From NCBI GenBank assembly GCA_026417375.1, contig JAOADJ010000033.1:1-64000 (forward strand): a DNA stretch of 64,000 nt. Reading direction: 5' to 3'. Of this stretch, positions 1 through 64,000 are shown in pieces. The translations under genes and the position numbers were made by a program. A model generated the notes under the pieces. The model saw nothing but the letters and a program-made list of their open reading frames with translations, was not told the DNA's origin and searched no databases. The DNA is from Melioribacteraceae bacterium. Its GTDB lineage: Bacteria; Bacteroidota; Ignavibacteria; Ignavibacteriales; Melioribacteraceae. Positions within the stretch are counted from its first letter, which is position 1; each line of letters opens with the position of its first letter.

Positions 1-1643
1 GGATTCAGGCAATTAATGTTTCAAAAGGAATTGGTTCTGTTGCAAATGGTTTTGAATCTATTACCGGACAAATTGATGTATCTCTTAAAAATCCGGAAGA
101 AACAGATGGTGAAAAAATATTCTTTAATTTTTATGGTGATGATGAAAAACGATTTGAAGGAAATTTGAATTTAAGAACTTCACTTGGTGAACATTTATCA
201 GTAGTAAATTTTTTGCATGCTAGTTCCCGAAAACATTCTTTCGATAAAAATGGTGACAATTTTTTTGATATGCCAAATTTTACTACTTATAATTTTATGC
301 AAAGATGGAGTTTCCATACTGATAATGGTTGGGAAAGTAAATTTGGTTTTCAAATAGTTAAAGATGAAAAATTAAATGGTACTATTCATTCAATTAATAA
401 TTCAATACCAAACTATAAATACTCAACAAAGAATGACCAAATTTATTTATATGTAAAAACTGGTTATGTTTTTCAGGATGCACCACATAAATCATTTGGT
501 GTTCAGTTTTCTTATAACGATTTCCAAAACAATTCACTTTTTGGATTAAAAAATTATAAAGGAATTGGTAAGACCGGATATTTTAATTTTATTTATCAAT
601 CAAATTTTGGTAATCCAAATAATAAATTCAGAACTGGTTTAAGTTTTCTTTACGATGATTTTAATGAATCATTTCTTTCAAATAATTATAATAGAATTGA
701 AAAAATACCCGGATTATTTTTTGAGTACACTTATACTCTAGATGAAACTTTTTCATTTATATTAGGATTAAGAGCAGATGAACATAATTATTATGGAACA
801 ATGATTACTCCAAGATTTCATTTAAGATATGCACCTCAAGAAGATTGGGTTTTCAGATTTGCAATTGGAAAAGGTTATAGAACTTCAAATATTTTTACAG
901 AGAATGCTTCGGTATTTGCAAGTTCAAGAGAGTTAAATGTAATTTCAAAAGAAAATTATGGATATGGCTTATCTCAGGAAAAAGCATGGAATTTTGGTGT
1001 TCACATAACACATTATTTTTTATACGATTATCGTGAAGGAACTTTAACTGTTGATTTTTACAGATCTCAATTTGAAAATTCAACCATAACAGATTTAGAT
1101 AAAAATCCACAATCCATTTTTATTTATAGTGTTTTAAATGGAACATATTCAAACAGTTTACAAACAGAAATTAACTTCCAACCATTTGAAAGATTCGATT
1201 TTCGTTTGGCATATCGCTTTTTAGATGTAAAACAAAAAATCGAAAATGAATTTAAAGAAAAACCGTTTTCATCAAAACATAGGGTTCTATTAAACCTTGC
1301 ATATTCAACTGAAAAAGAAAATCGTGATGATTCAAATATGATTTACGATTTAACTATTCAATGGTTTGATAAAAAAAGAATTCCTAATACAAGCACAAAC
1401 CCATTTTATTTTCAAAAAGAAAATTATTCTCCAGACTTTGCATTAGTAAATGCACAAATAACAAGATCATTTTATAATGGATTTGATTTATATCTTGGTA
1501 TTGAAAATCTCTTCGATTACAAACAAAAAAATCCAATTATTGATCCATTTAATCCATACGGAAAGTATTTTGATGCTTCTTTAATCTGGGGTCCGATTAA
1601 TGGAAGAATGATTTACGCTGGATTGAGATATAAAGTATATTAA
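1..1643 (+). CDS. TonB-dependent receptor, 3' part (5' end outside window)
   Basis: The reading frame is open from the first bases of the window (codons begin at position 3), so the gene is cut at its 5' end and the TTG near 165 is not its start. The first visible residues (INVSKGIGSVANGFESITG) fit the end of a TonB plug domain, where the family typically has V.KG.GSV..G...I.G. The remaining ~530 residues alternate aromatic and polar residues as in a 22-strand outer-membrane barrel and end in an aromatic C-terminus (GLRYKVY). Family knowledge: such receptors import siderophores, cobalamin, metals or glycans using TonB energy. The substrate cannot be told because the N-terminus is missing. An inverted repeat follows the stop. 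Confidence 0.85.
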   Translation, partial: IQAINVSKGIGSVANGFESITGQIDVSLKNPEETDGEKIFFNFYGDDEKRFEGNLNLRTSLGEHLSVVNFLHASSRKHSFDKNGDNFFDMPNFTTYNFMQRWSFHTDNGWESKFGFQIVKDEKLNGTIHSINNSIPNYKYSTKNDQIYLYVKTGYVFQDAPHKSFGVQFSYNDFQNNSLFGLKNYKGIGKTGYFNFIYQSNFGNPNNKFRTGLSFLYDDFNESFLSNNYNRIEKIPGLFFEYTYTLDETFSFILGLRADEHNYYGTMITPRFHLRYAPQEDWVFRFAIGKGYRTSNIFTENASVFASSRELNVISKENYGYGLSQEKAWNFGVHITHYFLYDYREGTLTVDFYRSQFENSTITDLDKNPQSIFIYSVLNGTYSNSLQTEINFQPFERFDFRLAYRFLDVKQKIENEFKEKPFSSKHRVLLNLAYSTEKENRDDSNMIYDLTIQWFDKKRIPNTSTNPFYFQKENYSPDFALVNAQITRSFYNGFDLYLGIENLFDYKQKNPIIDPFNPYGKYFDASLIWGPINGRMIYAGLRYKVY

Positions 1644-1650
1644 CTTTTAA

Positions 1651-1682
1651 GACTTTGCTAAGTATAATTTCTTAGCAAAGTC
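1651..1682 (+). terminator. Hairpin after the TonB receptor gene
   Basis: A perfect 12-bp inverted repeat (GACTTTGCTAAG, 8-nt loop, CTTAGCAAAGTC) begins 7 bases after the receptor stop codon. The downstream side is AT-rich but has no clean T run, so it is a probable rather than a textbook intrinsic terminator. Confidence 0.5.
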
Positions 1683-1763
1683 TAAATTAAAACCATTTTC
1701 AATAATCAATTGTTACATAGATACAACTAAATAATTATTTTTTAACATTAATATTTTAAAACT

Positions 1764-2114
1764 ATGGCAACACCAACTAAAATAAAATTACACAAACAAG
1801 AATATCTTGAAATAACATGGGATAATGGTAAAATAATTAAATATCCATTGAAATTTTTAAGAGATGAATCACCGGACGCGAACAACAAAGGTGAAACAAT
1901 TTTATGGAAACATTATGCACCACCACCCAAAACAAATATTCCGCCTCATGGTTATGAAATTGAAAAAATTGATATGGTTGGAAACTACGCAATTCAAATA
2001 AGATGGAAAGATGGATATGATTATGGAATTTACTCCTGGGATTTATTAGAAAGATTTGGAGATTATTTAGAAGTTAAAAACAATTTACATCAAGATTTTG
2101 AACATGAAGATTGA
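1764..2114 (+). CDS. DUF971 family protein (116 aa)
   Basis: This small soluble protein matches the DUF971 / gamma-butyrobetaine hydroxylase-like N-terminal domain fold. It shows the LEITWDNG beginning, a central YPLKFLRDESP segment and the C-terminal RWKDGYDYGIYSWDLLERFG stretch that is typical of stand-alone DUF971 proteins. Such proteins are about 100-120 residues long, so this one is full length. The molecular function is not established; related domains occur in Fe-S and hydroxylase contexts. It starts at an ATG with no strong Shine-Dalgarno sequence and converges on murI, from which it is separated by 36 bases. Confidence 0.75.
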   Translation: MATPTKIKLHKQEYLEITWDNGKIIKYPLKFLRDESPDANNKGETILWKHYAPPPKTNIPPHGYEIEKIDMVGNYAIQIRWKDGYDYGIYSWDLLERFGDYLEVKNNLHQDFEHED

Positions 2115-2150
2115 AATTCCTCTGTTCAAAATCTTGTGCTTATTTTTAAA

Positions 2151-2978
2151 TCACTCATTTGTTAATTCTTCAAGTTCAACTTTATGAATATGAGTTAATT
2201 TTCTTCCTAAAAATTTTTCGGCTACTTCTTTAAATTTTGCAGGAACGTCACTCACATAAAATTCAGCAACACCATGATGTACAGATTGATTCCGTAATCC
2301 TCTTCCATTTAAATAATCTTCAACTAACTTTGCAGAAGGTGTACCGCTATCAATTAACTTAACAGTTTTACCTACTGCTTTTTGAATTATACTTGAAAGA
2401 ATTGGATAATGAGTACAACCTAAAATTAAACTATCAATTTTGTTTTCTTTTAATTCAAGCAAATATTCTTTTGCAATTAATTCTGTAGCTTTATGGTCAA
2501 CCCATCCTTCTTCGGCAAGTGGAACAAACAAAGGACAAGCTTTTTCAAAAACTTTTACTTTGGGGCTTTGTTTTTTTAATTCGGTTGAATATGCCTTATT
2601 ATTAATTGTTGCACGGGTTCCAATAACACCAATTCTTTTATTTTTTGATTCTGATAATGCATATTTTGCACCCGGTTCAATCATTCCAATTACTGGAATT
2701 GTTAAAAATTTTCTTAATTCATTTAATGCAATTGCAGAAGCAGTGTTGCAAGCTACAACAAGCAACTTAATATTTTTTCTTAATAAAAAATTTGCAGCTT
2801 GAATTGAATACTCAATTACAGTTTCATTTGATTTTGAACCGTATGGAACACGAGCAGTATCACCAAAATAAACAATGTTTTCATTTGGCATTAATTGCAT
2901 AAATGATTTTACAACTGTTAAACCACCAATTCCTGAATCAAAAAAACCAATTGGATTAGTTCTATTCATGAAGTTCAT
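2151..2978 (-). CDS. murI: Glutamate racemase
   Basis: Converts L-glutamate to D-glutamate for peptidoglycan in the cytoplasm. At 275 residues it has normal family length. The diagnostic motifs are all present: FFDSGIGGLTV at the N-terminus, YFGDTARVPYG, and the two catalytic cysteine motifs VACNTAS and LGCTHYP. The ATG at 2978 is preceded by AAGG at good spacing; the internal ATG three codons later is less well placed. It starts 2 bases after the glnD stop, so the two genes are almost certainly co-transcribed, with glnD first. Confidence 0.95.
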   Translation of the reverse strand: MNFMNRTNPIGFFDSGIGGLTVVKSFMQLMPNENIVYFGDTARVPYGSKSNETVIEYSIQAANFLLRKNIKLLVVACNTASAIALNELRKFLTIPVIGMIEPGAKYALSESKNKRIGVIGTRATINNKAYSTELKKQSPKVKVFEKACPLFVPLAEEGWVDHKATELIAKEYLLELKENKIDSLILGCTHYPILSSIIQKAVGKTVKLIDSGTPSAKLVEDYLNGRGLRNQSVHHGVAEFYVSDVPAKFKEVAEKFLGRKLTHIHKVELEELTNE

Positions 2979-2980
2979 TT

Positions 2981-5542
2981 TTATACCTTTAATAATTCTT
3001 CAATAGTTTGAGTTAGTTCGTGTGAAATTAATTCATATTGATTTGGAGAAATTTTCTTTTTCTTTTTATCGAGAATATAAAATGCGTCAATAATATCATC
3101 TGCTTTTGTTGAAATTTTTGCAAAGTATATTGAAAGTCCAAGTTCATTTAATTTTTTTGTTATGTGATACAACAATCCTAATCTATCCGGCGAAAAAATA
3201 TCTATAATTGTATAACGATCATGCTTTTCAAAAACAATTTTTACTTTTCCTTTTCTTTTGAAAAACTTGTTTTCAATTCGCCACCATTTAGATTTTATAT
3301 TACTAAATTCTTTGATAATCTGTAGTTCATTGTTAATAGCCAGTTCAATATCATTTTTAATTTTTTCATAACGTGTTTTTTCAACTAACGATGATGTTCT
3401 GAAATCGGTTACATTAAAATTGTCAATTACAATTCCATCTTTTCTAGTATAAATTTTAGCATCGTGAATATTTAAATCGTTTATTGCTAAAGCACCACAT
3501 AGTTTTGAAAGCAATGCATCAGAATCTCTTGTAATAATTGTAATATTTGTAAATGATTCATCTTCTTTAAAGAATACAGAAACTTTTGATCCTCTTTCAA
3601 TTTCTTCAATATGTTGATTAATTTCTTCAGGAGAAAAATTTTGCAAATATCCAATATCATCAATAGAATCAATATGTTCTTTGATATTTTCTTCCCAATA
3701 AGCAACATTATTACTTAATATTTCCTGAAGATTTTGTGAAAGTAATTCTTGAGCAGAGATTCTTTCTTCCAGCATTGTTTTTGTTTTTCGATATAATTCA
3801 TTTAGCAAATCACTTTTCCATTGTGTCCAAACTACCGGAGAAACAGCAGATAAATCTGCATAAGTAACAAGATAGAGTAAATCAAGATGTTCAGATGAAG
3901 GAAATATCTGAGCAAAATTATCTAAAGTAGTTGGATCATTTAAATTTCTTCTGAATGCAACTTGTTCAATTGTAAGATGATAGCGCACTAAAAATTGTAC
4001 TAATTCAATTTCATCATAAGAATAACCTAAACGATTCATAACTGAATTAGCAATTTCAGCTCCGATAATTTCATGACCTGATACACTAATGGGTTTTGCA
4101 ATATCATGAAATAACAAAGCTAAATAAAGAATATCTCTGTTCTTCAAGCTTTGAAATAGTTTTCCAAGAAGTGAAGTTTCTTCGCTCAGTTTTTCAACAT
4201 TAGAAATAGCTATAATTGTATGTTCATCTGCGGTGTAACAATGATAAACACCCGGTTGAAAAAATCCTATCATCTCTTTGAATTCTGGTAAAAAAGCAGC
4301 AAGAACACCAAGTTCATTCATTAATGTAAGAATAGTTCCAACATTTCTGGGAAGTTTTAAAATTTCTCTGAAAAAGACAGAAGATTTATGATCATAAATC
4401 TGACTTTCTTCAAGATCAATTACTTTTTCAATTATTTGACTTCTTAAATTTTCTTCAAATCTTGCACTGTGTAATCCTCTATAATAAAATGCCCTTAAAA
4501 TCGAACTCATGTCTAAATCAAAATCTTTAACAAGAGAAATATTTCCATTACGGATTACAAAATCATCATCAAGCTGAATAGTTAAATAATCACTCACTGG
4601 TGGTGTAATTTCTTCTTCAATTCTTTTTCTCATCGTACGGCAAAATCTTTTAATAACATTTGTTGCTTCAAAATATTTTTTCATAAATGAATGCCAATTT
4701 TCAGGTGTGTAACCTAATGCTATGGCAATTTTTTCTTGCATATTAAATTCAAGTCGGTCATTCTTATGTTCAGATAACAGATGAAGAAGATTTCTTGTGT
4801 TTAAAATTAGTTTGTAACTTTCATTAAGACGAGATATAGCGCGTGGTATTAACAATTTGTTTTTTTTAAGTAAAGAAAAAAATGTTTCACTTTGTGTTAT
4901 TTCATCTTGTACATTAATAAATGTTTCATTCTTTAAGCAATACATCCACTGAATAACCTGAAGATCTCGCAAACCACCAGCTGTATATTTTATATTCGGC
5001 TCAAGTACTTTTGCTGAATCACCATATTTCTTATATCTCTTTTTAATATCTTCAATATATTCTTCTAATAATCTTTTTTTGTTGGTAGGATTTAATGCTT
5101 TAATAATTAAACTATTCCAATCGTGATAAATTTTTTCATTCCCCAATAAAAATCTTGAATCAAAAAATTGAGTGAATGTTTCTAAATCAGTTTCAATAAA
5201 TTTTTGAATATCGCTAAATTCTCTTACTGTGTGTGATACTTCAATTCCTGCATCCCATAATTTTGTTATACATTCTTTAATTAACTTTTCATTCCCATCA
5301 ACTTTATTAAACACAAACATTAAATCTATATCTGAATATGGAGCTAATTCTCTGCGACTAAAACTACCAACTGAGGCAATTGCACAATTTAATTTTATTC
5401 CACTTAAAACTTTTAAAATATATTCTTCAATAAGAATACTCCATCTAACGCAAAATTGATATGGATTTCTTATCAATTCATAATTCTGAAAAATTTTGTT
5501 CCGATCTTCAATAAAATATTTTTTTAGTTCTAGTGGTTCCAT
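2981..5542 (-). CDS. glnD: [Protein-PII] uridylyltransferase / uridylyl-removing enzyme
   Basis: This 853-residue protein senses glutamine and uridylylates or deuridylylates PII proteins. The nucleotidyltransferase signature GSFSRRELAPYSDIDLM starts near residue 59, with catalytic aspartates at about 71 and 73. A GlnD linker domain follows. An HD phosphohydrolase domain lies near 430-530 and includes YHCYTADEH and LLFHDIAKP. Two ACT domains occupy roughly the last 180 residues (SFTNITIITRDSDALLSKL and DRYTIIDIFSPDRLGLLYH). Length and domain order are normal, so both activities should be retained. No glnB or amt gene lies nearby. It is the first gene of a glnD-murI unit and is divergent from the DNA methyltransferase. 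Confidence 0.93.
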   Translation of the reverse strand: MEPLELKKYFIEDRNKIFQNYELIRNPYQFCVRWSILIEEYILKVLSGIKLNCAIASVGSFSRRELAPYSDIDLMFVFNKVDGNEKLIKECITKLWDAGIEVSHTVREFSDIQKFIETDLETFTQFFDSRFLLGNEKIYHDWNSLIIKALNPTNKKRLLEEYIEDIKKRYKKYGDSAKVLEPNIKYTAGGLRDLQVIQWMYCLKNETFINVQDEITQSETFFSLLKKNKLLIPRAISRLNESYKLILNTRNLLHLLSEHKNDRLEFNMQEKIAIALGYTPENWHSFMKKYFEATNVIKRFCRTMRKRIEEEITPPVSDYLTIQLDDDFVIRNGNISLVKDFDLDMSSILRAFYYRGLHSARFEENLRSQIIEKVIDLEESQIYDHKSSVFFREILKLPRNVGTILTLMNELGVLAAFLPEFKEMIGFFQPGVYHCYTADEHTIIAISNVEKLSEETSLLGKLFQSLKNRDILYLALLFHDIAKPISVSGHEIIGAEIANSVMNRLGYSYDEIELVQFLVRYHLTIEQVAFRRNLNDPTTLDNFAQIFPSSEHLDLLYLVTYADLSAVSPVVWTQWKSDLLNELYRKTKTMLEERISAQELLSQNLQEILSNNVAYWEENIKEHIDSIDDIGYLQNFSPEEINQHIEEIERGSKVSVFFKEDESFTNITIITRDSDALLSKLCGALAINDLNIHDAKIYTRKDGIVIDNFNVTDFRTSSLVEKTRYEKIKNDIELAINNELQIIKEFSNIKSKWWRIENKFFKRKGKVKIVFEKHDRYTIIDIFSPDRLGLLYHITKKLNELGLSIYFAKISTKADDIIDAFYILDKKKKKISPNQYELISHELTQTIEELLKV

Positions 5543-5719
5543 TTATCTTCAAAACGTTTGTGCGAATATAAAAAACCAAATGAAATATATCAGATTCCAG
5601 TAGGATTTATTCTAAAATACTTTTTCAATGATACTTTAAAAGAATGGAGATTAAACCATTTATTTAATTCTATAAAATTTGTTTTCCTTATTTTTGAGAA
5701 ACAAATCTTCAATAAAAAT

Positions 5720-6670
5720 ATGGTAAATAAACCTGCTGAAAGAAATAGAACAATAACTTTATCAAAAAAAGAAAAAAAATATTATTCCCAAAAACTTGTT
5801 AAGTTAAATAATAAAGTTGATGTTTCTGAAATAATAAATAAAACTATTAATCAAAACTTATTTGAAGTTTTAAAATATCTTCCGAATGAATTTGTTGATT
5901 TACTTTTTATCGATCCACCCTATAATCTTGATAAAACTTTTAATACAAATTCATTTAAAGTGATGAAAACACAAGATTACATTGAATGGATTGATTCATG
6001 GTTGTCTGAAATCATCAAAACATTAAAACCAACTGCTTCAATTTATATTTGTGGTGATTTTCGTTCTTCATCTGCAATTCAACAAGTGGGTGAAAAATAT
6101 TTCAAAGTTAGAAACAGAATTGTTTGGGAAAGAGAAAAAGGACGCGGAGCTAAATCAAATTGGAAAAATAATACTGAAGATATTTGGTTTTTTACAATGA
6201 GTAATAATTATACTTTTAATCTTGATGCTGTTAAATTAAAAAAGAAAGTTTTAGCTCCATATAAAATTAATGGAAATCCAAAAGACTGGGAAGAATCCGA
6301 AAATGGAAATTATAGATTAACACATCCATCTAATATTTGGACAGATATTACAATTCCATTTTGGTCTATGCCCGAAAACACAGAACACCCGACACAAAAA
6401 CCGGAAAAATTATTAGCAAAAATTATTTTAGCTTCATCAAACGAAAATGATATTGTTTTAGATCCTTTTCTTGGTTCAGGAACAACATCAGTTGTTGCAA
6501 AAAAATTAAACAGAAATTATTTAGGAATCGAACTCGATAAAACCTATGCTTGCTTAGCAGAAAAAAGATTAGAATTAGCTGATAATGATAAATCAATTCA
6601 AGGTTATCATGATGGTGTTTTTTGGGAAAGAAATAGTTTAAGTGAACAGAAAAAAATTATTAAGAAGTAA
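5720..6670 (+). CDS. Orphan DNA methyltransferase, beta class (N6-adenine or N4-cytosine)
   Basis: A 316-residue AdoMet-dependent DNA methyltransferase. The catalytic motif IV (FIDPPYNLDKTF) comes first and the AdoMet-binding motif I (LDPFLGSGTTSVVA) near the C-terminus, followed by NYLGIELD; that order defines the beta class. DPPY suggests adenine-N6 methylation, but N4-cytosine enzymes share it. The frame is open upstream to a TTG at 5558. I chose the ATG at 5720 because the preceding 54 codons show no family similarity and would leave only 15 bases to the divergent glnD start. No restriction gene adjoins it, so it is probably an orphan with a regulatory or protective role. A bidirectional hairpin follows. 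Confidence 0.85.
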   Translation: MVNKPAERNRTITLSKKEKKYYSQKLVKLNNKVDVSEIINKTINQNLFEVLKYLPNEFVDLLFIDPPYNLDKTFNTNSFKVMKTQDYIEWIDSWLSEIIKTLKPTASIYICGDFRSSSAIQQVGEKYFKVRNRIVWEREKGRGAKSNWKNNTEDIWFFTMSNNYTFNLDAVKLKKKVLAPYKINGNPKDWEESENGNYRLTHPSNIWTDITIPFWSMPENTEHPTQKPEKLLAKIILASSNENDIVLDPFLGSGTTSVVAKKLNRNYLGIELDKTYACLAEKRLELADNDKSIQGYHDGVFWERNSLSEQKKIIKK

Positions 6671-6691
6671 ATAAAATTTATATTAAAAAAA

Positions 6692-6721
6692 AGTCACCCT
6701 ATGAAAAATCAAAGGGTGACT
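6692..6721. terminator. Bidirectional terminator between convergent genes
   Basis: AGTCACCCT and AGGGTGACT form a 9-bp stem around a 12-base loop. An A run lies on the left and a T-rich stretch on the right. It lies between the plus-strand methyltransferase and the minus-strand tyrosine phenol-lyase gene, as expected for a shared terminator. Its GTCACCC/GGGTGAC arms recur in other intergenic hairpins of this window. Confidence 0.65.
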
Positions 6722-6742
6722 ATTTTAGTTGTACAGAAAATA

Positions 6743-8134
6743 TTATTTAATTTTTTCAAATCTTGCCTGGAAAAATCTTAAATATTTTGGTTCGTAAACC
6801 ATTTTCAAACCTTTAACAGATTTTCTCTTATCATAAACTTCGGCAATTGATTCTACCATAACATCAATATGAGATTGAGTATAAACTCTTCTTGGGAAAG
6901 TTAAACGAACCAACTCTAATTTTGGGTAACGTTGTTCACCAGTTTTAGGATCTCTTCCGGAAGAAACTAAACCACGCTCCATACCACGAACACCACTATC
7001 AATATAAATTTCAGCAGCTAATGATTGAGCCGGAAATAAATCTTGTTTTAAATGTGGTAAGAATTTTTTAGCATCAAGAAAAATAGCATGACCACCAAAG
7101 GGTTTAACCAAAGGGATTCCATAACGTTCTAATTGTTCGCCGCAATATTCAACTTGTTTTACACGCATGCTGATATTTTCTGGTTTCACCATTTCTTCAA
7201 TACCACGAGCCATAGCTTCCATATCACGACCAGCTAAACCTCCATAGCTGTGAAGACCTTCGTAAATAACTACCATATTACGGGCTTCTTCGAAAACTTT
7301 CTTATTACGTGTTGCTAAAAATCCACCAATATTTACCATTAAATCTTTTTTAGCACTCACCCAAAGTCCGTCAAAATAAGAACACATTTCTTTTAAGATT
7401 TGTGCAACAGTTTTATTTTCATAACCTTTTTCTTTTTGTTGAATAAAATATGCATTTTCAGTTGCACGAGTTGCATCGAACCAAAGTTTAACACCATATT
7501 TTTTAGTTAGTGCATAAACTTCTTTTAAATTTTGCATTGAAAAAGGCTGACCGCCCGCCATATTAACGGGACCAGCCATACTAACGTATGGAATTTTTTT
7601 AGGACCAACTTTTTTGATCAAATCTTCTAGCTTTTGAAGATCAATATTTCCTTTGAAGGGATATTCATTTTGAGCATCGTGAGCTTCATCAATAATTACA
7701 TCAACAAAAGTACCGCCAGCTAATTCCTGATGAACACGTGTTGTTGTGAAATACATATTTCCCGGAATAAAATCACCGGGTTTAATCATAATTTTAGAAA
7801 TCATATGTTCAGCTGCACGCCCTTGATGAGTTGGAACAAAGTAAGGCATTCCATAATATTTTTTTACATTATCCCATAAGTAATAAAAATTTCTGCTTCC
7901 GGCGTAAGCTTCATCTCCCATCATTAAACCAGCCCATTGATAATCGCTCATTGCGTTTGTACCACTATCAGTAAGTAAATCAATATAAACGTCTTCGCTT
8001 TTTAATAAGAAAGTATTATAGCCAGCTTCTTTTGCACATTTTTCACGATATTCTTTTGTTGTAACTTTTATTGGTTCAACCATTTTAATTTTATATGGTT
8101 CAGCCCAACTTTTTTTGATTATTTTTTTTGACAT
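6743..8134 (-). CDS. tpl: Tyrosine phenol-lyase (tryptophanase family)
   Basis: A PLP-dependent beta-eliminating lyase of 463 residues. Family knowledge: tyrosine phenol-lyase cleaves L-tyrosine to phenol, pyruvate and ammonia, whereas tryptophanase cleaves tryptophan to indole. The PLP lysine is K263 in SAKKD, with D220 and R223 in FDATR. From memory of characterised enzymes, tyrosine phenol-lyase has Thr124 and Arg381 where tryptophanases have other residues; a constant offset of 6 puts T130 (MYFTTTR) and R387 (GMERG) at those places. Bacteroides and E. coli tryptophanases read EIG there. The ATG is preceded by AGGAG seven bases upstream. No tryptophan or tyrosine permease is adjacent. Substrate is inferred from these residues only. 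Confidence 0.78.
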   Translation of the reverse strand: MSKKIIKKSWAEPYKIKMVEPIKVTTKEYREKCAKEAGYNTFLLKSEDVYIDLLTDSGTNAMSDYQWAGLMMGDEAYAGSRNFYYLWDNVKKYYGMPYFVPTHQGRAAEHMISKIMIKPGDFIPGNMYFTTTRVHQELAGGTFVDVIIDEAHDAQNEYPFKGNIDLQKLEDLIKKVGPKKIPYVSMAGPVNMAGGQPFSMQNLKEVYALTKKYGVKLWFDATRATENAYFIQQKEKGYENKTVAQILKEMCSYFDGLWVSAKKDLMVNIGGFLATRNKKVFEEARNMVVIYEGLHSYGGLAGRDMEAMARGIEEMVKPENISMRVKQVEYCGEQLERYGIPLVKPFGGHAIFLDAKKFLPHLKQDLFPAQSLAAEIYIDSGVRGMERGLVSSGRDPKTGEQRYPKLELVRLTFPRRVYTQSHIDVMVESIAEVYDKRKSVKGLKMVYEPKYLRFFQARFEKIK

Positions 8135-8220
8135 TGTAATCTCCTAAAATTTAATATTATAAAATTTTTAAAGTGAATTATTTAATTTTTTTTAAAACAG
8201 AATGTTTATCGATTACAATG

Positions 8221-8595
8221 TCAGACGAATTTCTTTTTCAATTTTTTTCTTCTGTTTTCGGCGATTATTTCGGAATGAATGCCGCCACGTGTGTTGAATT
8301 TAGCTGTAATTTTAATGTAGCGAGGTTTTAAAACTTCATCCAAATCATTTAGAATTTTGTTTGTAACTGCTTCAAAATAAATTCCATCATTACGATACGA
8401 TTGCAAATAGAACTTATAGGATTTTAATTCAACACAAAGTTTATCTGCAATATATTCGAGAGTGATTGTTGCAAAATCGGGTTGACCGGTAACAGGACAA
8501 ACGGAAGTAAATTCCGGAGCAACATGAATAATAGAATAATCACGCTCGGGATTAGGATTTGGAAAAGTTACAAGTATTTTTTGTTTTTCATTCAT
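8221..8595 (-). CDS. queF: NADPH-dependent 7-cyano-7-deazaguanine reductase
   Basis: Reduces preQ0 to preQ1 in queuosine synthesis. The 124-residue length matches the short single-domain (YkvM-type) QueF. The active-site cysteine lies in TSVCPVTGQPDF, with the conserved aspartate in QPDF, and the fold signature continues through ELKSYKFYLQSYRNDGI. The ATG is preceded by AAGG seven bases upstream. It is the last gene of a minus-strand run that begins with queC; a restriction-modification pair separates the two que genes, with only 25 bases between the nuclease stop and this start. Confidence 0.93.
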   Translation of the reverse strand: MNEKQKILVTFPNPNPERDYSIIHVAPEFTSVCPVTGQPDFATITLEYIADKLCVELKSYKFYLQSYRNDGIYFEAVTNKILNDLDEVLKPRYIKITAKFNTRGGIHSEIIAENRRKKLKKKFV

Positions 8596-8620
8596 AAGTT
8601 AACCTTATGTTTATCTTTAT

Positions 8621-9394
8621 TTAATTGAATTTTGAAAAATATTCATCAATTTGTGCTCTTAATTTTATTCCAGCTTTCTCAAAGCATTCAAGTAAATCTT
8701 CATATGCGTTTTCTCCACCTAAAAAATCCCAAAATTCTTTACCTACTTTAAGTTCTTCTAAATCATCGATCATACCTTTAATAGTCCATCTTTCATATGG
8801 TTTGGGTTCATATGGATTATATGGAATTGCTAATAAAGAATGAATTTTTGTCTTAGGATTATTTGTTAAAGCAATTCCTACCCATTCTAGTAGTGTTCTT
8901 TTAAAATCCTTAAAATTGCTAATGTTTGGTTTTGCTGTTTTAAGATCTATTAAATACTGTTCACCATTAAATGTTTCAAGATACAAATCTACTTTAACAG
9001 TATTCAATTTAATAATTTTACCTTTCCTTGATGTTTTTCTAATTAATTTTATTTCTTCTAATTTGTTCGGAGTTTTACCAATTGTTAAATTATTAATTAT
9101 ATCTTGAATGATTCTAAAACTTTCTTCTCTTATTTCGTGACCTATTACAAATTGTTTTTCTACTCTTTTAAATTTGTCTTTAGCTAAAGCTACAGCAACT
9201 GGTTCAAAAATAGAGGTGCCAAAAGTGGTATTTAATGACTGTATAAAAGAATAAAGCGCCATTCTATCTTTACCCAAAAGTCTAAAATGAAATGGCATAT
9301 TATTACTCTCGGGTTTATAATTCAAAAACTTATTTTTAAGTGAACTTATAATTACTTCTTCAATAAATTTTTTCTTATTAATGTTTAATGACAT
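8621..9394 (-). CDS. Type II restriction endonuclease, TdeIII-like
   Basis: A 257-residue protein that I recognise as the TdeIII family of type II restriction enzymes by its N-terminal block MPFHFRLLGKDRMALYSF followed by SLNTTFGTSIFEPVA. A PD-(D/E)xK-type catalytic core is plausible at D136 (KVDLYLE) with D150 and K152 (YLIDLKTAK). TdeIII itself is reported to recognise GGNCC; whether this homologue keeps that specificity is inference. The start ATG lies one base after the methyltransferase stop codon, with GAAGGA upstream, so the nuclease is translated after its protective partner on the same transcript. Confidence 0.82.
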   Translation of the reverse strand: MSLNINKKKFIEEVIISSLKNKFLNYKPESNNMPFHFRLLGKDRMALYSFIQSLNTTFGTSIFEPVAVALAKDKFKRVEKQFVIGHEIREESFRIIQDIINNLTIGKTPNKLEEIKLIRKTSRKGKIIKLNTVKVDLYLETFNGEQYLIDLKTAKPNISNFKDFKRTLLEWVGIALTNNPKTKIHSLLAIPYNPYEPKPYERWTIKGMIDDLEELKVGKEFWDFLGGENAYEDLLECFEKAGIKLRAQIDEYFSKFN

Positions 9395-9395
9395 T

Positions 9396-10976
9396 TTATT
9401 TTTCCTTCAAATGAAAAATAATTTCTGAATATGCTCCCTTATCTTTTTCAGTTCGGTTCAAGACAGGTCGTTTATATTGATTAATTATTTTCATTCCAGA
9501 TTTATTTGCAATTATTGGATATAGATTATATTTATCATTTGCAACAAGAAATACATTATAATCTTTATCTAAATAGTTTTTACAATTTAAAAGCACTTTA
9601 GAAATTCCATCGACATAAGAATCTCTAGCTTCTTTACCTTGACCTTTATATAATGGTCCTATTTCTAGTTCATCTCTTCTCTCAAAGCCAAACAGATCAT
9701 AAGCATAAGCATGTTGCTCATGATAATCAATTAAACCGACATAAGGTGGAGACGAAAATATTCCTTTTATTTTTTGTGTCTTAACTAATTCAGCAAATTC
9801 TTGTTGTTTTTTATTTAATTCTGAAATTAAATCAATCGTTCTACTATCACCAGTTAAACAAATTTGATATGTATTTGTTTTTAATTTATCAAACTGTAAT
9901 AATCTTTTTATAGTATCGTTGCTATATGTTTTCCACCATTTTAAAATTGAAAAAATTGGTTTACAAATTTTACCGTGCTTTGAACAATAATAAGTAGTTT
10001 CAACAGGATCTTTTAAAGTCGCTAAATCAGAATGTGTTGTTGCTCTACAACTTCTTATTGTTCGACTTAATATAACACTTAATAATTTTTTTGTATTTAT
10101 ATTTTTAATTTTTTTAATATGGTTAAATGCAATTTCTATTTCATCATTAATTTGATTTAGATACCATTTCTCTATAAAATTTTTAGGATTTTCTTTTAGA
10201 AGTTTAATATTATATTTTTTAACTAAGTCAATATATAATGGTAAAAATTCTTTTTCTTTTTCTTTACCATATTCATGTTCTTCTATTTCACTATTTTTCA
10301 ATTTGTATTTATAATCTGGAGAAGGGAAATATTTAGAATTAAACTCATACAATTTATTATTTAATTCATCTTCAAATTGTTTAGTATTTGTTTTAGAAAT
10401 AAAATCTATTATGCTAGATGTAATTTTATCAATTTCTTTTTTTACATCATATATATCATATTTAAGTATTTTACAATTGCTAATTAAAGAATTAAAAGCT
10501 GAAACGTCTATTCCAATAGCATGTATTCCAAGTTCGTTACTTTGTACTAAGGTTGTCCCACTACCACAAAATGGATCTAAAACGATATCACCTTTTTTAA
10601 AAAATATTTCTTTTTTAAAGTTGTCAGTATTTGAATCTAAAAAATATTCAACTAATTGAGGAATAAATTTCCCTTTATAAGGATGTAATCTATGTACATG
10701 TTTTGTGGTTTCAGATTCTTTATATTTTTCAAATGATAGATGCCAATTTATATCTTCCCCTAATTCATTTGTCCAATTTGATTTTCTGTTTCCATGATAT
10801 GATATATAGTATTTTTCTAATTCATTTTTGTCAACTAAAATATTTCCATTTCCATTAAATTTTTTTAGTCTTCCATAATTTATTAAGTAACTTATGTTTG
10901 AAACTGTTACATTTTTTTTAATTTTATTACTTATCCAAATACTAGCTTCTTTTATTGACATTAACTCATTTCCCAT
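9396..10976 (-). CDS. DNA methyltransferase of the TdeIII-like system, with N-terminal helix-turn-helix
   Basis: A 526-residue modification enzyme. Residues ~6-57 resemble an excisionase/MerR-type helix-turn-helix (SIKEASIWISNK through NELEKYY). Motif I is LDPFCGSGTT at 133-142, and the catalytic motif IV is SPPY at 409-412. Motif I before a long recognition region and then motif IV is the alpha-class order; SPPY favours N4-cytosine methylation. A CSKHGKIC segment could bind a metal. It should protect the host from the nuclease encoded one base downstream. The N-terminal domain could allow self-repression, which would replace a separate controller protein (inference). A GGAG lies ten bases before the ATG; queC ends 16 bases upstream. 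Confidence 0.87.
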   Translation of the reverse strand: MGNELMSIKEASIWISNKIKKNVTVSNISYLINYGRLKKFNGNGNILVDKNELEKYYISYHGNRKSNWTNELGEDINWHLSFEKYKESETTKHVHRLHPYKGKFIPQLVEYFLDSNTDNFKKEIFFKKGDIVLDPFCGSGTTLVQSNELGIHAIGIDVSAFNSLISNCKILKYDIYDVKKEIDKITSSIIDFISKTNTKQFEDELNNKLYEFNSKYFPSPDYKYKLKNSEIEEHEYGKEKEKEFLPLYIDLVKKYNIKLLKENPKNFIEKWYLNQINDEIEIAFNHIKKIKNINTKKLLSVILSRTIRSCRATTHSDLATLKDPVETTYYCSKHGKICKPIFSILKWWKTYSNDTIKRLLQFDKLKTNTYQICLTGDSRTIDLISELNKKQQEFAELVKTQKIKGIFSSPPYVGLIDYHEQHAYAYDLFGFERRDELEIGPLYKGQGKEARDSYVDGISKVLLNCKNYLDKDYNVFLVANDKYNLYPIIANKSGMKIINQYKRPVLNRTEKDKGAYSEIIFHLKEK

Positions 10977-10992
10977 TTAAAGTAATCTCCTT

Positions 10993-11679
10993 TCATTCAT
11001 ACTTTGGTCTAATTTTATAAGGAATTGGGTCTTCTACACCAGCTAATTGAAATCCCCGTAATCTGAATGCACAACTATCACACACACCACATGCTTCATC
11101 TTCGTTTTGATAACATGACCATGTCAAATGTAAAGGTGCGTTTAGTTCAATTCCTTTTTTAACTATATCTGTTTTTGAAAAATTTATAATTGGTGTTACA
11201 ATTTTAATTTTAGTTTCAGGTTTTGTACCAATATCTACCATTTTTTCGAAAGCTGAATAAAAATCGGGACGACAATCAGGATAACCACTTGCATCTTCAT
11301 AAACAGCACCAATAAAAATTGCTTCTGCTTTTATTACTTCTGCCCAACTTACACATGCACTTAAAATATTTGCATTCCTGAAAGGAACATATGAACTTGG
11401 AACTTCTTTGTTCATTAAATCTGCTTTAGAAACTTCAATATTTTTATCCGTTAATGATGAACCGCCAATTTTTGCGAAGTGAGAAAAATCAATTATTAAT
11501 CTATGTTTAACATTATAAAAATCTGCAATATCATTAAACGCTTGTAATTCTCTTTTTTCAGTTCTTTGACCATAGTTAAAATGTGCAAATGCTAATTCAT
11601 AAGTTTGATTTGCTATTGCTGCTGTAGCACAGCTATCCATTCCTCCACTTACTGCAATAACTGCTAATTTTTTTTCCAT
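10993..11679 (-). CDS. queC: 7-cyano-7-deazaguanine synthase
   Basis: Converts 7-carboxy-7-deazaguanine to preQ0 using ATP and ammonia. At 228 residues it is full length. The ATP pyrophosphatase P-loop AVSGGMDSC is at the N-terminus, FAHFNYGQRTEKRE follows, and the C-terminal zinc site has four cysteines in CYQNEDEACGVCDSC. It is the first gene of the minus-strand run queC - methyltransferase - nuclease - queF. No queD or queE is in the window. The 78 bases upstream show no convincing preQ1 riboswitch. Confidence 0.95.
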   Translation of the reverse strand: MEKKLAVIAVSGGMDSCATAAIANQTYELAFAHFNYGQRTEKRELQAFNDIADFYNVKHRLIIDFSHFAKIGGSSLTDKNIEVSKADLMNKEVPSSYVPFRNANILSACVSWAEVIKAEAIFIGAVYEDASGYPDCRPDFYSAFEKMVDIGTKPETKIKIVTPIINFSKTDIVKKGIELNAPLHLTWSCYQNEDEACGVCDSCAFRLRGFQLAGVEDPIPYKIRPKYE

Positions 11680-11757
11680 TAATTCCTATTTCTTTTTTTC
11701 AAAAATACAAAAGCATTATTTTGTAAAAAATTTAAGTTTAATTTTCATTTAAATATC

Positions 11758-12264
11758 TCATTTATAAAATTCATCTGCTAAATTTTTAATTGAATTTCCG
11801 GTGACTCTATAAACAGTCCACTCATTCATTGCTATTGCACCAAGTTTTAAATAAAATTTTATTGATGGTTCATTCCAATCTAAAACTGACCATTCAATTC
11901 TTCCACAATTTCTTTCTAATGCAATTACTCCAAGATATGACAACAAAGCTTTTCCAATTCCTTTACCTCTTAGTTCCTTTTTTACATACAAATCTTCTAA
12001 ATATATTCCCGGTTTTGCTAAAAAAGTTGAATAATTATGAAAGAACAAAGCAAATCCGGCAGGTTGATTTTTATATTCAGCAATTAATACTTCCGCAAAT
12101 TTATTTTCACCGAACAATGTTTTTTTAAGTTGTTCTTCAGTTGCTGAAACTTCGTTTGAAAGTTTTTCATATTCAGCTAATTCTTTTATGAAAGAAAGAA
12201 TTATCCCGACTTCGTTTTCACTAGCAAAATGAATTGTTATATCTTTATTTTTAGTTAAAATCAT
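11758..12264 (-). CDS. GNAT family N-acetyltransferase (SSAT-like)
   Basis: A 168-residue acetyl-CoA-dependent N-acetyltransferase. The acetyl-CoA loop is recognisable in LRGKGIGKALL, following the beta-strand IYLEDLYVKKE. The C-terminal WNEPSIKFYLKLGA is typical of the spermidine/diamine N-acetyltransferase (SSAT) branch. The family length is about 160-175, so it is complete. Substrates of bacterial SSAT-like proteins include polyamines and thialysine; the actual one is not evident here. It is transcribed in the same direction as the MFS transporter that ends 12 bases upstream. Confidence 0.85.
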   Translation of the reverse strand: MILTKNKDITIHFASENEVGIILSFIKELAEYEKLSNEVSATEEQLKKTLFGENKFAEVLIAEYKNQPAGFALFFHNYSTFLAKPGIYLEDLYVKKELRGKGIGKALLSYLGVIALERNCGRIEWSVLDWNEPSIKFYLKLGAIAMNEWTVYRVTGNSIKNLADEFYK

Positions 12265-12276
12265 AAAACCTCGATT

Positions 12277-13422
12277 TTATTTTATTCTTAATAATAAAAT
12301 AGCAGTAATAAGTGAAATTATTGAACTAATAATAAATGGAATTGAAGGACCAAAATTATCCCAAAGAATTCCTGCAAAAAAGGATCCAGCCATAACAGCA
12401 AAACTTGAAGACATTGTAATTAACCCAATTGCCGTACCTTTGAATTCTTTTTTAACAAGATCTGAAACTAATGCTTTTGATACTCCTTCTGTTGCAGATG
12501 CATAAATTCCATAAAGTGCAAATAAAATCCAGAGTAATATGAAATTATTATTCACTGCAAAACCAAAGTAAACAAATGAATATATCAATAAGCCAATTAC
12601 ATACATTTTCTTTTTACCAATTTTATCTGAAAGTAAACCAATCGGGAAAGAACTTATTGCATAAATTATGTTATAGAAAATATATCCCATTATAGAAATT
12701 GAATCTGAATTAGTTATTTGCTTTGATTTTAAAATCAAAAAAACATCACTGCTATTTGCAAAAGAAAAAATTGTAACAAGCATTAAAAAAATTTTATACT
12801 CTTTTGGTGAACTTTTCCAAAAAGTTGAATAAAATTTTTTTTCATTTTTGGTTGCATTTACTTTTACTTCTTTAATAAAAAAGGTAAAAAAAATTGCAAA
12901 CGCTGATGGAATTAAAGCAAGCAAATAAATTGAGCTATAACTAAAAGAAAAATATGATAACAAAATTAAAGCTGATAATGGACCAACGACTGCACCAAAT
13001 GTATCCATGCTTCTGTGAAATCCAAATACGGCACCAGAATTTTCTTTAGCGTAACTAGCCAGCAATGAATCTCGTGGAGTTGTTCTTAATCCTTTACCTA
13101 TTCTATCTAATACTCTTGAAATTACAACTATAGGAACATTTGCAAAAATTCCTGGCAAGGATTTTACAATCCCTGAAATTCCATAACCAGAAACAACAAA
13201 AATTTTTCTTTTATCTAACTTATCTGATAAAGATCCAAAATAACCTTTAAGCAATCCGGCTGTTACTTCAGCAATGCCTTCGATAATTCCAATAATAGAC
13301 ATTGAAGCACCAAGTACTGAAGTTAAAAAAATTGGTGTTATAGGATAAAGCATTTCACTAGCAAAATCAGTGAAAAAACTTATTAATCCTAAAACTACTA
13401 CATGTTTCGAAATATTTTTCAC
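12277..13422 (-). CDS. MFS transporter
   Basis: A 381-residue inner-membrane protein with about 11-12 hydrophobic segments. It shows the MFS loop 2-3 signature as GSLSDKLDKRKIF and a second-half equivalent at GLLSDKIGKKKMY. The first segment LGLISFFTDFASEMLYPITP is typical of a subgroup often labelled drug or sugar-efflux-like MFS, and the residues RIGKGLRTTPRDSLLA are a marked conserved block of that subgroup. The substrate is unknown. It probably forms a unit with the downstream acetyltransferase, 12 bases apart. Confidence 0.85.
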   Translation of the reverse strand: MKNISKHVVVLGLISFFTDFASEMLYPITPIFLTSVLGASMSIIGIIEGIAEVTAGLLKGYFGSLSDKLDKRKIFVVSGYGISGIVKSLPGIFANVPIVVISRVLDRIGKGLRTTPRDSLLASYAKENSGAVFGFHRSMDTFGAVVGPLSALILLSYFSFSYSSIYLLALIPSAFAIFFTFFIKEVKVNATKNEKKFYSTFWKSSPKEYKIFLMLVTIFSFANSSDVFLILKSKQITNSDSISIMGYIFYNIIYAISSFPIGLLSDKIGKKKMYVIGLLIYSFVYFGFAVNNNFILLWILFALYGIYASATEGVSKALVSDLVKKEFKGTAIGLITMSSSFAVMAGSFFAGILWDNFGPSIPFIISSIISLITAILLLRIK

Positions 13423-13570
13423 TTTTCTTTTAATATTTTATTTCAAAAAATAGTAAAGTTCCACTTGACAATTTAAAAATATCTTGTTTACTTGTATTTG
13501 AAATTTCATTGAGCCACATGAAAATACTTCTACAATATTCATCTCAAAAAAAATAAGGAAGGAGTAAAGC

Positions 13571-14182
13571 ATGGAGTTTTACGAACTACATCCTGTCAAT
13601 CCACAAACAAGATTTATCAACAAAGCAGTTGAAGTATTAAAAAATGGTGGAGTAATAATTTATCCAACCGATACAGTCTACGGAATAGGTTGTGATATTT
13701 TCAACAAAGCGGCTCTAGATCGTGTTTATTCAATTAAACAAGATGCCGGCACAAAATTGTTTAGTTTTATTTGTCCTGATTTAAAGGATATTTCTAAGTA
13801 TGCAAAAGTTTCTGATTATGCTTATAAAAAAATGAAAAAATTATTGCCGGGACCATACACTTTTGTTTTACCTGCAGCCAAAGAAGTACCAAAAACATTG
13901 TGGACTAAACGTCAAACCGTTGGTATTAGAGTACCTGATAATCAAGTTGCATTAACATTAGTTAAAGAACTTGGGAATCCAATTGTTAGCACAAGTGTAA
14001 CAAACAGAAAAGGGGAAATATTATTTGATCCTCAAGAAATAAAATTAATATTTGAACATCAAGTTGAATTAATGCTTTCTGTTGGTCACCTCGAAGGAAC
14101 AGTTTCCAGCATTGTTGATTTAAGTGGTGAAGAACCCGAAATAATTCGTGAAGGTGCTGGCGATTTAAGTATGTTTTATTAA
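13571..14182 (+). CDS. YciO/Sua5/YrdC family protein (threonylcarbamoyl-AMP synthase-like)
   Basis: A 203-residue YrdC-fold protein. The N-terminal KNGGVIIYPTDTVYGIGC and the internal STSVTNRKGE are the nucleotide and carbamoyl binding blocks of the family. The whole sequence, from the starting FYELHPVNPQTRFI to the final REGAGDLSMFY, follows E. coli YciO more closely than TsaC. TsaC makes threonylcarbamoyl-AMP for the tRNA t6A modification; YciO proteins are weaker or of uncertain role, so t6A synthesis here is only likely. A strong ribosome binding site, AAGGAAGGAG, precedes the ATG. A TTGACA at 13465-13470 is a possible promoter element. Confidence 0.85.
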   Translation: MEFYELHPVNPQTRFINKAVEVLKNGGVIIYPTDTVYGIGCDIFNKAALDRVYSIKQDAGTKLFSFICPDLKDISKYAKVSDYAYKKMKKLLPGPYTFVLPAAKEVPKTLWTKRQTVGIRVPDNQVALTLVKELGNPIVSTSVTNRKGEILFDPQEIKLIFEHQVELMLSVGHLEGTVSSIVDLSGEEPEIIREGAGDLSMFY

Positions 14183-14215
14183 TTAAGAATTTTATAATCT
14201 CTGAAAAAAATAAAT

Positions 14216-14245
14216 TGTCACCCTTCGACTTAGCTCAGGGTGACA
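14216..14245. terminator. Bidirectional hairpin between convergent genes
   Basis: TGTCACCC and GGGTGACA form an 8-bp stem around TTCGACTTAGCTCA. The A-rich left flank and ATTATTTC right flank suit termination on either strand. It separates the YciO-like gene from the convergent short-chain dehydrogenase. The arms match those of the hairpin at 6692. Confidence 0.6.
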
Positions 14246-14255
14246 TTATTTCTAA

Positions 14256-15035
14256 TTAGTTATTTTCTTCTCTGTAAACAATAGTTGCAGTTGCTTGACG
14301 AGCAGCAAGTAAAGTAATTTCGGCAATATTAACATGTGCTGGTCTTGAAGCACAAAAGATTATTGCATCTGCAACATCATCACCGGTTAATGGTTTTAAA
14401 CCTTTATAAACTGCTTTAGCTCTTTCAGTATCGCCATTAAAACGAATATTAGAAAAATTAGTTTCTACTAAACCAGCATCAATTGTGCTGACTAAAATAT
14501 TTTTATCAATTGTATCCATTCTTATAGAACGAGTGATTGCATCAACGGCATGTTTTGTAGCGCAATAAACTGCACCTTTGGGATAAGCTTCGTGTCCGGC
14601 AATTGAACCAATATTTATTATATGTCCGAAACCTCTCTCAATCATTCCATTTAATATTGCATGAGTAACAAAAAGCAATCCTTTTACATTTGTATCAATC
14701 ATTTCATCCCAGTTATTTGGATCATCTTCATAGAATTTATTTAACCCTTTTGCTAATCCGGCATTATTTATAAGAATATCAATCTTTTTCCAATCATCTG
14801 GTAAATTATTAATTGTTTCAATTACTTCATTTTTATTTCTGACATCTAATTTTAAAGGTAATACATCAACACCATATTTTGATTTTAAATCTTCTGCTAT
14901 TTCATCAATTAAATTTTTTCTTCTTGCGGTAATTATAACATTCGAACCATTTTTTGCAAAAGCATATGCTGTTGATTTCCCTATTCCTGATGATGCACCG
15001 GTTATAAACACTATTTTGTTTTTTAACGACTCCAT
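14256..15035 (-). CDS. Short-chain dehydrogenase/reductase (YdfG-like)
   Basis: A 259-residue classical SDR. The nucleotide-binding motif TGASSGIGK and the following VIITARR (arginines suggesting NADP) are at the N-terminus; NNAGLAKG is in the middle and the catalytic YCATK is preceded by the serine in NIGSIAGHE. The closest recognisable relatives are YdfG-type enzymes acting on L-allo-threonine, serine or 3-hydroxy acids; the true substrate is open. I start at the ATG at 15035 because GAGGAG sits five bases before it, whereas the upstream TTG at 15047 lacks such a site. It is divergent from ccoI. Confidence 0.87.
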   Translation of the reverse strand: MESLKNKIVFITGASSGIGKSTAYAFAKNGSNVIITARRKNLIDEIAEDLKSKYGVDVLPLKLDVRNKNEVIETINNLPDDWKKIDILINNAGLAKGLNKFYEDDPNNWDEMIDTNVKGLLFVTHAILNGMIERGFGHIINIGSIAGHEAYPKGAVYCATKHAVDAITRSIRMDTIDKNILVSTIDAGLVETNFSNIRFNGDTERAKAVYKGLKPLTGDDVADAIIFCASRPAHVNIAEITLLAARQATATIVYREENN

Positions 15036-15155
15036 TTTTCTCCTCAAAATTTTTGATACAAAAATAAAAACATAATTTCAGATAATTTATTTCGATATAA
15101 AGTCTATTTTTGTTAATTTGAAAACAAAAAATTCTAACATTTCATTAAAATAAAT

Positions 15156-17564
15156 TTGAAAGAATTAACGAAAGAACAAGTTATAACAAAAACTTTGTGT
15201 TATCATTGTGGTGAAGAATGCAGCGATGATTCATTTAGAATTAATGATAAAATTTTTTGTTGTAATGGATGTAAAACTGTTTTCGAACTATTAGATGAAA
15301 ATAATCTTTGTAATTACTATTCAATAGAACAATCACCCGGCACAACAAGAAAATACCACACAAAAAGAAATTATGATTTTCTTGATGATGAAGAATTAAA
15401 GCAAAAGTTAATTGAATTTTCTGATGGCAAAAAAACAAATGTTACTTTTTATATTCCTCAAATGCATTGTAGCTCATGTATTTGGATTTTAGAAAATCTT
15501 TATAAACTAGATAATGGTATTATTTCATCTCGGGTAAATTTTCTTCAAAAAAAATTATTCATTTCATTTGCTGAAAAAATTACATCAATTAAAAAAATTG
15601 TTGAACTGCTTGATTCACTTGGTTATGAACCATTGTTAAATTTTGATTCGACTAACGAGACCAAAACTGAGAGTAATTATAAAAATTTATACTACAAAAT
15701 AGGAATTGCCGGTTTTAGTTTTGGCAATATAATGTTGTTAAGTTTTCCGGAATATCTTTCCATAAATGTTGCAGAACATACAGAGTTAAAAAAAATATTT
15801 GCATACATAAATATTTTGCTTTCCCTTCCTGTTTTCTTTTATAGCAGTAATGATTATTTCATTTCCGCCTGGAAAGGATTAAAGAAAAAAATTATTAATA
15901 TTGATGTTCCTTTAGCTTTGGGAATATTAGTTTTATTCGTAAGAAGTTTAATTGATATATTATTTTTTGAAGGTGCCGGATATTTAGATTCGTTAACAGG
16001 TTTAGTTTTCTTTCTTCTGATTGGAAAAGTTTTTCAGAATAAAACCTATGAAACTTTGAACTTCGAACGAAATTATAAATCCTATTTTCCTATTGCTGTA
16101 ACTATTAAAGAAGGAAATAAAGAAACAACAATACCGATAGATAAATTAAAAGTTGGAAAAAGAATTATTATAAGAAACAATGAAATAATTCCAGCCGATT
16201 CAATTTTAATAAAAGGAACAGGTAATATAGATTATAGTTTTGTAACAGGTGAATCAATTCCCATAGAAGTTAAAAATGGTGAAATGATTTATGCCGGCGG
16301 AAAACAAGTTGGAAGCGCAATTGAAGTTGAAGTAGTAAAAGAAGTTTCACAAAGTTATTTAACACAACTTTGGAATAGAAGTATTTTTAGTAAGAAAGAT
16401 GAATCAAAGATTACTTCTTTTGCAAATGCTGTAAGTAAACATTTTACAATTGTAGTTATTACTTTAGCTATTATTGCATCAGTTGTTGCTTTGCCAAATT
16501 ATAAATTAGCTTTCGATGCATTTACTGCAGTATTAATTGTTGCCTGCCCTTGTGCTTTAGCTTTATCATCTCCATTTGCTTTGGGTAACACTTTAAGAAT
16601 TTTTGGTAAAAATAAATTTTATCTTAAAAACACTTTTGTAGTTGAAAAATTAGCTTCGATTGATACTATTGTTTTTGACAAGACCGGAACAATAACAGAA
16701 AGAGAAAATCCAGAAGTAGAATTTTTGGGAAATGATTTAACTCAACATGAAAAAAAATTAATCAAATCTTCTGTACAAAATTCTACGCACCCTTTAAGTA
16801 AAGCAATAAATAATTTTATAAAGGATACAGATATTTTAAAAGTTGATTATTATGAAGAAATTATTGGAAAAGGAATTTTTGCAATTATTAAAGATGATGA
16901 AATAAAAATCGGCTCGGAAAAATTTGTAACACAAAAAGAAGATGAACAAACTGAATCCACAAAAGTATTTGTATCAATTAACAATAATGTAATTGGTTAT
17001 TTTGTAATTAAAAATAAATACCGCGAAGGACTTAAAAACATAATTGAAGAACTTAGAATCAATTATGATATTGCATTATTAAGTGGTGATAAAGAAATCG
17101 AAAAAAATAATTTGAAAGAAATTTTTGGTGAAGACAAAAAATTGTTTTTCAATCAAAGCCCACATGATAAATTAAACTACATTGAAAATCTTCAGAAAGA
17201 AAACAGAAAAGTATTGATGATTGGAGATGGATTAAACGATGCAGGAGCATTAAAGCAAAGTGATGTTGGAATTTCGATATCAGATAACACAAATAATTTT
17301 TCACCGGCAAGCGATGGAATTCTTGAATCGAACTCATTTAGTTTACTAAATAAATTCATAAATTTTTCTAAATCAACTAAAAAAATAATTATTATAAGCT
17401 TTGTTCTTTCTTTAATTTATAATATTATTGGATTAACATTTGCATTCGAAGGAAAATTAACACCATTAATTGCAGCTATTTTAATGCCTGTAAGTTCTAT
17501 TTCTGTTGTGGTATTTACAACTTTTGCAACAAATATTTTAGCAAAGAAAAAAGGATTAATTTAA
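15156..17564 (+). CDS. ccoI: Copper-transporting P1B-type ATPase of cbb3 oxidase assembly
   Basis: An 802-residue membrane ATPase that exports copper for cbb3 oxidase maturation. The N-terminus has the CcoI/FixI cysteine module (CYHCGEEC and CCNGC), then a heavy-metal-associated domain with HCSSC. The transmembrane metal site is CPC (C464, C466), the phosphorylated aspartate is D508 in DKTGTIT, and the hinge is GDGLNDAGAL. About eight membrane segments are visible. The TTG at 15156 is taken as start because the family N-terminus begins just after it. It opens the cbb3 operon and overlaps ccoS by one base. The divergent 120-base intergenic region shows no clear FNR box. Confidence 0.93.
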   Translation: MKELTKEQVITKTLCYHCGEECSDDSFRINDKIFCCNGCKTVFELLDENNLCNYYSIEQSPGTTRKYHTKRNYDFLDDEELKQKLIEFSDGKKTNVTFYIPQMHCSSCIWILENLYKLDNGIISSRVNFLQKKLFISFAEKITSIKKIVELLDSLGYEPLLNFDSTNETKTESNYKNLYYKIGIAGFSFGNIMLLSFPEYLSINVAEHTELKKIFAYINILLSLPVFFYSSNDYFISAWKGLKKKIINIDVPLALGILVLFVRSLIDILFFEGAGYLDSLTGLVFFLLIGKVFQNKTYETLNFERNYKSYFPIAVTIKEGNKETTIPIDKLKVGKRIIIRNNEIIPADSILIKGTGNIDYSFVTGESIPIEVKNGEMIYAGGKQVGSAIEVEVVKEVSQSYLTQLWNRSIFSKKDESKITSFANAVSKHFTIVVITLAIIASVVALPNYKLAFDAFTAVLIVACPCALALSSPFALGNTLRIFGKNKFYLKNTFVVEKLASIDTIVFDKTGTITERENPEVEFLGNDLTQHEKKLIKSSVQNSTHPLSKAINNFIKDTDILKVDYYEEIIGKGIFAIIKDDEIKIGSEKFVTQKEDEQTESTKVFVSINNNVIGYFVIKNKYREGLKNIIEELRINYDIALLSGDKEIEKNNLKEIFGEDKKLFFNQSPHDKLNYIENLQKENRKVLMIGDGLNDAGALKQSDVGISISDNTNNFSPASDGILESNSFSLLNKFINFSKSTKKIIIISFVLSLIYNIIGLTFAFEGKLTPLIAAILMPVSSISVVVFTTFATNILAKKKGLI

Positions 17565-17722
17565 TGCAAATTGTAGTAATATTAATTGCAGCAAGTTTAA
17601 TAGTTGCTCTTATTTTTTTAGCAGCATATTTATGGGCGGTAAAAACAGGTCAGTATGATGATAAATTTACACCTTCAATAAGAATTTTATTTGATGAAAC
17701 AAAAAAAGAAAAAAATGATTAA
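17564..17722 (+). CDS. ccoS: cbb3 oxidase maturation protein CcoS
   Basis: A 52-residue protein starting MQIVVILIAASLIVALIFLA with one N-terminal membrane helix, then the segment WAVKTGQYDD. The (W/F)..K.GQ(Y/F)DD element is the hallmark of CcoS. Its ATG shares a base with the ccoI stop codon (TAATG), so translation is likely coupled. CcoS is needed for cofactor insertion into cbb3 oxidase. It is short enough to be missed by a length cut-off. Confidence 0.9.
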   Translation: MQIVVILIAASLIVALIFLAAYLWAVKTGQYDDKFTPSIRILFDETKKEKND

Positions 17723-17747
17723 CTAACTTATTTGCAGGAGTTAAAAA

Positions 17748-19877
17748 ATGCAGGTTGAAAAATTTAGTTATGATAATCAAATAGTTAAAAATTTTCTCCT
17801 TGCGGCTGTTGTATTTGCTGCAGTTGGAATGTTAGTAGGTTTGATTATCGCTGTTCAACTTTACATTCCTGAATTAAATTTAGGAATCCCTTATCTAACA
17901 TTTGGAAGAATAAGACCACTTCATACAAATGCAGTTATTTTTGCATTTGTTGGAAATATAATTTTTGCTGGTGTTTATTATTCAACTCAAAGAGTTACAA
18001 AAGCAAGAATGTTTAGTGATTTTCTTAGCAAATTTCACTTTTGGGGTTGGCAATTAATAATTGTTTCTGCAGCAATTACTCTTCCATTAGGATTTACTAC
18101 AAGCAAGGAATACGCAGAATTAGAATGGCCTATTGATATTGCAATCGCATTAGTATGGATTGCATTCGGAATAAATTTATTTGGTACAATAGCTAAACGC
18201 CGCGAAAAACATATGTATGTTGCTTTGTGGTTTTATGTTGCAACCTGGGTTACAATTACGATGCTTCATGTTGTTAATTCAATTGAAATTCCGGTTTCCT
18301 TTTTTAAAAGTTATTCTGTATATGCCGGTGTTCAAGATGCATTAGTTCAATGGTGGTATGGTCATAATGCCGTTGCATTTTTCTTAACAACACCATATTT
18401 AGGATTGATGTATTACTTTTTACCAAAAGCAGCAAACAGACCTGTTTATTCATATAGGTTATCAATTTTACATTTTTGGTCATTAATATTTTTATACATC
18501 TGGGCTGGTCCACATCATCTTTTATATTCTGCTTTACCAGATTGGGCACAATCTTTAGGAACAGTTTTTTCTGTAATGTTAATTGCTCCTTCGTGGGGAG
18601 GAATGTTAAATGGATTATTAACATTACGTGGAGCCTGGGATCGTGTTCGTGATAATCCAATTCTAAAATTTATGGTTGTTGCTGTTACTGCTTATGGTAT
18701 GTCAACTTTTGAAGGTCCGATGCTTTCTCTTAAAAATGTTAATGCTATTTCACACTTTACAGACTGGACTATTGCACATGCCCATGTTGGTGCTTTGGGT
18801 TGGAACGGTATGTTAGCTTTTGGAATTTTATATTGGATAATTCCTAAAATGTGGGGTACTGAACTTTATTCAAAAAAAATTGCAAACTTACATTTTTGGG
18901 TTTCTACTTTAGGTATTGTTTTTTGGGCTGTACCAATGTATTGGAGTGGAATTGCACAAGCTTTGATGTGGAAACAATTTACTGCTCTCGGAATTCTTCA
19001 ATATCCAAATTTTCTTGAAACAACTTTACAAATTATTCCTTTTTATATAATTCGTTCTTTTGGTGGCTTGCTTTATTTCACTGGTTTAATTTTGATGGCT
19101 TACAATTTAATTATGACTACTAAAAGTGGTTCTTTTATAAAAAATGAAGAAGCTGAAGCAGCACCAATAGAAAAAGAAAATGATAAATTAAAACGTGGTC
19201 AAATTCATCGCTGGTTAGAAAAAAGACCTGTTAAATTTGCAATTCTTTCTTTTGTTGTTGTTGCAATTGGTGGATTAGTTCAAATTATCCCAATGTATGC
19301 TGTCAAAACTAATATTCCAACAATTGCAAGTGTTAAACCTTATACACCATTAGAATTAGAAGGAAGAGATATTTACATTCGTGAAGGTTGCAACACTTGT
19401 CATTCACAATTGGTTCGTCCTTTTAGAAGTGAAACTGAAAGATATGGTGAGTATTCAAAAGCAGGTGAATATGTTTATGATCATCCATTTTTATGGGGTT
19501 CAAAAAGAACCGGACCCGATTTAATGAGAGTTGGTGGAAAATATTCAAACCTTTGGCACTTTTTACATATGGAAGATCCAAGGTCAATGTCTCCCGGTTC
19601 AATTATGCCAAGATACCCATGGCTTTATACTAACACTTTAGATATTTCTACAACTAAAGCTAAAATAAATGCTTTAAGATCAATAGGAGTTCCTTATCCA
19701 AAAGGTTACGAAGATATTGCAAATGATGATTTACAAAAACAAGCAAATTTAATTGCGGAAGATTTGATTAAAAATAATGCACCTGCAGAAGCAGATAAAG
19801 AAATAATTGCACTTATTGCATATTTACAAAGATTAGGTACAGATATTAAAGGAACAAATTCTGCGAGTATGAAATGA
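17748..19877 (+). CDS. ccoNO: cbb3 cytochrome c oxidase, fused subunits I and II (CcoN-CcoO)
   Basis: A 709-residue fusion. Residues 1 to ~470 are the CcoN haem-copper subunit with about 12 membrane helices and histidine-rich helix blocks such as RPLHTNAVIFAFVGN and WYGHNAVAFFLTTP, plus AHAHVGALGWNG. After a further helix near 500, the CcoO part follows with one haem c site C548-N-T-C551-H552 in EGCNTCHSQLVRP and the axial-ligand region SPGSIMPRYPWL. It reduces oxygen to water with proton pumping. GGAG precedes the ATG. The fusion is seen in several Bacteroidetes-group genomes. It overlaps ccoQ by four bases (ATGA). Confidence 0.95.
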   Translation: MQVEKFSYDNQIVKNFLLAAVVFAAVGMLVGLIIAVQLYIPELNLGIPYLTFGRIRPLHTNAVIFAFVGNIIFAGVYYSTQRVTKARMFSDFLSKFHFWGWQLIIVSAAITLPLGFTTSKEYAELEWPIDIAIALVWIAFGINLFGTIAKRREKHMYVALWFYVATWVTITMLHVVNSIEIPVSFFKSYSVYAGVQDALVQWWYGHNAVAFFLTTPYLGLMYYFLPKAANRPVYSYRLSILHFWSLIFLYIWAGPHHLLYSALPDWAQSLGTVFSVMLIAPSWGGMLNGLLTLRGAWDRVRDNPILKFMVVAVTAYGMSTFEGPMLSLKNVNAISHFTDWTIAHAHVGALGWNGMLAFGILYWIIPKMWGTELYSKKIANLHFWVSTLGIVFWAVPMYWSGIAQALMWKQFTALGILQYPNFLETTLQIIPFYIIRSFGGLLYFTGLILMAYNLIMTTKSGSFIKNEEAEAAPIEKENDKLKRGQIHRWLEKRPVKFAILSFVVVAIGGLVQIIPMYAVKTNIPTIASVKPYTPLELEGRDIYIREGCNTCHSQLVRPFRSETERYGEYSKAGEYVYDHPFLWGSKRTGPDLMRVGGKYSNLWHFLHMEDPRSMSPGSIMPRYPWLYTNTLDISTTKAKINALRSIGVPYPKGYEDIANDDLQKQANLIAEDLIKNNAPAEADKEIIALIAYLQRLGTDIKGTNSASMK

Positions 19878-20056
19878 TTGGTGAATATTTTAGACAGTTA
19901 AATAATTCATCCATTGTTCCATTAATTTCTTTGGTAGTTTTTTTTCTATCATTTGTTCTTTTAGTTTTCTGGACATTTACCAGAAAAAAAAATTATTTAA
20001 ATCATATGAAAAATTTACCTTTGGATAACAACATCGAAAACAAAAATTCAGAGTGA
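19874..20056 (+). CDS. ccoQ: cbb3 oxidase subunit CcoQ-like
   Basis: A 60-residue protein with one membrane helix (IVPLISLVVFFLSFVLLVFW) followed by a basic TRKKNYL stretch, as in CcoQ subunits. It sits between ccoNO, which it overlaps by ATGA, and ccoP, 3 bases downstream, which is the canonical position. CcoQ stabilises the complex under oxygen. Sequence conservation in this family is poor, so the call rests mostly on size, topology and place. Confidence 0.8.
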   Translation: MIGEYFRQLNNSSIVPLISLVVFFLSFVLLVFWTFTRKKNYLNHMKNLPLDNNIENKNSE

Positions 20057-20059
20057 AAA

Positions 20060-20896
20060 ATGAAACAAGTGAATAAAAATATTTTCGCATTTATTTTTTT
20101 CATAACCTTATTATTGAATTATTCAGATTTATTTGCTGAAACAAATGCTGGTTATGACCTTAATTATGTAATGAAGATTTCTTTGATTGTTACTGTATTA
20201 TTTATTGCAATTCTTATGTGGCTTGCAATAATCTATTCAGAAAAAAATGATGTTAACGGTGAAATATTAAAATCTCCTTTAAAATCTTTTATGAAATGGC
20301 TAACCCGATCTGTTCCTTTGGAAAAAGAGGAAGATATTATGTTTCATCACGATTTTGATGGTATTAGAGAATTAGATAACAGAATTCCACCATGGTTTAA
20401 CTTTTTATTTTATGGAACTATTTTTTTCTCAATTATATATATGATTGTTTTTCATGTTGTAGGTGATGGAAATGTTCAGGACAATGAATATAAACTGGAA
20501 GTTCAACAAGCAGCATTTGAAAGAGAAATGTTAATTAGAAGCGGAGCATTTATAAATGAAGAGACAGTAACATTTGTAAATGATGTTGCAACAATCTCTG
20601 AAGGTAAAGAAGTGTTTTCAAAAAATTGTGTAGCATGTCATGCAAATGATGGCGGTGGCGGTGTTGGTCCAAATTTAACTGATGACTACTGGATTCATGG
20701 TGGTGGAATTAAAAATATTTTTAAAGTAATTAAATATGGGGTGCCGGCAAAAGGAATGATTAGCTGGCAAACACAACTTGATCCATCGAAAATGCAAGCA
20801 GTTGCAAGTTATATTATCACTTTACATGGAACAAAACCTGCATCACCAAAAAAACCTGAAGGAAATTTTTGGAAAGAAGAAACAACAACTAATTAA
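20060..20896 (+). CDS. ccoP: cbb3 oxidase subunit III, mono-haem cytochrome c (CcoP)
   Basis: A 278-residue membrane-anchored cytochrome c. A signal-like first helix (residues ~8-28), a second helix (~38-60) and a third (~112-135) precede the haem domain. Only one CxxCH is present, C190-V-A-C193-H194, followed by GPNLTDDYWIHGG and a methionine ligand candidate in GVPAKGMISW. Proteobacterial CcoP has two haems; the single-haem form is known in Bacteroidetes-type clusters. It passes electrons from soluble cytochrome c or the bc complex to CcoO. Confidence 0.93.
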   Translation: MKQVNKNIFAFIFFITLLLNYSDLFAETNAGYDLNYVMKISLIVTVLFIAILMWLAIIYSEKNDVNGEILKSPLKSFMKWLTRSVPLEKEEDIMFHHDFDGIRELDNRIPPWFNFLFYGTIFFSIIYMIVFHVVGDGNVQDNEYKLEVQQAAFEREMLIRSGAFINEETVTFVNDVATISEGKEVFSKNCVACHANDGGGGVGPNLTDDYWIHGGGIKNIFKVIKYGVPAKGMISWQTQLDPSKMQAVASYIITLHGTKPASPKKPEGNFWKEETTTN

Positions 20897-20904
20897 TAAA
20901 TTTT

Positions 20905-22311
20905 ATGAATGAAACTCTTTATTCTGAAGAAAAAGATGAATTCAGAAATTCTTTAGCTACAGTAACTAAAGAAGGTAAACGAAAATGGATTTATCCTAAA
21001 AAGCCAAAAGGTAAATTTTATACTGCTAGAAATATTGTAAGTATTTTTTTACTTGCTTTTTTAATCATTTCCCCATTTATAAAAATTGGTGGGCATCCAT
21101 TTATAATATTAAATATAATTGAACGTAAGTTTATAGTCTTTGGTATTCCATTTGGTCCACACGATCTTCATCTTTTTGCATTAACAATGATTGCTTTTAT
21201 TGTTTCAATTTTTTTATTCACTGTTGTTTATGGTCGCCTTTTTTGTGGTTGGATTTGTCCTCAAACAGTTTTTATGGAAATGGTTTTTAGAAAAATTGAA
21301 TATTGGATTGAAGGTGATGCAAACAAACAAATTGCATTAAATAATCAACCATGGAATAAAGAAAAAGTATTAAAAAAGTTTATTAAACAAATTATTTTCT
21401 TTTCAATTTCTTTTTTTATAGCAAATATTTTTCTTTCCTACATTATTGGTGTTGATAAATTATATCAATATATCAAAGAAACTCCAAGCCAACATTTTTC
21501 AACTTTTTTAGCAGTATTAATTTTTTCCGGAGTCTTTTATTTTGTCTTTTCATATTTCAGAGAACAAGCTTGCACACTTGTTTGTCCATATGGTCGTCTT
21601 CAAGGTGTTATGCTTGATCAAAATTCAATCGTAATTCATTATGATTATAAACGTGGAGAGCCAAGAGGTAAATTCAGAAAAAATGAAGAGAGACAAAATG
21701 GTGATTGTATTGATTGTCATTTATGCGTTGATGTTTGTCCTACTGGAATAGATATCAGAAATGGAACTCAACTTGAATGCGTTAACTGTACTGCCTGCAT
21801 TGATGTTTGCGATTCAGTTATGGAAAAAATTAACAAACCAAAAAAATTAATCAGGTATGCTTCTAAAACTCAAATTGAAACAGGAAAGCAACCTTTATTT
21901 ACTCCACGTGCAATTGGTTATACTATTGTACTTGTTCTTTTAACTTTTCTTATTCTTTTTATGTTAATAAATAGGTCTGATGTTGAACTTAGTATTTTAA
22001 GAACGCCGGGAACACTTTTTCAAGAACAACCTAACAACAAAATAAGTAACATTTATGATTTAAAAATTATCAACAAAACTTTTAACAATATTAATGCAAC
22101 TTTGGAATTAGAAAATATAAAAGGTGAGATCCAAGTTATTGGAAAAGAGCTTTCAATTGCTCCACAAGATGTAACAGAAGCAAAATTCTTAGTTGTTTTA
22201 CCAAACGAAAATATTAAATCAATCAAAACTCCATTGAAAATTGCAGTTAAATCAGAAGGAAAAATATTAGATATTATTGATACAGCATTTTTGGGAAAGG
22301 TTTCAAAATGA
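20905..22311 (+). CDS. ccoG: Cytochrome c oxidase accessory protein CcoG (RdxA/FixG)
   Basis: A 468-residue membrane Fe-S protein. The N-terminal part has membrane helices and the GRLFCGWICPQTVFMEM block; later comes CTLVCPYGRLQGVMLD, then a two-cluster 4Fe-4S domain (CIDCHLCVDVCPTG and CVNCTACIDVCDSVM) and a C-terminal helix followed by an immunoglobulin-like periplasmic domain. CcoG has been shown in other bacteria to reduce Cu(II) to Cu(I) for cbb3 assembly. It follows ccoP by eight bases and overlaps fixH by four. Confidence 0.94.
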   Translation: MNETLYSEEKDEFRNSLATVTKEGKRKWIYPKKPKGKFYTARNIVSIFLLAFLIISPFIKIGGHPFIILNIIERKFIVFGIPFGPHDLHLFALTMIAFIVSIFLFTVVYGRLFCGWICPQTVFMEMVFRKIEYWIEGDANKQIALNNQPWNKEKVLKKFIKQIIFFSISFFIANIFLSYIIGVDKLYQYIKETPSQHFSTFLAVLIFSGVFYFVFSYFREQACTLVCPYGRLQGVMLDQNSIVIHYDYKRGEPRGKFRKNEERQNGDCIDCHLCVDVCPTGIDIRNGTQLECVNCTACIDVCDSVMEKINKPKKLIRYASKTQIETGKQPLFTPRAIGYTIVLVLLTFLILFMLINRSDVELSILRTPGTLFQEQPNNKISNIYDLKIINKTFNNINATLELENIKGEIQVIGKELSIAPQDVTEAKFLVVLPNENIKSIKTPLKIAVKSEGKILDIIDTAFLGKVSK

Positions 22312-22754
22312 AAATAAATTTTAACTGGGGAACTGGTATTGCTTTATCATATATAATTTTTGTTCTAGGAACACTACTAATGGTTTTCATATTTATGAAT
22401 CAAGATGTAGGATTAGAAACAGATGATTATTATGCGAAAGGATTAGAATACCAAAAACAAATTGATAAAATTGAAAGAACAAACCAATTAAATGAACAAT
22501 TAGATATAATTCAAAAAAAGGATTCTATAATTTTTAATTTTCCAAAAATATTTGAATCAGAAAAAATCAGTGGCGAAATTTATTTTTATCGGCCCTCAAG
22601 CAATACTAAAGATTTCAAAGTAAAAATTGAATTGACAAATTCTAATCAACAAATTTTTACAAATAAACTTGATAAAGGATTGTGGAAAATTAAAGTTGAT
22701 TGGTTTGCCAATAATCAAAATTATTATAACGAAAAAATTATTATGATTAATTAA
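22308..22754 (+). CDS. fixH: FixH family protein
   Basis: A 148-residue protein with one N-terminal membrane helix (residues ~9-30), then the family-typical DVGLETDDYYAKGLEYQKQID and a short periplasmic beta-rich domain. FixH/CcoH proteins associate with the cbb3 complex and CcoI during assembly. It overlaps ccoG upstream (ATGA) and shares its last base region with the next gene, so translation is coupled along this part of the operon. Confidence 0.88.
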   Translation: MKINFNWGTGIALSYIIFVLGTLLMVFIFMNQDVGLETDDYYAKGLEYQKQIDKIERTNQLNEQLDIIQKKDSIIFNFPKIFESEKISGEIYFYRPSSNTKDFKVKIELTNSNQQIFTNKLDKGLWKIKVDWFANNQNYYNEKIIMIN

Positions 22755-23470
22755 TGGAAATCTGGACAGGATTTTTAGTTGGTTTATTCGGAAGTTTACA
22801 TTGTGTTGGTATGTGTGGTCCAATTGCATTAGCACTTCCCTCTTTTAGTGATTCAAAATCTCATTTAATCTTTGGCCGCTTACTGTATAACTTAGGCAGA
22901 GTAATTACATATTCAGTTATGGGATTTCTATTCGGATTACTTGGTAACCGTGTTGTTCTTTTTGGTTTACAACAGGATGTTTCGATTGGTTTAGGAGTTT
23001 TAATTTTAGTTTATCTTTTAACTCCAAAAAAATTAAAAGCAAAAATTTCTGAATTAAAATTTTATCAATTAATTATAAAATTTATAAAAGAAAATTTTGC
23101 AAAATTAATTTCAAGAAGAACAAATAATTCTTTATTTACAATCGGATTATTAAATGGAATTCTTCCATGTGGATTTGTTTATATCGGTATTGCTGGTGCA
23201 GTTTCAACCGGTGATGCAGTGAAAGGATTATTCTATATGGCTTTGTTTGGTTTAGGAACAACACCAATTATGTTTTTAACTTCAATTATTGGTAGAATAT
23301 TAACTTTTAATCTTAGATCAAAAATAAATAAATTAATTCCGGCTCTTACATTTTTAATTGCATTATTATTTATTATCAGAGGATTAAATCTCGGCATTCC
23401 ATACATAAGTCCTAAATTTGAATACCCAAAAGCAAATCAAATTAATCAAGAGGTTGATTGTTGTCACTAA
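22754..23470 (+). CDS. SafE/TauE-like membrane protein of the cbb3 cluster
   Basis: A 238-residue polytopic protein with about six helices. The N-terminus has the motif GSLHCVGMCGP and the middle ILPCGFVYIGIAGAVSTG; both are marks of the sulfite exporter TauE/SafE, UreH-like transmembrane family found at the end of ccoGHS-type clusters. The cysteine, histidine and methionine content of the first motif, plus the C-terminal CCH, suggests copper handling during oxidase assembly (inference). It starts one base before the fixH stop is complete. Confidence 0.82.
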   Translation: MEIWTGFLVGLFGSLHCVGMCGPIALALPSFSDSKSHLIFGRLLYNLGRVITYSVMGFLFGLLGNRVVLFGLQQDVSIGLGVLILVYLLTPKKLKAKISELKFYQLIIKFIKENFAKLISRRTNNSLFTIGLLNGILPCGFVYIGIAGAVSTGDAVKGLFYMALFGLGTTPIMFLTSIIGRILTFNLRSKINKLIPALTFLIALLFIIRGLNLGIPYISPKFEYPKANQINQEVDCCH

Positions 23471-24132
23471 GATTTTTTGTTTTCATCATTTTTATTTCTT
23501 TATTTGCAATTGAAAAGACATACTCTCAAATGAATTCAACAATTTTAAATGAAGTTCAGGAATATGTTTCGAAGTTATTATTAGAAAATACTTCAGAAAA
23601 ATTTTACTATCACACATTAAAACATACCGAAGAAGTTGTAAATGCAGCATTCGAAATTTCACAAGGTGAAAATCTAGACCAAGATGGAACTGAAATAGTT
23701 CTGATTGCTGCTTGGTTTCATGATGTCGGATATACACAAAAAATTAAAGGTCATGAAGAAATTAGTGCAATGTTTGCAAGTAATTTTCTGTTAGATAAAA
23801 ATTATCCATCGGGAAAAATTGATTCGGTTATTGCATGTATAATGTCAACCAAAGTACCACAAAAACCAAATTCTTTATTACAGAAAATTATTTGTGATGC
23901 AGATTTACATCATTTAGGTAAAGAAACTTTTTTCGAGAGAAACGAACTGTTCAAAAAAGAATTAGAAGCAACACAAAACAAGAAGCAAATTGAAGTTGAA
24001 TTTATTGCAAATACAATTGCTTTTATGAATGAACATCAATTTTTTACAAATTATTCCAGAAAATTTTATCAACCTATAAAAGGAAAAAATATTGAACTGC
24101 TAAAAGAAAAATTAAACTCACTTCTAAAATGA
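23458..24132 (+). CDS. HD-domain phosphohydrolase with putative signal peptide
   Basis: A 224-residue protein. The HD core is visible as FYYHTLKHTEEV, AAWFHDVGY and a later CDADLHHLG, so metal ligands H...HD...D are present; such proteins hydrolyse nucleotides or other phosphate esters. The TTG at 23458 overlaps the previous gene by 13 bases and adds 24 residues that look like a signal peptide (FFVFIIFISLFAIEKTYSQ). An ATG at 23530 would give a cytosolic protein instead. I keep the longer form because the hydrophobic run ends in the SQ seen in other exported proteins here. The substrate is unknown. Confidence 0.75.
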   Translation: MLSLRFFVFIIFISLFAIEKTYSQMNSTILNEVQEYVSKLLLENTSEKFYYHTLKHTEEVVNAAFEISQGENLDQDGTEIVLIAAWFHDVGYTQKIKGHEEISAMFASNFLLDKNYPSGKIDSVIACIMSTKVPQKPNSLLQKIICDADLHHLGKETFFERNELFKKELEATQNKKQIEVEFIANTIAFMNEHQFFTNYSRKFYQPIKGKNIELLKEKLNSLLK

Positions 24133-24620
24133 AATATTTGTATTTAATAAGACATGCAAAATCAAGTTGGGATGACTCATCTCTTTCAGACCATGAAAGA
24201 CCACTTAACAATAGAGGATTGAGAAATGCAACTTTTATGAGTAATCTTATTAAAGATAAAAATATAATGCCTGATTTAATCATTTCAAGCACAGCAGAAA
24301 GAGCAGTTCAAACTGCAAAAATTTTTTCAAATTCTCTTCAACATTTAAACCCAATTAAATTTGATTCACGAATTTATGAAGCAACAACACAAAATCTTCT
24401 TGAAGTTGTAAGTGAAATAGAAAATCATTTTAACATTGTTTTTATGTTCGGTCATAATCCCGGTTTAACCAATTTTGCAAATTTCATTTCAAATCAACCA
24501 ATTTATAGTTTACCAACTTGTGCTATCGTTGGATTTGAATTGCAAATTGATAACTGGAATAAAATTTCAAGACACACAGCAAATCTTATATTAAACGAGT
24601 ATCCTAAAAAATATTCTTGA
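24129..24620 (+). CDS. sixA: SixA-like histidine phosphatase
   Basis: A 163-residue phosphatase of the histidine phosphatase (phosphoglycerate mutase) superfamily. The catalytic RHAKSSWDD opens the protein, followed by HERPLNNRGLRNA, and the second histidine is in FGHNPGLTNFA. Size and absence of a lid domain match SixA, which removes phosphate from phosphohistidine in signalling proteins. It overlaps the HD gene by four bases (ATGA) and ends the plus-strand run that began with ccoI. Confidence 0.88.
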   Translation: MKYLYLIRHAKSSWDDSSLSDHERPLNNRGLRNATFMSNLIKDKNIMPDLIISSTAERAVQTAKIFSNSLQHLNPIKFDSRIYEATTQNLLEVVSEIENHFNIVFMFGHNPGLTNFANFISNQPIYSLPTCAIVGFELQIDNWNKISRHTANLILNEYPKKYS

Positions 24621-24722
24621 GAATCAAATAAAATAGTTAAATAAAACCTTTTTGTTTGATTTTACCTATTCTTATATTTTCGATGAGATTTTTAAATAAA
24701 TAATCAAAATTTGGAGTTCTTT

Positions 24723-26900
24723 ATGAACACAACAACTATTGAAACAGGAAATATTTTAAAAGTGTTTTCCTACCCTATTACACAACTTGATAAAGGATAT
24801 ACAGACAAATCACTTTATATCAATGTTGGAACAAAAGATATCATTATTAAAGATATTCCATTATGGATTAAAGAAAAATTTATTGGTGGAAAAGGATATG
24901 GTTTAAAATTTTTATGGGATGCAACAAAACCTGATACAAAATGGGATGACCCTGAAAATGAAATTGTTATTTCAGGCGGACCAATTTGTGGAATTACACA
25001 ATATTCAGGAACCGGCAAATCGTTAGTAGTTTCTATTTCTCCGCAAACAGATTCAGTTATGGATAGTAATGTTGGAGGTTGGTTTGGTCCTTTCCTTAAA
25101 ATATGTGGTTTCGATGCAATTGAATTACAGGGAAAATCTGAAGAAGATATTGTAATCATTCTTGATGGAAGAAATGGTGGTAAAATTATTATTGAAGATG
25201 GTTCAAACTATCCAAAAGATAGTCATGAATTAGCAGAATATTTTTATGAAAGATTTGGAAGCACTGATTCAGAAAAAATGAAAATTGCAGTTGTATCAAG
25301 TGGATCAGCAGCAGAACATTCATTAATTGGAATGTTAAACTTCAGTTTTTATGATAAAAAGAAAAAAAGAGTTCGTTTGAAACAAGCCGGACGTGGTGGA
25401 ATTGGAACTGTATTTCGCAATAAAAAAATTAAAGCTTTGGTTGCTCTTGTTCCTAAAATTGATCCGGATATAAATCATGTTGTTGATATGAAAGCAATTA
25501 TTGAACGTGGTCAAAGATTTAATAAAGAAATGAAAGAGCTAGATGATAAACAAAGTGAAATGAGAACTAAAGGAACAGCTCACTTAGTTGAAATAATGAA
25601 TGACTACGATTTATTACCAATTCACAATTTCAAATTTGGAAACAACCCGGCTGTACCCGGTACAATTGATAGTGAAACCTGGAAATCAAGATTTGAACAA
25701 GGTTCTTTTGATGGTTGTTGGCTTGGTTGCAATATGAGTTGTGCAAAAGGGGTTAATAATTATGTTCTAAGAACTGGTCCATATAAAGGTCAATGCATTC
25801 TTGTTGATGGTCCAGAATATGAAACTGCGGCAGGTATTGCATCAAATGCTGGTATTTTTAATACAGATTATACAATTGAAGTAAATTTCTATTGTGATAC
25901 TTATGGAATTTGCACAATAACCTGGGGAACAACTGTAGCATTTTTAATGGAATGTTATGAAAATGGGATACTAAATGAAGAAAGAACTGGTGGACTTAAA
26001 TTAAATTTCGGAAATGCTGATAACGCAATGGAATTATTACACCAGGTTGCTCGTGGTGAAGGTTTCGGAAAACTTGCCGGAAGAGGTGTTCGTTGGTTGA
26101 AAAATTATTTTATTGAACAAGGTTGGGGCGATCCACAATTTTTACAAGATATTGCAATGGAAAATAAAGGTTTGGAATACTCTCAATATATGTCTAAAGA
26201 ATCTTTAGCTCAGCAAGGTGGATATGCAATGACAAACAAAGGTCCACAACATGATGAAGCATGGTTAATTTTTATGGATATGGTTAATAATCACATACCA
26301 ACATTTGAAGACAAAGCAGAAGCTTTACACTACTTCCCTCTTTTCAGAACCTGGTTTGGTTTAGTTGGATTATGCAAATTACCATGGAACGATGTTGAAC
26401 CAGCTAATAATGCAGAAACAGATGAACCAGCTAAAGTACCTGAACACGTTGATAATTATGTAACAATTTACAAAGCTGTAACCGGAAGAGAATTTGATAA
26501 ATATCGTTTGATTCGTGATTCTGAAAGAGTTTACAATTATCAAAGAATGTTTAATTTAAGAAGAGGATATGGAACACGAAAATGGGACGATCAACCTTAT
26601 CGCGCTGCTGGTCCTGTTACAGTTGAAGAATATGAATCACGCGCTGAAAGATATGATAAACAATTAAAAGAAATATTAGGAATTGATCCCGAAGGAAAAT
26701 CTACAGAAGAAAAAATTAAAATATTGCGTAAACATCGTGAAGCTGAATATGATAAACTCAGAGACGCTGTTTATTTAAGAAGAGGTTGGGATAATAATGG
26801 AGTTCCGAAATTAGAATTCCTGAAAGAAATAGAAATGGACTTACCTGAATTAGTTGAATTAAGAACTAAATATGAAAAAGGTGAATGGCCTTTGAAATAA
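24723..26900 (+). CDS. Aldehyde ferredoxin oxidoreductase family protein
   Basis: A 725-residue cytoplasmic tungsto- or molybdopterin enzyme. The N-terminal AOR domain shows FIGGKGYGLKFLWD and SGGPICGITQYSGTGKS; the FeS ligands appear as C332-x3-C336-x3-C340 (GCWLGCNMSC), slightly different from the CxxCxxxC of archaeal AOR, and the metal-domain block DGPEYETAAGIASNAG follows. It may oxidise aldehydes or reduce acids with ferredoxin. The ATG at 24723 has GGAG six bases upstream; the TTG at 24711 lies before that site. A TTTG at 24651, 18 bases, then TATATTTT at 24673 resembles a Bacteroidetes promoter. The nearest pterin-type genes are the convergent ThiF/ThiS pair. Confidence 0.87.
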   Translation: MNTTTIETGNILKVFSYPITQLDKGYTDKSLYINVGTKDIIIKDIPLWIKEKFIGGKGYGLKFLWDATKPDTKWDDPENEIVISGGPICGITQYSGTGKSLVVSISPQTDSVMDSNVGGWFGPFLKICGFDAIELQGKSEEDIVIILDGRNGGKIIIEDGSNYPKDSHELAEYFYERFGSTDSEKMKIAVVSSGSAAEHSLIGMLNFSFYDKKKKRVRLKQAGRGGIGTVFRNKKIKALVALVPKIDPDINHVVDMKAIIERGQRFNKEMKELDDKQSEMRTKGTAHLVEIMNDYDLLPIHNFKFGNNPAVPGTIDSETWKSRFEQGSFDGCWLGCNMSCAKGVNNYVLRTGPYKGQCILVDGPEYETAAGIASNAGIFNTDYTIEVNFYCDTYGICTITWGTTVAFLMECYENGILNEERTGGLKLNFGNADNAMELLHQVARGEGFGKLAGRGVRWLKNYFIEQGWGDPQFLQDIAMENKGLEYSQYMSKESLAQQGGYAMTNKGPQHDEAWLIFMDMVNNHIPTFEDKAEALHYFPLFRTWFGLVGLCKLPWNDVEPANNAETDEPAKVPEHVDNYVTIYKAVTGREFDKYRLIRDSERVYNYQRMFNLRRGYGTRKWDDQPYRAAGPVTVEEYESRAERYDKQLKEILGIDPEGKSTEEKIKILRKHREAEYDKLRDAVYLRRGWDNNGVPKLEFLKEIEMDLPELVELRTKYEKGEWPLK

Positions 26901-26915
26901 ACTAATTTGATTTTT

Positions 26916-26953
26916 AAAAACTGTCATTCAAAAATTTTTGGGTGACAGTTTTT
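26916..26953. terminator. Bidirectional terminator after the AOR gene
   Basis: AAAAACTGTCA pairs with TGACAGTTTTT over 11 bp, with further A5/T5 pairing inside and a T run on the plus side. It lies between the AOR gene and the convergent ThiS gene. The right arm GGGTGACAG matches the hairpins at 6692 and 14216. Confidence 0.7.
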
Positions 26954-26954
26954 T

Positions 26955-27164
26955 TTATCCCCCGCTTATCATATGAATAATATCTACTTTATCACCATCT
27001 TTTATAAATGTTAATTCATAATTTTCTTTTTTGACTAACTTATCATTAACTCTCACGATTAATCTCGGGAAAGAAAATTTTTTGTAATCAAGTAATTGCT
27101 GAATTGTTATTTGTTTTAATTCTAAATCTAAAATTTCATCTCTATTATTAAGATTTATTTTCAT
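26955..27164 (-). CDS. ThiS/MoaD-like sulfur carrier protein
   Basis: A 69-residue beta-grasp protein that ends in Gly-Gly (MISGG), the site of activation and thiocarboxylation. The segments QITIQQLLDYKK, IVRVNDKLV and IKDGDKVDIIHMISGG follow ThiS. ThiS supplies sulfur to thiamine; MoaD-like paralogues supply molybdopterin or tungstopterin synthesis. The ATG at 27164 has AGG upstream; a GTG three codons earlier is the alternative. It overlaps the preceding ThiF-like gene by 17 bases, so the pair is translationally linked. Confidence 0.8.
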   Translation of the reverse strand: MKINLNNRDEILDLELKQITIQQLLDYKKFSFPRLIVRVNDKLVKKENYELTFIKDGDKVDIIHMISGG

Positions 27165-27747
27165 ATTCTTCACCTAATAAAATTTCTAAAACAACATTAG
27201 CCATTAAGTTTGAAACTGCACAGACACGTGGTGCAAGTGGTGGATTATTTTCATTTGATTCATTTTCTCTATCACCAACAATAATTAGCTTTCCAAACTT
27301 TTCTGTTTTTATTAATTCATTTTTTCCGTATCCGGCTAATCCAACACCACAAATTAAATATTTATCAGGGAAATTTTGTAATACTGTTTCAACAATCATT
27401 TCTTTCATTTCGGCTTTATCAAATGCTTCTACAATTATATCACAGTTTTTGTAATATTTAATTATTTCTTCTGGATTTAATTTTACTTTTATTGCTTCAA
27501 CAGAAATATTTGGATTTATTTTCAATATATTTTCTTTTAAAGCAAAAACTTTTTCTTTACCAATTTGATCATAGAAAAAATATTGTCTATTTAAATTGCT
27601 TTCTTCAATAACATCAAAATCAGCAATAACTAATTTTCCAATTCCAACCCGGGCTAAAGAAACTGCACAATTAGAACCTAATCCACCACAACCAGCTATT
27701 CCTACTGTGTATTTTGAAAGTTTAGATTTAATTTCGTTGAAGTTCAT
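27148..27747 (-). CDS. ThiF/MoeB/HesA family adenylyltransferase
   Basis: A 199-residue E1-like enzyme that adenylates the C-terminal glycine of a ThiS or MoaD-type carrier. The Rossmann motif GIAGCGGLGSN is at residues ~16-26, followed by DFDVIEESNLNRQ with the adenylation arginine, then EAFDKAEMKE. The short length matches the clostridial ThiF that pairs with ThiS, and the zinc CxxC pairs of MoeB are not apparent. It directly precedes the ThiS-like gene. Its role could be thiamine or the pterin cofactor of the facing AOR protein; the sequence alone does not decide. Confidence 0.82.
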   Translation of the reverse strand: MNFNEIKSKLSKYTVGIAGCGGLGSNCAVSLARVGIGKLVIADFDVIEESNLNRQYFFYDQIGKEKVFALKENILKINPNISVEAIKVKLNPEEIIKYYKNCDIIVEAFDKAEMKEMIVETVLQNFPDKYLICGVGLAGYGKNELIKTEKFGKLIIVGDRENESNENNPPLAPRVCAVSNLMANVVLEILLGEEYENKS

Positions 27748-27851
27748 CTTATTATTTTTTTCCTACTCTAAATTCATTTTTTTCTTGCAATAATTCAAAC
27801 AAAAAGTTATTCTTATAACAAAAATTAACGATTATTTAATAGGAGTAAAAA

Positions 27852-28280
27852 ATGGAAACAATAAAACAAATCATAAATTCAAAATCATTATTCGTTATAA
27901 AAAGCGGTACAACTATTAAAGAAACTGTTAATTTTTTAGCAGAAAAAAATATTGGTCTTGTTCCTGTTATTGATGATACCGGTAAATTACTTGGTGTTTT
28001 TTCAGAAAGAGATTTAGTAAAAAGAGTAATAGCAAAAAATCTTGATTTGGAATTAACAAAAGTTGATGAGGTAATGACAAAAGATTTAATTCTTGCTAAA
28101 GTTGATGAATCTCCGCAAGAATGTTTAACAAAAATGAAAAACAATAAAATACGGCATGTGCTTGTAATTGATGAAGAAAAATTAGTAGGTATTGTTTCCA
28201 TAAAGGATTTACTTGAAGTTAATTTACAAGATATGAAAGAAACAATTGAAGTTTTGCATAACTATATTTATGCAAGATAG
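27852..28280 (+). CDS. CBS domain protein
   Basis: A 142-residue protein made of two CBS domains. The first has TIKETVNFLAEKNIGLVPVID with LGVFSERDLVKR, and the second has SPQECLTKMKNNKIRHVLVID with LVGIVSIKDLLE. Tandem CBS pairs bind adenosine nucleotides and regulate partner proteins. No catalytic domain is attached, so it is a stand-alone sensor of unknown partner. AGGAG sits before the ATG. A terminator follows. Confidence 0.92.
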   Translation: METIKQIINSKSLFVIKSGTTIKETVNFLAEKNIGLVPVIDDTGKLLGVFSERDLVKRVIAKNLDLELTKVDEVMTKDLILAKVDESPQECLTKMKNNKIRHVLVIDEEKLVGIVSIKDLLEVNLQDMKETIEVLHNYIYAR

Positions 28281-28312
28281 TAATTAATTGAAGTAAATTA
28301 GTAAAGATCAAT

Positions 28313-28343
28313 AAAAAAGCTGCCCTGATTGAGCAGCTTTTTT
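28313..28343. terminator. Bidirectional terminator
   Basis: AAAAAAGCTGC pairs with GCAGCTTTTTT around a 9-base loop (11 bp). It has A and T runs on both sides and lies between the convergent CBS gene and the small secreted protein gene. Confidence 0.8.
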
Positions 28344-28364
28344 TAATATAATTTTGTGTTGATA

Positions 28365-28682
28365 CTATTTTCTGCCACGTCTAAACATACTACCTGAACT
28401 ATTATTACCAGCAGAAGATTCAGAATTTGCAGCTTTGTTTTTTGCACCAAAACCGGTTCCATCTTTTGGTTGAGCTGGTGTTCCAGAACCATCCTTTTTA
28501 CCATAACCTTTTCCGGAACCTTGAGCTGATGTACCTACATTATCGCAAATACCATCGCCGTTTGCATCAACCCAATTTGTTTTTGCTCCTTTGTTTTGGT
28601 TTCCAACAGTTTGTGCATTTGATGATTCTGCTACTAAAAATAATCCTAATAGGATTGCGAAAAAAATTGCTGTGCGTTTCAT
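28365..28682 (-). CDS. Small secreted Gly/Ser/Lys-rich protein with a DxDGDG-like motif
   Basis: A 105-residue protein of unknown function. A signal peptide is clear (residues 1-23, ending SSNAQ). The mature part carries VDANGDGICDN, a calcium-binding-loop-like D-x-N-x-D-x-x-x-D pattern seen in dockerin-like and EF-hand-like loops. The rest is low-complexity and rich in glycine, lysine and serine, ending in a basic RRGRK. A GGAG seven bases before the ATG supports the start. It appears transcribed alone, between two hairpin/intergenic regions. Confidence 0.75.
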   Translation of the reverse strand: MKRTAIFFAILLGLFLVAESSNAQTVGNQNKGAKTNWVDANGDGICDNVGTSAQGSGKGYGKKDGSGTPAQPKDGTGFGAKNKAANSESSAGNNSSGSMFRRGRK

Positions 28683-28850
28683 TTTGTTTCTCCTTTTGTT
28701 TTGTTTTTAATTATTGTGTTACGGCTACTATTTATAAACTATCGTGCCAAAGGAGTTTTTTAATAAAATGAAGTAAAATCAAAGTTTTTTTAAGAGATGA
28801 AATTAAAAATTAATATTTATTGGTCGAGAAGAACGACATTGATGTCGAAA

Positions 28851-30008
28851 TCATACTTTCAAGAATATTTTTTTCTTGTAAAATATCCACATTACACCAA
28901 GCCAAAGTAATACATAAAAAATTGCCCACGCTAATGAAGCATTAATTGGAGATAGAAATGAAGTGAATAAATTATCATATAAAAAATTTTTAAGATTAGT
29001 TTTTGAACCATCATAATCAAATTTTATTAATCTTAAAAATGTTCCACCAATCCAGGAAAGTGTATAAACAGTGATTGCATTTGTTCCATAAACAACAAAT
29101 GGTTTTGTCCACCATTCATATTTTTTAATATCTACAAACCAATAACACATTGCAAAAAAATGAAGAGCTAACCCACCTGTAAATAAAACATAAGAGCTTG
29201 TCCATAATGCTTTATTCATTGGAAATGATAAATCCCAAAATAACCCTAGAAAAATTAGAATATTTGCTGAAGAGAAAATCCAAATTAATTTAGTTAGTTC
29301 ATCAAATTTTGATTTCAAAAATTTTCCCAATAGAACACCTAACATACCTGTTACTATTGCTGGAAGTGTACTTAATATACCTTCGGGATCCCAAATCTTT
29401 GTTTGACTCCATAAATGACCAGCGAGAATTTTATTGTCAAACCATGCAACTATATTTGGTGCAATTTCTTTTTGTAAAACAGGATCAAAGATTGTTGGTT
29501 GTGATAAATTTGGCATACCAATACCCGGAATTGGAACAAGAGTTATTAATGCCCAATATCCTAATAAGAGAATTACGGAAATACTTATTTGTGTTTTCCA
29601 CTCGGTGAACAAAAAAATAAGAGAAATAAAAAAATAAACTATTGCAATTCTTTGAAGAACACCAAGTACTCTTACTTCTGAAAGATGAAAATTTGGAAAA
29701 GCATTTAGAAAGAGTCCGATAAAAAAGATCAGAAAACTTCGACGAAAAATTTGTAAAATTAATTTATTGAGATTATCGCCTCTTTCTTTTCTTTTACTTA
29801 AAGATAAAGTAACAGAAACACCAACAATAAAAAGAAAGAAGGGAAAAACTAAATCTGTTGGTGTGCATCCATTCCATTTCGCGTGAAGTAATGGTGAATA
29901 TACATTTCCCCAATCACCAGGATTATTAACTAATATCATACCGGCAATAGTAATACCACGAAAAACATCTAATGATATTAATCTATTATTATTTTGTGAT
30001 GATGGCAT
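28851..30008 (-). CDS. HGSNAT/DUF5009-type membrane acetyltransferase-like protein
   Basis: A 385-residue polytopic protein of about ten helices. The start RLISLDVFRGITIAGMILVN, then HAKWNGCTPTDLVFPFFLFI, is the hallmark of the bacterial relatives of heparan-alpha-glucosaminide N-acetyltransferase. These proteins are thought to move acetyl groups across the membrane to amino sugars and are frequent beside glycan-degradation genes. It is the last gene of the six-gene glycosidase operon, 3 bases after the lipoprotein gene. Its target sugar is unknown. Confidence 0.85.
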   Translation of the reverse strand: MPSSQNNNRLISLDVFRGITIAGMILVNNPGDWGNVYSPLLHAKWNGCTPTDLVFPFFLFIVGVSVTLSLSKRKERGDNLNKLILQIFRRSFLIFFIGLFLNAFPNFHLSEVRVLGVLQRIAIVYFFISLIFLFTEWKTQISISVILLLGYWALITLVPIPGIGMPNLSQPTIFDPVLQKEIAPNIVAWFDNKILAGHLWSQTKIWDPEGILSTLPAIVTGMLGVLLGKFLKSKFDELTKLIWIFSSANILIFLGLFWDLSFPMNKALWTSSYVLFTGGLALHFFAMCYWFVDIKKYEWWTKPFVVYGTNAITVYTLSWIGGTFLRLIKFDYDGSKTNLKNFLYDNLFTSFLSPINASLAWAIFYVLLWLGVMWIFYKKKIFLKV

Positions 30009-30011
30009 TGA

Positions 30012-30320
30012 TTATATTCTTTCTAATCCATTTTCTAATGATATAGATGAATTAATATTTTCATCTTTAGGGAATGACAATTCTTCTTCAAAACTTAATA
30101 TCATTTCAGATTCTTCACCTTCTTTGATTATCTTTACTTTGAATCCCCATTTTTTATTTTTTTTTGTTTCGTTTGAGTTGTTACCTTCTTTAGAATCAAG
30201 TGTAATTTGTAACATAAGCGAACTTAAATTTTGATTGAAGAAATTATTTTGTTGTGCGTTGCAACTTATTAAAATCGAAAATACTATCCAAAATTTTTTT
30301 AAAAAATATTTTTTATTCAA
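30012..30320 (-). CDS. Small putative lipoprotein
   Basis: A 102-residue protein of unknown function. The N-terminus has a basic start, a hydrophobic run and a lipobox-like LISC at about residue 20, followed by NAQQ. The mature part is short, charged and rich in Glu and Lys, with no recognised domain. The only usable start is a TTG at 30320. It lies between a glycoside hydrolase gene 18 bases upstream and the HGSNAT-like gene 3 bases downstream, so it belongs to the glycan operon. Confidence 0.6.
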   Translation of the reverse strand: MNKKYFLKKFWIVFSILISCNAQQNNFFNQNLSSLMLQITLDSKEGNNSNETKKNKKWGFKVKIIKEGEESEMILSFEEELSFPKDENINSSISLENGLERI

Positions 30321-30338
30321 ATAAAAATTTTTTCTTGC

Positions 30339-32957
30339 TTAATAAAATATTTTTTTTATCATTTTTTTTACTTTCATAATTATTTTGTGTTTTATAAAAC
30401 TTTCATTGTTGCTTCTTACAAATATTTTTAAAGTATTTTTTTCGATATAAGCACCTTGAATTTCACTTACCATATTACTATTACTTATTCCAATATTGTA
30501 AATTCTGTTTGGTTTAACTTCACAATTAATTGATAGTTCATTTTTATTTAATTCCTGAGAAATAATTTTTATACCATCATTTATACTTCCAACCTTTATT
30601 TCTTCTTGAAGTGGATAAATTGCAGGAAAAGGATTTGTATAAATTTCAATATTTGCTTTTTCTCTTAATTCAAAATTCATATTTAATTGTATTGCTTGTG
30701 AGTTATTAATTATTTCATAATTAACTTCTTTTCCATTCAATAAAACTTTTTTTATTTCATAACCTAAAGGTAAATCCGGAGAGAATGAGAAATTAATTTT
30801 GTTATTCGTATTTGAATTTATATCCAATTTAATAATATCATTTTGATTCTTATAATTAATATTTATTGTGTTATCTGCAACTTTAATATTTTCAACATTA
30901 AAATAAGTCCAATCAACTGGAACTTTTGGTGCAAATGAAATTTTATTTTCAATTGAATTAACTTCTATACCGAGCAAGCCTTGTACCAAAGGAAAAATAA
31001 ATCCACTAACAGAAAAACCCTGATTATGATATGCTTCAGAAAGTTTTGTGTAAATATTTCCTGAAAAAACTTCCGGCATTACACCTAATCCAAAATTAAA
31101 AATGTTTTGTAATGTATTGTTAATTGTTTTATAACCTTGAAAATTAAAATGCGTGTTAAATTGAGCAGCGCCAATAAAAAAAGAATTGAATGACCAGACA
31201 GTGCCGTAATTATAATTTGCCGGATCATATAATGAAGAATTTATTGATAAATTTCTCGCGCCCCAGTCCGTTGTCAAATCGTTTTCGTTAAATTTTTCAA
31301 TTGTTAATTCACTTCTTTTTTTATTATATAGATTAAAAGCAATTGGTGTTGAAGAGTAAATATTTTTATCGCGAACCTGATCACCATTTTCAGATGCACC
31401 AAAACTGTAAAACTGAAGATCTTTAATCCAATAAATTTCTTCTAAAGATGTTAATGCTTTATCGAACAGTGTTTTAGTTTCTTCTTCAATTTTTTTATCT
31501 CCAACTATTTTAGATAAATAATTAATTTCTTTTAATGCTTTTGTCCAAATTGATTGAGTATAATTATCATTAAATATTTTTACAAGTGTACCAAATTCAA
31601 GAACACCTAAACCTGCACCTTTTAAATCCATTAATCCATCACCATTGCTATCTTTTGATTTACACCATTCGTATGCTTTTATTATTGAATTCCAACTTTG
31701 TTTTAAGAAATTTACATCACCACTTTTTATGACATAATCACTTATAGCAACTAAATACCATGGAGTTGTATCTGCATGATTATAACCATAATGATAATCA
31801 TTCCACCAATCAATTAATCCATCGCTTTGAGAAAGTTCATGTGCCATTTTGCCAATATCTGTTGGCTTATCATTTTCATTTTTTAATTTTATTGGAAAAT
31901 CTTTTTCTCTTTGCCATTTCTGAGCAAATTTTAACGCATCTTTTACAGTATTAAAATCCTGAAATGAATTTAAAGCAAGAGAATTAATAAATGCATCACC
32001 ACCAAAAAACCAAGCAAAACCTGGTCTTCCACCATTTCCACTTAATCCATAACCAGCCACTAATCCTTTTCCCAAGTTAGGATTTTCAACCAACAAGTTT
32101 TTTAAAGCAATTTTTCCAAGTTTAAATGCAAGGTTAAGTTTTTCATTTGGAGTTGAGATATTAATTGTATTGTTCAATAAATCTATATAATAATTTTTTG
32201 TTTCATAAAATAATTTTTCAACATTTTTTAATATTGAGTTATAATAGTTCTTAACATCATCAAATTTATTTTTTTGTGGAATACCTGCAATGATAATTGG
32301 TAAAAAATTATTTGTATCATTTGGTTTAATATCAATCCGAAATTGAATTGGGCTATCTGCAAACATATGTGCAGGAGGAGCTGTCATTTGTTTTGCAAAA
32401 GGAGAACCACACAAAAATGTTCCTCTTCTTTGTGATTCTGAAATCACATAAGCATTTAATTCATTATTCCAATAGCTATATTGTCCACCAATTCCAGCAG
32501 GCCATTGTGGTTGCATAACTGGTATAAAACCCGGCACAATAGATAAAGGAATTGTAGTTTTAACATCGAGTAAAATAATTGATGCAGTTTGATTATAAGG
32601 GATAAAAATTATTTCGTTAATAGTGAATGATTCATAAACAAATGATATAATTGTTGCATTAGGAGTAACTGTTATTTCTTTTACAATTTCTTTTGATTGA
32701 ATTGGTTGAGTTGATGAGCCAATAAAGAATTGTAAATCGAAATTTTTTAAAACTTTCCATGGCCAAATCCAGAATTCAAAAGATCCATTTTCAAAACCCA
32801 TTAATGCTGCTTTTTGCCCTATCTTATCAAAATATTGTGTTGATTGTGCAACTCTCGTCAAAGTAATATCATTTCTATAATCAAACTTTCGGACAAAACC
32901 TTGTTGTGTAAAAGTTATTGAATTTAATAAAACTATTAATGTTATTAATTTTTTCAT
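30339..32957 (-). CDS. Exported glycoside hydrolase, (alpha/alpha)6 type (glycogen-debranching-like)
   Basis: An 872-residue exported protein. A signal peptide (ITLIVLLNSITFTQQ) precedes a beta-sandwich N-terminal region of ~270 residues. The catalytic-type helical barrel begins near VAGYGLSGNGGRPGFAWFFGGD and includes ADTTPWYLVAISDYVIKSGD, DSNGDGLMD and DLTTDWGARNLS. A C-terminal beta domain ends the protein. The layout resembles the amylo-alpha-1,6-glucosidase/GDE and GH63-GH37-like superfamily; the exact family and linkage are not assignable by eye. It is a paralogue of the 1073-residue protein at 35727, but has GD where that protein has RD. The ATG at 32957 has AGGTGA upstream; a GTG lies two codons before. 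Confidence 0.75.
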   Translation of the reverse strand: MKKLITLIVLLNSITFTQQGFVRKFDYRNDITLTRVAQSTQYFDKIGQKAALMGFENGSFEFWIWPWKVLKNFDLQFFIGSSTQPIQSKEIVKEITVTPNATIISFVYESFTINEIIFIPYNQTASIILLDVKTTIPLSIVPGFIPVMQPQWPAGIGGQYSYWNNELNAYVISESQRRGTFLCGSPFAKQMTAPPAHMFADSPIQFRIDIKPNDTNNFLPIIIAGIPQKNKFDDVKNYYNSILKNVEKLFYETKNYYIDLLNNTINISTPNEKLNLAFKLGKIALKNLLVENPNLGKGLVAGYGLSGNGGRPGFAWFFGGDAFINSLALNSFQDFNTVKDALKFAQKWQREKDFPIKLKNENDKPTDIGKMAHELSQSDGLIDWWNDYHYGYNHADTTPWYLVAISDYVIKSGDVNFLKQSWNSIIKAYEWCKSKDSNGDGLMDLKGAGLGVLEFGTLVKIFNDNYTQSIWTKALKEINYLSKIVGDKKIEEETKTLFDKALTSLEEIYWIKDLQFYSFGASENGDQVRDKNIYSSTPIAFNLYNKKRSELTIEKFNENDLTTDWGARNLSINSSLYDPANYNYGTVWSFNSFFIGAAQFNTHFNFQGYKTINNTLQNIFNFGLGVMPEVFSGNIYTKLSEAYHNQGFSVSGFIFPLVQGLLGIEVNSIENKISFAPKVPVDWTYFNVENIKVADNTININYKNQNDIIKLDINSNTNNKINFSFSPDLPLGYEIKKVLLNGKEVNYEIINNSQAIQLNMNFELREKANIEIYTNPFPAIYPLQEEIKVGSINDGIKIISQELNKNELSINCEVKPNRIYNIGISNSNMVSEIQGAYIEKNTLKIFVRSNNESFIKHKIIMKVKKMIKKIFY

Positions 32958-32972
32958 TATCACCTTTATTAA

Positions 32973-33575
32973 TTATTCTTCTAAAAATTTTCTCAAATCA
33001 TTTCCACTTATAAAATATTTCTGTCCAATTTTTTTACCTTTAAGCTTTTTAGTTTCTATTAGTTTAATTACATCGTTCTCTTCTATTTTAAGTTTTTTTG
33101 CTATTTCATTTGAGGTAAAAACATCTAATTCATTTTTATCTTCAGAAGGCATACTGACTATTTTTACATCATTCCTTTTATTTACAAGATAAATTGTATA
33201 ACTGAATTTTGGATCTTTAGAATATTCATAAGTAACAAATTTTTTATCTATATAATTTTCATGTTGAACATAAAATGAAACAGAATCTACCTTATAATTT
33301 TCTTTTTGGAATTCTCCGCTGAGATTAACAGTTCCAGATGTATCTGTAACAAATGAAAATAATTTTTCTTTTGTTTCATGAATTAAATAATCAACTGGTT
33401 TATAATAAATTTGAATAATTACGGATGCATTAGGCAGCGATTTTTTATCAACATTTTTGATAAAAACTTTTTGTGCAGTCACTTGATTTGATATTAAAAA
33501 CAATAACAACAATTTTAAATTGAATCTGAAAATTGCATTTAATTTTTCACTACAGTTAAAAAATATTTTGTTCAT
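32973..33575 (-). CDS. Exported beta-sandwich protein with C-terminal excisionase-type helix-turn-helix
   Basis: A 200-residue protein with an unusual layout. Residues ~15-35 look like a signal peptide (LLLLFLISNQVTAQ). Residues ~36-135 form a beta-rich domain like carboxypeptidase-regulatory or Cna-B modules (SLPNASVIIQIYYKPVDY, TDTSGTVNLSG). Residues ~150-200 match the excisionase/MerR-type HTH_17 domain (VFTSNEIAKKLKIEENDVI then KGKKIGQKYFISGNDLRKFL). A DNA-binding fold on an exported protein is unexpected; it might serve in protein or glycan contact, or the N-terminus might be an anchor. The ATG overlaps the upstream hydrolase gene by four bases. No function is assigned. Confidence 0.7.
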   Translation of the reverse strand: MNKIFFNCSEKLNAIFRFNLKLLLLFLISNQVTAQKVFIKNVDKKSLPNASVIIQIYYKPVDYLIHETKEKLFSFVTDTSGTVNLSGEFQKENYKVDSVSFYVQHENYIDKKFVTYEYSKDPKFSYTIYLVNKRNDVKIVSMPSEDKNELDVFTSNEIAKKLKIEENDVIKLIETKKLKGKKIGQKYFISGNDLRKFLEE

Positions 33576-35725
33576 TTACTATACCTTTCAATTAACACTT
33601 TAGCAATAATGCTATCCCAAATATAATTTGATGGTGAGTTAAGATTTTCATTATCTGCACTATAGGATTCCCAAAAATTATGATTCTTTTTAAGTTGTGT
33701 TTTAACTGCAAGTATCATTTTATCTGCAATTTGATTTGCAATTTTATTAAAACCATATTTTTTAACCCCATCATAAACCATATAATTCCACAATAACCAA
33801 ACTGGTCCATTCCATTTACAACAATAATCTACATAAGGAGAATACCAAATATCATCAGCCGCCAAAGTCGGTATTCCATATTTTCTCCAAAACTTATTTG
33901 GATTTATTAAATGTTTAATTAACTCATTTGCTTTTTCTTTTGGTGCAACATTTGCCCATAAAGGTAAAAAGCCTATTATTTCCATTCTTCTTAAATCGCG
34001 GGTTAAAAATTTAAATGAATGATCTTTCTTGTTTATTGAATAATAAAACTTACTACTATCATCCCACATATTTTCGTTAATTAATTTCGCTGTTAATGTT
34101 GCAATATTTTTCCATGCTTTAGAAGCAACAGTTTGATTTAATTCATTTGCCATTAAAGAAAGTGATTTCATTTCATTAACCATCATTGTAGTTAAGTCTA
34201 AACATTCAAGTTCATCAGAAATATCTTCTTTATCAACATCAAGATGCCGATCTTTACTTACCTGAAAAACAGCATTGTACCAATCACGAACATTTTCAAT
34301 TATTCCATAAGGACCCCATTCATACATTCCATCTTTATCAACATCTCGGTTGTTAATTAACCACTGCAAATATTTTACTCCACTATAATAAGCGTCCATT
34401 AAAAATTTTCTGTCTTTACTTACTTTATAAATTTCCCAATTTATCCAACTATAAAAAGGAGCTGAAGTTGTTGACATTTCACGATTAAGTTCTTTACTGA
34501 AGTGTGGATAATCCTGCAATCCCCTTGGTCCATGACGATATGCAATTAATCCATCTTCACGTTGTTGCTCCATGTAAACTCTTTGTGAGTTTTGAGCTGA
34601 TAATGGATCTAAATAAACATACGCCAGCATACTTAAAGATTCGTGTAAAACCTGATGACCATGTCCCCATCCCCATATTGGTTCACGTGAAAAAACATAA
34701 AAATTATAACTTGTTTTTTCTGCCGGTGGATAAAAACAACCTCTTACCAAATTAAATGCACTCAAATAAATTAGTTTTTCATCATTTGTCTTAAACTTTA
34801 TTCTAGGGATTTTTGAAAAGAGTTTTACATTTTCATCTACATATTTTTGAAGTGATTCTGTTTTTAATTTTTCAATTTCGTTTTGGAGTTTTATTAAATC
34901 ATCTTTTTGATTTTGATAGCCACGGATGTATCTGAAATTAATTTCTTCATTTGGTTTTAATTTTATTTTGCTATGTAGAGAAACATAATTTACTAAACCA
35001 TCATTTTTTTTATTTAAAGAATCATTACGATTTTCTGAATAGTAATCAGTTTTTATTGTAGTATAAAATTTTTCAACTGATTTATTATACCCCCCATAAG
35101 AATAGTTAATAATATTTGATGTGAAAATGTTTCTTAAATCGGTTGGATATGGTGCATTTTTATAAAGAGAACTAATTAATCTATATTTTGTTTCGGTATG
35201 ATTAGTAATATATGAATTGTTTTTTTTATCAAATTGAAAGATATAAAGTGAGTCATTTCCTAATTCGTGTATTGGATATAATTCTATATCATGTGCAATA
35301 TTATCAACATTTTTTATTTGCATATTTACTAATGCAATTGAAGAACTATAAACAAAAAATGTTTCTTGAACTTCAATTCCACGGAATGGTGAATAACTTA
35401 ATATTGCCATATCCGGAAATGATGATGTAACAACCGGCTCTTTAAAATATTCACCTGTGTTCATAATAACTACCTGATCAACTTTCCATATGCAAAAAAT
35501 TTTTCCACCTTGTTCGCTACCATATGTTATCGGCAGGTTTGATGAATAATAATTCATCTTGTAACCTTTATCACCATAAAGTGTTGAACGATTTATTGTT
35601 GCTGTGTATGTTGTGTAAAGTGGATCATTTGACTGAGCATTAAAAGTTAAAAATTTATCATTCACTTTTAAAGACTGAGCATGAAGTGAAGTTATTGTCA
35701 GAAATAAAATTAAAATGTTTTTCAT
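33572..35725 (-). CDS. Exported GH63-like glycoside hydrolase
   Basis: A 717-residue exported protein. The signal peptide ends at SLHAQS. A ~300-residue beta-sandwich is followed by an (alpha/alpha)6 barrel with SREPIWGWGHGHQVLHES, QREDGLIAYRHGPRG, DVDKDGMYEWGPYG, and close to the end KWNGPVWLLWNYMVYDG and NFWESYSADN. The WNGP(V/I)W and FWE(S/N)Y blocks are typical of GH63/GH37-like alpha-glucosidases and trehalase-like enzymes. The likely role is removal of terminal alpha-linked glucose or related sugars from a glycan; the substrate is not known. It begins one base after the stop of the 1073-residue hydrolase. Confidence 0.78.
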   Translation of the reverse strand: MKNILILFLTITSLHAQSLKVNDKFLTFNAQSNDPLYTTYTATINRSTLYGDKGYKMNYYSSNLPITYGSEQGGKIFCIWKVDQVVIMNTGEYFKEPVVTSSFPDMAILSYSPFRGIEVQETFFVYSSSIALVNMQIKNVDNIAHDIELYPIHELGNDSLYIFQFDKKNNSYITNHTETKYRLISSLYKNAPYPTDLRNIFTSNIINYSYGGYNKSVEKFYTTIKTDYYSENRNDSLNKKNDGLVNYVSLHSKIKLKPNEEINFRYIRGYQNQKDDLIKLQNEIEKLKTESLQKYVDENVKLFSKIPRIKFKTNDEKLIYLSAFNLVRGCFYPPAEKTSYNFYVFSREPIWGWGHGHQVLHESLSMLAYVYLDPLSAQNSQRVYMEQQREDGLIAYRHGPRGLQDYPHFSKELNREMSTTSAPFYSWINWEIYKVSKDRKFLMDAYYSGVKYLQWLINNRDVDKDGMYEWGPYGIIENVRDWYNAVFQVSKDRHLDVDKEDISDELECLDLTTMMVNEMKSLSLMANELNQTVASKAWKNIATLTAKLINENMWDDSSKFYYSINKKDHSFKFLTRDLRRMEIIGFLPLWANVAPKEKANELIKHLINPNKFWRKYGIPTLAADDIWYSPYVDYCCKWNGPVWLLWNYMVYDGVKKYGFNKIANQIADKMILAVKTQLKKNHNFWESYSADNENLNSPSNYIWDSIIAKVLIERYSK

Positions 35726-35726
35726 T

Positions 35727-38700
35727 TCATTCTCTAAAATTAATTTTCAAGGTTTTATTTATATATTTTTCATTGCCTTCATCAAAATTTACTTTAACAT
35801 TATAAATATGATTTTCATATTTAATCATTTCACCATTTTCAATTTTCTCAATTTTCTTTTGAGGAGAAAATATTTTTAATGTGTCAATATTGTTTTTCAA
35901 ACCTTGTACTTCTATTTCATAATTATTATTGGAATATTTTTCTGAAACAATTCTAAACCCTTTGGAAATATCATTTGGTTTTGGTAAAACATAATGAGGT
36001 AAAACTTTCGGATTGTTTTTATTATTAAATGTAACAGAATAGTTTTTCTTCAAATAAAAACTATCAAGCTGATTTTCATATTTAACATAGAATTTTATTT
36101 TTTTATTATCATTTGAAATAAAATTAAATCTTGTTTTTCCATTAACTTTTTCAAAGCTAAAATGAATTACTTTGTCTCCAACTTTTATATTATTAACTTT
36201 CAAATAATTCCAATCAGCTGGTAATTTTGGTTCAATCTTGATTGATTTATTTATTGCATCTATTTCTAATCCAAGAAGTCCTTCTATTGTTGGTTGGATT
36301 ACCATTGTTTGACTCCAACATTGCTGAGGACAAACGCCGGATGGTTTATATTCATTTCCATTAAGAACTTCTTCAATTGCACCAAGTTGCCAATTTTTAT
36401 AAATCAACAAATTATTCATAAGATGTGTAAATGCTTGAACATCATTTTGATATTTATATTCAGCTAAAGCTGTCCAACCTGTAAAAAGAGGCCAAACACT
36501 ACCGGTATGATATCCACCCGGATTATAAATTTTACTGTCATTTCTTAATATTCTAACACCCCAATCTGAAGAAAAATAATTTTCTGAGTAATCTTTTAAC
36601 ACTGTTTTTGCTTTTAAGGAATCAATCATATCAAAATAAATTGGTACGGCAGATAAAACAGTTTTTTCATTATTATAACTTCCATCTTTGAGTTTTGAAA
36701 AACTAAGAGTTTGCTTTTCCTCATCCCAAAATTTTGTATTAATAATTTTTTTAACTGTTTCATAATCTTCAAAATATTTTTTTGCTTCATTAAATAATTT
36801 TAGTTTATCGAAAATATAGCCCGACCATTTTAATGCTTCAGCCCAACAAGCAGCTAAATAAACTTCAGTATGAGCTGTGTAAAGCCCACCACCTTCAACC
36901 CAACCATGACCAACATTCGTATTTTCAATTAAATTATCTTTATCTGTATCAGTTGAATAACAAAATTGAATTGCTTTTTTAATATGATCAATATTTTGTT
37001 TAATAAAATTAATATCACCGGATTCTTTTAAATATCTTCCGCAAAGAATTAAATAAAGAGGAGTTGAATCACTGGCATCATAATGAACAACACCCGAAGT
37101 TGTTAATTCATGAAATATTTTACCATTAATATCTTGATACTTATTAAACATTTTTATTATTGATTTAACAGTTTCATAATCTCCCAAATCGAGCAAAGCA
37201 AAACCACTCCACACACCATCGCGGCCAAAATACCACGCATAACCCGGACGACCATTTATTTTATGTCCACCATTCCAGCCACGTGCTGTAGTTGAATAAC
37301 CTGCAACAATAGACTTTCCTATTTGTGGTGTATTTACAATAAATTTTTTTGTGCCAATTAACGCCCAATTATAACCTTCATTAAAATCTTTATCGGGAGA
37401 TTTTATTGATATTAATTTCTTTAATTGATTTTCGTAATGTTTTTTGGATGAATAATAAGTTTGATATGTATTTATCAATGATGATTTATAATAACTAATA
37501 AGTTTATTTATATTTTCATTTGAAGATGAAATTACAACATCAAAGTATTTTGTTTGACTTGCATTTAGTTCTACTAATGCTTGTTTTGTTAAATTATCTA
37601 CATTATCAATTGTATAGTTTTTTATTTGAGTATTAAACCCAATTAAAGTTGAATATATTTTTCTTTCATCCTGAATAATAAATGCGTTTAAATTTTTATT
37701 CCAATCAAAATTTATATTTCCTAAAACATTTTCGGAATAGGGCCACATTAATCTCATGTTGGATTGAAATTTTATGAAAAGCTTTTTGTTTTTGTTGTTT
37801 ATTATTTCATAATGAATAATTGCGACTGGTTTATCAACAGAAGTTGTAATTACTTCTTTTAACTCAATTTCGTTTGCTTTGTAAATTCTGACAACACTAT
37901 TTGGATAAACTTCAATTTTTGATATAAGATTTTTAAACCAATTTATTGTATCATTTTCTTTAAACCCAATTTCATAATTTTTTAATGCCATGAAAGGATG
38001 CGACCATATTTCATCTATTCCATTTTTTTCTTTTCCCATAACTAAAATTTTTTCACCTGCTACATTCCAATAATTATCTGTTGCAGAAACTCTTGTTAAT
38101 TTAATTTCTCCATCAGTTTTCCATTTTTTTGAATTATTAAATTTTACTTTTTCAAAGTTTCTTTGAATTAATTCAGCTGAAGAGAAATCATTCCAAAAGT
38201 ATTTTTGAGTGTCAACTTTATTTTGAGTTAAATATTCGAAACAATTTGTAAGAAATTTTTCAAAGTGATTTTTGTTTTGATTTATCATATCAAAATAAAG
38301 ATATGCTCCACAAGCAAGAATTTTTCCTTTTCCGAAATCATATTCTAAAAGAAGCTTCGAATTTTCTTTTAAAGTAATATATGACCAATCAACAGCAATA
38401 ATTTTTCCTTTTAATTTTTTTTGATTTTCAAAAAATCCGACTTGCCTAATTTTAATATCTTCAATTGGATTAAAAATATATGCCCCGCCATAAAGACCAT
38501 TAAAAACCGGATGATTTATAAATGAGTGTAACCCAAATTTTCTGCCGTAACCTTCATCAATTGCATAAACATATTTTGAAATTGGTTCTTCACTTTCAAC
38601 TTCTAATACATTTAAATATTTCAGGGCATCTATGGACAAAAATAATTTACCGCCATCTGAAAGATATTTTTTTAATGAAGAAATAAAACTTTCATCATAT

Positions 38701-38948
38701 TCATATTTATGCAATTTGGTTGAATCAACGCGATGAATCCATACTAAGGGAAAATTTTTCAGCACATTTATTTCTTTAGCATCATCAAATGAAATTTTCT
38801 CAATATGAATATTACTCTGATTTTTAAAGAAACTATATGCAGCACTAAATTCAATTTGGTTAACAGAGGAATTATCAAGTAGAGCAATTTTGATTTGGGA
38901 TAGAAGGTAAACAGGAAAAATGATCAAGATGAGAATTATTTTTTTCAT
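35727..38948 (-). CDS. Exported multidomain glycoside hydrolase with N-terminal Rossmann-like domain
   Basis: A 1073-residue exported protein and the first gene of the operon. After a signal peptide (IILILIIFPVYLLSQ), residues ~18-240 form an alpha/beta domain resembling class-I glutamine amidotransferase-like/ThuA-type folds (KYLSDGGKLFLSIDALKY, GKGKILACGAYLYFD) without an obvious nucleophile. A beta-sandwich follows, then an (alpha/alpha)6 barrel with VAGYSTTARGWNGGHKI, NGRPGYAWYFGRDGVWSG, DASDSTPLYLILCGRYLKES and GGYHTGSVWPLFTGW, and a C-terminal beta domain. The barrel resembles glycogen debranching/amylo-1,6-glucosidase proteins. No SusC/SusD pair lies beside the operon. Confidence 0.77.
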   Translation of the reverse strand: MKKIILILIIFPVYLLSQIKIALLDNSSVNQIEFSAAYSFFKNQSNIHIEKISFDDAKEINVLKNFPLVWIHRVDSTKLHKYEYDESFISSLKKYLSDGGKLFLSIDALKYLNVLEVESEEPISKYVYAIDEGYGRKFGLHSFINHPVFNGLYGGAYIFNPIEDIKIRQVGFFENQKKLKGKIIAVDWSYITLKENSKLLLEYDFGKGKILACGAYLYFDMINQNKNHFEKFLTNCFEYLTQNKVDTQKYFWNDFSSAELIQRNFEKVKFNNSKKWKTDGEIKLTRVSATDNYWNVAGEKILVMGKEKNGIDEIWSHPFMALKNYEIGFKENDTINWFKNLISKIEVYPNSVVRIYKANEIELKEVITTSVDKPVAIIHYEIINNKNKKLFIKFQSNMRLMWPYSENVLGNINFDWNKNLNAFIIQDERKIYSTLIGFNTQIKNYTIDNVDNLTKQALVELNASQTKYFDVVISSSNENINKLISYYKSSLINTYQTYYSSKKHYENQLKKLISIKSPDKDFNEGYNWALIGTKKFIVNTPQIGKSIVAGYSTTARGWNGGHKINGRPGYAWYFGRDGVWSGFALLDLGDYETVKSIIKMFNKYQDINGKIFHELTTSGVVHYDASDSTPLYLILCGRYLKESGDINFIKQNIDHIKKAIQFCYSTDTDKDNLIENTNVGHGWVEGGGLYTAHTEVYLAACWAEALKWSGYIFDKLKLFNEAKKYFEDYETVKKIINTKFWDEEKQTLSFSKLKDGSYNNEKTVLSAVPIYFDMIDSLKAKTVLKDYSENYFSSDWGVRILRNDSKIYNPGGYHTGSVWPLFTGWTALAEYKYQNDVQAFTHLMNNLLIYKNWQLGAIEEVLNGNEYKPSGVCPQQCWSQTMVIQPTIEGLLGLEIDAINKSIKIEPKLPADWNYLKVNNIKVGDKVIHFSFEKVNGKTRFNFISNDNKKIKFYVKYENQLDSFYLKKNYSVTFNNKNNPKVLPHYVLPKPNDISKGFRIVSEKYSNNNYEIEVQGLKNNIDTLKIFSPQKKIEKIENGEMIKYENHIYNVKVNFDEGNEKYINKTLKINFRE

Positions 38949-39009
38949 AAGAGTAATAATTTTAATTACAATATGATGAAAGAAGAGGAAAAAATCTAAA
39001 GAAAATTTG

Positions 39010-39082
39010 TACCCCCGACAGGACTCGAACCTGTGCGCATGGCTCCGGAGGCCATTGCTCTAATCCACTGAGCTACGGGGGC
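39010..39082 (-). tRNA. tRNA-Arg (anticodon CCG)
   Basis: Read on the minus strand from 39082, the 73-base sequence starts GCCCCCGTAGCTCAGTGG and folds as a cloverleaf. The acceptor stem is GCCCCCG with CGGGGGT. The anticodon arm is ATGGC, loop CTCCGGA, GCCAT, giving anticodon CCG, which reads the arginine codon CGG. The T arm contains GGTTCGAGTCC. The discriminator is A and no CCA is encoded. Confidence 0.96.
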
Positions 39083-39214
39083 AATTTTTATATCAAAAAT
39101 TAAAATATTATTAACGAAGGAACAATATATTTATCAAAAAGTTAAATCGTAGTTTTTTTGCAAGCATTAAATTTTATTTACTAATTTTATAATGTAATAT
39201 TTGAAGGATTTAAT

Positions 39215-39727
39215 ATGGCAAACATAACAAGTAAAATCGTAGATAATGTTATTGGTTCTTTAGACAAAATGAAATCTCCCGAAAATGATAAAAATTCTTT
39301 TTGGAGCTACTTAAAAGAACAGTTGTATTCAGAATCCACATGGGATCAAAAAGATTTAGCAGTAATTGAAAATGAGATAATGAAAGAATTGGATAAATTA
39401 AACAACAAAGATCTTGAGATGATTTGGGAATTAAGTGATGCTGCACAACCAAAACTTGATGAAGGACTTGAAGTTAATATTGATGAAATGAAAAATGATT
39501 TAGTTGGTGATTTTGTTGGTAAAGTTTTAGATAGAATGGATGACAATTATTCAAGTAGTGGATTTACTTCTTCTTATGTATCGCAGGATTCACCGAAAAA
39601 AAGTAGTGATGATTCAGATGAAGAATTTTCTGATAGCGAAGAAATTGATGAATCGGAATTTGAAGATTTTGAAGATGATGAATTTTTTGATGAAGATACC
39701 TTTGATGATGATGAAGAAAATTTTTAG
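39215..39727 (+). CDS. Hypothetical protein with strongly acidic C-terminal tail
   Basis: A 170-residue soluble protein of unknown function. Residues 1-115 are predicted helical and moderately charged (SKIVDNVIGSLDKM, AVIENEIMKELDKLN). The last ~45 residues are almost only Asp, Glu, Ser and Phe, ending DDDEENF. No signal peptide is present. The acidic tail is encoded by GAT/GAA repeats, which also produce a false ORF in another frame. The end of this gene overlaps the start of the next by 17 bases. I do not recognise the N-terminal domain. Confidence 0.75.
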   Translation: MANITSKIVDNVIGSLDKMKSPENDKNSFWSYLKEQLYSESTWDQKDLAVIENEIMKELDKLNNKDLEMIWELSDAAQPKLDEGLEVNIDEMKNDLVGDFVGKVLDRMDDNYSSSGFTSSYVSQDSPKKSSDDSDEEFSDSEEIDESEFEDFEDDEFFDEDTFDDDEENF

Positions 39728-40121
39728 TTGTTATTTTATTTTTATTCAATTGGTATTTGCACAAGGAATTATTGATTCTTCAAAAATTTATGAGAAGAAA
39801 TTAAACTTTTCTGATTTTTTTAATCCTGATTATTTTTTAAATAACCAATTTAGAACTGATATTTCTAATTTTGAATTCAATTATATTTTTCAAGATTCAA
39901 ATTCAATATTAACAAACACCAGAATATTATTATCTTCATTCAATAACGAACAATTTTTTTTCAATTCACCTAATCAAGTATTAAATCCACTATACGAAAG
40001 TTATCTAGAAAAACAAAAACTTCAACCATTGTATAAAGTTTTAGGAACAGTTCAGGTTGGCGCTGTTGGATATTTGGCTTATAAGCACTTAAGAAAATAT
40101 GGGTTTTTGAAAAAAAAGTAG
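39711..40121 (+). CDS. Hypothetical exported protein
   Basis: A 136-residue protein with signal peptide MKKIFSCYFIFIQLVFAQG. The mature part has an aromatic, Asn-rich composition and a short hydrophobic stretch near the C-terminus (LGTVQVGAVGYLAYKHL) that may be a membrane anchor, followed by basic residues. The reading frame is open back to 39540, but those codons only mirror the acidic tail of the upstream gene in another frame; I therefore start at the ATG at 39711 (39705 and 39708 are alternatives). Function unknown. Confidence 0.65.
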   Translation: MKKIFSCYFIFIQLVFAQGIIDSSKIYEKKLNFSDFFNPDYFLNNQFRTDISNFEFNYIFQDSNSILTNTRILLSSFNNEQFFFNSPNQVLNPLYESYLEKQKLQPLYKVLGTVQVGAVGYLAYKHLRKYGFLKKK

Positions 40122-40129
40122 TTAAAAAA

Positions 40130-40165
40130 AATAAGTCAGCTTAATATTAATTAAACTGACTTATT
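40130..40165. terminator. Hairpin after the exported protein gene
   Basis: AATAAGTCAG pairs with CTGACTTATT (10 bp), with further AT pairing in the interior. A run of seven A's precedes it and an AT-rich stretch with a T run follows. It lies 9 bases after the stop of the upstream plus-strand gene. Confidence 0.6.
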
Positions 40166-40405
40166 AATAATTTATTTTTTTTGTTATATACCATAGTAAA
40201 CATTTTTGATTCTTTATCCATCTGCAAAGAAAACATTTCAAAAATCACTTTATCATCATTTTCAAATTCAGAAAATGAATGTTTATCAAAAAGTAATTAA
40301 CCTTAGATTATACAACAATTATTTTAATAAAATTCTCTTTTTATAATGAAAATCTAATTCATTTTCACTATGTTTAATAAGTTAAAATTTGAAGTGAGGA
40401 TATAT

Positions 40406-40849
40406 ATGAGAAAATTTATCCTAATTATTATTACTACAATTCTGCTTTATTCATGTACAACATTAACATTAAAACCAGCAGATTTTGCATGGCCAATTGA
40501 AAATGTATTAAAAGTTGATAATAAAGGATTTATTACTGAACAAAGATATTCTTTCTCGGTAAATGTTAAACCAATATTTTTTGATGAATTTAAAGACTCA
40601 ACAAATTTTGTTGGTAAAGAACTTAGAATTATTCGGGATAAAGCTGGTTTTTATTTTATTACAGGAAAAGATTTTAAAAATGTTTATGTATTTAAATCAA
40701 TTGAAAATGGTTTGATGTTAGAAAACAAAATAATTATTTCAGAAACACAAGCTTTAGCTTCACCTGTTTTTAATCAAAGAAATCAATTTATTGAATTAAT
40801 TGACTCGCAAAAAAAATATCAACTTACAAGCAAAGGATTAGTGAGGTAA
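40406..40849 (+). CDS. Putative lipoprotein of the coiled-coil/MBOAT locus
   Basis: A 147-residue protein with a lipoprotein signal: MRKFILIIITTILLYSCTT has a basic start, hydrophobic core and a lipobox ending at Cys17. The mature domain is small, beta-rich and unrecognised (ADFAWPIENVLKVDNKGFI, RIIRDKAGFYFITGKDFK). The upstream ATG at 40370 would bury the signal sequence behind twelve polar residues; the ATG at 40406 has GAGG upstream and is preferred. It precedes the coiled-coil protein by three bases and is probably co-transcribed with it. Confidence 0.7.
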   Translation: MRKFILIIITTILLYSCTTLTLKPADFAWPIENVLKVDNKGFITEQRYSFSVNVKPIFFDEFKDSTNFVGKELRIIRDKAGFYFITGKDFKNVYVFKSIENGLMLENKIIISETQALASPVFNQRNQFIELIDSQKKYQLTSKGLVR

Positions 40850-40852
40850 AAA

Positions 40853-42109
40853 ATGAACAGATCATTTGTTGGTTTAGTTTTTATTTTAATATCGATTTTC
40901 AATTTAGCTTATGCACAATCAGATTTTGAAAAAGTTGAAAAATTCAAATCGAGAATTCAACAAATAGAATCTTCAATTAAAAATGCAACTTCGTTAGAAC
41001 AACTTTCAATTATTCAGGAAAACATTGAAAAAGCAAAATTAGATTTTGAAAAAGATAAAGAACTTATTGATAAATCAATTTATCCAGAAAATTTTAATTC
41101 ATCATTTGAAAGATTAGAAAAAGCATTAGAATTAAGAAAAGGAGATTTTACTCAAATAACCGAATTAAAGACTGAAGTTGTTACTTTGAAAGATAAAATT
41201 TCTGAATTGAGTCAGGAAAATCAAAGTTTACTTTCACAAATCAGATTGCTAAATATTAAATCAAAAAAAGATGCAGAAACAATTGCTTCACTTCAAAAAC
41301 TTGTTACTCAGTTAAAAGCAAATATTCAACAGAGAGATTTATTAGTAAGAGGAATAGTTGATAGTTTGCTTGCAGAATTTATTAAATATCCAACCACAAA
41401 TGAAGTTGAAAAACAAAACATATTTGGTAAAGTTGAATCATCAAATTTATTTTACAACATAGAAAGAACTATTGCAGATAATATTCAATTCATGAAAGCC
41501 ACAAAACTTACTCCCGAAGATTTAGGAGAAATGAAAAAACAATATCATGATTTCAACAAAATTTGGAGACAAATTGGACCAAGATTAGCAGAAGTTTATT
41601 TAAACCGGAAAGAAAAAACAATGCAAATTTCTAATATTGATGCAATGTTTACTAATTGGAATTTAGCTTTAAACGATGAAATGTGGAATCAGGTAAATAA
41701 ACTTTTCAGAGAAAAGAAAATTGCTTTGTTGCCTTTTTCAAGTGGAGATCAATTTGTAAAATCCGTCCAAGCATTCGTAGATGATGAAATAAAAAATTCT
41801 GAAGTTAAAAGTAAAGAAGAAGTTGAAAATACTTTTTATGCATTTACAGATAGTGTTTACTTTAAAACTGTAGAACCGGTTTGGATTCCCGTTTTAATTG
41901 AAAATAACATGATGAGTGAAGCAAATAAAGATTCTATTGATGCACAACTTGCAAAATGGAAAAAGAAAGTAGCTCCTGAATCTGAAATAAATTGGATTTA
42001 TGTTGGTGGTGGAGCTGTTATTATTTTACTTTTAATTGCTTTATTATTTAAAGGTAGAAACAAAAAAACAACATTCACACCAGAAAAAGAAGAAGATAAT
42101 TTGGTTTAA
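40853..42109 (+). CDS. Exported coiled-coil protein with C-terminal membrane anchor
   Basis: A 418-residue protein of unknown function. A signal peptide ends at YAQS (residue ~22). Residues ~25-165 are heptad-rich and form a long coiled coil (KTEVVTLKDKISELSQEN is an example). A helical domain spans ~165-380. A single membrane helix near 385-405 (WIYVGGGAVIILLLIALLF) is followed by a basic and acidic cytoplasmic tail. The topology suggests a periplasmic domain anchored in the inner membrane. It lies between a lipoprotein gene and the MBOAT gene, both within 3 bases. Confidence 0.75.
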   Translation: MNRSFVGLVFILISIFNLAYAQSDFEKVEKFKSRIQQIESSIKNATSLEQLSIIQENIEKAKLDFEKDKELIDKSIYPENFNSSFERLEKALELRKGDFTQITELKTEVVTLKDKISELSQENQSLLSQIRLLNIKSKKDAETIASLQKLVTQLKANIQQRDLLVRGIVDSLLAEFIKYPTTNEVEKQNIFGKVESSNLFYNIERTIADNIQFMKATKLTPEDLGEMKKQYHDFNKIWRQIGPRLAEVYLNRKEKTMQISNIDAMFTNWNLALNDEMWNQVNKLFREKKIALLPFSSGDQFVKSVQAFVDDEIKNSEVKSKEEVENTFYAFTDSVYFKTVEPVWIPVLIENNMMSEANKDSIDAQLAKWKKKVAPESEINWIYVGGGAVIILLLIALLFKGRNKKTTFTPEKEEDNLV

Positions 42110-42111
42110 GA

Positions 42112-43608
42112 ATGATTAACATAAATTTCGAAAATCTACTTGATATTTTAAAATATAAACCAAATGATCCGCTTGTTTTTAGTACAAGTTTATTTCTCTT
42201 TTTATTTCTTATTTTTTTATTTGTATATAATCTCTTTGCAAAACATAAATCAATCCGACTTGGATTTTTAATTTTATTTTCACTTTACTTTTATTATAAA
42301 TCTGCTGGTTATTATGCAGGAATTATTGTTGTATCAGCGATTGTTAATTTTTTATTTGCTAAAGGAATTGCCTCTTCTGAAAAAATGATACATAAACGTA
42401 TTTATCTTTTTCTGGCTATTCTGATTAACATATCTATTCTTGGTTATTTCAAATACACAAATTTTATTTTACAAGTTTTTTCAGAAATTAATAAATCTAA
42501 CTTTGAACCATTAACCATTTTTTTACCAATTGGAATTTCCTTTTACACATTTAAATCACTTAGTTATGTTTTTGATGTTTATCTTGAAACTTTAGAACCA
42601 ACAAAAAGTTTTAGAGATTTTTGTGTTTATGTTTTTTTCTTTCCAAATATTTTAATGGGACCAATTGATAGAGCTTCTAAGTTTTTACCACAGATTGAAA
42701 AAGAACCATTTTTAAGCAAAGAAGATTTAGGCACTGCCTCCTTTTTAATAATAGCCGGATTATTTAAAAAAGTAGTAATTGCAGATTACATAAGTTTAAA
42801 TTTTGTTGATAGAATTTTTGATTTTCCTCTTCGCTACACAGGAGTAGAAAACTTACTTGCAATTTATGGTTATACTTTGCAGGTCTATTGCGATTTTTCC
42901 GGTTATACAGATATGGCAATTGGTGTTGCTTTGTTTTTTGGCTTTAGACTTATGGATAATTTTAATTCACCTTTCAAAGCAACAAGCATAGCCGATTTTT
43001 GGCGAAGATGGCACATTTCACTTTCAACCTGGTTGCTTGATTATATTTTTAAACCACTTCAGTTTTCAATGCGTTCAATAAAAATCTGGGCTAATATTTT
43101 TGCAATTTTTATAACATTCGTTGTATGCGGAATTTGGCATGGTGCAGGATGGAATTTTATTATTTGGGGTGCTCTTCATGGATTCATGATGTCTTTTGCT
43201 TTATTAATTCAAAAACCAAAACAAAAATTTTATTCACTCTTAAAAATAAACAATTCAAAAATTTTAAAATTTTTCCAAACTGTTATAACTTTTCATTTAA
43301 TCGCTTTTTCATTTTTAATTTTTAGGACTAATGATTTTCAGATTATTGAAGATATGATTTCTCAGATTCTTAATTATTTTCATGCAGAAGTTTTTATTCA
43401 ATTCGCTGAAAAGCTACCAATAATTTTAGGATTAATTGTTATTGGTTATTTATTACATTTTATACCACAAAAAGTTGAAACTTCTGTTAAAAAATTTGTG
43501 ATTTTTTTACCCTGGTATTTACAAGCATTATTAATTGTAATAGTTATTTGGATAGTTGCACAATTTAAATCTGCTGATATTGCTCCATTTATTTATTTTC
43601 AGTTTTAG
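42112..43608 (+). CDS. MBOAT family O-acyltransferase (AlgI/DltB-like)
   Basis: A 498-residue inner-membrane acyltransferase with about eleven helices. The family blocks PIGISFYTFKSLSYVFDVY, FPNILMGPIDR, DFWRRWHISLSTWLLDY and the catalytic histidine H343 in CGIWHGAGWNF are all present. AlgI-type enzymes pass acetyl groups from the cytoplasm to a periplasmic partner for O-acetylation of exported polysaccharides. No SGNH/AlgX-like partner gene is visible next to it. It begins 2 bases after the coiled-coil gene and is followed by the TPR/beta-barrel gene. Confidence 0.92.
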   Translation: MININFENLLDILKYKPNDPLVFSTSLFLFLFLIFLFVYNLFAKHKSIRLGFLILFSLYFYYKSAGYYAGIIVVSAIVNFLFAKGIASSEKMIHKRIYLFLAILINISILGYFKYTNFILQVFSEINKSNFEPLTIFLPIGISFYTFKSLSYVFDVYLETLEPTKSFRDFCVYVFFFPNILMGPIDRASKFLPQIEKEPFLSKEDLGTASFLIIAGLFKKVVIADYISLNFVDRIFDFPLRYTGVENLLAIYGYTLQVYCDFSGYTDMAIGVALFFGFRLMDNFNSPFKATSIADFWRRWHISLSTWLLDYIFKPLQFSMRSIKIWANIFAIFITFVVCGIWHGAGWNFIIWGALHGFMMSFALLIQKPKQKFYSLLKINNSKILKFFQTVITFHLIAFSFLIFRTNDFQIIEDMISQILNYFHAEVFIQFAEKLPIILGLIVIGYLLHFIPQKVETSVKKFVIFLPWYLQALLIVIVIWIVAQFKSADIAPFIYFQF

Positions 43609-43720
43609 AAAATATTTTTCTCAATATAAATCATGTTCTTATTTTAATTCATATTTATAAGCTTAACATTACAAAATAAACTTTTTTTGAAGGCTTAATT
43701 TTTGATAATAAATTGATAAA

Positions 43721-46627
43721 ATGAAAATCTCTTTAAACAAAATATTGCTTTTAGCATTTATCATTAATGTTGCAACTTTTAGTCAGGTAAAAGTTAATAT
43801 TTCTGATGCCTTTAAAAAGACTGCCCTTTCTCATATGCAAGCCGGAAGATATGGAGAAGCAATTGACCAATTAAACAAATACATTACAGCTCTACCACAA
43901 GATCCCGAAGGATATTATTTAAGAGGACAATGCTACGAAAAACGCTCTCAATATGAAGCTGCAAGATTAGATTACAGACGTGCAATTGCTCTCCAAAGTA
44001 GCGATCAGGCAAAAAAAACTAAATATGAACGTGACCTCCAAAACATGATTAATGTTTGGTATGCTATCTTAAACAAAAAAATTGAAGGACATTTAAGAGA
44101 AATTGCAATTAATCCAAATACACCTTTCAATTATCTTGAAATTGGTAAATCATACAAACTAATGGAAGAATGGGCTAAAGCTGAAGAATGGTATGATAAA
44201 TATTTAGAAAGAGATGCAAATGCTTCCCCAGATGAAATTATTCGATACACTGAAATTCTTGCTAAAACAGGAAGCATTAATAAGGGAGAAAAGATTTTAA
44301 GAACTTATACAGAAAAATATCCACAAGACTGGCGTTTATGGAGTAGATATGGATATTTCACACTTTGGTTAAGTAAATTTCAAATTGCTAAAAAAGCTTT
44401 TGAAACTGCGTTAAGTTTTAAACCTTTCTTCAAAGAAGCACAGGATGGTTTAGACTTGGTTAATAAACAAGGTTACCTTTCTGTTAATGTTGGTCGTGAT
44501 TATGAAAAAGAATACCCTATCGATCGTTACTACAGATTAGTAAGAAGAAATCCAAACGATTTTGAATCAAGATTTAAACTTGTTGATGAATTAATTAAAG
44601 CAAAAAGAATTGAAGAAGCTTACGATCAATTAAAATTTTTGAGTGTTTCAAAAAGTGAAGATGCTCGTTATAAAGAAAAATGGAATTTTGTTACCGCTTA
44701 TCGTGATAGTGTTTATCGTGCAAGAATTGATGAAGCTAAAGCAATTTTACAAAAAAATGAATTTGATAAAGAAGCTTTAAAAACTGTTTCAAATTATTAC
44801 GAGTACTTACAAAATTATGATAGTGCAATGGTAATGCTCGATAAATATTTCGCTGAATATCCGGATGAAAAAGACAAAGAATTACGATTTCGATACGCAA
44901 AAATTTCTGCATGGAGCCGCGAGTTTGATAAAGCAATTGACATTTTAGATAATTTATTAATTGACGATCCCAATAATTTAGATTATCAACTCTTCAGAGC
45001 TCAGGTTTCGGTTTGGATAAACAGAGATTTGGATATAGCAGAAAAATTTCTTGATAATGTTTTAAAAGCCCGACCAAATGACCTTCAGGCTATTATATCA
45101 AAATCATCTTTGATTTTAATAAAACAAGATTTTGAAGGGGCACAAGCATTAGCAAATAGAGCAAAAGAAATTGACCCCAATAATGATGACGTAATTAAAT
45201 TACAATCAAATATCGATTGGCAAAAATTACGCGCCGAAGAAGAAAAACTCTATGCAATATTAGAATTAGGAAGACAACGAGTTATTGATGGTGATTGTAG
45301 TGGTGCACTTCAATTCTATGAAGAATATTTAACCAAAGCTGAACCAAATCTTTTAATACAAAAAGAATATGGTGATGTTTTATTCTGTGCAAAACAATAT
45401 CAAAAAGCTTTAGATGCATACAATCAGGTTTTAAATGCCGGAGCTAATTATCAAGCTCAGATGCAAAGAGCAAAATTATATTATTCAATGGGAGATTCAC
45501 TTTCTGCTGTAAATGAATTTAAAGATTTAGTAAAACAAGATACAACCGACTTTGAGGCAAAATTATATTTAGCTGATTCATACGCAAAAATTGCTGAGCA
45601 CGATTCTGCAAGAGCTATTTACAATGATTTACTTGAAAATTGGGAATTAGATTCAACTCAAGTTAAAATGGTGCAACTACGTAAAAGTTGGTTGCCAGTT
45701 ACCGGAATTGCAGCAATAATAGAAAGTTTTCCAAACTATTTAGGTTTTTCTCCTTCATTATCATATTATGCAGATAATCTTAGTTTTAGATTATTAACTG
45801 GTGGTGGAAGATTAGATCTTGGTATTAATAATTATCTCTCTGCCGGTGTTTCTTTTTATAGAAGTTTACTGAAAGCTAATCCGGCAAGTTTAGATCAAGA
45901 CATAATTGATACAATACCAAATTTCAGAGCCGATCAACGATTTACTACATTTAAACTTCATCTCTTTTTAAGATTATCTCGAATTATGAATATGGGATTT
46001 GGTTTTGGTAAAAGTAATTCATACACAAAACTCAACTTAGATGAACAGGATGCTTTCTTTAAAATAGAACGAAGAGATACTTTTGCTGTAACTTTACAAT
46101 ATCAAAATTCTGATGCTGCCTTAATTTTATATTCTCCATATTTGTTAAGTATTAGAAATATGGCAAGACTTTATAAAATAGAAGGATATTACAGAAATAA
46201 TTTTGGACTAAAATTAGCCGGAATGTTTCAATACATTGGTGTGGATGATAGTAACGAAGGAAATAATTTTTACTTTAGAATTGGAAAATATTTTTACAAA
46301 GATTTAGTTATTGGATACGAATATGCTTATGACAATTTTAAATGGAAATCTCCTTACTATTATTCACCAAGAAATTTTGAATCGCACAGCATTTGGCTTG
46401 ATAATGAAATTGATCGTAAAGATAATTTAAGAATTACACTTGGTGGTAAAATTGGAATTATTCCACAAAGTAGTTTAGTTATTTTAGCAGGATATTTTGA
46501 AGGAGAATATTCTCCACTTAAAAACCTTTTAATTACCGGTAGAATTGGTATTGGTAGCACATCACGTGATAACTCAAGTTATAGATATTTCTCAGGACAA
46601 CTTTCAGCTTACTGGACAATTTTCTAA
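43721..46627 (+). CDS. TPR protein with C-terminal outer-membrane beta-barrel (YaiO-like)
   Basis: A 968-residue exported protein. After a signal peptide (ILLLAFIINVATFSQ), residues ~25-650 hold many tetratricopeptide repeats, for example GRYGEAIDQLNKYITALPQD and SGALQFYEEYLTKAEPN. From ~660 to the end the sequence becomes beta-barrel-like, with alternating residues, repeated GGR/GIG turns and an aromatic C-terminus (SAYWTIF), as in YaiO-type barrels. TPR plus barrel in one chain recalls the polysaccharide export porins PgaA, BcsC and PelB. Whether it exports a polymer is inference, since no synthase gene is near. Confidence 0.83.
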   Translation: MKISLNKILLLAFIINVATFSQVKVNISDAFKKTALSHMQAGRYGEAIDQLNKYITALPQDPEGYYLRGQCYEKRSQYEAARLDYRRAIALQSSDQAKKTKYERDLQNMINVWYAILNKKIEGHLREIAINPNTPFNYLEIGKSYKLMEEWAKAEEWYDKYLERDANASPDEIIRYTEILAKTGSINKGEKILRTYTEKYPQDWRLWSRYGYFTLWLSKFQIAKKAFETALSFKPFFKEAQDGLDLVNKQGYLSVNVGRDYEKEYPIDRYYRLVRRNPNDFESRFKLVDELIKAKRIEEAYDQLKFLSVSKSEDARYKEKWNFVTAYRDSVYRARIDEAKAILQKNEFDKEALKTVSNYYEYLQNYDSAMVMLDKYFAEYPDEKDKELRFRYAKISAWSREFDKAIDILDNLLIDDPNNLDYQLFRAQVSVWINRDLDIAEKFLDNVLKARPNDLQAIISKSSLILIKQDFEGAQALANRAKEIDPNNDDVIKLQSNIDWQKLRAEEEKLYAILELGRQRVIDGDCSGALQFYEEYLTKAEPNLLIQKEYGDVLFCAKQYQKALDAYNQVLNAGANYQAQMQRAKLYYSMGDSLSAVNEFKDLVKQDTTDFEAKLYLADSYAKIAEHDSARAIYNDLLENWELDSTQVKMVQLRKSWLPVTGIAAIIESFPNYLGFSPSLSYYADNLSFRLLTGGGRLDLGINNYLSAGVSFYRSLLKANPASLDQDIIDTIPNFRADQRFTTFKLHLFLRLSRIMNMGFGFGKSNSYTKLNLDEQDAFFKIERRDTFAVTLQYQNSDAALILYSPYLLSIRNMARLYKIEGYYRNNFGLKLAGMFQYIGVDDSNEGNNFYFRIGKYFYKDLVIGYEYAYDNFKWKSPYYYSPRNFESHSIWLDNEIDRKDNLRITLGGKIGIIPQSSLVILAGYFEGEYSPLKNLLITGRIGIGSTSRDNSSYRYFSGQLSAYWTIF

Positions 46628-46642
46628 TCTTTTAATTTCCAT

Positions 46643-47452
46643 ATGAGATTTATAATTATATTTTTTTTGTTGATAACTAATTTAATTGCACAAGAAATAA
46701 AATTTTTTGGTGAACCGAAATCAGCATCAATCATAATTGGAAAAGTAGATAGTATCAAAAAAATTTTATTTAATTCTGGGAAAATTAAATTTAGTAACAA
46801 TGGTTATTTCATTTTTGGATTTGATAAAGAAGATGAAGGTGAATTTGAATTAACAATTATCAAACAAAACAATTCAACTATTAATTATAGTTATCAAATA
46901 AATAAGGAAAAATTTGAGAACCAGGAATTAAGGCTTTCAAAAAAAATGGTTTCTCCTCCTAAAAAATATTTAAAGAAAATTAAAAATGAATTTGCTCAGA
47001 TTAAAAAAGCCAGAACCAAACTATTTGAAAATAATAACACATATTATTTGAGTGGTTTTTCAATGCCAGTAAAAAATGTTAGAATTACTTCTGAATTCGG
47101 ATTAAACAGAATATTAAATGGAACTCCTAAAAATTTTCATAACGGTGTAGATTTCGGTGGATCTATAGGTGATTCTGTTTTTGCAATTGCAGATGCAAAA
47201 GTTCTTTTTGTCGGAAATAATTTTTATTACAACGGTAATTTTATTCTTTTAGATCATGGTCAGGGTTTGAACAGTGTGTATTTACATTTAAGTAAAAATT
47301 TAGTTAATAAAAATCAACAAGTTAAAAAGGGAGAATTAATTGGACTACTCGGTTCAACCGGAAGATCAACCGGTCCTCATTTGCATCTTGGTGTGCAGTG
47401 GTTTAATAAAAGAATTGATCCGATGAGTTTATTTAATTTAAAACTTGAGTAG
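46643..47452 (+). CDS. M23 family metallopeptidase (LytM-type)
   Basis: A 269-residue exported peptidase that cuts peptidoglycan peptides or similar bonds. A signal peptide (IIIFFLLITNLIAQ) is followed by a beta-rich N-terminal domain and the M23 domain from ~145. Zinc ligands are in HNGVDFGG (HxxxD) and in HLHLG (HxH), with the usual DHGQGLNSVYLHLS and KKGELIGLLGSTGRSTGP between. All ligands are present, so it should be active. It follows the TPR/barrel gene by 15 bases; its 3' end overlaps the convergent HAD gene by 15 bases. Confidence 0.9.
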   Translation: MRFIIIFFLLITNLIAQEIKFFGEPKSASIIIGKVDSIKKILFNSGKIKFSNNGYFIFGFDKEDEGEFELTIIKQNNSTINYSYQINKEKFENQELRLSKKMVSPPKKYLKKIKNEFAQIKKARTKLFENNNTYYLSGFSMPVKNVRITSEFGLNRILNGTPKNFHNGVDFGGSIGDSVFAIADAKVLFVGNNFYYNGNFILLDHGQGLNSVYLHLSKNLVNKNQQVKKGELIGLLGSTGRSTGPHLHLGVQWFNKRIDPMSLFNLKLE

Positions 47453-48079
47453 TTCATTAATATTATCAATTACTTTGCAACCCGTTTTCTCTAATCTTTC
47501 TCTATTTTGATGACCACTTGTAAGTAAAATACAATCAGCACCAATTTCATTTGCTACTTCATAATCGTGAAGCGTATCTCCTATCATTAATGTTTCACCT
47601 TTTCCATTTCCTAATTTTTTAATAAGCATTTGTCCCAAATGTAATTTTCCGGCTGCATAAATATTATCTAACCCAACTATATGTGTAAAATATTTTGTTA
47701 GTCCAAAATGATTTGCCATTTCTTCTAATGTATGCTGGCTATACGCAGATAAAATTGATTGCCCAATACCAAATTGATTAATTTTTTTTAATACATCAAT
47801 TACTCCATCATAAATTGAGCATTCAAATTTTCTTTTTTCATATTCATCCATCCATAATTTTCCAACAACTTCAAATGGTTCTTCTTCAAAATTAAATCCT
47901 AAATCCGCATAATAATTTTTAACAGGAATAGTAAAAACTTTCTTATAATCATCAATATAAAGAGTTTTTAAGTTTCTTTCTTTCAACAGCCAGTTTATTA
48001 ATTCAACACAAAGAGCAACATCATTTAAGATTGTTCCATTCCAATCCCAGATTATATGTTTATATTTTTTAAGTTCCAT
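47438..48079 (-). CDS. HAD family hydrolase (phosphoglycolate phosphatase-like)
   Basis: A 213-residue haloacid dehalogenase superfamily phosphatase. Motif I is IIWDWNGTIL, with Trp where many relatives have Phe; motif II is LSAYSQHTLEE, and motif III/IV is MIGDTLHDYEVANEIGAD. A helical cap lies between, and the length matches Gph-type phosphatases. Substrate is likely a small phosphate such as phosphoglycolate, but not certain. The 3' end overlaps the convergent M23 gene. It is divergent from the amidase gene. Confidence 0.85.
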   Translation of the reverse strand: MELKKYKHIIWDWNGTILNDVALCVELINWLLKERNLKTLYIDDYKKVFTIPVKNYYADLGFNFEEEPFEVVGKLWMDEYEKRKFECSIYDGVIDVLKKINQFGIGQSILSAYSQHTLEEMANHFGLTKYFTHIVGLDNIYAAGKLHLGQMLIKKLGNGKGETLMIGDTLHDYEVANEIGADCILLTSGHQNRERLEKTGCKVIDNINELLKF

Positions 48080-48168
48080 TTAAGCATCTATAAATTTTTG
48101 ATTCGCAAAAATATGATTTTTCTTTTTATTAACGTTTATTAATTTTAATTACCAAAAGGAGAAAAAAT

Positions 48169-49806
48169 ATGAGAGCAAAATTGTTGTTGCTGATTTTAAC
48201 TGCATTCACTTTTTCATTTATTCTTTTTACTTCAAAAATTGTAAAAGATGATATTAGCGGTGCGGAAAAAATTATTGGATTATCTTTTACAGATTCTGAA
48301 AAAGATTCGATGCTGGATAATTTAAATAGACAATTAACTAATTATGAAAATATCAGAAAAGTAGAATTGAAGAATAATATACCACCAGCTATAATGTTTA
48401 ATCCAGTTCCAATTGGTTTCAATATAAATAATAAACAAAGAGAAGTGAAATTCAGTGATTATTCAAATACAAAAATGCCAAAGGATAAAAATGAACTTGC
48501 TTTTTATTCGGTTGGGGAATTAGCTCATTTAATAAAGACAAAAAAAATCAGTTCAGTAGAATTAACGAAATTCTTTATAGAAAGATTAAAAAATTATGGA
48601 CCTAAACTAAAATCAGTAATAACTATCACAGAAGAACGTGCATTAGCAGAAGCACAAAAAGCTGATGCAGAAATTTCAAAAGGAATTTACAAAGGACTTT
48701 TACATGGAATTCCTTACGGTGTTAAAGATTTACTATCAACAAAAAAATATAAAACAACATGGGGTTCAGTTCCTTACAAAGATCAAGTTATAGATGAAGA
48801 TGCAACAGTAATAAAAAAATTAGAAAAAGCTGGCGCAGTACTTTGTGCAAAGTTAACTATGGGTGAATTAGCATGGGGTGATGTTTGGTTTGGTGGAATG
48901 ACAAGAAATCCATGGGATACAACAAAAGGTTCAAGTGGATCTTCTGCTGGTTCTGCTTCTTCTGTTTCTGCTGGTTTATTACCATATGCTATTGGAACAG
49001 AAACCTGGGGATCAATAGTTTCTCCATCAACTGTTTGTGGTGTAACTGGTTTACGTCCAACTTATGGAAGAGTTAGTCGTTATGGAGCTATGGCTTTAAG
49101 TTGGTCGATGGATAAAATCGGTCCTATTTGTAGAACTGCAGAAGACTTAGCAATTGTTTTTAATGCAATTTATGGAGAAGATGAAAATGATTTATCTTTA
49201 ATTAAAGCTTCTTTTAATTATTCACCAAGAATTAACTTGAAGAAACTAAAAATTGGTTATTTAAAAAATGATTTTGATAGGAAATATCCCTTTCATGAAA
49301 ATGATTCAATAGCATTAGCAAAACTAAAAGAACTTGGTGCTGAATTAATTCCAATAGAATTACCAAACATCTCAACAGAAGATTTGTCATTTATTTTATC
49401 TGCGGAAGCTGGAGCAGCTTTTGATGAATTAACAAGAAGCAACAAAGATGATTTGTTAGTCAGACAAATAAAAAACGCCTGGCCAAATGTATTTCGTTCA
49501 TCAAGATTTATCCCGGCAGTAGAATATATAAACGCAAACAGAGTTAGATTTTTATTAATTCAAGAGATGAAGAAATTATTTGATAAAATTGATTTATATG
49601 TTTCGCCATCCTGGGTTGGTAATAATTTATTATTAACAAACTTAACAGGTCATCCAAGTGTAGTTGTACCAAATGGATTTTCGAAAAATGGAACTCCAAC
49701 AAGTTTTACTTTTATTGGAAATTTATTTGATGAAGAAAAAATTATTGCAGTTGCAAAAATTTATCAGGATGCAACAAATCATCATAAATTACATCCAAAA
49801 TTGTAA
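48169..49806 (+). CDS. Exported amidase (amidase signature family)
   Basis: A 545-residue Ser-Ser-Lys hydrolase. An N-terminal hydrophobic segment (LLLLILTAFTFSFILFTS) indicates export or anchoring. After ~90 unassigned residues comes the amidase domain: the lysine is in YGVKDLLST, the glycine/serine stretch in KGSSGSSAGSASS gives the cis-serine, and the nucleophile serine lies in GTETWGSIVSPST (most relatives read TGGS). It may hydrolyse amides, aryl esters or peptides in the periplasm. A good GGAG lies before the ATG. It is not a GatA gene, given the export signal and absence of gatB/C. Confidence 0.87.
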   Translation: MRAKLLLLILTAFTFSFILFTSKIVKDDISGAEKIIGLSFTDSEKDSMLDNLNRQLTNYENIRKVELKNNIPPAIMFNPVPIGFNINNKQREVKFSDYSNTKMPKDKNELAFYSVGELAHLIKTKKISSVELTKFFIERLKNYGPKLKSVITITEERALAEAQKADAEISKGIYKGLLHGIPYGVKDLLSTKKYKTTWGSVPYKDQVIDEDATVIKKLEKAGAVLCAKLTMGELAWGDVWFGGMTRNPWDTTKGSSGSSAGSASSVSAGLLPYAIGTETWGSIVSPSTVCGVTGLRPTYGRVSRYGAMALSWSMDKIGPICRTAEDLAIVFNAIYGEDENDLSLIKASFNYSPRINLKKLKIGYLKNDFDRKYPFHENDSIALAKLKELGAELIPIELPNISTEDLSFILSAEAGAAFDELTRSNKDDLLVRQIKNAWPNVFRSSRFIPAVEYINANRVRFLLIQEMKKLFDKIDLYVSPSWVGNNLLLTNLTGHPSVVVPNGFSKNGTPTSFTFIGNLFDEEKIIAVAKIYQDATNHHKLHPKL

Positions 49807-49807
49807 A

Positions 49808-49834
49808 TATAGAGCTTGATAATTCAAGCTCTAT
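49808..49834 (+). terminator. Hairpin after the amidase gene
   Basis: TATAGAGCTTGA pairs with TCAAGCTCTATA (12 bp) around a three-base loop. It begins 1 base after the amidase stop codon and is followed by an AT-rich stretch with TTT and TTTT. A probable intrinsic terminator. Confidence 0.6.
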
Positions 49835-49894
49835 AATTTAGTTTTCAACTGTAAATTCTTTTCCTCCTTATTAAAAAAATTAAAGGAGGTTCAA

Positions 49895-50611
49895 ATGAAA
49901 AACCTAACTTCTTACGAAAAAGCATTAAGTTATATCAAACAAAATTCTCTTCAGGATCAAATTAGAATTAAAAGAAAAGAAAATCCGGGACCTGTTTTAA
50001 CAATTTCAAGAGAAACTGGAATTGGTGCTGCAATTATTTGTGAAATGTTAGTAAATATTTTTAATCAAAATGCTATCGATTATTATAATGACTGGACCTA
50101 TTTTGACAAAGAATTAATCAATAAAGTTATTGAAGATCATCAGTTACCTGAACATTTTAAAAAATATTTAATTGATGAATCACCAGCTAAAATTGATTCC
50201 TGGTTTGGTGAAATTTTAGGTATTACTCCTTCAAAACTTACTTTACTTAACAAAACAAAAAAAACAATTTATCATTTAGCTGAATTTGGAAATGTAATTT
50301 TAGTTGGAAGAGGTGCAAATATTATTTTGGCAAATCATTCAAAATCATTTCATATCAGATTAGTTGCCTCGTTAAATTACAGAATTGAAAACGCAATGAA
50401 GCTTTATCATTTATCAAAAAAAGAAGCAACCGATTTTATTATGAATGAAGATGAAGCAAGAAGAAATTACATTCTAAAATATTTTCATAAAGATATTAAT
50501 GATAATCTTTTATATCATGTTACAATAAATGCAGAATATTTTGAACCGGATGAAGTTGCCAAAATGATTAGTAATTGTATAATGAGAAAGTTTCCACAAT
50601 TTTTCAAATAA
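49895..50611 (+). CDS. Cytidylate kinase-like family protein
   Basis: A 238-residue P-loop protein of the cytidylate-kinase-like family (recognisable by TISRETGIGAAIICEML near residue 36, YYNDWTYFDKELINKV, and VILVGRGANIIL). Canonical members read SRxxGSGGRE; here the loop is SRETGIGAAI, so nucleotide binding may be altered. The C-terminal part has the NEDEARRNYILKYF stretch typical of the family. Biological substrate is not established for this family. A near-perfect AAAGGAGG stands before the ATG. The stop codon abuts the convergent lysA stop with no intervening base. Confidence 0.8.
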   Translation: MKNLTSYEKALSYIKQNSLQDQIRIKRKENPGPVLTISRETGIGAAIICEMLVNIFNQNAIDYYNDWTYFDKELINKVIEDHQLPEHFKKYLIDESPAKIDSWFGEILGITPSKLTLLNKTKKTIYHLAEFGNVILVGRGANIILANHSKSFHIRLVASLNYRIENAMKLYHLSKKEATDFIMNEDEARRNYILKYFHKDINDNLLYHVTINAEYFEPDEVAKMISNCIMRKFPQFFK

Positions 50612-51841
50612 TTAATAAAGTTCTTCAATGTTTGATAAATCAATTATTTGTTGAGCTAATTTGTTATTACTTATTTTTTCGGTAACAACATATTCTTTGT
50701 TTTGATAAACTAATAATTCAGTGGGAAGAGATCTGAGATTATAAATACTTCCCATAGAGTAACAATAAGCTCCTGCGGTTTTAATTAAAAGTAAATCTCC
50801 TTCTCTAATTTCGGGTAATTCTCGTTGCTCAGCAAAACAATCTCCACTTTCGCATATATTTCCACAAACATCATATATTTTAGTTTTTCCATTTGGGTTT
50901 GATAAATTTTCAATATGATGATAAGAGCCATAAAGTAGAGGACGGATTAAATGATTAAATCCTGAATTTGTCCCAACAATTAATCTTCCTCTGTTATTTT
51001 TAATAGTGTTTACTTCGATTAATAAATAACCAGCTTCAGCAACTATGAATTTTCCCGGTTCAAAATAAATGAATAGATCTTTGCCATAATTTCGACAAAA
51101 GTTTTTATACAATTCACCAACTTTTTCACCAAAATATTTCCAATCTGTTTCTTTTGCTAAAGGAGAATAGTTAACTTTTAGACCTCCGCCGAAATCAATG
51201 AATTCTAAATCTGGAAAATTTTCTTTGGTTGCTATCAAAAGTAAGTTGTTCATACTTTCAAATACCTGCTCTGTAGTTCCTATGCCACTTCCAGTATGTT
51301 CGTGTAAACCAATTACTTTTAAATTATACTTTTTAGAAATATCAAGAACTTTATCAACATCAGACATTAAAATTCCGAATTTTGTAATTGAACCAGCTGT
51401 TTGAACATATTTATTTTCACCCGCATAAACATCAGGATTAAACCGAATACAAACATTACTTCCGGGATAAAATTTACCATATTTTTCTAGGCTACTAATT
51501 GCACCAATATTAAACAGAACACCTGTTGCCTGTACTTCATGCATTTCATCATCAGTTATGTTATTTGATGTAAAAAGTATTTTTTCTTTTTCATATCCAA
51601 GTTTTAAGGCAAGTAATACTTCTGCCGGAGAAACTGTATCGAGGTAAGCTTTATTTTTTTGTAATAGTTTCAGAATTCCAACATTGTAATTTGCTTTCAT
51701 TGCATAAAGTATTTTCAGCTTTGGATACTTAATTAATTCATAAAGTTGATTATATTTTTTTAAAATTAAATCGCCATCATAAACATAAAGTGGTGTACCA
51801 TACTTTTTTGCATAATCAATAAACTTTGAATTTTCTATCAT
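50612..51841 (-). CDS. lysA: Diaminopimelate decarboxylase
   Basis: A 409-residue fold-type III PLP decarboxylase that converts meso-diaminopimelate to L-lysine. The PLP lysine is K49 in YAMKANYN. Also present are the HEHTGSGIG loop, the glycine-rich FGGGLKVNYSP, and the C-terminal CGNICESGDCF with GAYCYSMGSIYN. Length is as expected for LysA. It is the last gene of a tightly packed minus-strand operon, with a single base between it and the oxoamine synthase gene. The unusual company leaves open a decarboxylase of another amino acid, but the motifs favour LysA. Confidence 0.87.
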   Translation of the reverse strand: MIENSKFIDYAKKYGTPLYVYDGDLILKKYNQLYELIKYPKLKILYAMKANYNVGILKLLQKNKAYLDTVSPAEVLLALKLGYEKEKILFTSNNITDDEMHEVQATGVLFNIGAISSLEKYGKFYPGSNVCIRFNPDVYAGENKYVQTAGSITKFGILMSDVDKVLDISKKYNLKVIGLHEHTGSGIGTTEQVFESMNNLLLIATKENFPDLEFIDFGGGLKVNYSPLAKETDWKYFGEKVGELYKNFCRNYGKDLFIYFEPGKFIVAEAGYLLIEVNTIKNNRGRLIVGTNSGFNHLIRPLLYGSYHHIENLSNPNGKTKIYDVCGNICESGDCFAEQRELPEIREGDLLLIKTAGAYCYSMGSIYNLRSLPTELLVYQNKEYVVTEKISNNKLAQQIIDLSNIEELY

Positions 51842-51842
51842 A

Positions 51843-52958
51843 TTAAATAATCTTTTTTAATGTATAAATGAGATAATCAATTTGTTCTTTTGTGTGAGTA
51901 GAGAAAACAACTATTCTTAAAACACCATTTTCACCAGCGCCAATGTAATTTGAACTTTGAAGAATAATTTTATTCTCAATCAGATAATCCTGAATTTTCG
52001 TTAATTCTTTTTTGGATTTCATATTCCACGCAACAATCGGAACGTGATTAATTTTAACTTCAATTCCTAATTCTGAAATTTTTGATTTAAGATATTTTGC
52101 ATTTTCCCATAATTTATTTTTCAATTCAGGATTATTCATAAATATTTGTAATCCTTTTAAAGAGGCTGAAATAGCCGGAATTGGAACTGGTGTAGCACCA
52201 TTTACAATTGAACTGTTTTTAATTTCATTAGAAATATTATTATTAATTGGAATAATTCCACCATAACCACCAAATGCTTTGGAAAAGGTTCCGCTAAAAA
52301 AAATATTCTGATTATCAATTTTAAAATGTTCTAAAGTTCCTTTTCCTTTTTCACCGAGAATTCCAATTCCATGAGAATCATCTAAATAAACAATTGCATT
52401 ATATTTTTTTGCAATATCATGATATTTATCTATTGGTGCTATATTTCCATAAATTGGAAAAATTCCATCTGTAATAATTAATGGTTTTAATTTTTGAGAA
52501 TCAGAATATTCAACTATTTTTTCTTCAAGATCATTATAATCAAGATGATTAAACTTGATAACTTTATTTGAAGATATTTTTGAAGCTAATTGACCTGAAT
52601 AGTGAGAATGTTCGTCAATAAAAATAACATCAAAACTATTTTTCTCATTCAAATAATAAATTAACGTTGAAGCAGACAAAAATCCGCTTGATAAATAAAC
52701 AGAATCCTGAACTTCAAAAAAATCAGATGCTTCTTTTTCTAAGTCAATAATTAATTGATGATTTCCAAATGAACTTCTGGAAGATGAAGTTGAAAGTCCA
52801 AATTTTTTAAGAGAATTAATTGCACTATTAATTACTTCATCATTTCTATGAAGTTCATAATAACTGGTTCCACCAAAATAAATGTATTCATTTCCATCTA
52901 TTATGGTTGTTGATGAACGTGAATTATTTAAAATAAATTTTTCTAGTATTGTATTCAT
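51843..52958 (-). CDS. Alpha-oxoamine synthase (BioF/Kbl-like PLP enzyme)
   Basis: A 371-residue fold-type I PLP enzyme. The PLP lysine is in SGTFSKAFGGYGG, the aspartate in YLDDSHGIGILGEKGKG and the substrate loop in STSSSRSSFGNHQ. The family includes 8-amino-7-oxononanoate synthase and 2-amino-3-ketobutyrate CoA ligase, which condense an amino acid with an acyl-CoA. No other biotin gene is present, so the specific reaction is open. It starts directly after the dehydrogenase stop and ends one base before lysA. Confidence 0.85.
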   Translation of the reverse strand: MNTILEKFILNNSRSSTTIIDGNEYIYFGGTSYYELHRNDEVINSAINSLKKFGLSTSSSRSSFGNHQLIIDLEKEASDFFEVQDSVYLSSGFLSASTLIYYLNEKNSFDVIFIDEHSHYSGQLASKISSNKVIKFNHLDYNDLEEKIVEYSDSQKLKPLIITDGIFPIYGNIAPIDKYHDIAKKYNAIVYLDDSHGIGILGEKGKGTLEHFKIDNQNIFFSGTFSKAFGGYGGIIPINNNISNEIKNSSIVNGATPVPIPAISASLKGLQIFMNNPELKNKLWENAKYLKSKISELGIEVKINHVPIVAWNMKSKKELTKIQDYLIENKIILQSSNYIGAGENGVLRIVVFSTHTKEQIDYLIYTLKKII

Positions 52959-55889
52959 TTATTTACTAATTAATGCATCGTATAGTATTTCAATAGGATG
53001 ATAAGATTTTTTATTTGTACCATCTTTAATTTGATGACGGCAACTAGTTCCTACAGCACATAATATTGTTTCATCACTTTCTTTTCTAATAGTCGGAAAT
53101 AAAACTAATTCACCAACTTTAATTGATAATTCATAATGTTCTTTTTCATAACCGAATGCACCTGCCATTCCACAACATCCCGAAGGAATTTCTTCAACCG
53201 AATAATTTTTTGGAAGCGATAACATTTCAATTGTAAACTTTGTTGATGATATTGATTTTTGATGACAATGACCATGAAGTAAAATTTTTTGTTTTTCTTC
53301 AACAAATAAAGATGAATTTATTTTTCCTTTTTTTATTTCATTGGAAATGAATTCTTCAAAAGTATAAGAACATTTTGAAAGTCTTATTGCATCTTCTTTT
53401 TGATCTTTATTTACAAGATCTAAATATTCATCTCGAAAAGAAAGAATTGCAGAAACTTCGATTCCAACTAATGGATTTTCTTCATAAACAAAATCTTTCA
53501 GCAATCTAATATTTTCATTTGCAATTTTTTTCACACTCTTTAATAATCCTTTCGAAATATACGTTCTTCCACTTTCATAATGTTTTGGAATAGAAACTTC
53601 GTAACCTAATTTACTTAAAAGCTTAAATGCCTTAATTCCAATTTCAACTTCGTTGTAGTTTGTAAATTCATCTATAAACAAATTCACTTTTCCATTTGGA
53701 TAATGTTTGTTTATATAATTTTTATAATTCTTTTTATACCATCTCATGAACGTAGTTTTTGACAGCAATGGTAAATTTCGTTTTGTGGTAAAACCAACTA
53801 AATTCATCAAAAATTTTGATTTAAGAAATGAATTTACAATTGAAGAAAAGTTTGAGAAAAACAAATTTAATTTTGGAAGAAATGCAATTAATAAAGACCT
53901 GATTGGAATTCCATGTTGATCATACCAATGTTGCAAAAATTCACTTTTTAATTTTGCTACATCAACACCACTTGGACATTCTGATTTACAAGCTTTGCAC
54001 GATAAACATAAATCCATTACTTCATAAATTTCTTTGTGGTCAAAAGGATTTTGTTTATTTGAACGAGTTAAAAATTCACGTAAAGTATTTGCTCTTGCTC
54101 GGGTTGTATTTTTTTCATCTCTTGTTGCCCGGTAACTTGGGCACATAGTTCCACCGATTAAATCGGATTTACGACAATCAGCCGAGCCATTACATTTTTC
54201 AGCTGCTCTTAAAATTCCTAAAGTTGATGAAAAATCATAATATGTTTCTATTTCTTTTTGTTCTTTATCAATTTCATAACGTAAGTTTAAAGTCATTTGT
54301 GGTGAATCAACAATTTTGCCCGGATTAAAAATATTATTTGGATCCCATGCTTTTTTTATTTCTTTACAAAGTTGATAATTATGTTCACCGATAATTACAG
54401 GAATAAATTCACCACGTAATCTTCCATCTCCATGTTCACCACTTAGTGATCCTTTATATTTTTTTACAATGTAAGCAATTTCTTTTGTTGCTTCATAAAA
54501 TATTTTTACATCAAATGAATCCTTTAAATTCAACTGCGGAGTAATATGTAATTCACCCGATCCTATATGAGCATAGTAAGATGTATCAATGTTATATTTT
54601 TTTAAGACTGATTGAAATTCTTTCATATAGTTCGGTAAATCAACAGGACGCACACAAGTATCTTCGATGAACTGCTGCGTTTTTTTATCTCCGGGAATAT
54701 TTCCAAGTAAACCTAATCCCGCTTTTCGTAACGACCACACTTTATTTACATCTTCATTCAATAGTAAAGGATAATGATAACCGTACCCGGCTATTTTTAA
54801 TTCCTGAATAAGATTATTAGCAATCAATTCAATTTCATCAATTGTATCTCTTGAAAATTCAACAACAACTAATGCAGCAGGATCACCTTCTATAAAAAAT
54901 CGGTTTTTGCTTTGTTCAATATTAACTTTAGAATACTCAAGAATTTTATCATCAATTAATTCTACAGCACCGGGATTAAATTTTAATGCAATTAAATTAG
55001 CTTCAAATGCTTCGTCAAGTGTGTTTAAGTGAATTGCAACAACTCCAACATTTTTTGGTGGAAGCGGTACAAGATTTAGTTTTATTTCTGTTGTAAAAGC
55101 TAGTGTGCCTTCCGATCCAGCAAGTAATTTACACATATTAAAATCTTCATCACTAAAACCAAAGAGATTACATTTTAACAACTGATCAATTGCATAACCA
55201 TTGTTTCTCCTGTTTATTTCCTGATGCGGAAACTCTTTTATTATTTCTTCCTGATTTTTTTTATCTGATAATATTTCATAAACTTTTTTATAGATTTTAT
55301 TTTCTAAAGAATTTCCATTTAGCTTTTTATTGAATTCATTTTTATTAACTGATTTAAAAAATACTTCTGAACCATCGCTTAATATAACTTCAGCTTCAAG
55401 AACATGATCTCTTGTAGAGCCATAAAGAATTGAATGAGCGCCGCATGAATTGTTTCCAAACATTCCACCTAAATTACAACGATTACTTGTTGCTGTTTCC
55501 GGACCGAAAAACAATTCATGTTTCTTTAAAAATAAATTTAATTCATCAAGTACTACTCCCGGTTGAACTCGAACCCATTTTTCATCTTTATTCAATTCAA
55601 GAATTTTATTCATGTACTTTGAAACATCCACAACAATACCGTTACCAACTACTTGTCCTGCTAATGAAGTTCCAGCTGCTCTTGGTATGATTGGAATTTT
55701 ATATTCGTTAGCATATTGTATTATTTTTTTTACATCATTTTTATTTTGGGGAACAACAACAGCAAAAGGTTTTTCTCTGTACACCGAAGCATCTGTTGAA
55801 TAAATTATTTTTGATAATTCATCAATTAAAATATCACCATCGAAATTACTTTTTAGTTCATATAATTTTTTAAGAGAATTGGAATTCAT
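52959..55889 (-). CDS. FAD-linked oxidase/Fe-S fusion (D-2-hydroxy acid dehydrogenase, YdiJ-like)
   Basis: A 976-residue fusion. Residues ~35-260 form the FAD-binding PCMH domain (IIPRAAGTSLAGQVVGNGIV, NRCNLGGMFGNNSCGAHS), and ~270-530 the FAD-linked oxidase C-terminal domain with SGEHGDGRLRGEFIP. A ferredoxin-type part follows with CLSCKACKSECPSG, then a CCG domain with HGHCHQKS and PSGCCGMAGAFGYEKEH. YdiJ-type enzymes oxidise D-lactate, D-2-hydroxyglutarate or related acids and pass electrons onward. All recognisable cofactor sites seem intact. Confidence 0.9.
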   Translation of the reverse strand: MNSNSLKKLYELKSNFDGDILIDELSKIIYSTDASVYREKPFAVVVPQNKNDVKKIIQYANEYKIPIIPRAAGTSLAGQVVGNGIVVDVSKYMNKILELNKDEKWVRVQPGVVLDELNLFLKKHELFFGPETATSNRCNLGGMFGNNSCGAHSILYGSTRDHVLEAEVILSDGSEVFFKSVNKNEFNKKLNGNSLENKIYKKVYEILSDKKNQEEIIKEFPHQEINRRNNGYAIDQLLKCNLFGFSDEDFNMCKLLAGSEGTLAFTTEIKLNLVPLPPKNVGVVAIHLNTLDEAFEANLIALKFNPGAVELIDDKILEYSKVNIEQSKNRFFIEGDPAALVVVEFSRDTIDEIELIANNLIQELKIAGYGYHYPLLLNEDVNKVWSLRKAGLGLLGNIPGDKKTQQFIEDTCVRPVDLPNYMKEFQSVLKKYNIDTSYYAHIGSGELHITPQLNLKDSFDVKIFYEATKEIAYIVKKYKGSLSGEHGDGRLRGEFIPVIIGEHNYQLCKEIKKAWDPNNIFNPGKIVDSPQMTLNLRYEIDKEQKEIETYYDFSSTLGILRAAEKCNGSADCRKSDLIGGTMCPSYRATRDEKNTTRARANTLREFLTRSNKQNPFDHKEIYEVMDLCLSCKACKSECPSGVDVAKLKSEFLQHWYDQHGIPIRSLLIAFLPKLNLFFSNFSSIVNSFLKSKFLMNLVGFTTKRNLPLLSKTTFMRWYKKNYKNYINKHYPNGKVNLFIDEFTNYNEVEIGIKAFKLLSKLGYEVSIPKHYESGRTYISKGLLKSVKKIANENIRLLKDFVYEENPLVGIEVSAILSFRDEYLDLVNKDQKEDAIRLSKCSYTFEEFISNEIKKGKINSSLFVEEKQKILLHGHCHQKSISSTKFTIEMLSLPKNYSVEEIPSGCCGMAGAFGYEKEHYELSIKVGELVLFPTIRKESDETILCAVGTSCRHQIKDGTNKKSYHPIEILYDALISK

Positions 55890-55901
55890 TTTTAACTCTT
55901 G

Positions 55902-56885
55902 TTAATATTTTAATTTCTTTACATAAAAATTCATTGTTTCATTATCAGTTGTAACCTGACTAAAAATATCAATTACTAAATCTTCATTTATTTTATTGAA
56001 ATCTTCTTCACGGGGAAAAATTAAAACACCACCTAAATCAACTGCGGCTGGACTTATTAATATTTTTTTTTCACCTTCTTCATAAAAATATGTTGGCCGA
56101 TGTATAGTTCTTGGAAAAATTATTACCTTCCAAAATTCATTGTATGTACATATAATATTTAACAGCGGTTCTTCATTACTGTTTTCAGATAAAACTTTAT
56201 AAACACGGATAAATTCATTAACAAGTTGCTCAGTTTCATTTGATTCAATTGATATAAAATTTCTTAAATGATTTGTAACAGCAGTTGTTGTTACATCATT
56301 TGCATCATTAATAATTTCACCATACTTGTTGAGTATTGAGTAAAATTCTGTATCAATTTTCATGAATCCAAAATTTCCAGCCTGAAAATGAAGATGATCT
56401 GGTGCTGATGCTCCACATTTCGGTCCATTATAAAAAACTGAAAATGTTTTACCTAACATTTCAGAAATGATTAGCATTCTTTTAAAATTACTATAAATTG
56501 TTTGCGGAATATGTCTTAGTGTAGGAATAGTAAAATGCTTATCAAAAATAGGATATGGATTTACAAGAAGAATATAATCATCGTCAATACTAACCGCTTT
56601 TTGATCAGAGGGTAAATTATTGACACAAAGAAAACATGGTCTTTCTTTAATTGATTTATCATCAACTTTTGCTGAGGATGAAATAATTCTTCCCGGATTA
56701 TAATGAGCTTCAATTGTAAAATCATCGAATTCAAAAATTTTTATTTTAACCGATTTTAAACTCGAGTATCCATTTTTTGCAAGTTGCCAATTTTCAACTT
56801 GGTGATTAAATAATAAATTTGCTTTTATATCAAGAGATAATTTTTCATCTACAATAAGTAATCTTTTAGATAAATCACCATCCAT
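55902..56885 (-). CDS. DUF4922 protein, HxHxQ nucleotidyltransferase-like
   Basis: A 327-residue protein. The segment RPCFLCVNNLPSDQ, then NPYPIFDKHFTIPTLRH and GASAPDHLHFQAG, match DUF4922 proteins. The HLHFQ is the HxHxQ motif of the GalT / Ap4A phosphorylase / GDP-galactose phosphorylase branch, in which the second histidine is the nucleotidylated residue. It is therefore probably a sugar-nucleotide or nucleotide phosphorylase (inference). The ATG at 56885 has AGGA upstream and overlaps the glycosyltransferase gene by 11 bases; a TTG at 56909 is possible but less likely. Confidence 0.8.
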   Translation of the reverse strand: MDGDLSKRLLIVDEKLSLDIKANLLFNHQVENWQLAKNGYSSLKSVKIKIFEFDDFTIEAHYNPGRIISSSAKVDDKSIKERPCFLCVNNLPSDQKAVSIDDDYILLVNPYPIFDKHFTIPTLRHIPQTIYSNFKRMLIISEMLGKTFSVFYNGPKCGASAPDHLHFQAGNFGFMKIDTEFYSILNKYGEIINDANDVTTTAVTNHLRNFISIESNETEQLVNEFIRVYKVLSENSNEEPLLNIICTYNEFWKVIIFPRTIHRPTYFYEEGEKKILISPAAVDLGGVLIFPREEDFNKINEDLVIDIFSQVTTDNETMNFYVKKLKY

Positions 56886-58329
56886 TTTGATTTTTCCTGA
56901 TTCGTGCAAGTAATTCTATCGTTCTAATTCTATCTTTATATTCGTTGTATAAATTTTGTTTCTGAATATCTAATGCTGCGTCGGAATTTCCTTCCCATCT
57001 TCTACATAAATAAATCGGTTCCCAAATTCTACCGATTTGATAATTACGAGAAATCATTAAACCAACAGCATAATCTTCTCCATAACTAACATTTGGAATT
57101 TTAATTTCGCGAAGAATTGGAGTGTAAAAAGCACGTGGTGCACCAAGTCCGTTTATTCTTAAAGCGTTGTTTCTTCCATTATCAGCTGTCCATTCTTTAT
57201 GGTCAATTATTCCCGGCGGAATTTCTTCAAGCTTAAAATTGGTCATTCTATAAGTGCCAATTACCATTGCACATTTTTCAATATAAAATGTATTTACAAC
57301 TGTTTGAATTGTGTTTTCATTTGCATAAATGTCATCGCTATCAAGTTGAATTGCAAAACGACCACAATTTTTATTATGAACAGCTTCGTTCCAACAACCA
57401 CCAATTCCTAAATCTTTTCTTTCCGGAATTATGTGAATTAATCTATCATCTTTTTTAGTCAGTTCTTTAATTTTTTCAGTTGTTCCATCAGTTGAGTAAT
57501 TATCAACAACAATGCAATTGAATTTAAAATCTGTCTTTTGTAACAATACAGAATTAATTGCATCTGCAATTGTATTCACACGATTTTTAACAGGAATAAT
57601 AACTGAAGCTTCATATTCAAATTTTTCTTTAGAAAATTCTACAAATTGAAATCTTGGTTCTAAATATGCATTAATTTTTTTAAGATGAAATGTACAAGCC
57701 TTTTCCATTTCAATTTGTACATCACGGTTTTTAGGATTCACATAATCAAACTGCTTAACACCACTTTTTCGAGTATCTGTTTCTATTGTTGTATAAAGAA
57801 ATTCCGGAATTCTTATAAAATCACTCTTGCGGGAAAGCTGTAATCTTAAGTTGTAAAATCCTGCATATAAATATTCTTCATCATCTTCTAACTTTTCAAC
57901 ATAATCTTTATTAAACATAATTAAATATCCAAAGTCAAAGTCATCTCTCAAACTTCCAAACTGATAATCATTAACCGGATGCTTTTCAACATTATTTTCT
58001 TTTATTGAAATAAAATTTGAATAAACCATCGCTACATTTGTAGATGAAATCACATTATAAAATCTTTCGATTGCAAATTGACCTAATTCAAAATGATTAT
58101 CTTGAGTAAACAATAAAACAAATTTTGTGTTTGCTGATTCTAAAATCTTATTAATTGTTTTTGAAGAGGTTAGATTTTCTACAACAATTTTTTCACAGTC
58201 TGATGGAGCAACATAATTTTCATCTTGCACCAGTAGAAATATTTTATCTATGAAATTTGTTTTTTTTAATTCATCGATTAATTTCAAATTATAATCAGCC
58301 CCACTAAATGGTAAATATGCACTAATCAT
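56875..58329 (-). CDS. Two-domain glycosyltransferase family 2 protein
   Basis: A 484-residue cytoplasmic glycosyltransferase. Residues ~240-480 form a clear GT-A (family 2) domain: ASVIIPVKNRVNTIADAINS, VVDNYSTDGTTEKI and the metal motif QLDSDDIYA. Residues ~1-230 look like a second, degenerate GT-A domain (ISAYLPFSGADYNLKLIDEL, SNTNVAM-type pattern) with no convincing DxD. GGAG precedes the ATG. It heads the five-gene operon with the DUF4922 protein, overlapping its start by 11 bases. Donor and acceptor are unknown. Confidence 0.82.
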   Translation of the reverse strand: MISAYLPFSGADYNLKLIDELKKTNFIDKIFLLVQDENYVAPSDCEKIVVENLTSSKTINKILESANTKFVLLFTQDNHFELGQFAIERFYNVISSTNVAMVYSNFISIKENNVEKHPVNDYQFGSLRDDFDFGYLIMFNKDYVEKLEDDEEYLYAGFYNLRLQLSRKSDFIRIPEFLYTTIETDTRKSGVKQFDYVNPKNRDVQIEMEKACTFHLKKINAYLEPRFQFVEFSKEKFEYEASVIIPVKNRVNTIADAINSVLLQKTDFKFNCIVVDNYSTDGTTEKIKELTKKDDRLIHIIPERKDLGIGGCWNEAVHNKNCGRFAIQLDSDDIYANENTIQTVVNTFYIEKCAMVIGTYRMTNFKLEEIPPGIIDHKEWTADNGRNNALRINGLGAPRAFYTPILREIKIPNVSYGEDYAVGLMISRNYQIGRIWEPIYLCRRWEGNSDAALDIQKQNLYNEYKDRIRTIELLARIRKNQNGW

Positions 58330-58380
58330 TTAATCTCCAATAAAAAAATTTTATTAATAAGGGATAAAAGACAAAAAAAT

Positions 58381-58416
58381 AGGCTGTTCAGAATTTATTC
58401 AATCCCGGAACAGCCT
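58381..58416 (-). terminator. Intrinsic terminator of the T9SS surface cluster
   Basis: On the minus strand AGGCTGTTC pairs with GAACAGCCT (9 bp) around an 18-base loop, and is followed by a run of seven T's. It lies 17 bases after the stop of the sorting-domain propeller gene, the last gene of its cluster. Confidence 0.8.
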
Positions 58417-58433
58417 TAAACAATAAAATCAAA

Positions 58434-59738
58434 TTATTTCATTAAAATCATTTTCTTTGACATTTTATAATTTCCAGCTGAAAGCGTATAAACATAAACA
58501 CCACTAGTTAAATTAGTTGCTTCAAAATCAACCTGATAAGAACCAGCACTCTTGAATTCATTTACAAGAGTTGCAACTTCTTGACCAATAGAGTTATAAA
58601 CTTTCAAAGAAACAAATCCTTCTTTAGGAATTGAGAATTTAATATTAGTTGTTGGGTTAAAAGGATTTGGATAATTTTGAGATAATTGATAACCAACCGG
58701 AATTTCATCTAATTTTTCGATGCCAGATCCACCTGAAACAACTTTTTGTACTAAATCTGATGTTGCAGTTCCAAAAGAACCAATGTAAGCAATTTTACCA
58801 TCAGGGCTAAAATCTAAAGCTCTTGGTCTTTCATCAGGTTTTGTAGCATCTGCATATTTCCATTTTAAGCTATCAACAACTTTTTTCTGTTTTACATCAT
58901 ATGCATACCATGTTCCCATAGTAAACGGTGGTTTTGGTTTATCATTGTTAGAACCACCAGAAATCCAAAGTTGATCTTTTTTTACAGGATGCCATGTAAA
59001 TGATTCAGCTGCCACACCAGCCATTATAGAGTCTTTTAATGCAAAACTTGAAAATTCATCTGCTCTTGTATAAATGAATACTTTGCCAAGTGTGTAACCT
59101 GCCCAGTAAATTGTATTACCATCAGCAGAAACCTCAAAACTTCTTGAAAAACTTGATGTTTTGTCTAAAGCATTTCCAATGAATTTAAAATCCTGATCAT
59201 ACATTTCAATTGGTGTTGTTGGACTTCCAACAACTGGAGCAACAAATATTACTTTAGATGTTTTTGCAACAGCAGGAGCTGCAGGAGTCCATTTCAATTG
59301 TACTCTCTTTAAAGCTTTTCCTGTTTTATAATCAATCATATACATATAGTTAGGTGTCGGAGTATTACCTGTAACCATTAAAATATTTCCATCAACGTTT
59401 GTTCTCATACCTCTGTTTGTAGTATATAAAGTATCTCTAAAATTAGGTCCGTCCAATCTCCAAATTGGAGAAAATGATGCCTGAGTTCCATCAGGTTTAA
59501 AAACAAAGATTAAATAAACACTTTTGGTTAAAGTATCACCAGGTGCAACTCCAAACTTTGTTTTAGGTCCCCACCATCCAACCCATACTTTTCCTTCTGG
59601 ATCAACAGCAAGAGCATGATTTTGACCTTTTGGTTGTGGTGAATTAGCTGGCCAAGCACCTTGATTTACCCATTGTGCTAAGCTTAAAGATGCAGTCATT
59701 ATTAATACTGCAATTATTAATGTAACTTTTTTCATCAT
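58434..59738 (-). CDS. Secreted beta-propeller-like protein with T9SS type A sorting domain
   Basis: A 434-residue protein. A signal peptide ends at LSLAQW (~residue 22). Residues ~25-330 resemble a YVTN/NHL-type beta-propeller (NHALAVDPEGKVWVGWWG, RALDFSPDGKIAYIGSFG). The last ~85 residues are a type A T9SS sorting domain, starting YQLSQNYPNPFNPTTNIKFS and ending SKKMILMK. It should be exported by the type IX system to the cell surface. A GGAG lies before the ATG at 59738. It ends the minus-strand T9SS-related cluster. Function not known. Confidence 0.88.
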   Translation of the reverse strand: MMKKVTLIIAVLIMTASLSLAQWVNQGAWPANSPQPKGQNHALAVDPEGKVWVGWWGPKTKFGVAPGDTLTKSVYLIFVFKPDGTQASFSPIWRLDGPNFRDTLYTTNRGMRTNVDGNILMVTGNTPTPNYMYMIDYKTGKALKRVQLKWTPAAPAVAKTSKVIFVAPVVGSPTTPIEMYDQDFKFIGNALDKTSSFSRSFEVSADGNTIYWAGYTLGKVFIYTRADEFSSFALKDSIMAGVAAESFTWHPVKKDQLWISGGSNNDKPKPPFTMGTWYAYDVKQKKVVDSLKWKYADATKPDERPRALDFSPDGKIAYIGSFGTATSDLVQKVVSGGSGIEKLDEIPVGYQLSQNYPNPFNPTTNIKFSIPKEGFVSLKVYNSIGQEVATLVNEFKSAGSYQVDFEATNLTSGVYVYTLSAGNYKMSKKMILMK

Positions 59739-59774
59739 ACAGCTCTCCTTTTTATGTTTTTAGTTGATTGTTTT

Positions 59775-60980
59775 TTATTGTCTTCCAAAATATGGTGCTG
59801 TTGTTTTTTGCATATCTACTCTGACTAATGTATAATAAATTGTTACTGTTCCTGTTGAACTTGTTTCAATTATTTCACGTGTGTAGAATAAATTTTTCTT
59901 TGTTCCCCACATCAAACTTTTTACTTCTGGTAATATTAATCCGGGATAAAATTTTGAAGCCACACCATTCTTAACAGAAATAAATGCATCTGTTTGATTT
60001 GTTCCCAATATCATTTCTCCATCGTTTCCAAAAGCAATTCCATTTACATTGACTTTATTTAAACCATAAGCAGCACCAATGTCAAAGAATTTTTCTTTTG
60101 TACCTAATGATGTCTCAGAATTTATTTTATAACGATAAATTGCTTCTTCAGTTGAAGATTTACCAGCAACATATAAATATCCATTATAAACTCTTAATGC
60201 AGAAACTGAATAATCAATTGTAAATGAATTGGTAACTTTTGCAGGAGTAACACTAAACATACTTCCACCACTACCAGCACACCAAATATTTTTATTTGCA
60301 TCAAAGTCTAATGCTAATATTGCTATACCGGTTGGGAATGTAACGTAAGTAGAAGGAGTTTTACCTTCTTCAACAGCAAATAATGCTCTTAAATTTCTTG
60401 TGCCAATCAAAACATTGTTAGGACCAAACTTCATATCGAAGAAAAATGATTCAGCACCCTTTTGAGCCCAGTTTGATATTTTACCATCAGGTGTAATTTT
60501 TCTAATACCAGCATCTTTCAGATAAACATAAACATTTTCATTATTATCAACTGTTACTGTTATTGGGTTTTCAACAGCTTTTGTAAAATTATAATAAACA
60601 CCAACAGCTTCAAGTAAGTTATATTTTACTATGTTGCTGAAATTTTCAACACCTTGAACTGCAATTTTTAAATCAAGCGCATTTTTTACTAAAGCAGGTG
60701 CTTTTACTATCAATTGAGTTGGAGTTGCGCTAATTACTGTTGCTTTAGCGGTTCCAAAGAAAACAAAGTTATCATCTTTATTTGCAGAAAAATTTGAACC
60801 GTTGATAACGATTTCTGTAACTCCTGCTAATGCTTCTTTATCTGGAACAACGCTTGTAATAACAGGTGTAGCTCCTTTATCAAGTTGTTGATATAAACTT
60901 GGAGCGGGCTCTTCTTTACAAGCTGAAATTAAAATTGTTATTCCAATTATTGTAACTAAAATTTGTTTTAGATTTTTCAT
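59775..60980 (-). CDS. Lipoprotein with IPT/TIG domain and propeller-like region
   Basis: A 401-residue exported lipoprotein. The signal ITILISACKEEP gives a lipobox with the cysteine at about residue 21. Residues ~35-125 form an IPT/TIG immunoglobulin-like domain (TSVVPDKEALAGVTEIVING, TPTQLIVKAP). The remainder has repeats resembling an NHL/SMP-30 propeller (ITVDNNENVYVYLKDAGIRK, LALDFDANKNIWCAGSG). No PNPF-type sorting domain is seen. The ATG at 60980 suits the signal better than the TTG four codons upstream. It lies between the PorV-like gene and the sorting-domain propeller gene. Confidence 0.82.
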   Translation of the reverse strand: MKNLKQILVTIIGITILISACKEEPAPSLYQQLDKGATPVITSVVPDKEALAGVTEIVINGSNFSANKDDNFVFFGTAKATVISATPTQLIVKAPALVKNALDLKIAVQGVENFSNIVKYNLLEAVGVYYNFTKAVENPITVTVDNNENVYVYLKDAGIRKITPDGKISNWAQKGAESFFFDMKFGPNNVLIGTRNLRALFAVEEGKTPSTYVTFPTGIAILALDFDANKNIWCAGSGGSMFSVTPAKVTNSFTIDYSVSALRVYNGYLYVAGKSSTEEAIYRYKINSETSLGTKEKFFDIGAAYGLNKVNVNGIAFGNDGEMILGTNQTDAFISVKNGVASKFYPGLILPEVKSLMWGTKKNLFYTREIIETSSTGTVTIYYTLVRVDMQKTTAPYFGRQ

Positions 60981-61006
60981 ATTTATAACCAAATTTTTAT
61001 CAAATG

Positions 61007-62014
61007 TTAAAATGAAAAATTGAAAGTAAATCTGTGAACATCATTAAAAATTCCAAATGGTTGATAAGCATAATCAATTCCAACATTAACACCACTTAAA
61101 TTTCTTTTAATTCCGAATCCAGCAGTAAAATTTTGTTCATCTGAAGGAGAAACAAATCCTGCACGAATAGAAAATGAATTTAAGAAAGTATATTCAGCTC
61201 CGGCATATATTTGTTCACTATAATCACGTGGATGTGCAGCATCAATAGAAAGTAATAGTGAATGAGTGTTTTTGTCAATTTCAAAAAGATCCATAGCATC
61301 AATAGAAAATCCGATTCTGAACATTAACGGTAATTGAAAAGTCTCTTTTTTATATTTTAATTCAGTAGAAAAGTTTTTAATGCTCATACCAAAAGTTAAA
61401 CTTTTAAAACCGGTACGATAAAGCACACCAAAATCGAATGCCATTGCACCAAGTTTATTATCTTCTTTCACATAAGTTCCGGTGCTATCAATATCAATTA
61501 CGCTTCCACCTAAATCCTGTTTTGCATATTTAACACTTCCACCAACAGAAAATTTATCTGACAAAGCACGTGCATATGAAATTCCAAAAGCATAAGCTTT
61601 AGGAGAATAGTTACCAACGTCAATATAACCTTGTTCATTTTTTGCAACGATTGTACCCATAAATTCACCATAATCAACAGTAGTGAAAGTAAAACCAAAA
61701 ACACCATAAAGCCCATCGAAAGGAGCAAAAGCGGCAGCGGCGTGAAGATAATTAATATCAGCGATCCAGCTAACATTTCCAAAAGAAACTGAAGAAAATT
61801 CTTTCATTGATGCTAAAGTTGATGGATTGTAAAACATTGCCGAAGCATTTGCAATATCAACAGCTGTTGATGCTTCTGATAGCCCGGTCATTCTTGCATC
61901 TGTTGAAACACTTAAAAATTTCATTCCTGTTTGTGCAAGTTTTTTATCTTGAGCTTGATTTGAATTGATTAACAATCCAAATATTAGTGCGATAAAAATT
62001 ATTTTTCTTTTCAT
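61007..62014 (-). CDS. PorV/PorQ-like outer-membrane protein
   Basis: A 335-residue outer-membrane protein. After a signal peptide (residues 1-21, NSNQAQD), the sequence AQTGMKFLSVSTDARMTGLS and the NASAMFYNPSTLASM block define the PorV/PorQ family, a FadL-like barrel linked to type IX secretion. The rest shows barrel strands and ends in aromatic FTFNFSF. PorV acts as a shuttle for T9SS cargo in other species; here it sits between two sorting-domain genes. Whether it is the general PorV or a dedicated paralogue is not clear. Confidence 0.87.
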   Translation of the reverse strand: MKRKIIFIALIFGLLINSNQAQDKKLAQTGMKFLSVSTDARMTGLSEASTAVDIANASAMFYNPSTLASMKEFSSVSFGNVSWIADINYLHAAAAFAPFDGLYGVFGFTFTTVDYGEFMGTIVAKNEQGYIDVGNYSPKAYAFGISYARALSDKFSVGGSVKYAKQDLGGSVIDIDSTGTYVKEDNKLGAMAFDFGVLYRTGFKSLTFGMSIKNFSTELKYKKETFQLPLMFRIGFSIDAMDLFEIDKNTHSLLLSIDAAHPRDYSEQIYAGAEYTFLNSFSIRAGFVSPSDEQNFTAGFGIKRNLSGVNVGIDYAYQPFGIFNDVHRFTFNFSF

Positions 62015-62032
62015 TTATTTACCTAAAATTTT

Positions 62033-64000
62033 TTATCTGATAATTGTAAACTTAACTATGTGATTTTCACCAGTTTTATGATCTGTAATTACAGCAATAT
62101 AAATTCCACTTACAATTATTTGATTTGATGATGTAACCTGATACCAATATTCATCACCGCTACCATTTGTATGTTCAATGGTTTTAATTAATTCACCAAT
62201 TTCAGAATAAATTCTGATTGTGCATTCACCAGGAATATTGTAGAAAGCAATTTTATCTTCATCAATTGTTCCGGGGAAACGAACTTTTCCTTTAGCTGAA
62301 TAATTGAATGGATTTGGAACTATTCTTATATCTGTTAATTTTTCTCCAGCTTTACGTTTCAAATTTGCAGGATCATAAGTTTGAGTGTAATAACGACTAC
62401 TTTCAAGTCTTGTTGCCGGAGTTCCAGGTCCTGCAGGTGTAGGGCTACCAACAGAAGTGATGTAATAATAATAATTAAAACCACGGACAACATTTTTATC
62501 ATCATAACTTCTTGTAGATGCAGGCACTTCAGCAATCATTGTATAATTACTATCAACTTCACCTAAAGCACGGTAAATTCTGAATGCTGTTGGTGGATTC
62601 GGATCGGTAGCATCAACATCCCATTTCAAAGAAATTCTATCTCCACCCGAATTAACTTCAAAAGTAGTTGGTGGCAAAGGTGGTTGTGGAATTTTCCAAC
62701 CCGATTGAAAATTTTCTGTTGCACGTTTGAATGTTAGCATTAATGAATCTTTACCTGTTAATACAATTTTATTTTTATCTAACGCTGAGATTTGTCCTTT
62801 TTTATATTTAACACCAACATCAACTTGTTGTTTTCTGCTAATTCCATTTGCCCCTTCAGCAATAACAATTCTGATACTTTGTTTTGGTCCAATAGTATAA
62901 GGACCATAGGCATTATTAAATGAAATACCACCGGAAGCATTACCAATATTAGGAGCATTTTTTTGATTTGCGTAATCGCCACTTGGTTCAACAGCATCTG
63001 CATGTCTTGGAGAACGATGACCAAATGCCATCAAAGCATATTCTTGAGTCATTCTATCTGTATTATAAGCATTTGCACCAGCTAATAACATTGGATGATC
63101 AGAGTTTATATAATCTGTTGTTCTTGGTTGAGAAGGATCATCTACTTTTTCTGTTGCCGATTTATCTGCATAAAGAGTTACAACACCAATAAACTGAGTA
63201 GCTCCTAATCTACCAATTGTATCTGCTTTATTATTGTAAATTGCTGCATTAGCATTTAACGCCCAGATTGGTCCACCAATGTTGTCATATGCAACATCTT
63301 TTCCCGGAAAGAATCCATGCCAAGAAAATTGTGCTCTAAATCTTTCATTAGGTGGATCTGTTTTAACACCATCACCACGAGCATCATTCATTGTATTAAT
63401 TCCCCAACCTGAAGCATTTCCAATTACATAACGTGTTGATTGATTTATTGAATTTCTATAAGTAAACCAGAAATAAACATCTTTTAATGTTGTGTTTGGT
63501 AACTCAATTTCAGAATCAGCATCTGTATTTCCGGTATTTGTAAATGTGTATTCATATACTATGTAATTATCATGATACTGTTGAGAGAATTGGAAAATTT
63601 TTCTTGTAACTGTAATACCTAATTGTGAATTAACAACATTTTCAATTACTCTGTCATAAGGTAATGATTTATCTATTTTATCAATATCAACATTTTTTTG
63701 GAAAGACAAATTTCCATCAACAAATACATTTGGTTTATCAAATTTTGAAATAAGCTGATGTTTAACCGGATAAAAAGGATAGAATTGTGGAGTACGTGGT
63801 CCTACTGTACAAACTTTAAATGGGTAATAAGTACCTTTTTCGTCAGTAAAATCTTTAGCACCAATCCACATTCCACGAGCTGCTTGCATATCCTGATAAT
63901 TATAAATTGCCGGCCATTGCATACCATACTGTTGTCTTCTTACCGGACCAGCTTCTTCTAATTCTGAACCAATTTCAGAATACCAGCTATGAAGCGAACC
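62033..64000 (-). CDS. Surface protein with FN3 and T9SS-like C-terminal domain (5' end outside window)
   Basis: The reading frame stays open to the window edge; the ATG at 63922 is internal because 26 further codons upstream are in frame and continuous. The visible ~655 residues include a large exported region (ARGMWIGAKDF, GNASGGISFNNAYGPYTIGP), a fibronectin type III domain (~residues 420-520; PTTFEVNSGGDRISLKWDVD), and a C-terminal ~90-residue domain with IRIVPNPFNYSAKGKVRF and GECTIRIYSEIGELIKT, a T9SS/FlgD-like sorting domain. It lies upstream of the PorV-like gene on the same strand. Confidence 0.85.
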   Translation of the reverse strand, partial: GSLHSWYSEIGSELEEAGPVRRQQYGMQWPAIYNYQDMQAARGMWIGAKDFTDEKGTYYPFKVCTVGPRTPQFYPFYPVKHQLISKFDKPNVFVDGNLSFQKNVDIDKIDKSLPYDRVIENVVNSQLGITVTRKIFQFSQQYHDNYIVYEYTFTNTGNTDADSEIELPNTTLKDVYFWFTYRNSINQSTRYVIGNASGWGINTMNDARGDGVKTDPPNERFRAQFSWHGFFPGKDVAYDNIGGPIWALNANAAIYNNKADTIGRLGATQFIGVVTLYADKSATEKVDDPSQPRTTDYINSDHPMLLAGANAYNTDRMTQEYALMAFGHRSPRHADAVEPSGDYANQKNAPNIGNASGGISFNNAYGPYTIGPKQSIRIVIAEGANGISRKQQVDVGVKYKKGQISALDKNKIVLTGKDSLMLTFKRATENFQSGWKIPQPPLPPTTFEVNSGGDRISLKWDVDATDPNPPTAFRIYRALGEVDSNYTMIAEVPASTRSYDDKNVVRGFNYYYYITSVGSPTPAGPGTPATRLESSRYYTQTYDPANLKRKAGEKLTDIRIVPNPFNYSAKGKVRFPGTIDEDKIAFYNIPGECTIRIYSEIGELIKTIEHTNGSGDEYWYQVTSSNQIIVSGIYIAVITDHKTGENHIVKFTIIR

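Follow-up and report, generated by a model that had tools for sequence, protein, structure and literature searches.

The gene described here raises the question of what a helix-turn-helix (HTH) domain of the HTH_17 family, whose members are usually presumed to be DNA-binding, is doing at the C-terminus of a protein with a signal peptide. The gene lies in a 64,000 nucleotide stretch of a Melioribacteraceae genome (contig JAOADJ010000033.1, positions 1 to 64,000; the window) and is assigned to the genus Stygiobacter. The first-pass annotation of the window left two possibilities open, namely that the fold has been reused outside the cytoplasm or that the protein has an unusual route or topology. 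The frame (32973-33575, minus strand) has an ATG start and no internal stops over 200 aa, and the start of the gene overlaps the stop of an upstream glycosidase gene (ATGA). Its parts are listed below, with a slash marking the likely cleavage site.

32973..33575, minus strand: whole gene, 200 aa, with signal peptide, transthyretin (TTR)-like sandwich, linker and winged HTH (from sequence, profile and orthologues).
33474..33575, minus strand: signal peptide (Sec-type), residues 1-34, likely cleavage VTA/Q (from sequence and a simple rule).
33186..33473, minus strand: beta-sandwich of predicted TTR / carboxypeptidase-D regulatory-like fold, residues 35-130 (from a model of the mature protein).
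33126..33185, minus strand: variable low-confidence linker, residues 131-150 (from pLDDT and identity).
32976..33125, minus strand: HTH_17 winged helix-turn-helix (wHTH), residues 151-200 (PF12728 above cut-off and superposition on BldC).
33042..33083, minus strand: recognition-helix segment, residues 165-178, with an acidic residue at 168 and an aliphatic one at 170 (lowest conservation within the HTH).
32976..33041, minus strand: wing and last helix, residues 179-200, the proposed binding face (highest conservation within the HTH).

The C-terminal domain was confirmed as HTH_17, as the annotation had proposed. PF12728 matched residues 153-200 with 35.0 bits (cut-off 27, E 1.7e-8), the score being 38.2 bits in the whole-genome search, and the other four full-length homologues scored between 28.3 and 38.1 bits, which places 5/5 orthologues above the cut-off. 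The modelled domain (pLDDT of 73-89 by block for residues 151-200) superposed on BldC (6amk_B) with a Z of 8.8 and an rmsd of 1.3 over 50 residues, a Z near 8 being middling by the search tool's own scale. The HTH call is not dependent on the models, because the sequence profile supports it independently. BldC of Streptomyces, a MerR-like wHTH protein (PDB 6AMK/6AMA) of the same topology as the window HTH, is placed in the HTH_17 group (PMC11963761) and is described as a 68-residue DNA-binding regulator that uses Arg30, Lys26 and Thr residues (PMC5859096). Unlike BldC, the window HTH is predicted to be exported, is fused to a sandwich and has an acidic and an aliphatic residue at the two Thr positions.

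The wHTH fold is also common to the window protein and to excisionases/RDFs (Pukovnik Xis and RdfS; 4j2n, Z 7.4, and 8dgl, Z 6.1), RdfS being placed in HTH group 17 (PMC11963761). The earlier label of an excisionase-type domain therefore stands for generic wHTH kinship but not for the excisionase family itself, as the TIGR01764 (excisionase) score of 21.7 bits was below the cut-off of 28.8; the window protein further differs from excisionases in being predicted to be exported and in lying on a contig with no match to a tyrosine integrase (PF00589). Superposition was also obtained with the C-terminal wHTH of TraN of pIP501 (Z 6.4), described as a cytosolic protein with two wHTH motifs that binds upstream of its own operon promoter (PMC10877727). 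The best NCBIfam match of the domain was MamR, yet at 36.1 bits it was far under the MamR cut-off of 100. MamR is described as a magnetosome protein of approximately 72 aa with an HTH_17-like domain, which controls crystal number and size and is entered as "-" in the transmembrane column of the source's table as available (PMC3905215). Matches to archaeal RNA polymerase subunit H (E 0.017 and E 0.16) were put down to chance.

The HTH protein appears to leave the cytoplasm, a location predicted from its N-terminus, which has a basic n-region, a hydrophobic stretch and VTA/Q. In all five orthologues a basic start is followed by a hydrophobic stretch, with A/Q or S/Q at the expected boundary and a mean identity across this region of just 24%, low sequence identity being typical of signal peptides. 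A simple home-made rule for signal peptides (Met starts only) was passed by 5/133 distinct HTH_17-like domains, these being the five orthologues, and by 0/128 of the others, which come partly from a subset of the listed matches (80 regions, mostly frames of at least 100 aa, out of a larger number of matches) and partly from the other searches, and are called cytoplasmic simply in the sense that no signal peptide was seen. Seven of 13 window genes passed the same rule, which missed a GH116-like neighbour that looks exported by eye. With a signal peptide predicted in 5/5 orthologues, the cytoplasmic location of the HTH_17 / MerR-BldC-Xis group would not be shared by these proteins. The signal peptide, called convincing in the annotation, was thus borne out by sequence features and by the rule, and the unusual route or topology that it had offered is unneeded, since an ordinary Sec-type signal peptide would explain export. 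Its premise that DNA-binding modules are cytoplasmic in known systems was too broad, as ComEA is described as binding DNA in the periplasm (PMC3879209). A lipoprotein reading was rejected on inspection by eye, a convincing lipobox being absent.

Two models both gave a TTR/carboxypeptidase-D-like fold for the N-terminal domain (mean pLDDT 70.8 and 76.0, each built from only five sequences). In the mature-protein model the sandwich matched the TTR-like domain of carboxypeptidase D (5aq0_B; Z 9.8, 79 residues, rmsd 2.5) and the N-terminal extension of SusC (SusCdex NTE, 9hfj; Z 9.3), with an S-layer protein (8qox_B; Z 10.2, 89 residues) as the best row; the first model gave the 5aq0_B and 9hfj likenesses lower Z values of 6.5 and 6.1. 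No Pfam match for the sandwich was found among families at E up to 1, including CarboxypepD_reg. The suggested beta-sandwich of carboxypeptidase-regulatory type therefore holds at the level of predicted fold but not of Pfam profile, and the domain differs from its CarboxypepD_reg kin in this respect and in preceding a wHTH. A search with the sandwich alone matched 4/395 genomes at E 0.01; two of these matches are of the same family as the HTH protein, while the other two are weak (E 0.0017 and 0.005; loci L200 and L201) and of different architecture by eye.

The same architecture, which the annotation had proposed to look for in other genomes, was found in four of the five further genus genomes. 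Among 58 genomes searched, six had a match, namely the window genome, the genus genomes G001, G002, G003 and G005, where the match was nearly full-length, and G056, where it was confined to the HTH part in a 76-residue frame; the family's 28 remaining genomes in this search had none. A profile built from the five proteins matched 35 of 395 genomes of the phylum (a search in which G002, G003 and G005 have no row), over its whole length only in G000 and G001; in the other 33/35 the match was confined to the C-terminal part (profile positions 115 onward, of 193). Across the 58- and 395-genome searches, the full architecture was confined to this genus, occurring in 5/6 of its genomes examined. No relatives were found in viral contigs, plasmids or phages, and no description of an exported HTH_17 domain was found in the open-licence literature, which is weak evidence of absence.

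Mean pairwise identity among the five orthologues, which come from one genus and represent a single lineage and not independent events, was 24% for the signal peptide, 53% for the sandwich, 39% for the linker (residues 135-150, where pLDDT is <50) and 62% for the HTH. Within the HTH, identity was 53% for helix 1, 44% for the recognition helix and 80% for the wing with the last helix; this ranking, with the recognition helix at the bottom and the wing and last helix at the top, is new here. Synonymous sites are strongly diverged (pS 0.46-0.88, sandwich and HTH). The comparison domains were clustered by single linkage at 50% identity, giving seven clusters with at least three members, one of them without usable pairs. 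For the remaining six, recognition helix versus wing and last helix gave 0.85/0.62, 0.61/0.56, 0.84/0.58, 0.71/0.74, 0.70/0.78 and 0.81/0.67, compared to 0.44 versus 0.82 for the exported five. The wing was slightly the more conserved in 2/6 clusters, with a gap as large in 0/6.

The positions of DNA contact were transferred from BldC, for which base contacts by Lys26 and Arg30 and phosphate contacts by Thr27, Thr29, Trp31 and Lys33 are described (PMC5859096). An offset of 141 (helices 14-21/155-162 and 25-34/166-174) places them at 167, 168, 170, 171, 172 and 174 of the window protein; the wing was not aligned residue by residue with BldC owing to a one-residue gap. For column counts, 20/128 comparison domains with fewer than 40 aligned residues were excluded, leaving 108. 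Position 168 (Thr27) is Asp/Glu in 5/5 exported proteins versus 7/108 comparison domains, and position 170 (Thr29) is Ile/Leu in 5/5, with I/L/V in 8/108; by cluster, an acidic 168 is the majority in 1/28 and I/L/V at 170 in 3/28. Residues suited to DNA contact were thus not found at 168 and 170. Position 171 (Arg30) holds K, K, L, D and N, with K/R in 2/5 versus 48/108, which is no clear difference; position 172 (Trp31) is Leu/Met in the exported set, Leu also occurring in 40/108 comparison domains, and position 174 (Lys33) holds E, E, E, K and K, being basic in 61% of comparison domains. Net charge over residues 165-176 is -2, -1, -1, 1 and -1 in the exported set versus a comparison mean of +1.26 (sd 1.31), and whole-HTH net charge is inside the comparison range. 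Arg195-Lys196 is invariant in 5/5 exported proteins; comparison domains are basic at 195 in 3/76 and at 196 in 10/64 (just 76 and 64 of the 108 have letters in these columns), and in none are both basic. The part expected to read DNA looks worn in five related species, while the other face is tightly kept. Two HTH_17-like domains followed by a PTS-IIA-like region (by eye; loci L059 and L060) have a recognition helix partly like the exported one, that on L059 having the same pattern of acidic 168 and aliphatic 170.

The simplest account of the sequence match, the conservation pattern and the locus, together with the predicted folds, is that the protein would be an extracytoplasmic adaptor (periplasmic or released) whose winged HTH docks by its basic wing/last-helix face and not by reading DNA sequence. 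A MerR/BldC/Xis-type wHTH would in this case have moved outside the cytoplasm as a docking domain, with its recognition helix decommissioned and a new invariant basic face (Arg195-Lys196). Each of these two statements is given a probability of roughly 0.5. The pre-protein would be exported by Sec and cleaved at VTA/Q, as suggested by a sequence pattern kept in five species, and the TTR/carboxypeptidase-D-like sandwich, a fold taken from the models, would serve as scaffold or binding domain. The C-terminal wHTH would retain its fold and stop reading DNA sequence, its recognition helix having drifted, and the nearly invariant basic wing and last helix may dock to a partner, most likely an anionic polymer of the envelope or an acidic surface on a different envelope protein. 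The gene sits at a tRNA-Arg locus, where exported hydrolases are present in most genus genomes examined. Counting against the adaptor, the five orthologues stem from one lineage with strongly diverged synonymous sites, the domain still passes HTH_17, its whole-domain charge is ordinary, positions 171 and 172 hardly set it apart, the L059 domain has the same pattern at 168 and 170, and two comparison clusters weakly share the direction of the conservation difference.

Of the two possibilities left by the annotation, it is reuse of the fold outside the cytoplasm that the architecture in five species and the erosion of the recognition helix support, and the fold probably now serves another kind of binding. 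If it does work outside the cytoplasm without reading DNA, the protein would be a small and testable example of how the fold of a transcription factor can be adapted to the envelope, and would call for caution in the automated annotation of HTH_17 domains. A kept wing with a lost recognition helix would offer a simple criterion for spotting further cases.

The HTH may alternatively be a structural or stability element without a ligand, a fold gained by fusion near a tRNA that caps or multimerises the sandwich. The fusion is seen only in this genus, a low-confidence linker joins the domains and the locus beside tRNA-Arg is variable, all of which agree with such an origin. This alternative is considered doubtful, as the HTH is on average more conserved than the sandwich and a domain serving only as a cap would have no use for the charged residues that are invariant in its wing and last helix.

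An extracytoplasmic nucleic-acid binder, holding the DNA or RNA backbone nonspecifically through its basic wing (in biofilm adhesion, uptake or scavenging, in the manner of ComEA), is judged unlikely. ComEA itself binds DNA by a helix-hairpin-helix, a different fold; the window protein is likewise predicted to be exported and has no Pfam match to a helix-hairpin-helix domain. In favour of such binding are the basic residues that do not vary in the wing or last helix, the match of the fold to DNA-bound BldC, the existence of exported DNA-binding proteins such as ComEA (PMC3879209) and the description of DNA recognition by MerR/BldC-type domains as partly by indirect readout (PMC5859096). Against it, the position of one phosphate-contacting Thr is acidic and that of another aliphatic in 5/5, and no DNA-uptake gene was recognised among the neighbours inspected by eye. 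The loss of two contact positions in the recognition helix speaks against extracellular DNA contact, which the annotation had thought conceivable, though nonspecific contact through the basic wing may occur.

The N-terminal segment of the window protein is long (34 residues), as would suit an uncleaved anchor of an inner-membrane protein with both domains periplasmic. This arrangement is improbable, given that a boundary of the form (V/I/S/L)x(A/S) followed by Q lies at the same place in 5/5 orthologues and resembles those of several exported neighbours.

The genomic setting includes the following features.

39009..39082, minus strand: tRNA-Arg (CCG), marking the edge of the variable locus and separated from the first gene by 60 nt (also at the locus in five other genus genomes).
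35727..38948, minus strand: first gene of the run, a GDE_C/MGH1-like glycosidase of 1073 aa with a signal peptide (from profile and rule).
33572..35725, minus strand: upstream exported MGH1-like (PF22422) glycosidase, its stop overlapping the HTH gene start (from profile and signal-peptide rule).
30339..32963, minus strand: downstream glycosidase with a DUF608/GH116 match, exported-looking by eye (from profile).

The exported glycosidase setting described in the annotation was upheld by these flanking frames and their Pfam matches, tRNA-Arg being followed in the window by two glycosidase genes, the HTH gene and a third glycosidase gene. The tRNA-Arg (CCG) is at the locus in 6/6 genus genomes. 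In G001 the order is an S9-type peptidase (by eye, like that of G002), a GH63-like gene, the HTH gene, a TIR_2 gene and a GH116-like gene; in G003, where the locus is spread over three contigs, it is a PIN-like gene (by eye), a similar peptidase, a GH63-like gene, the HTH gene and a GH116-like gene; and in G002 it is a DPPIV/S9 peptidase, a GH3 gene, the HTH gene and a short remnant of a GH116-like C-terminus. The HTH gene is without hydrolases in G005, where homologues of two flanking glycosidases were searched for and not found, and in G004, where toxin-antitoxin-like genes (by eye) follow the tRNA on a contig that stops at this point, neither the HTH gene nor the two searched glycosidases were found. 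At the far end of the locus stands an HGSNAT-like gene in the window, G001, G003, G004 and G005; in G002 this gene is on a different contig. Between the tRNA and the genes for the HGSNAT-like protein and a 102-aa protein, the HTH gene is kept in 5/6 genomes while the hydrolases vary. It is also a mostly constant, unexplained element of a tRNA-linked exported-hydrolase locus in Ignavibacteria. That the gene is kept in G005 without homologues of the flanking glycosidases weakens the case for a strict partnership with them. Its persistence through the exchange of its neighbours speaks for a function independent of any single glycosidase.

The retention of the gene in 5/6 genomes while hydrolases vary, and an HTH above the Pfam cut-off, would also be consistent with an export-coupled regulator, in which a pre-protein kept in the cytoplasm by limited export would act on DNA and lose that activity once exported, tying hydrolase transcription to export capacity; FlgM follows a similar logic. 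Such a regulator is also improbable here. Its recognition helix is poorly conserved, and the gap that follows the tRNA measures 30 nt (G005), 60 nt (window), 73 nt (G002), 111 nt (G001) and 660 nt (G003, to the PIN-like gene), so that an operator would hardly fit in the shortest. A cytoplasmic HTH-only form made from an internal start was rejected, Met142 being missing in 2/5 orthologues (G001 and G003). Least credible is an artefact, named in the annotation as a sequencing error joining two genes, by which a frameshift or sequencing error would fuse the gene of a secreted protein with one for a cytoplasmic HTH protein; this was ruled out by the same unbroken frame in five genomes, the four other proteins being 42-65% identical to the window protein.

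The variable tRNA-Arg (CCG) locus corresponds to window positions 28851-39082 and to loci L011, L012, L013, L014, L194, L195 and L197. A part for a mobile element was rejected, there being no integrase match on the window contig and the tRNA 3' end matching only the tRNA itself within the window. A partial extra copy was seen by eye after the tRNA in G001, and L195 of G004 has one degenerate match of the tRNA 3' end with 3 mismatches. Toxin-antitoxin-like genes (PIN-type by eye) lie beside the same tRNA-Arg in G004 and G003 (L194 2981-3561 and L197 2986-3405). The TIR_2 gene of G001 (L014 10214-10975; 36.1 bits, cut-off 28) is situated between the HTH and GH116-like genes, and the GH116-like C-terminal remnant of G002 (L012 477-692) is directly downstream of the HTH gene. 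A small lipoprotein-like frame at 30012-30320 of the window (102 aa, TTG start, no Pfam match) has counterparts at the locus in G005, G001, G002 and G004.
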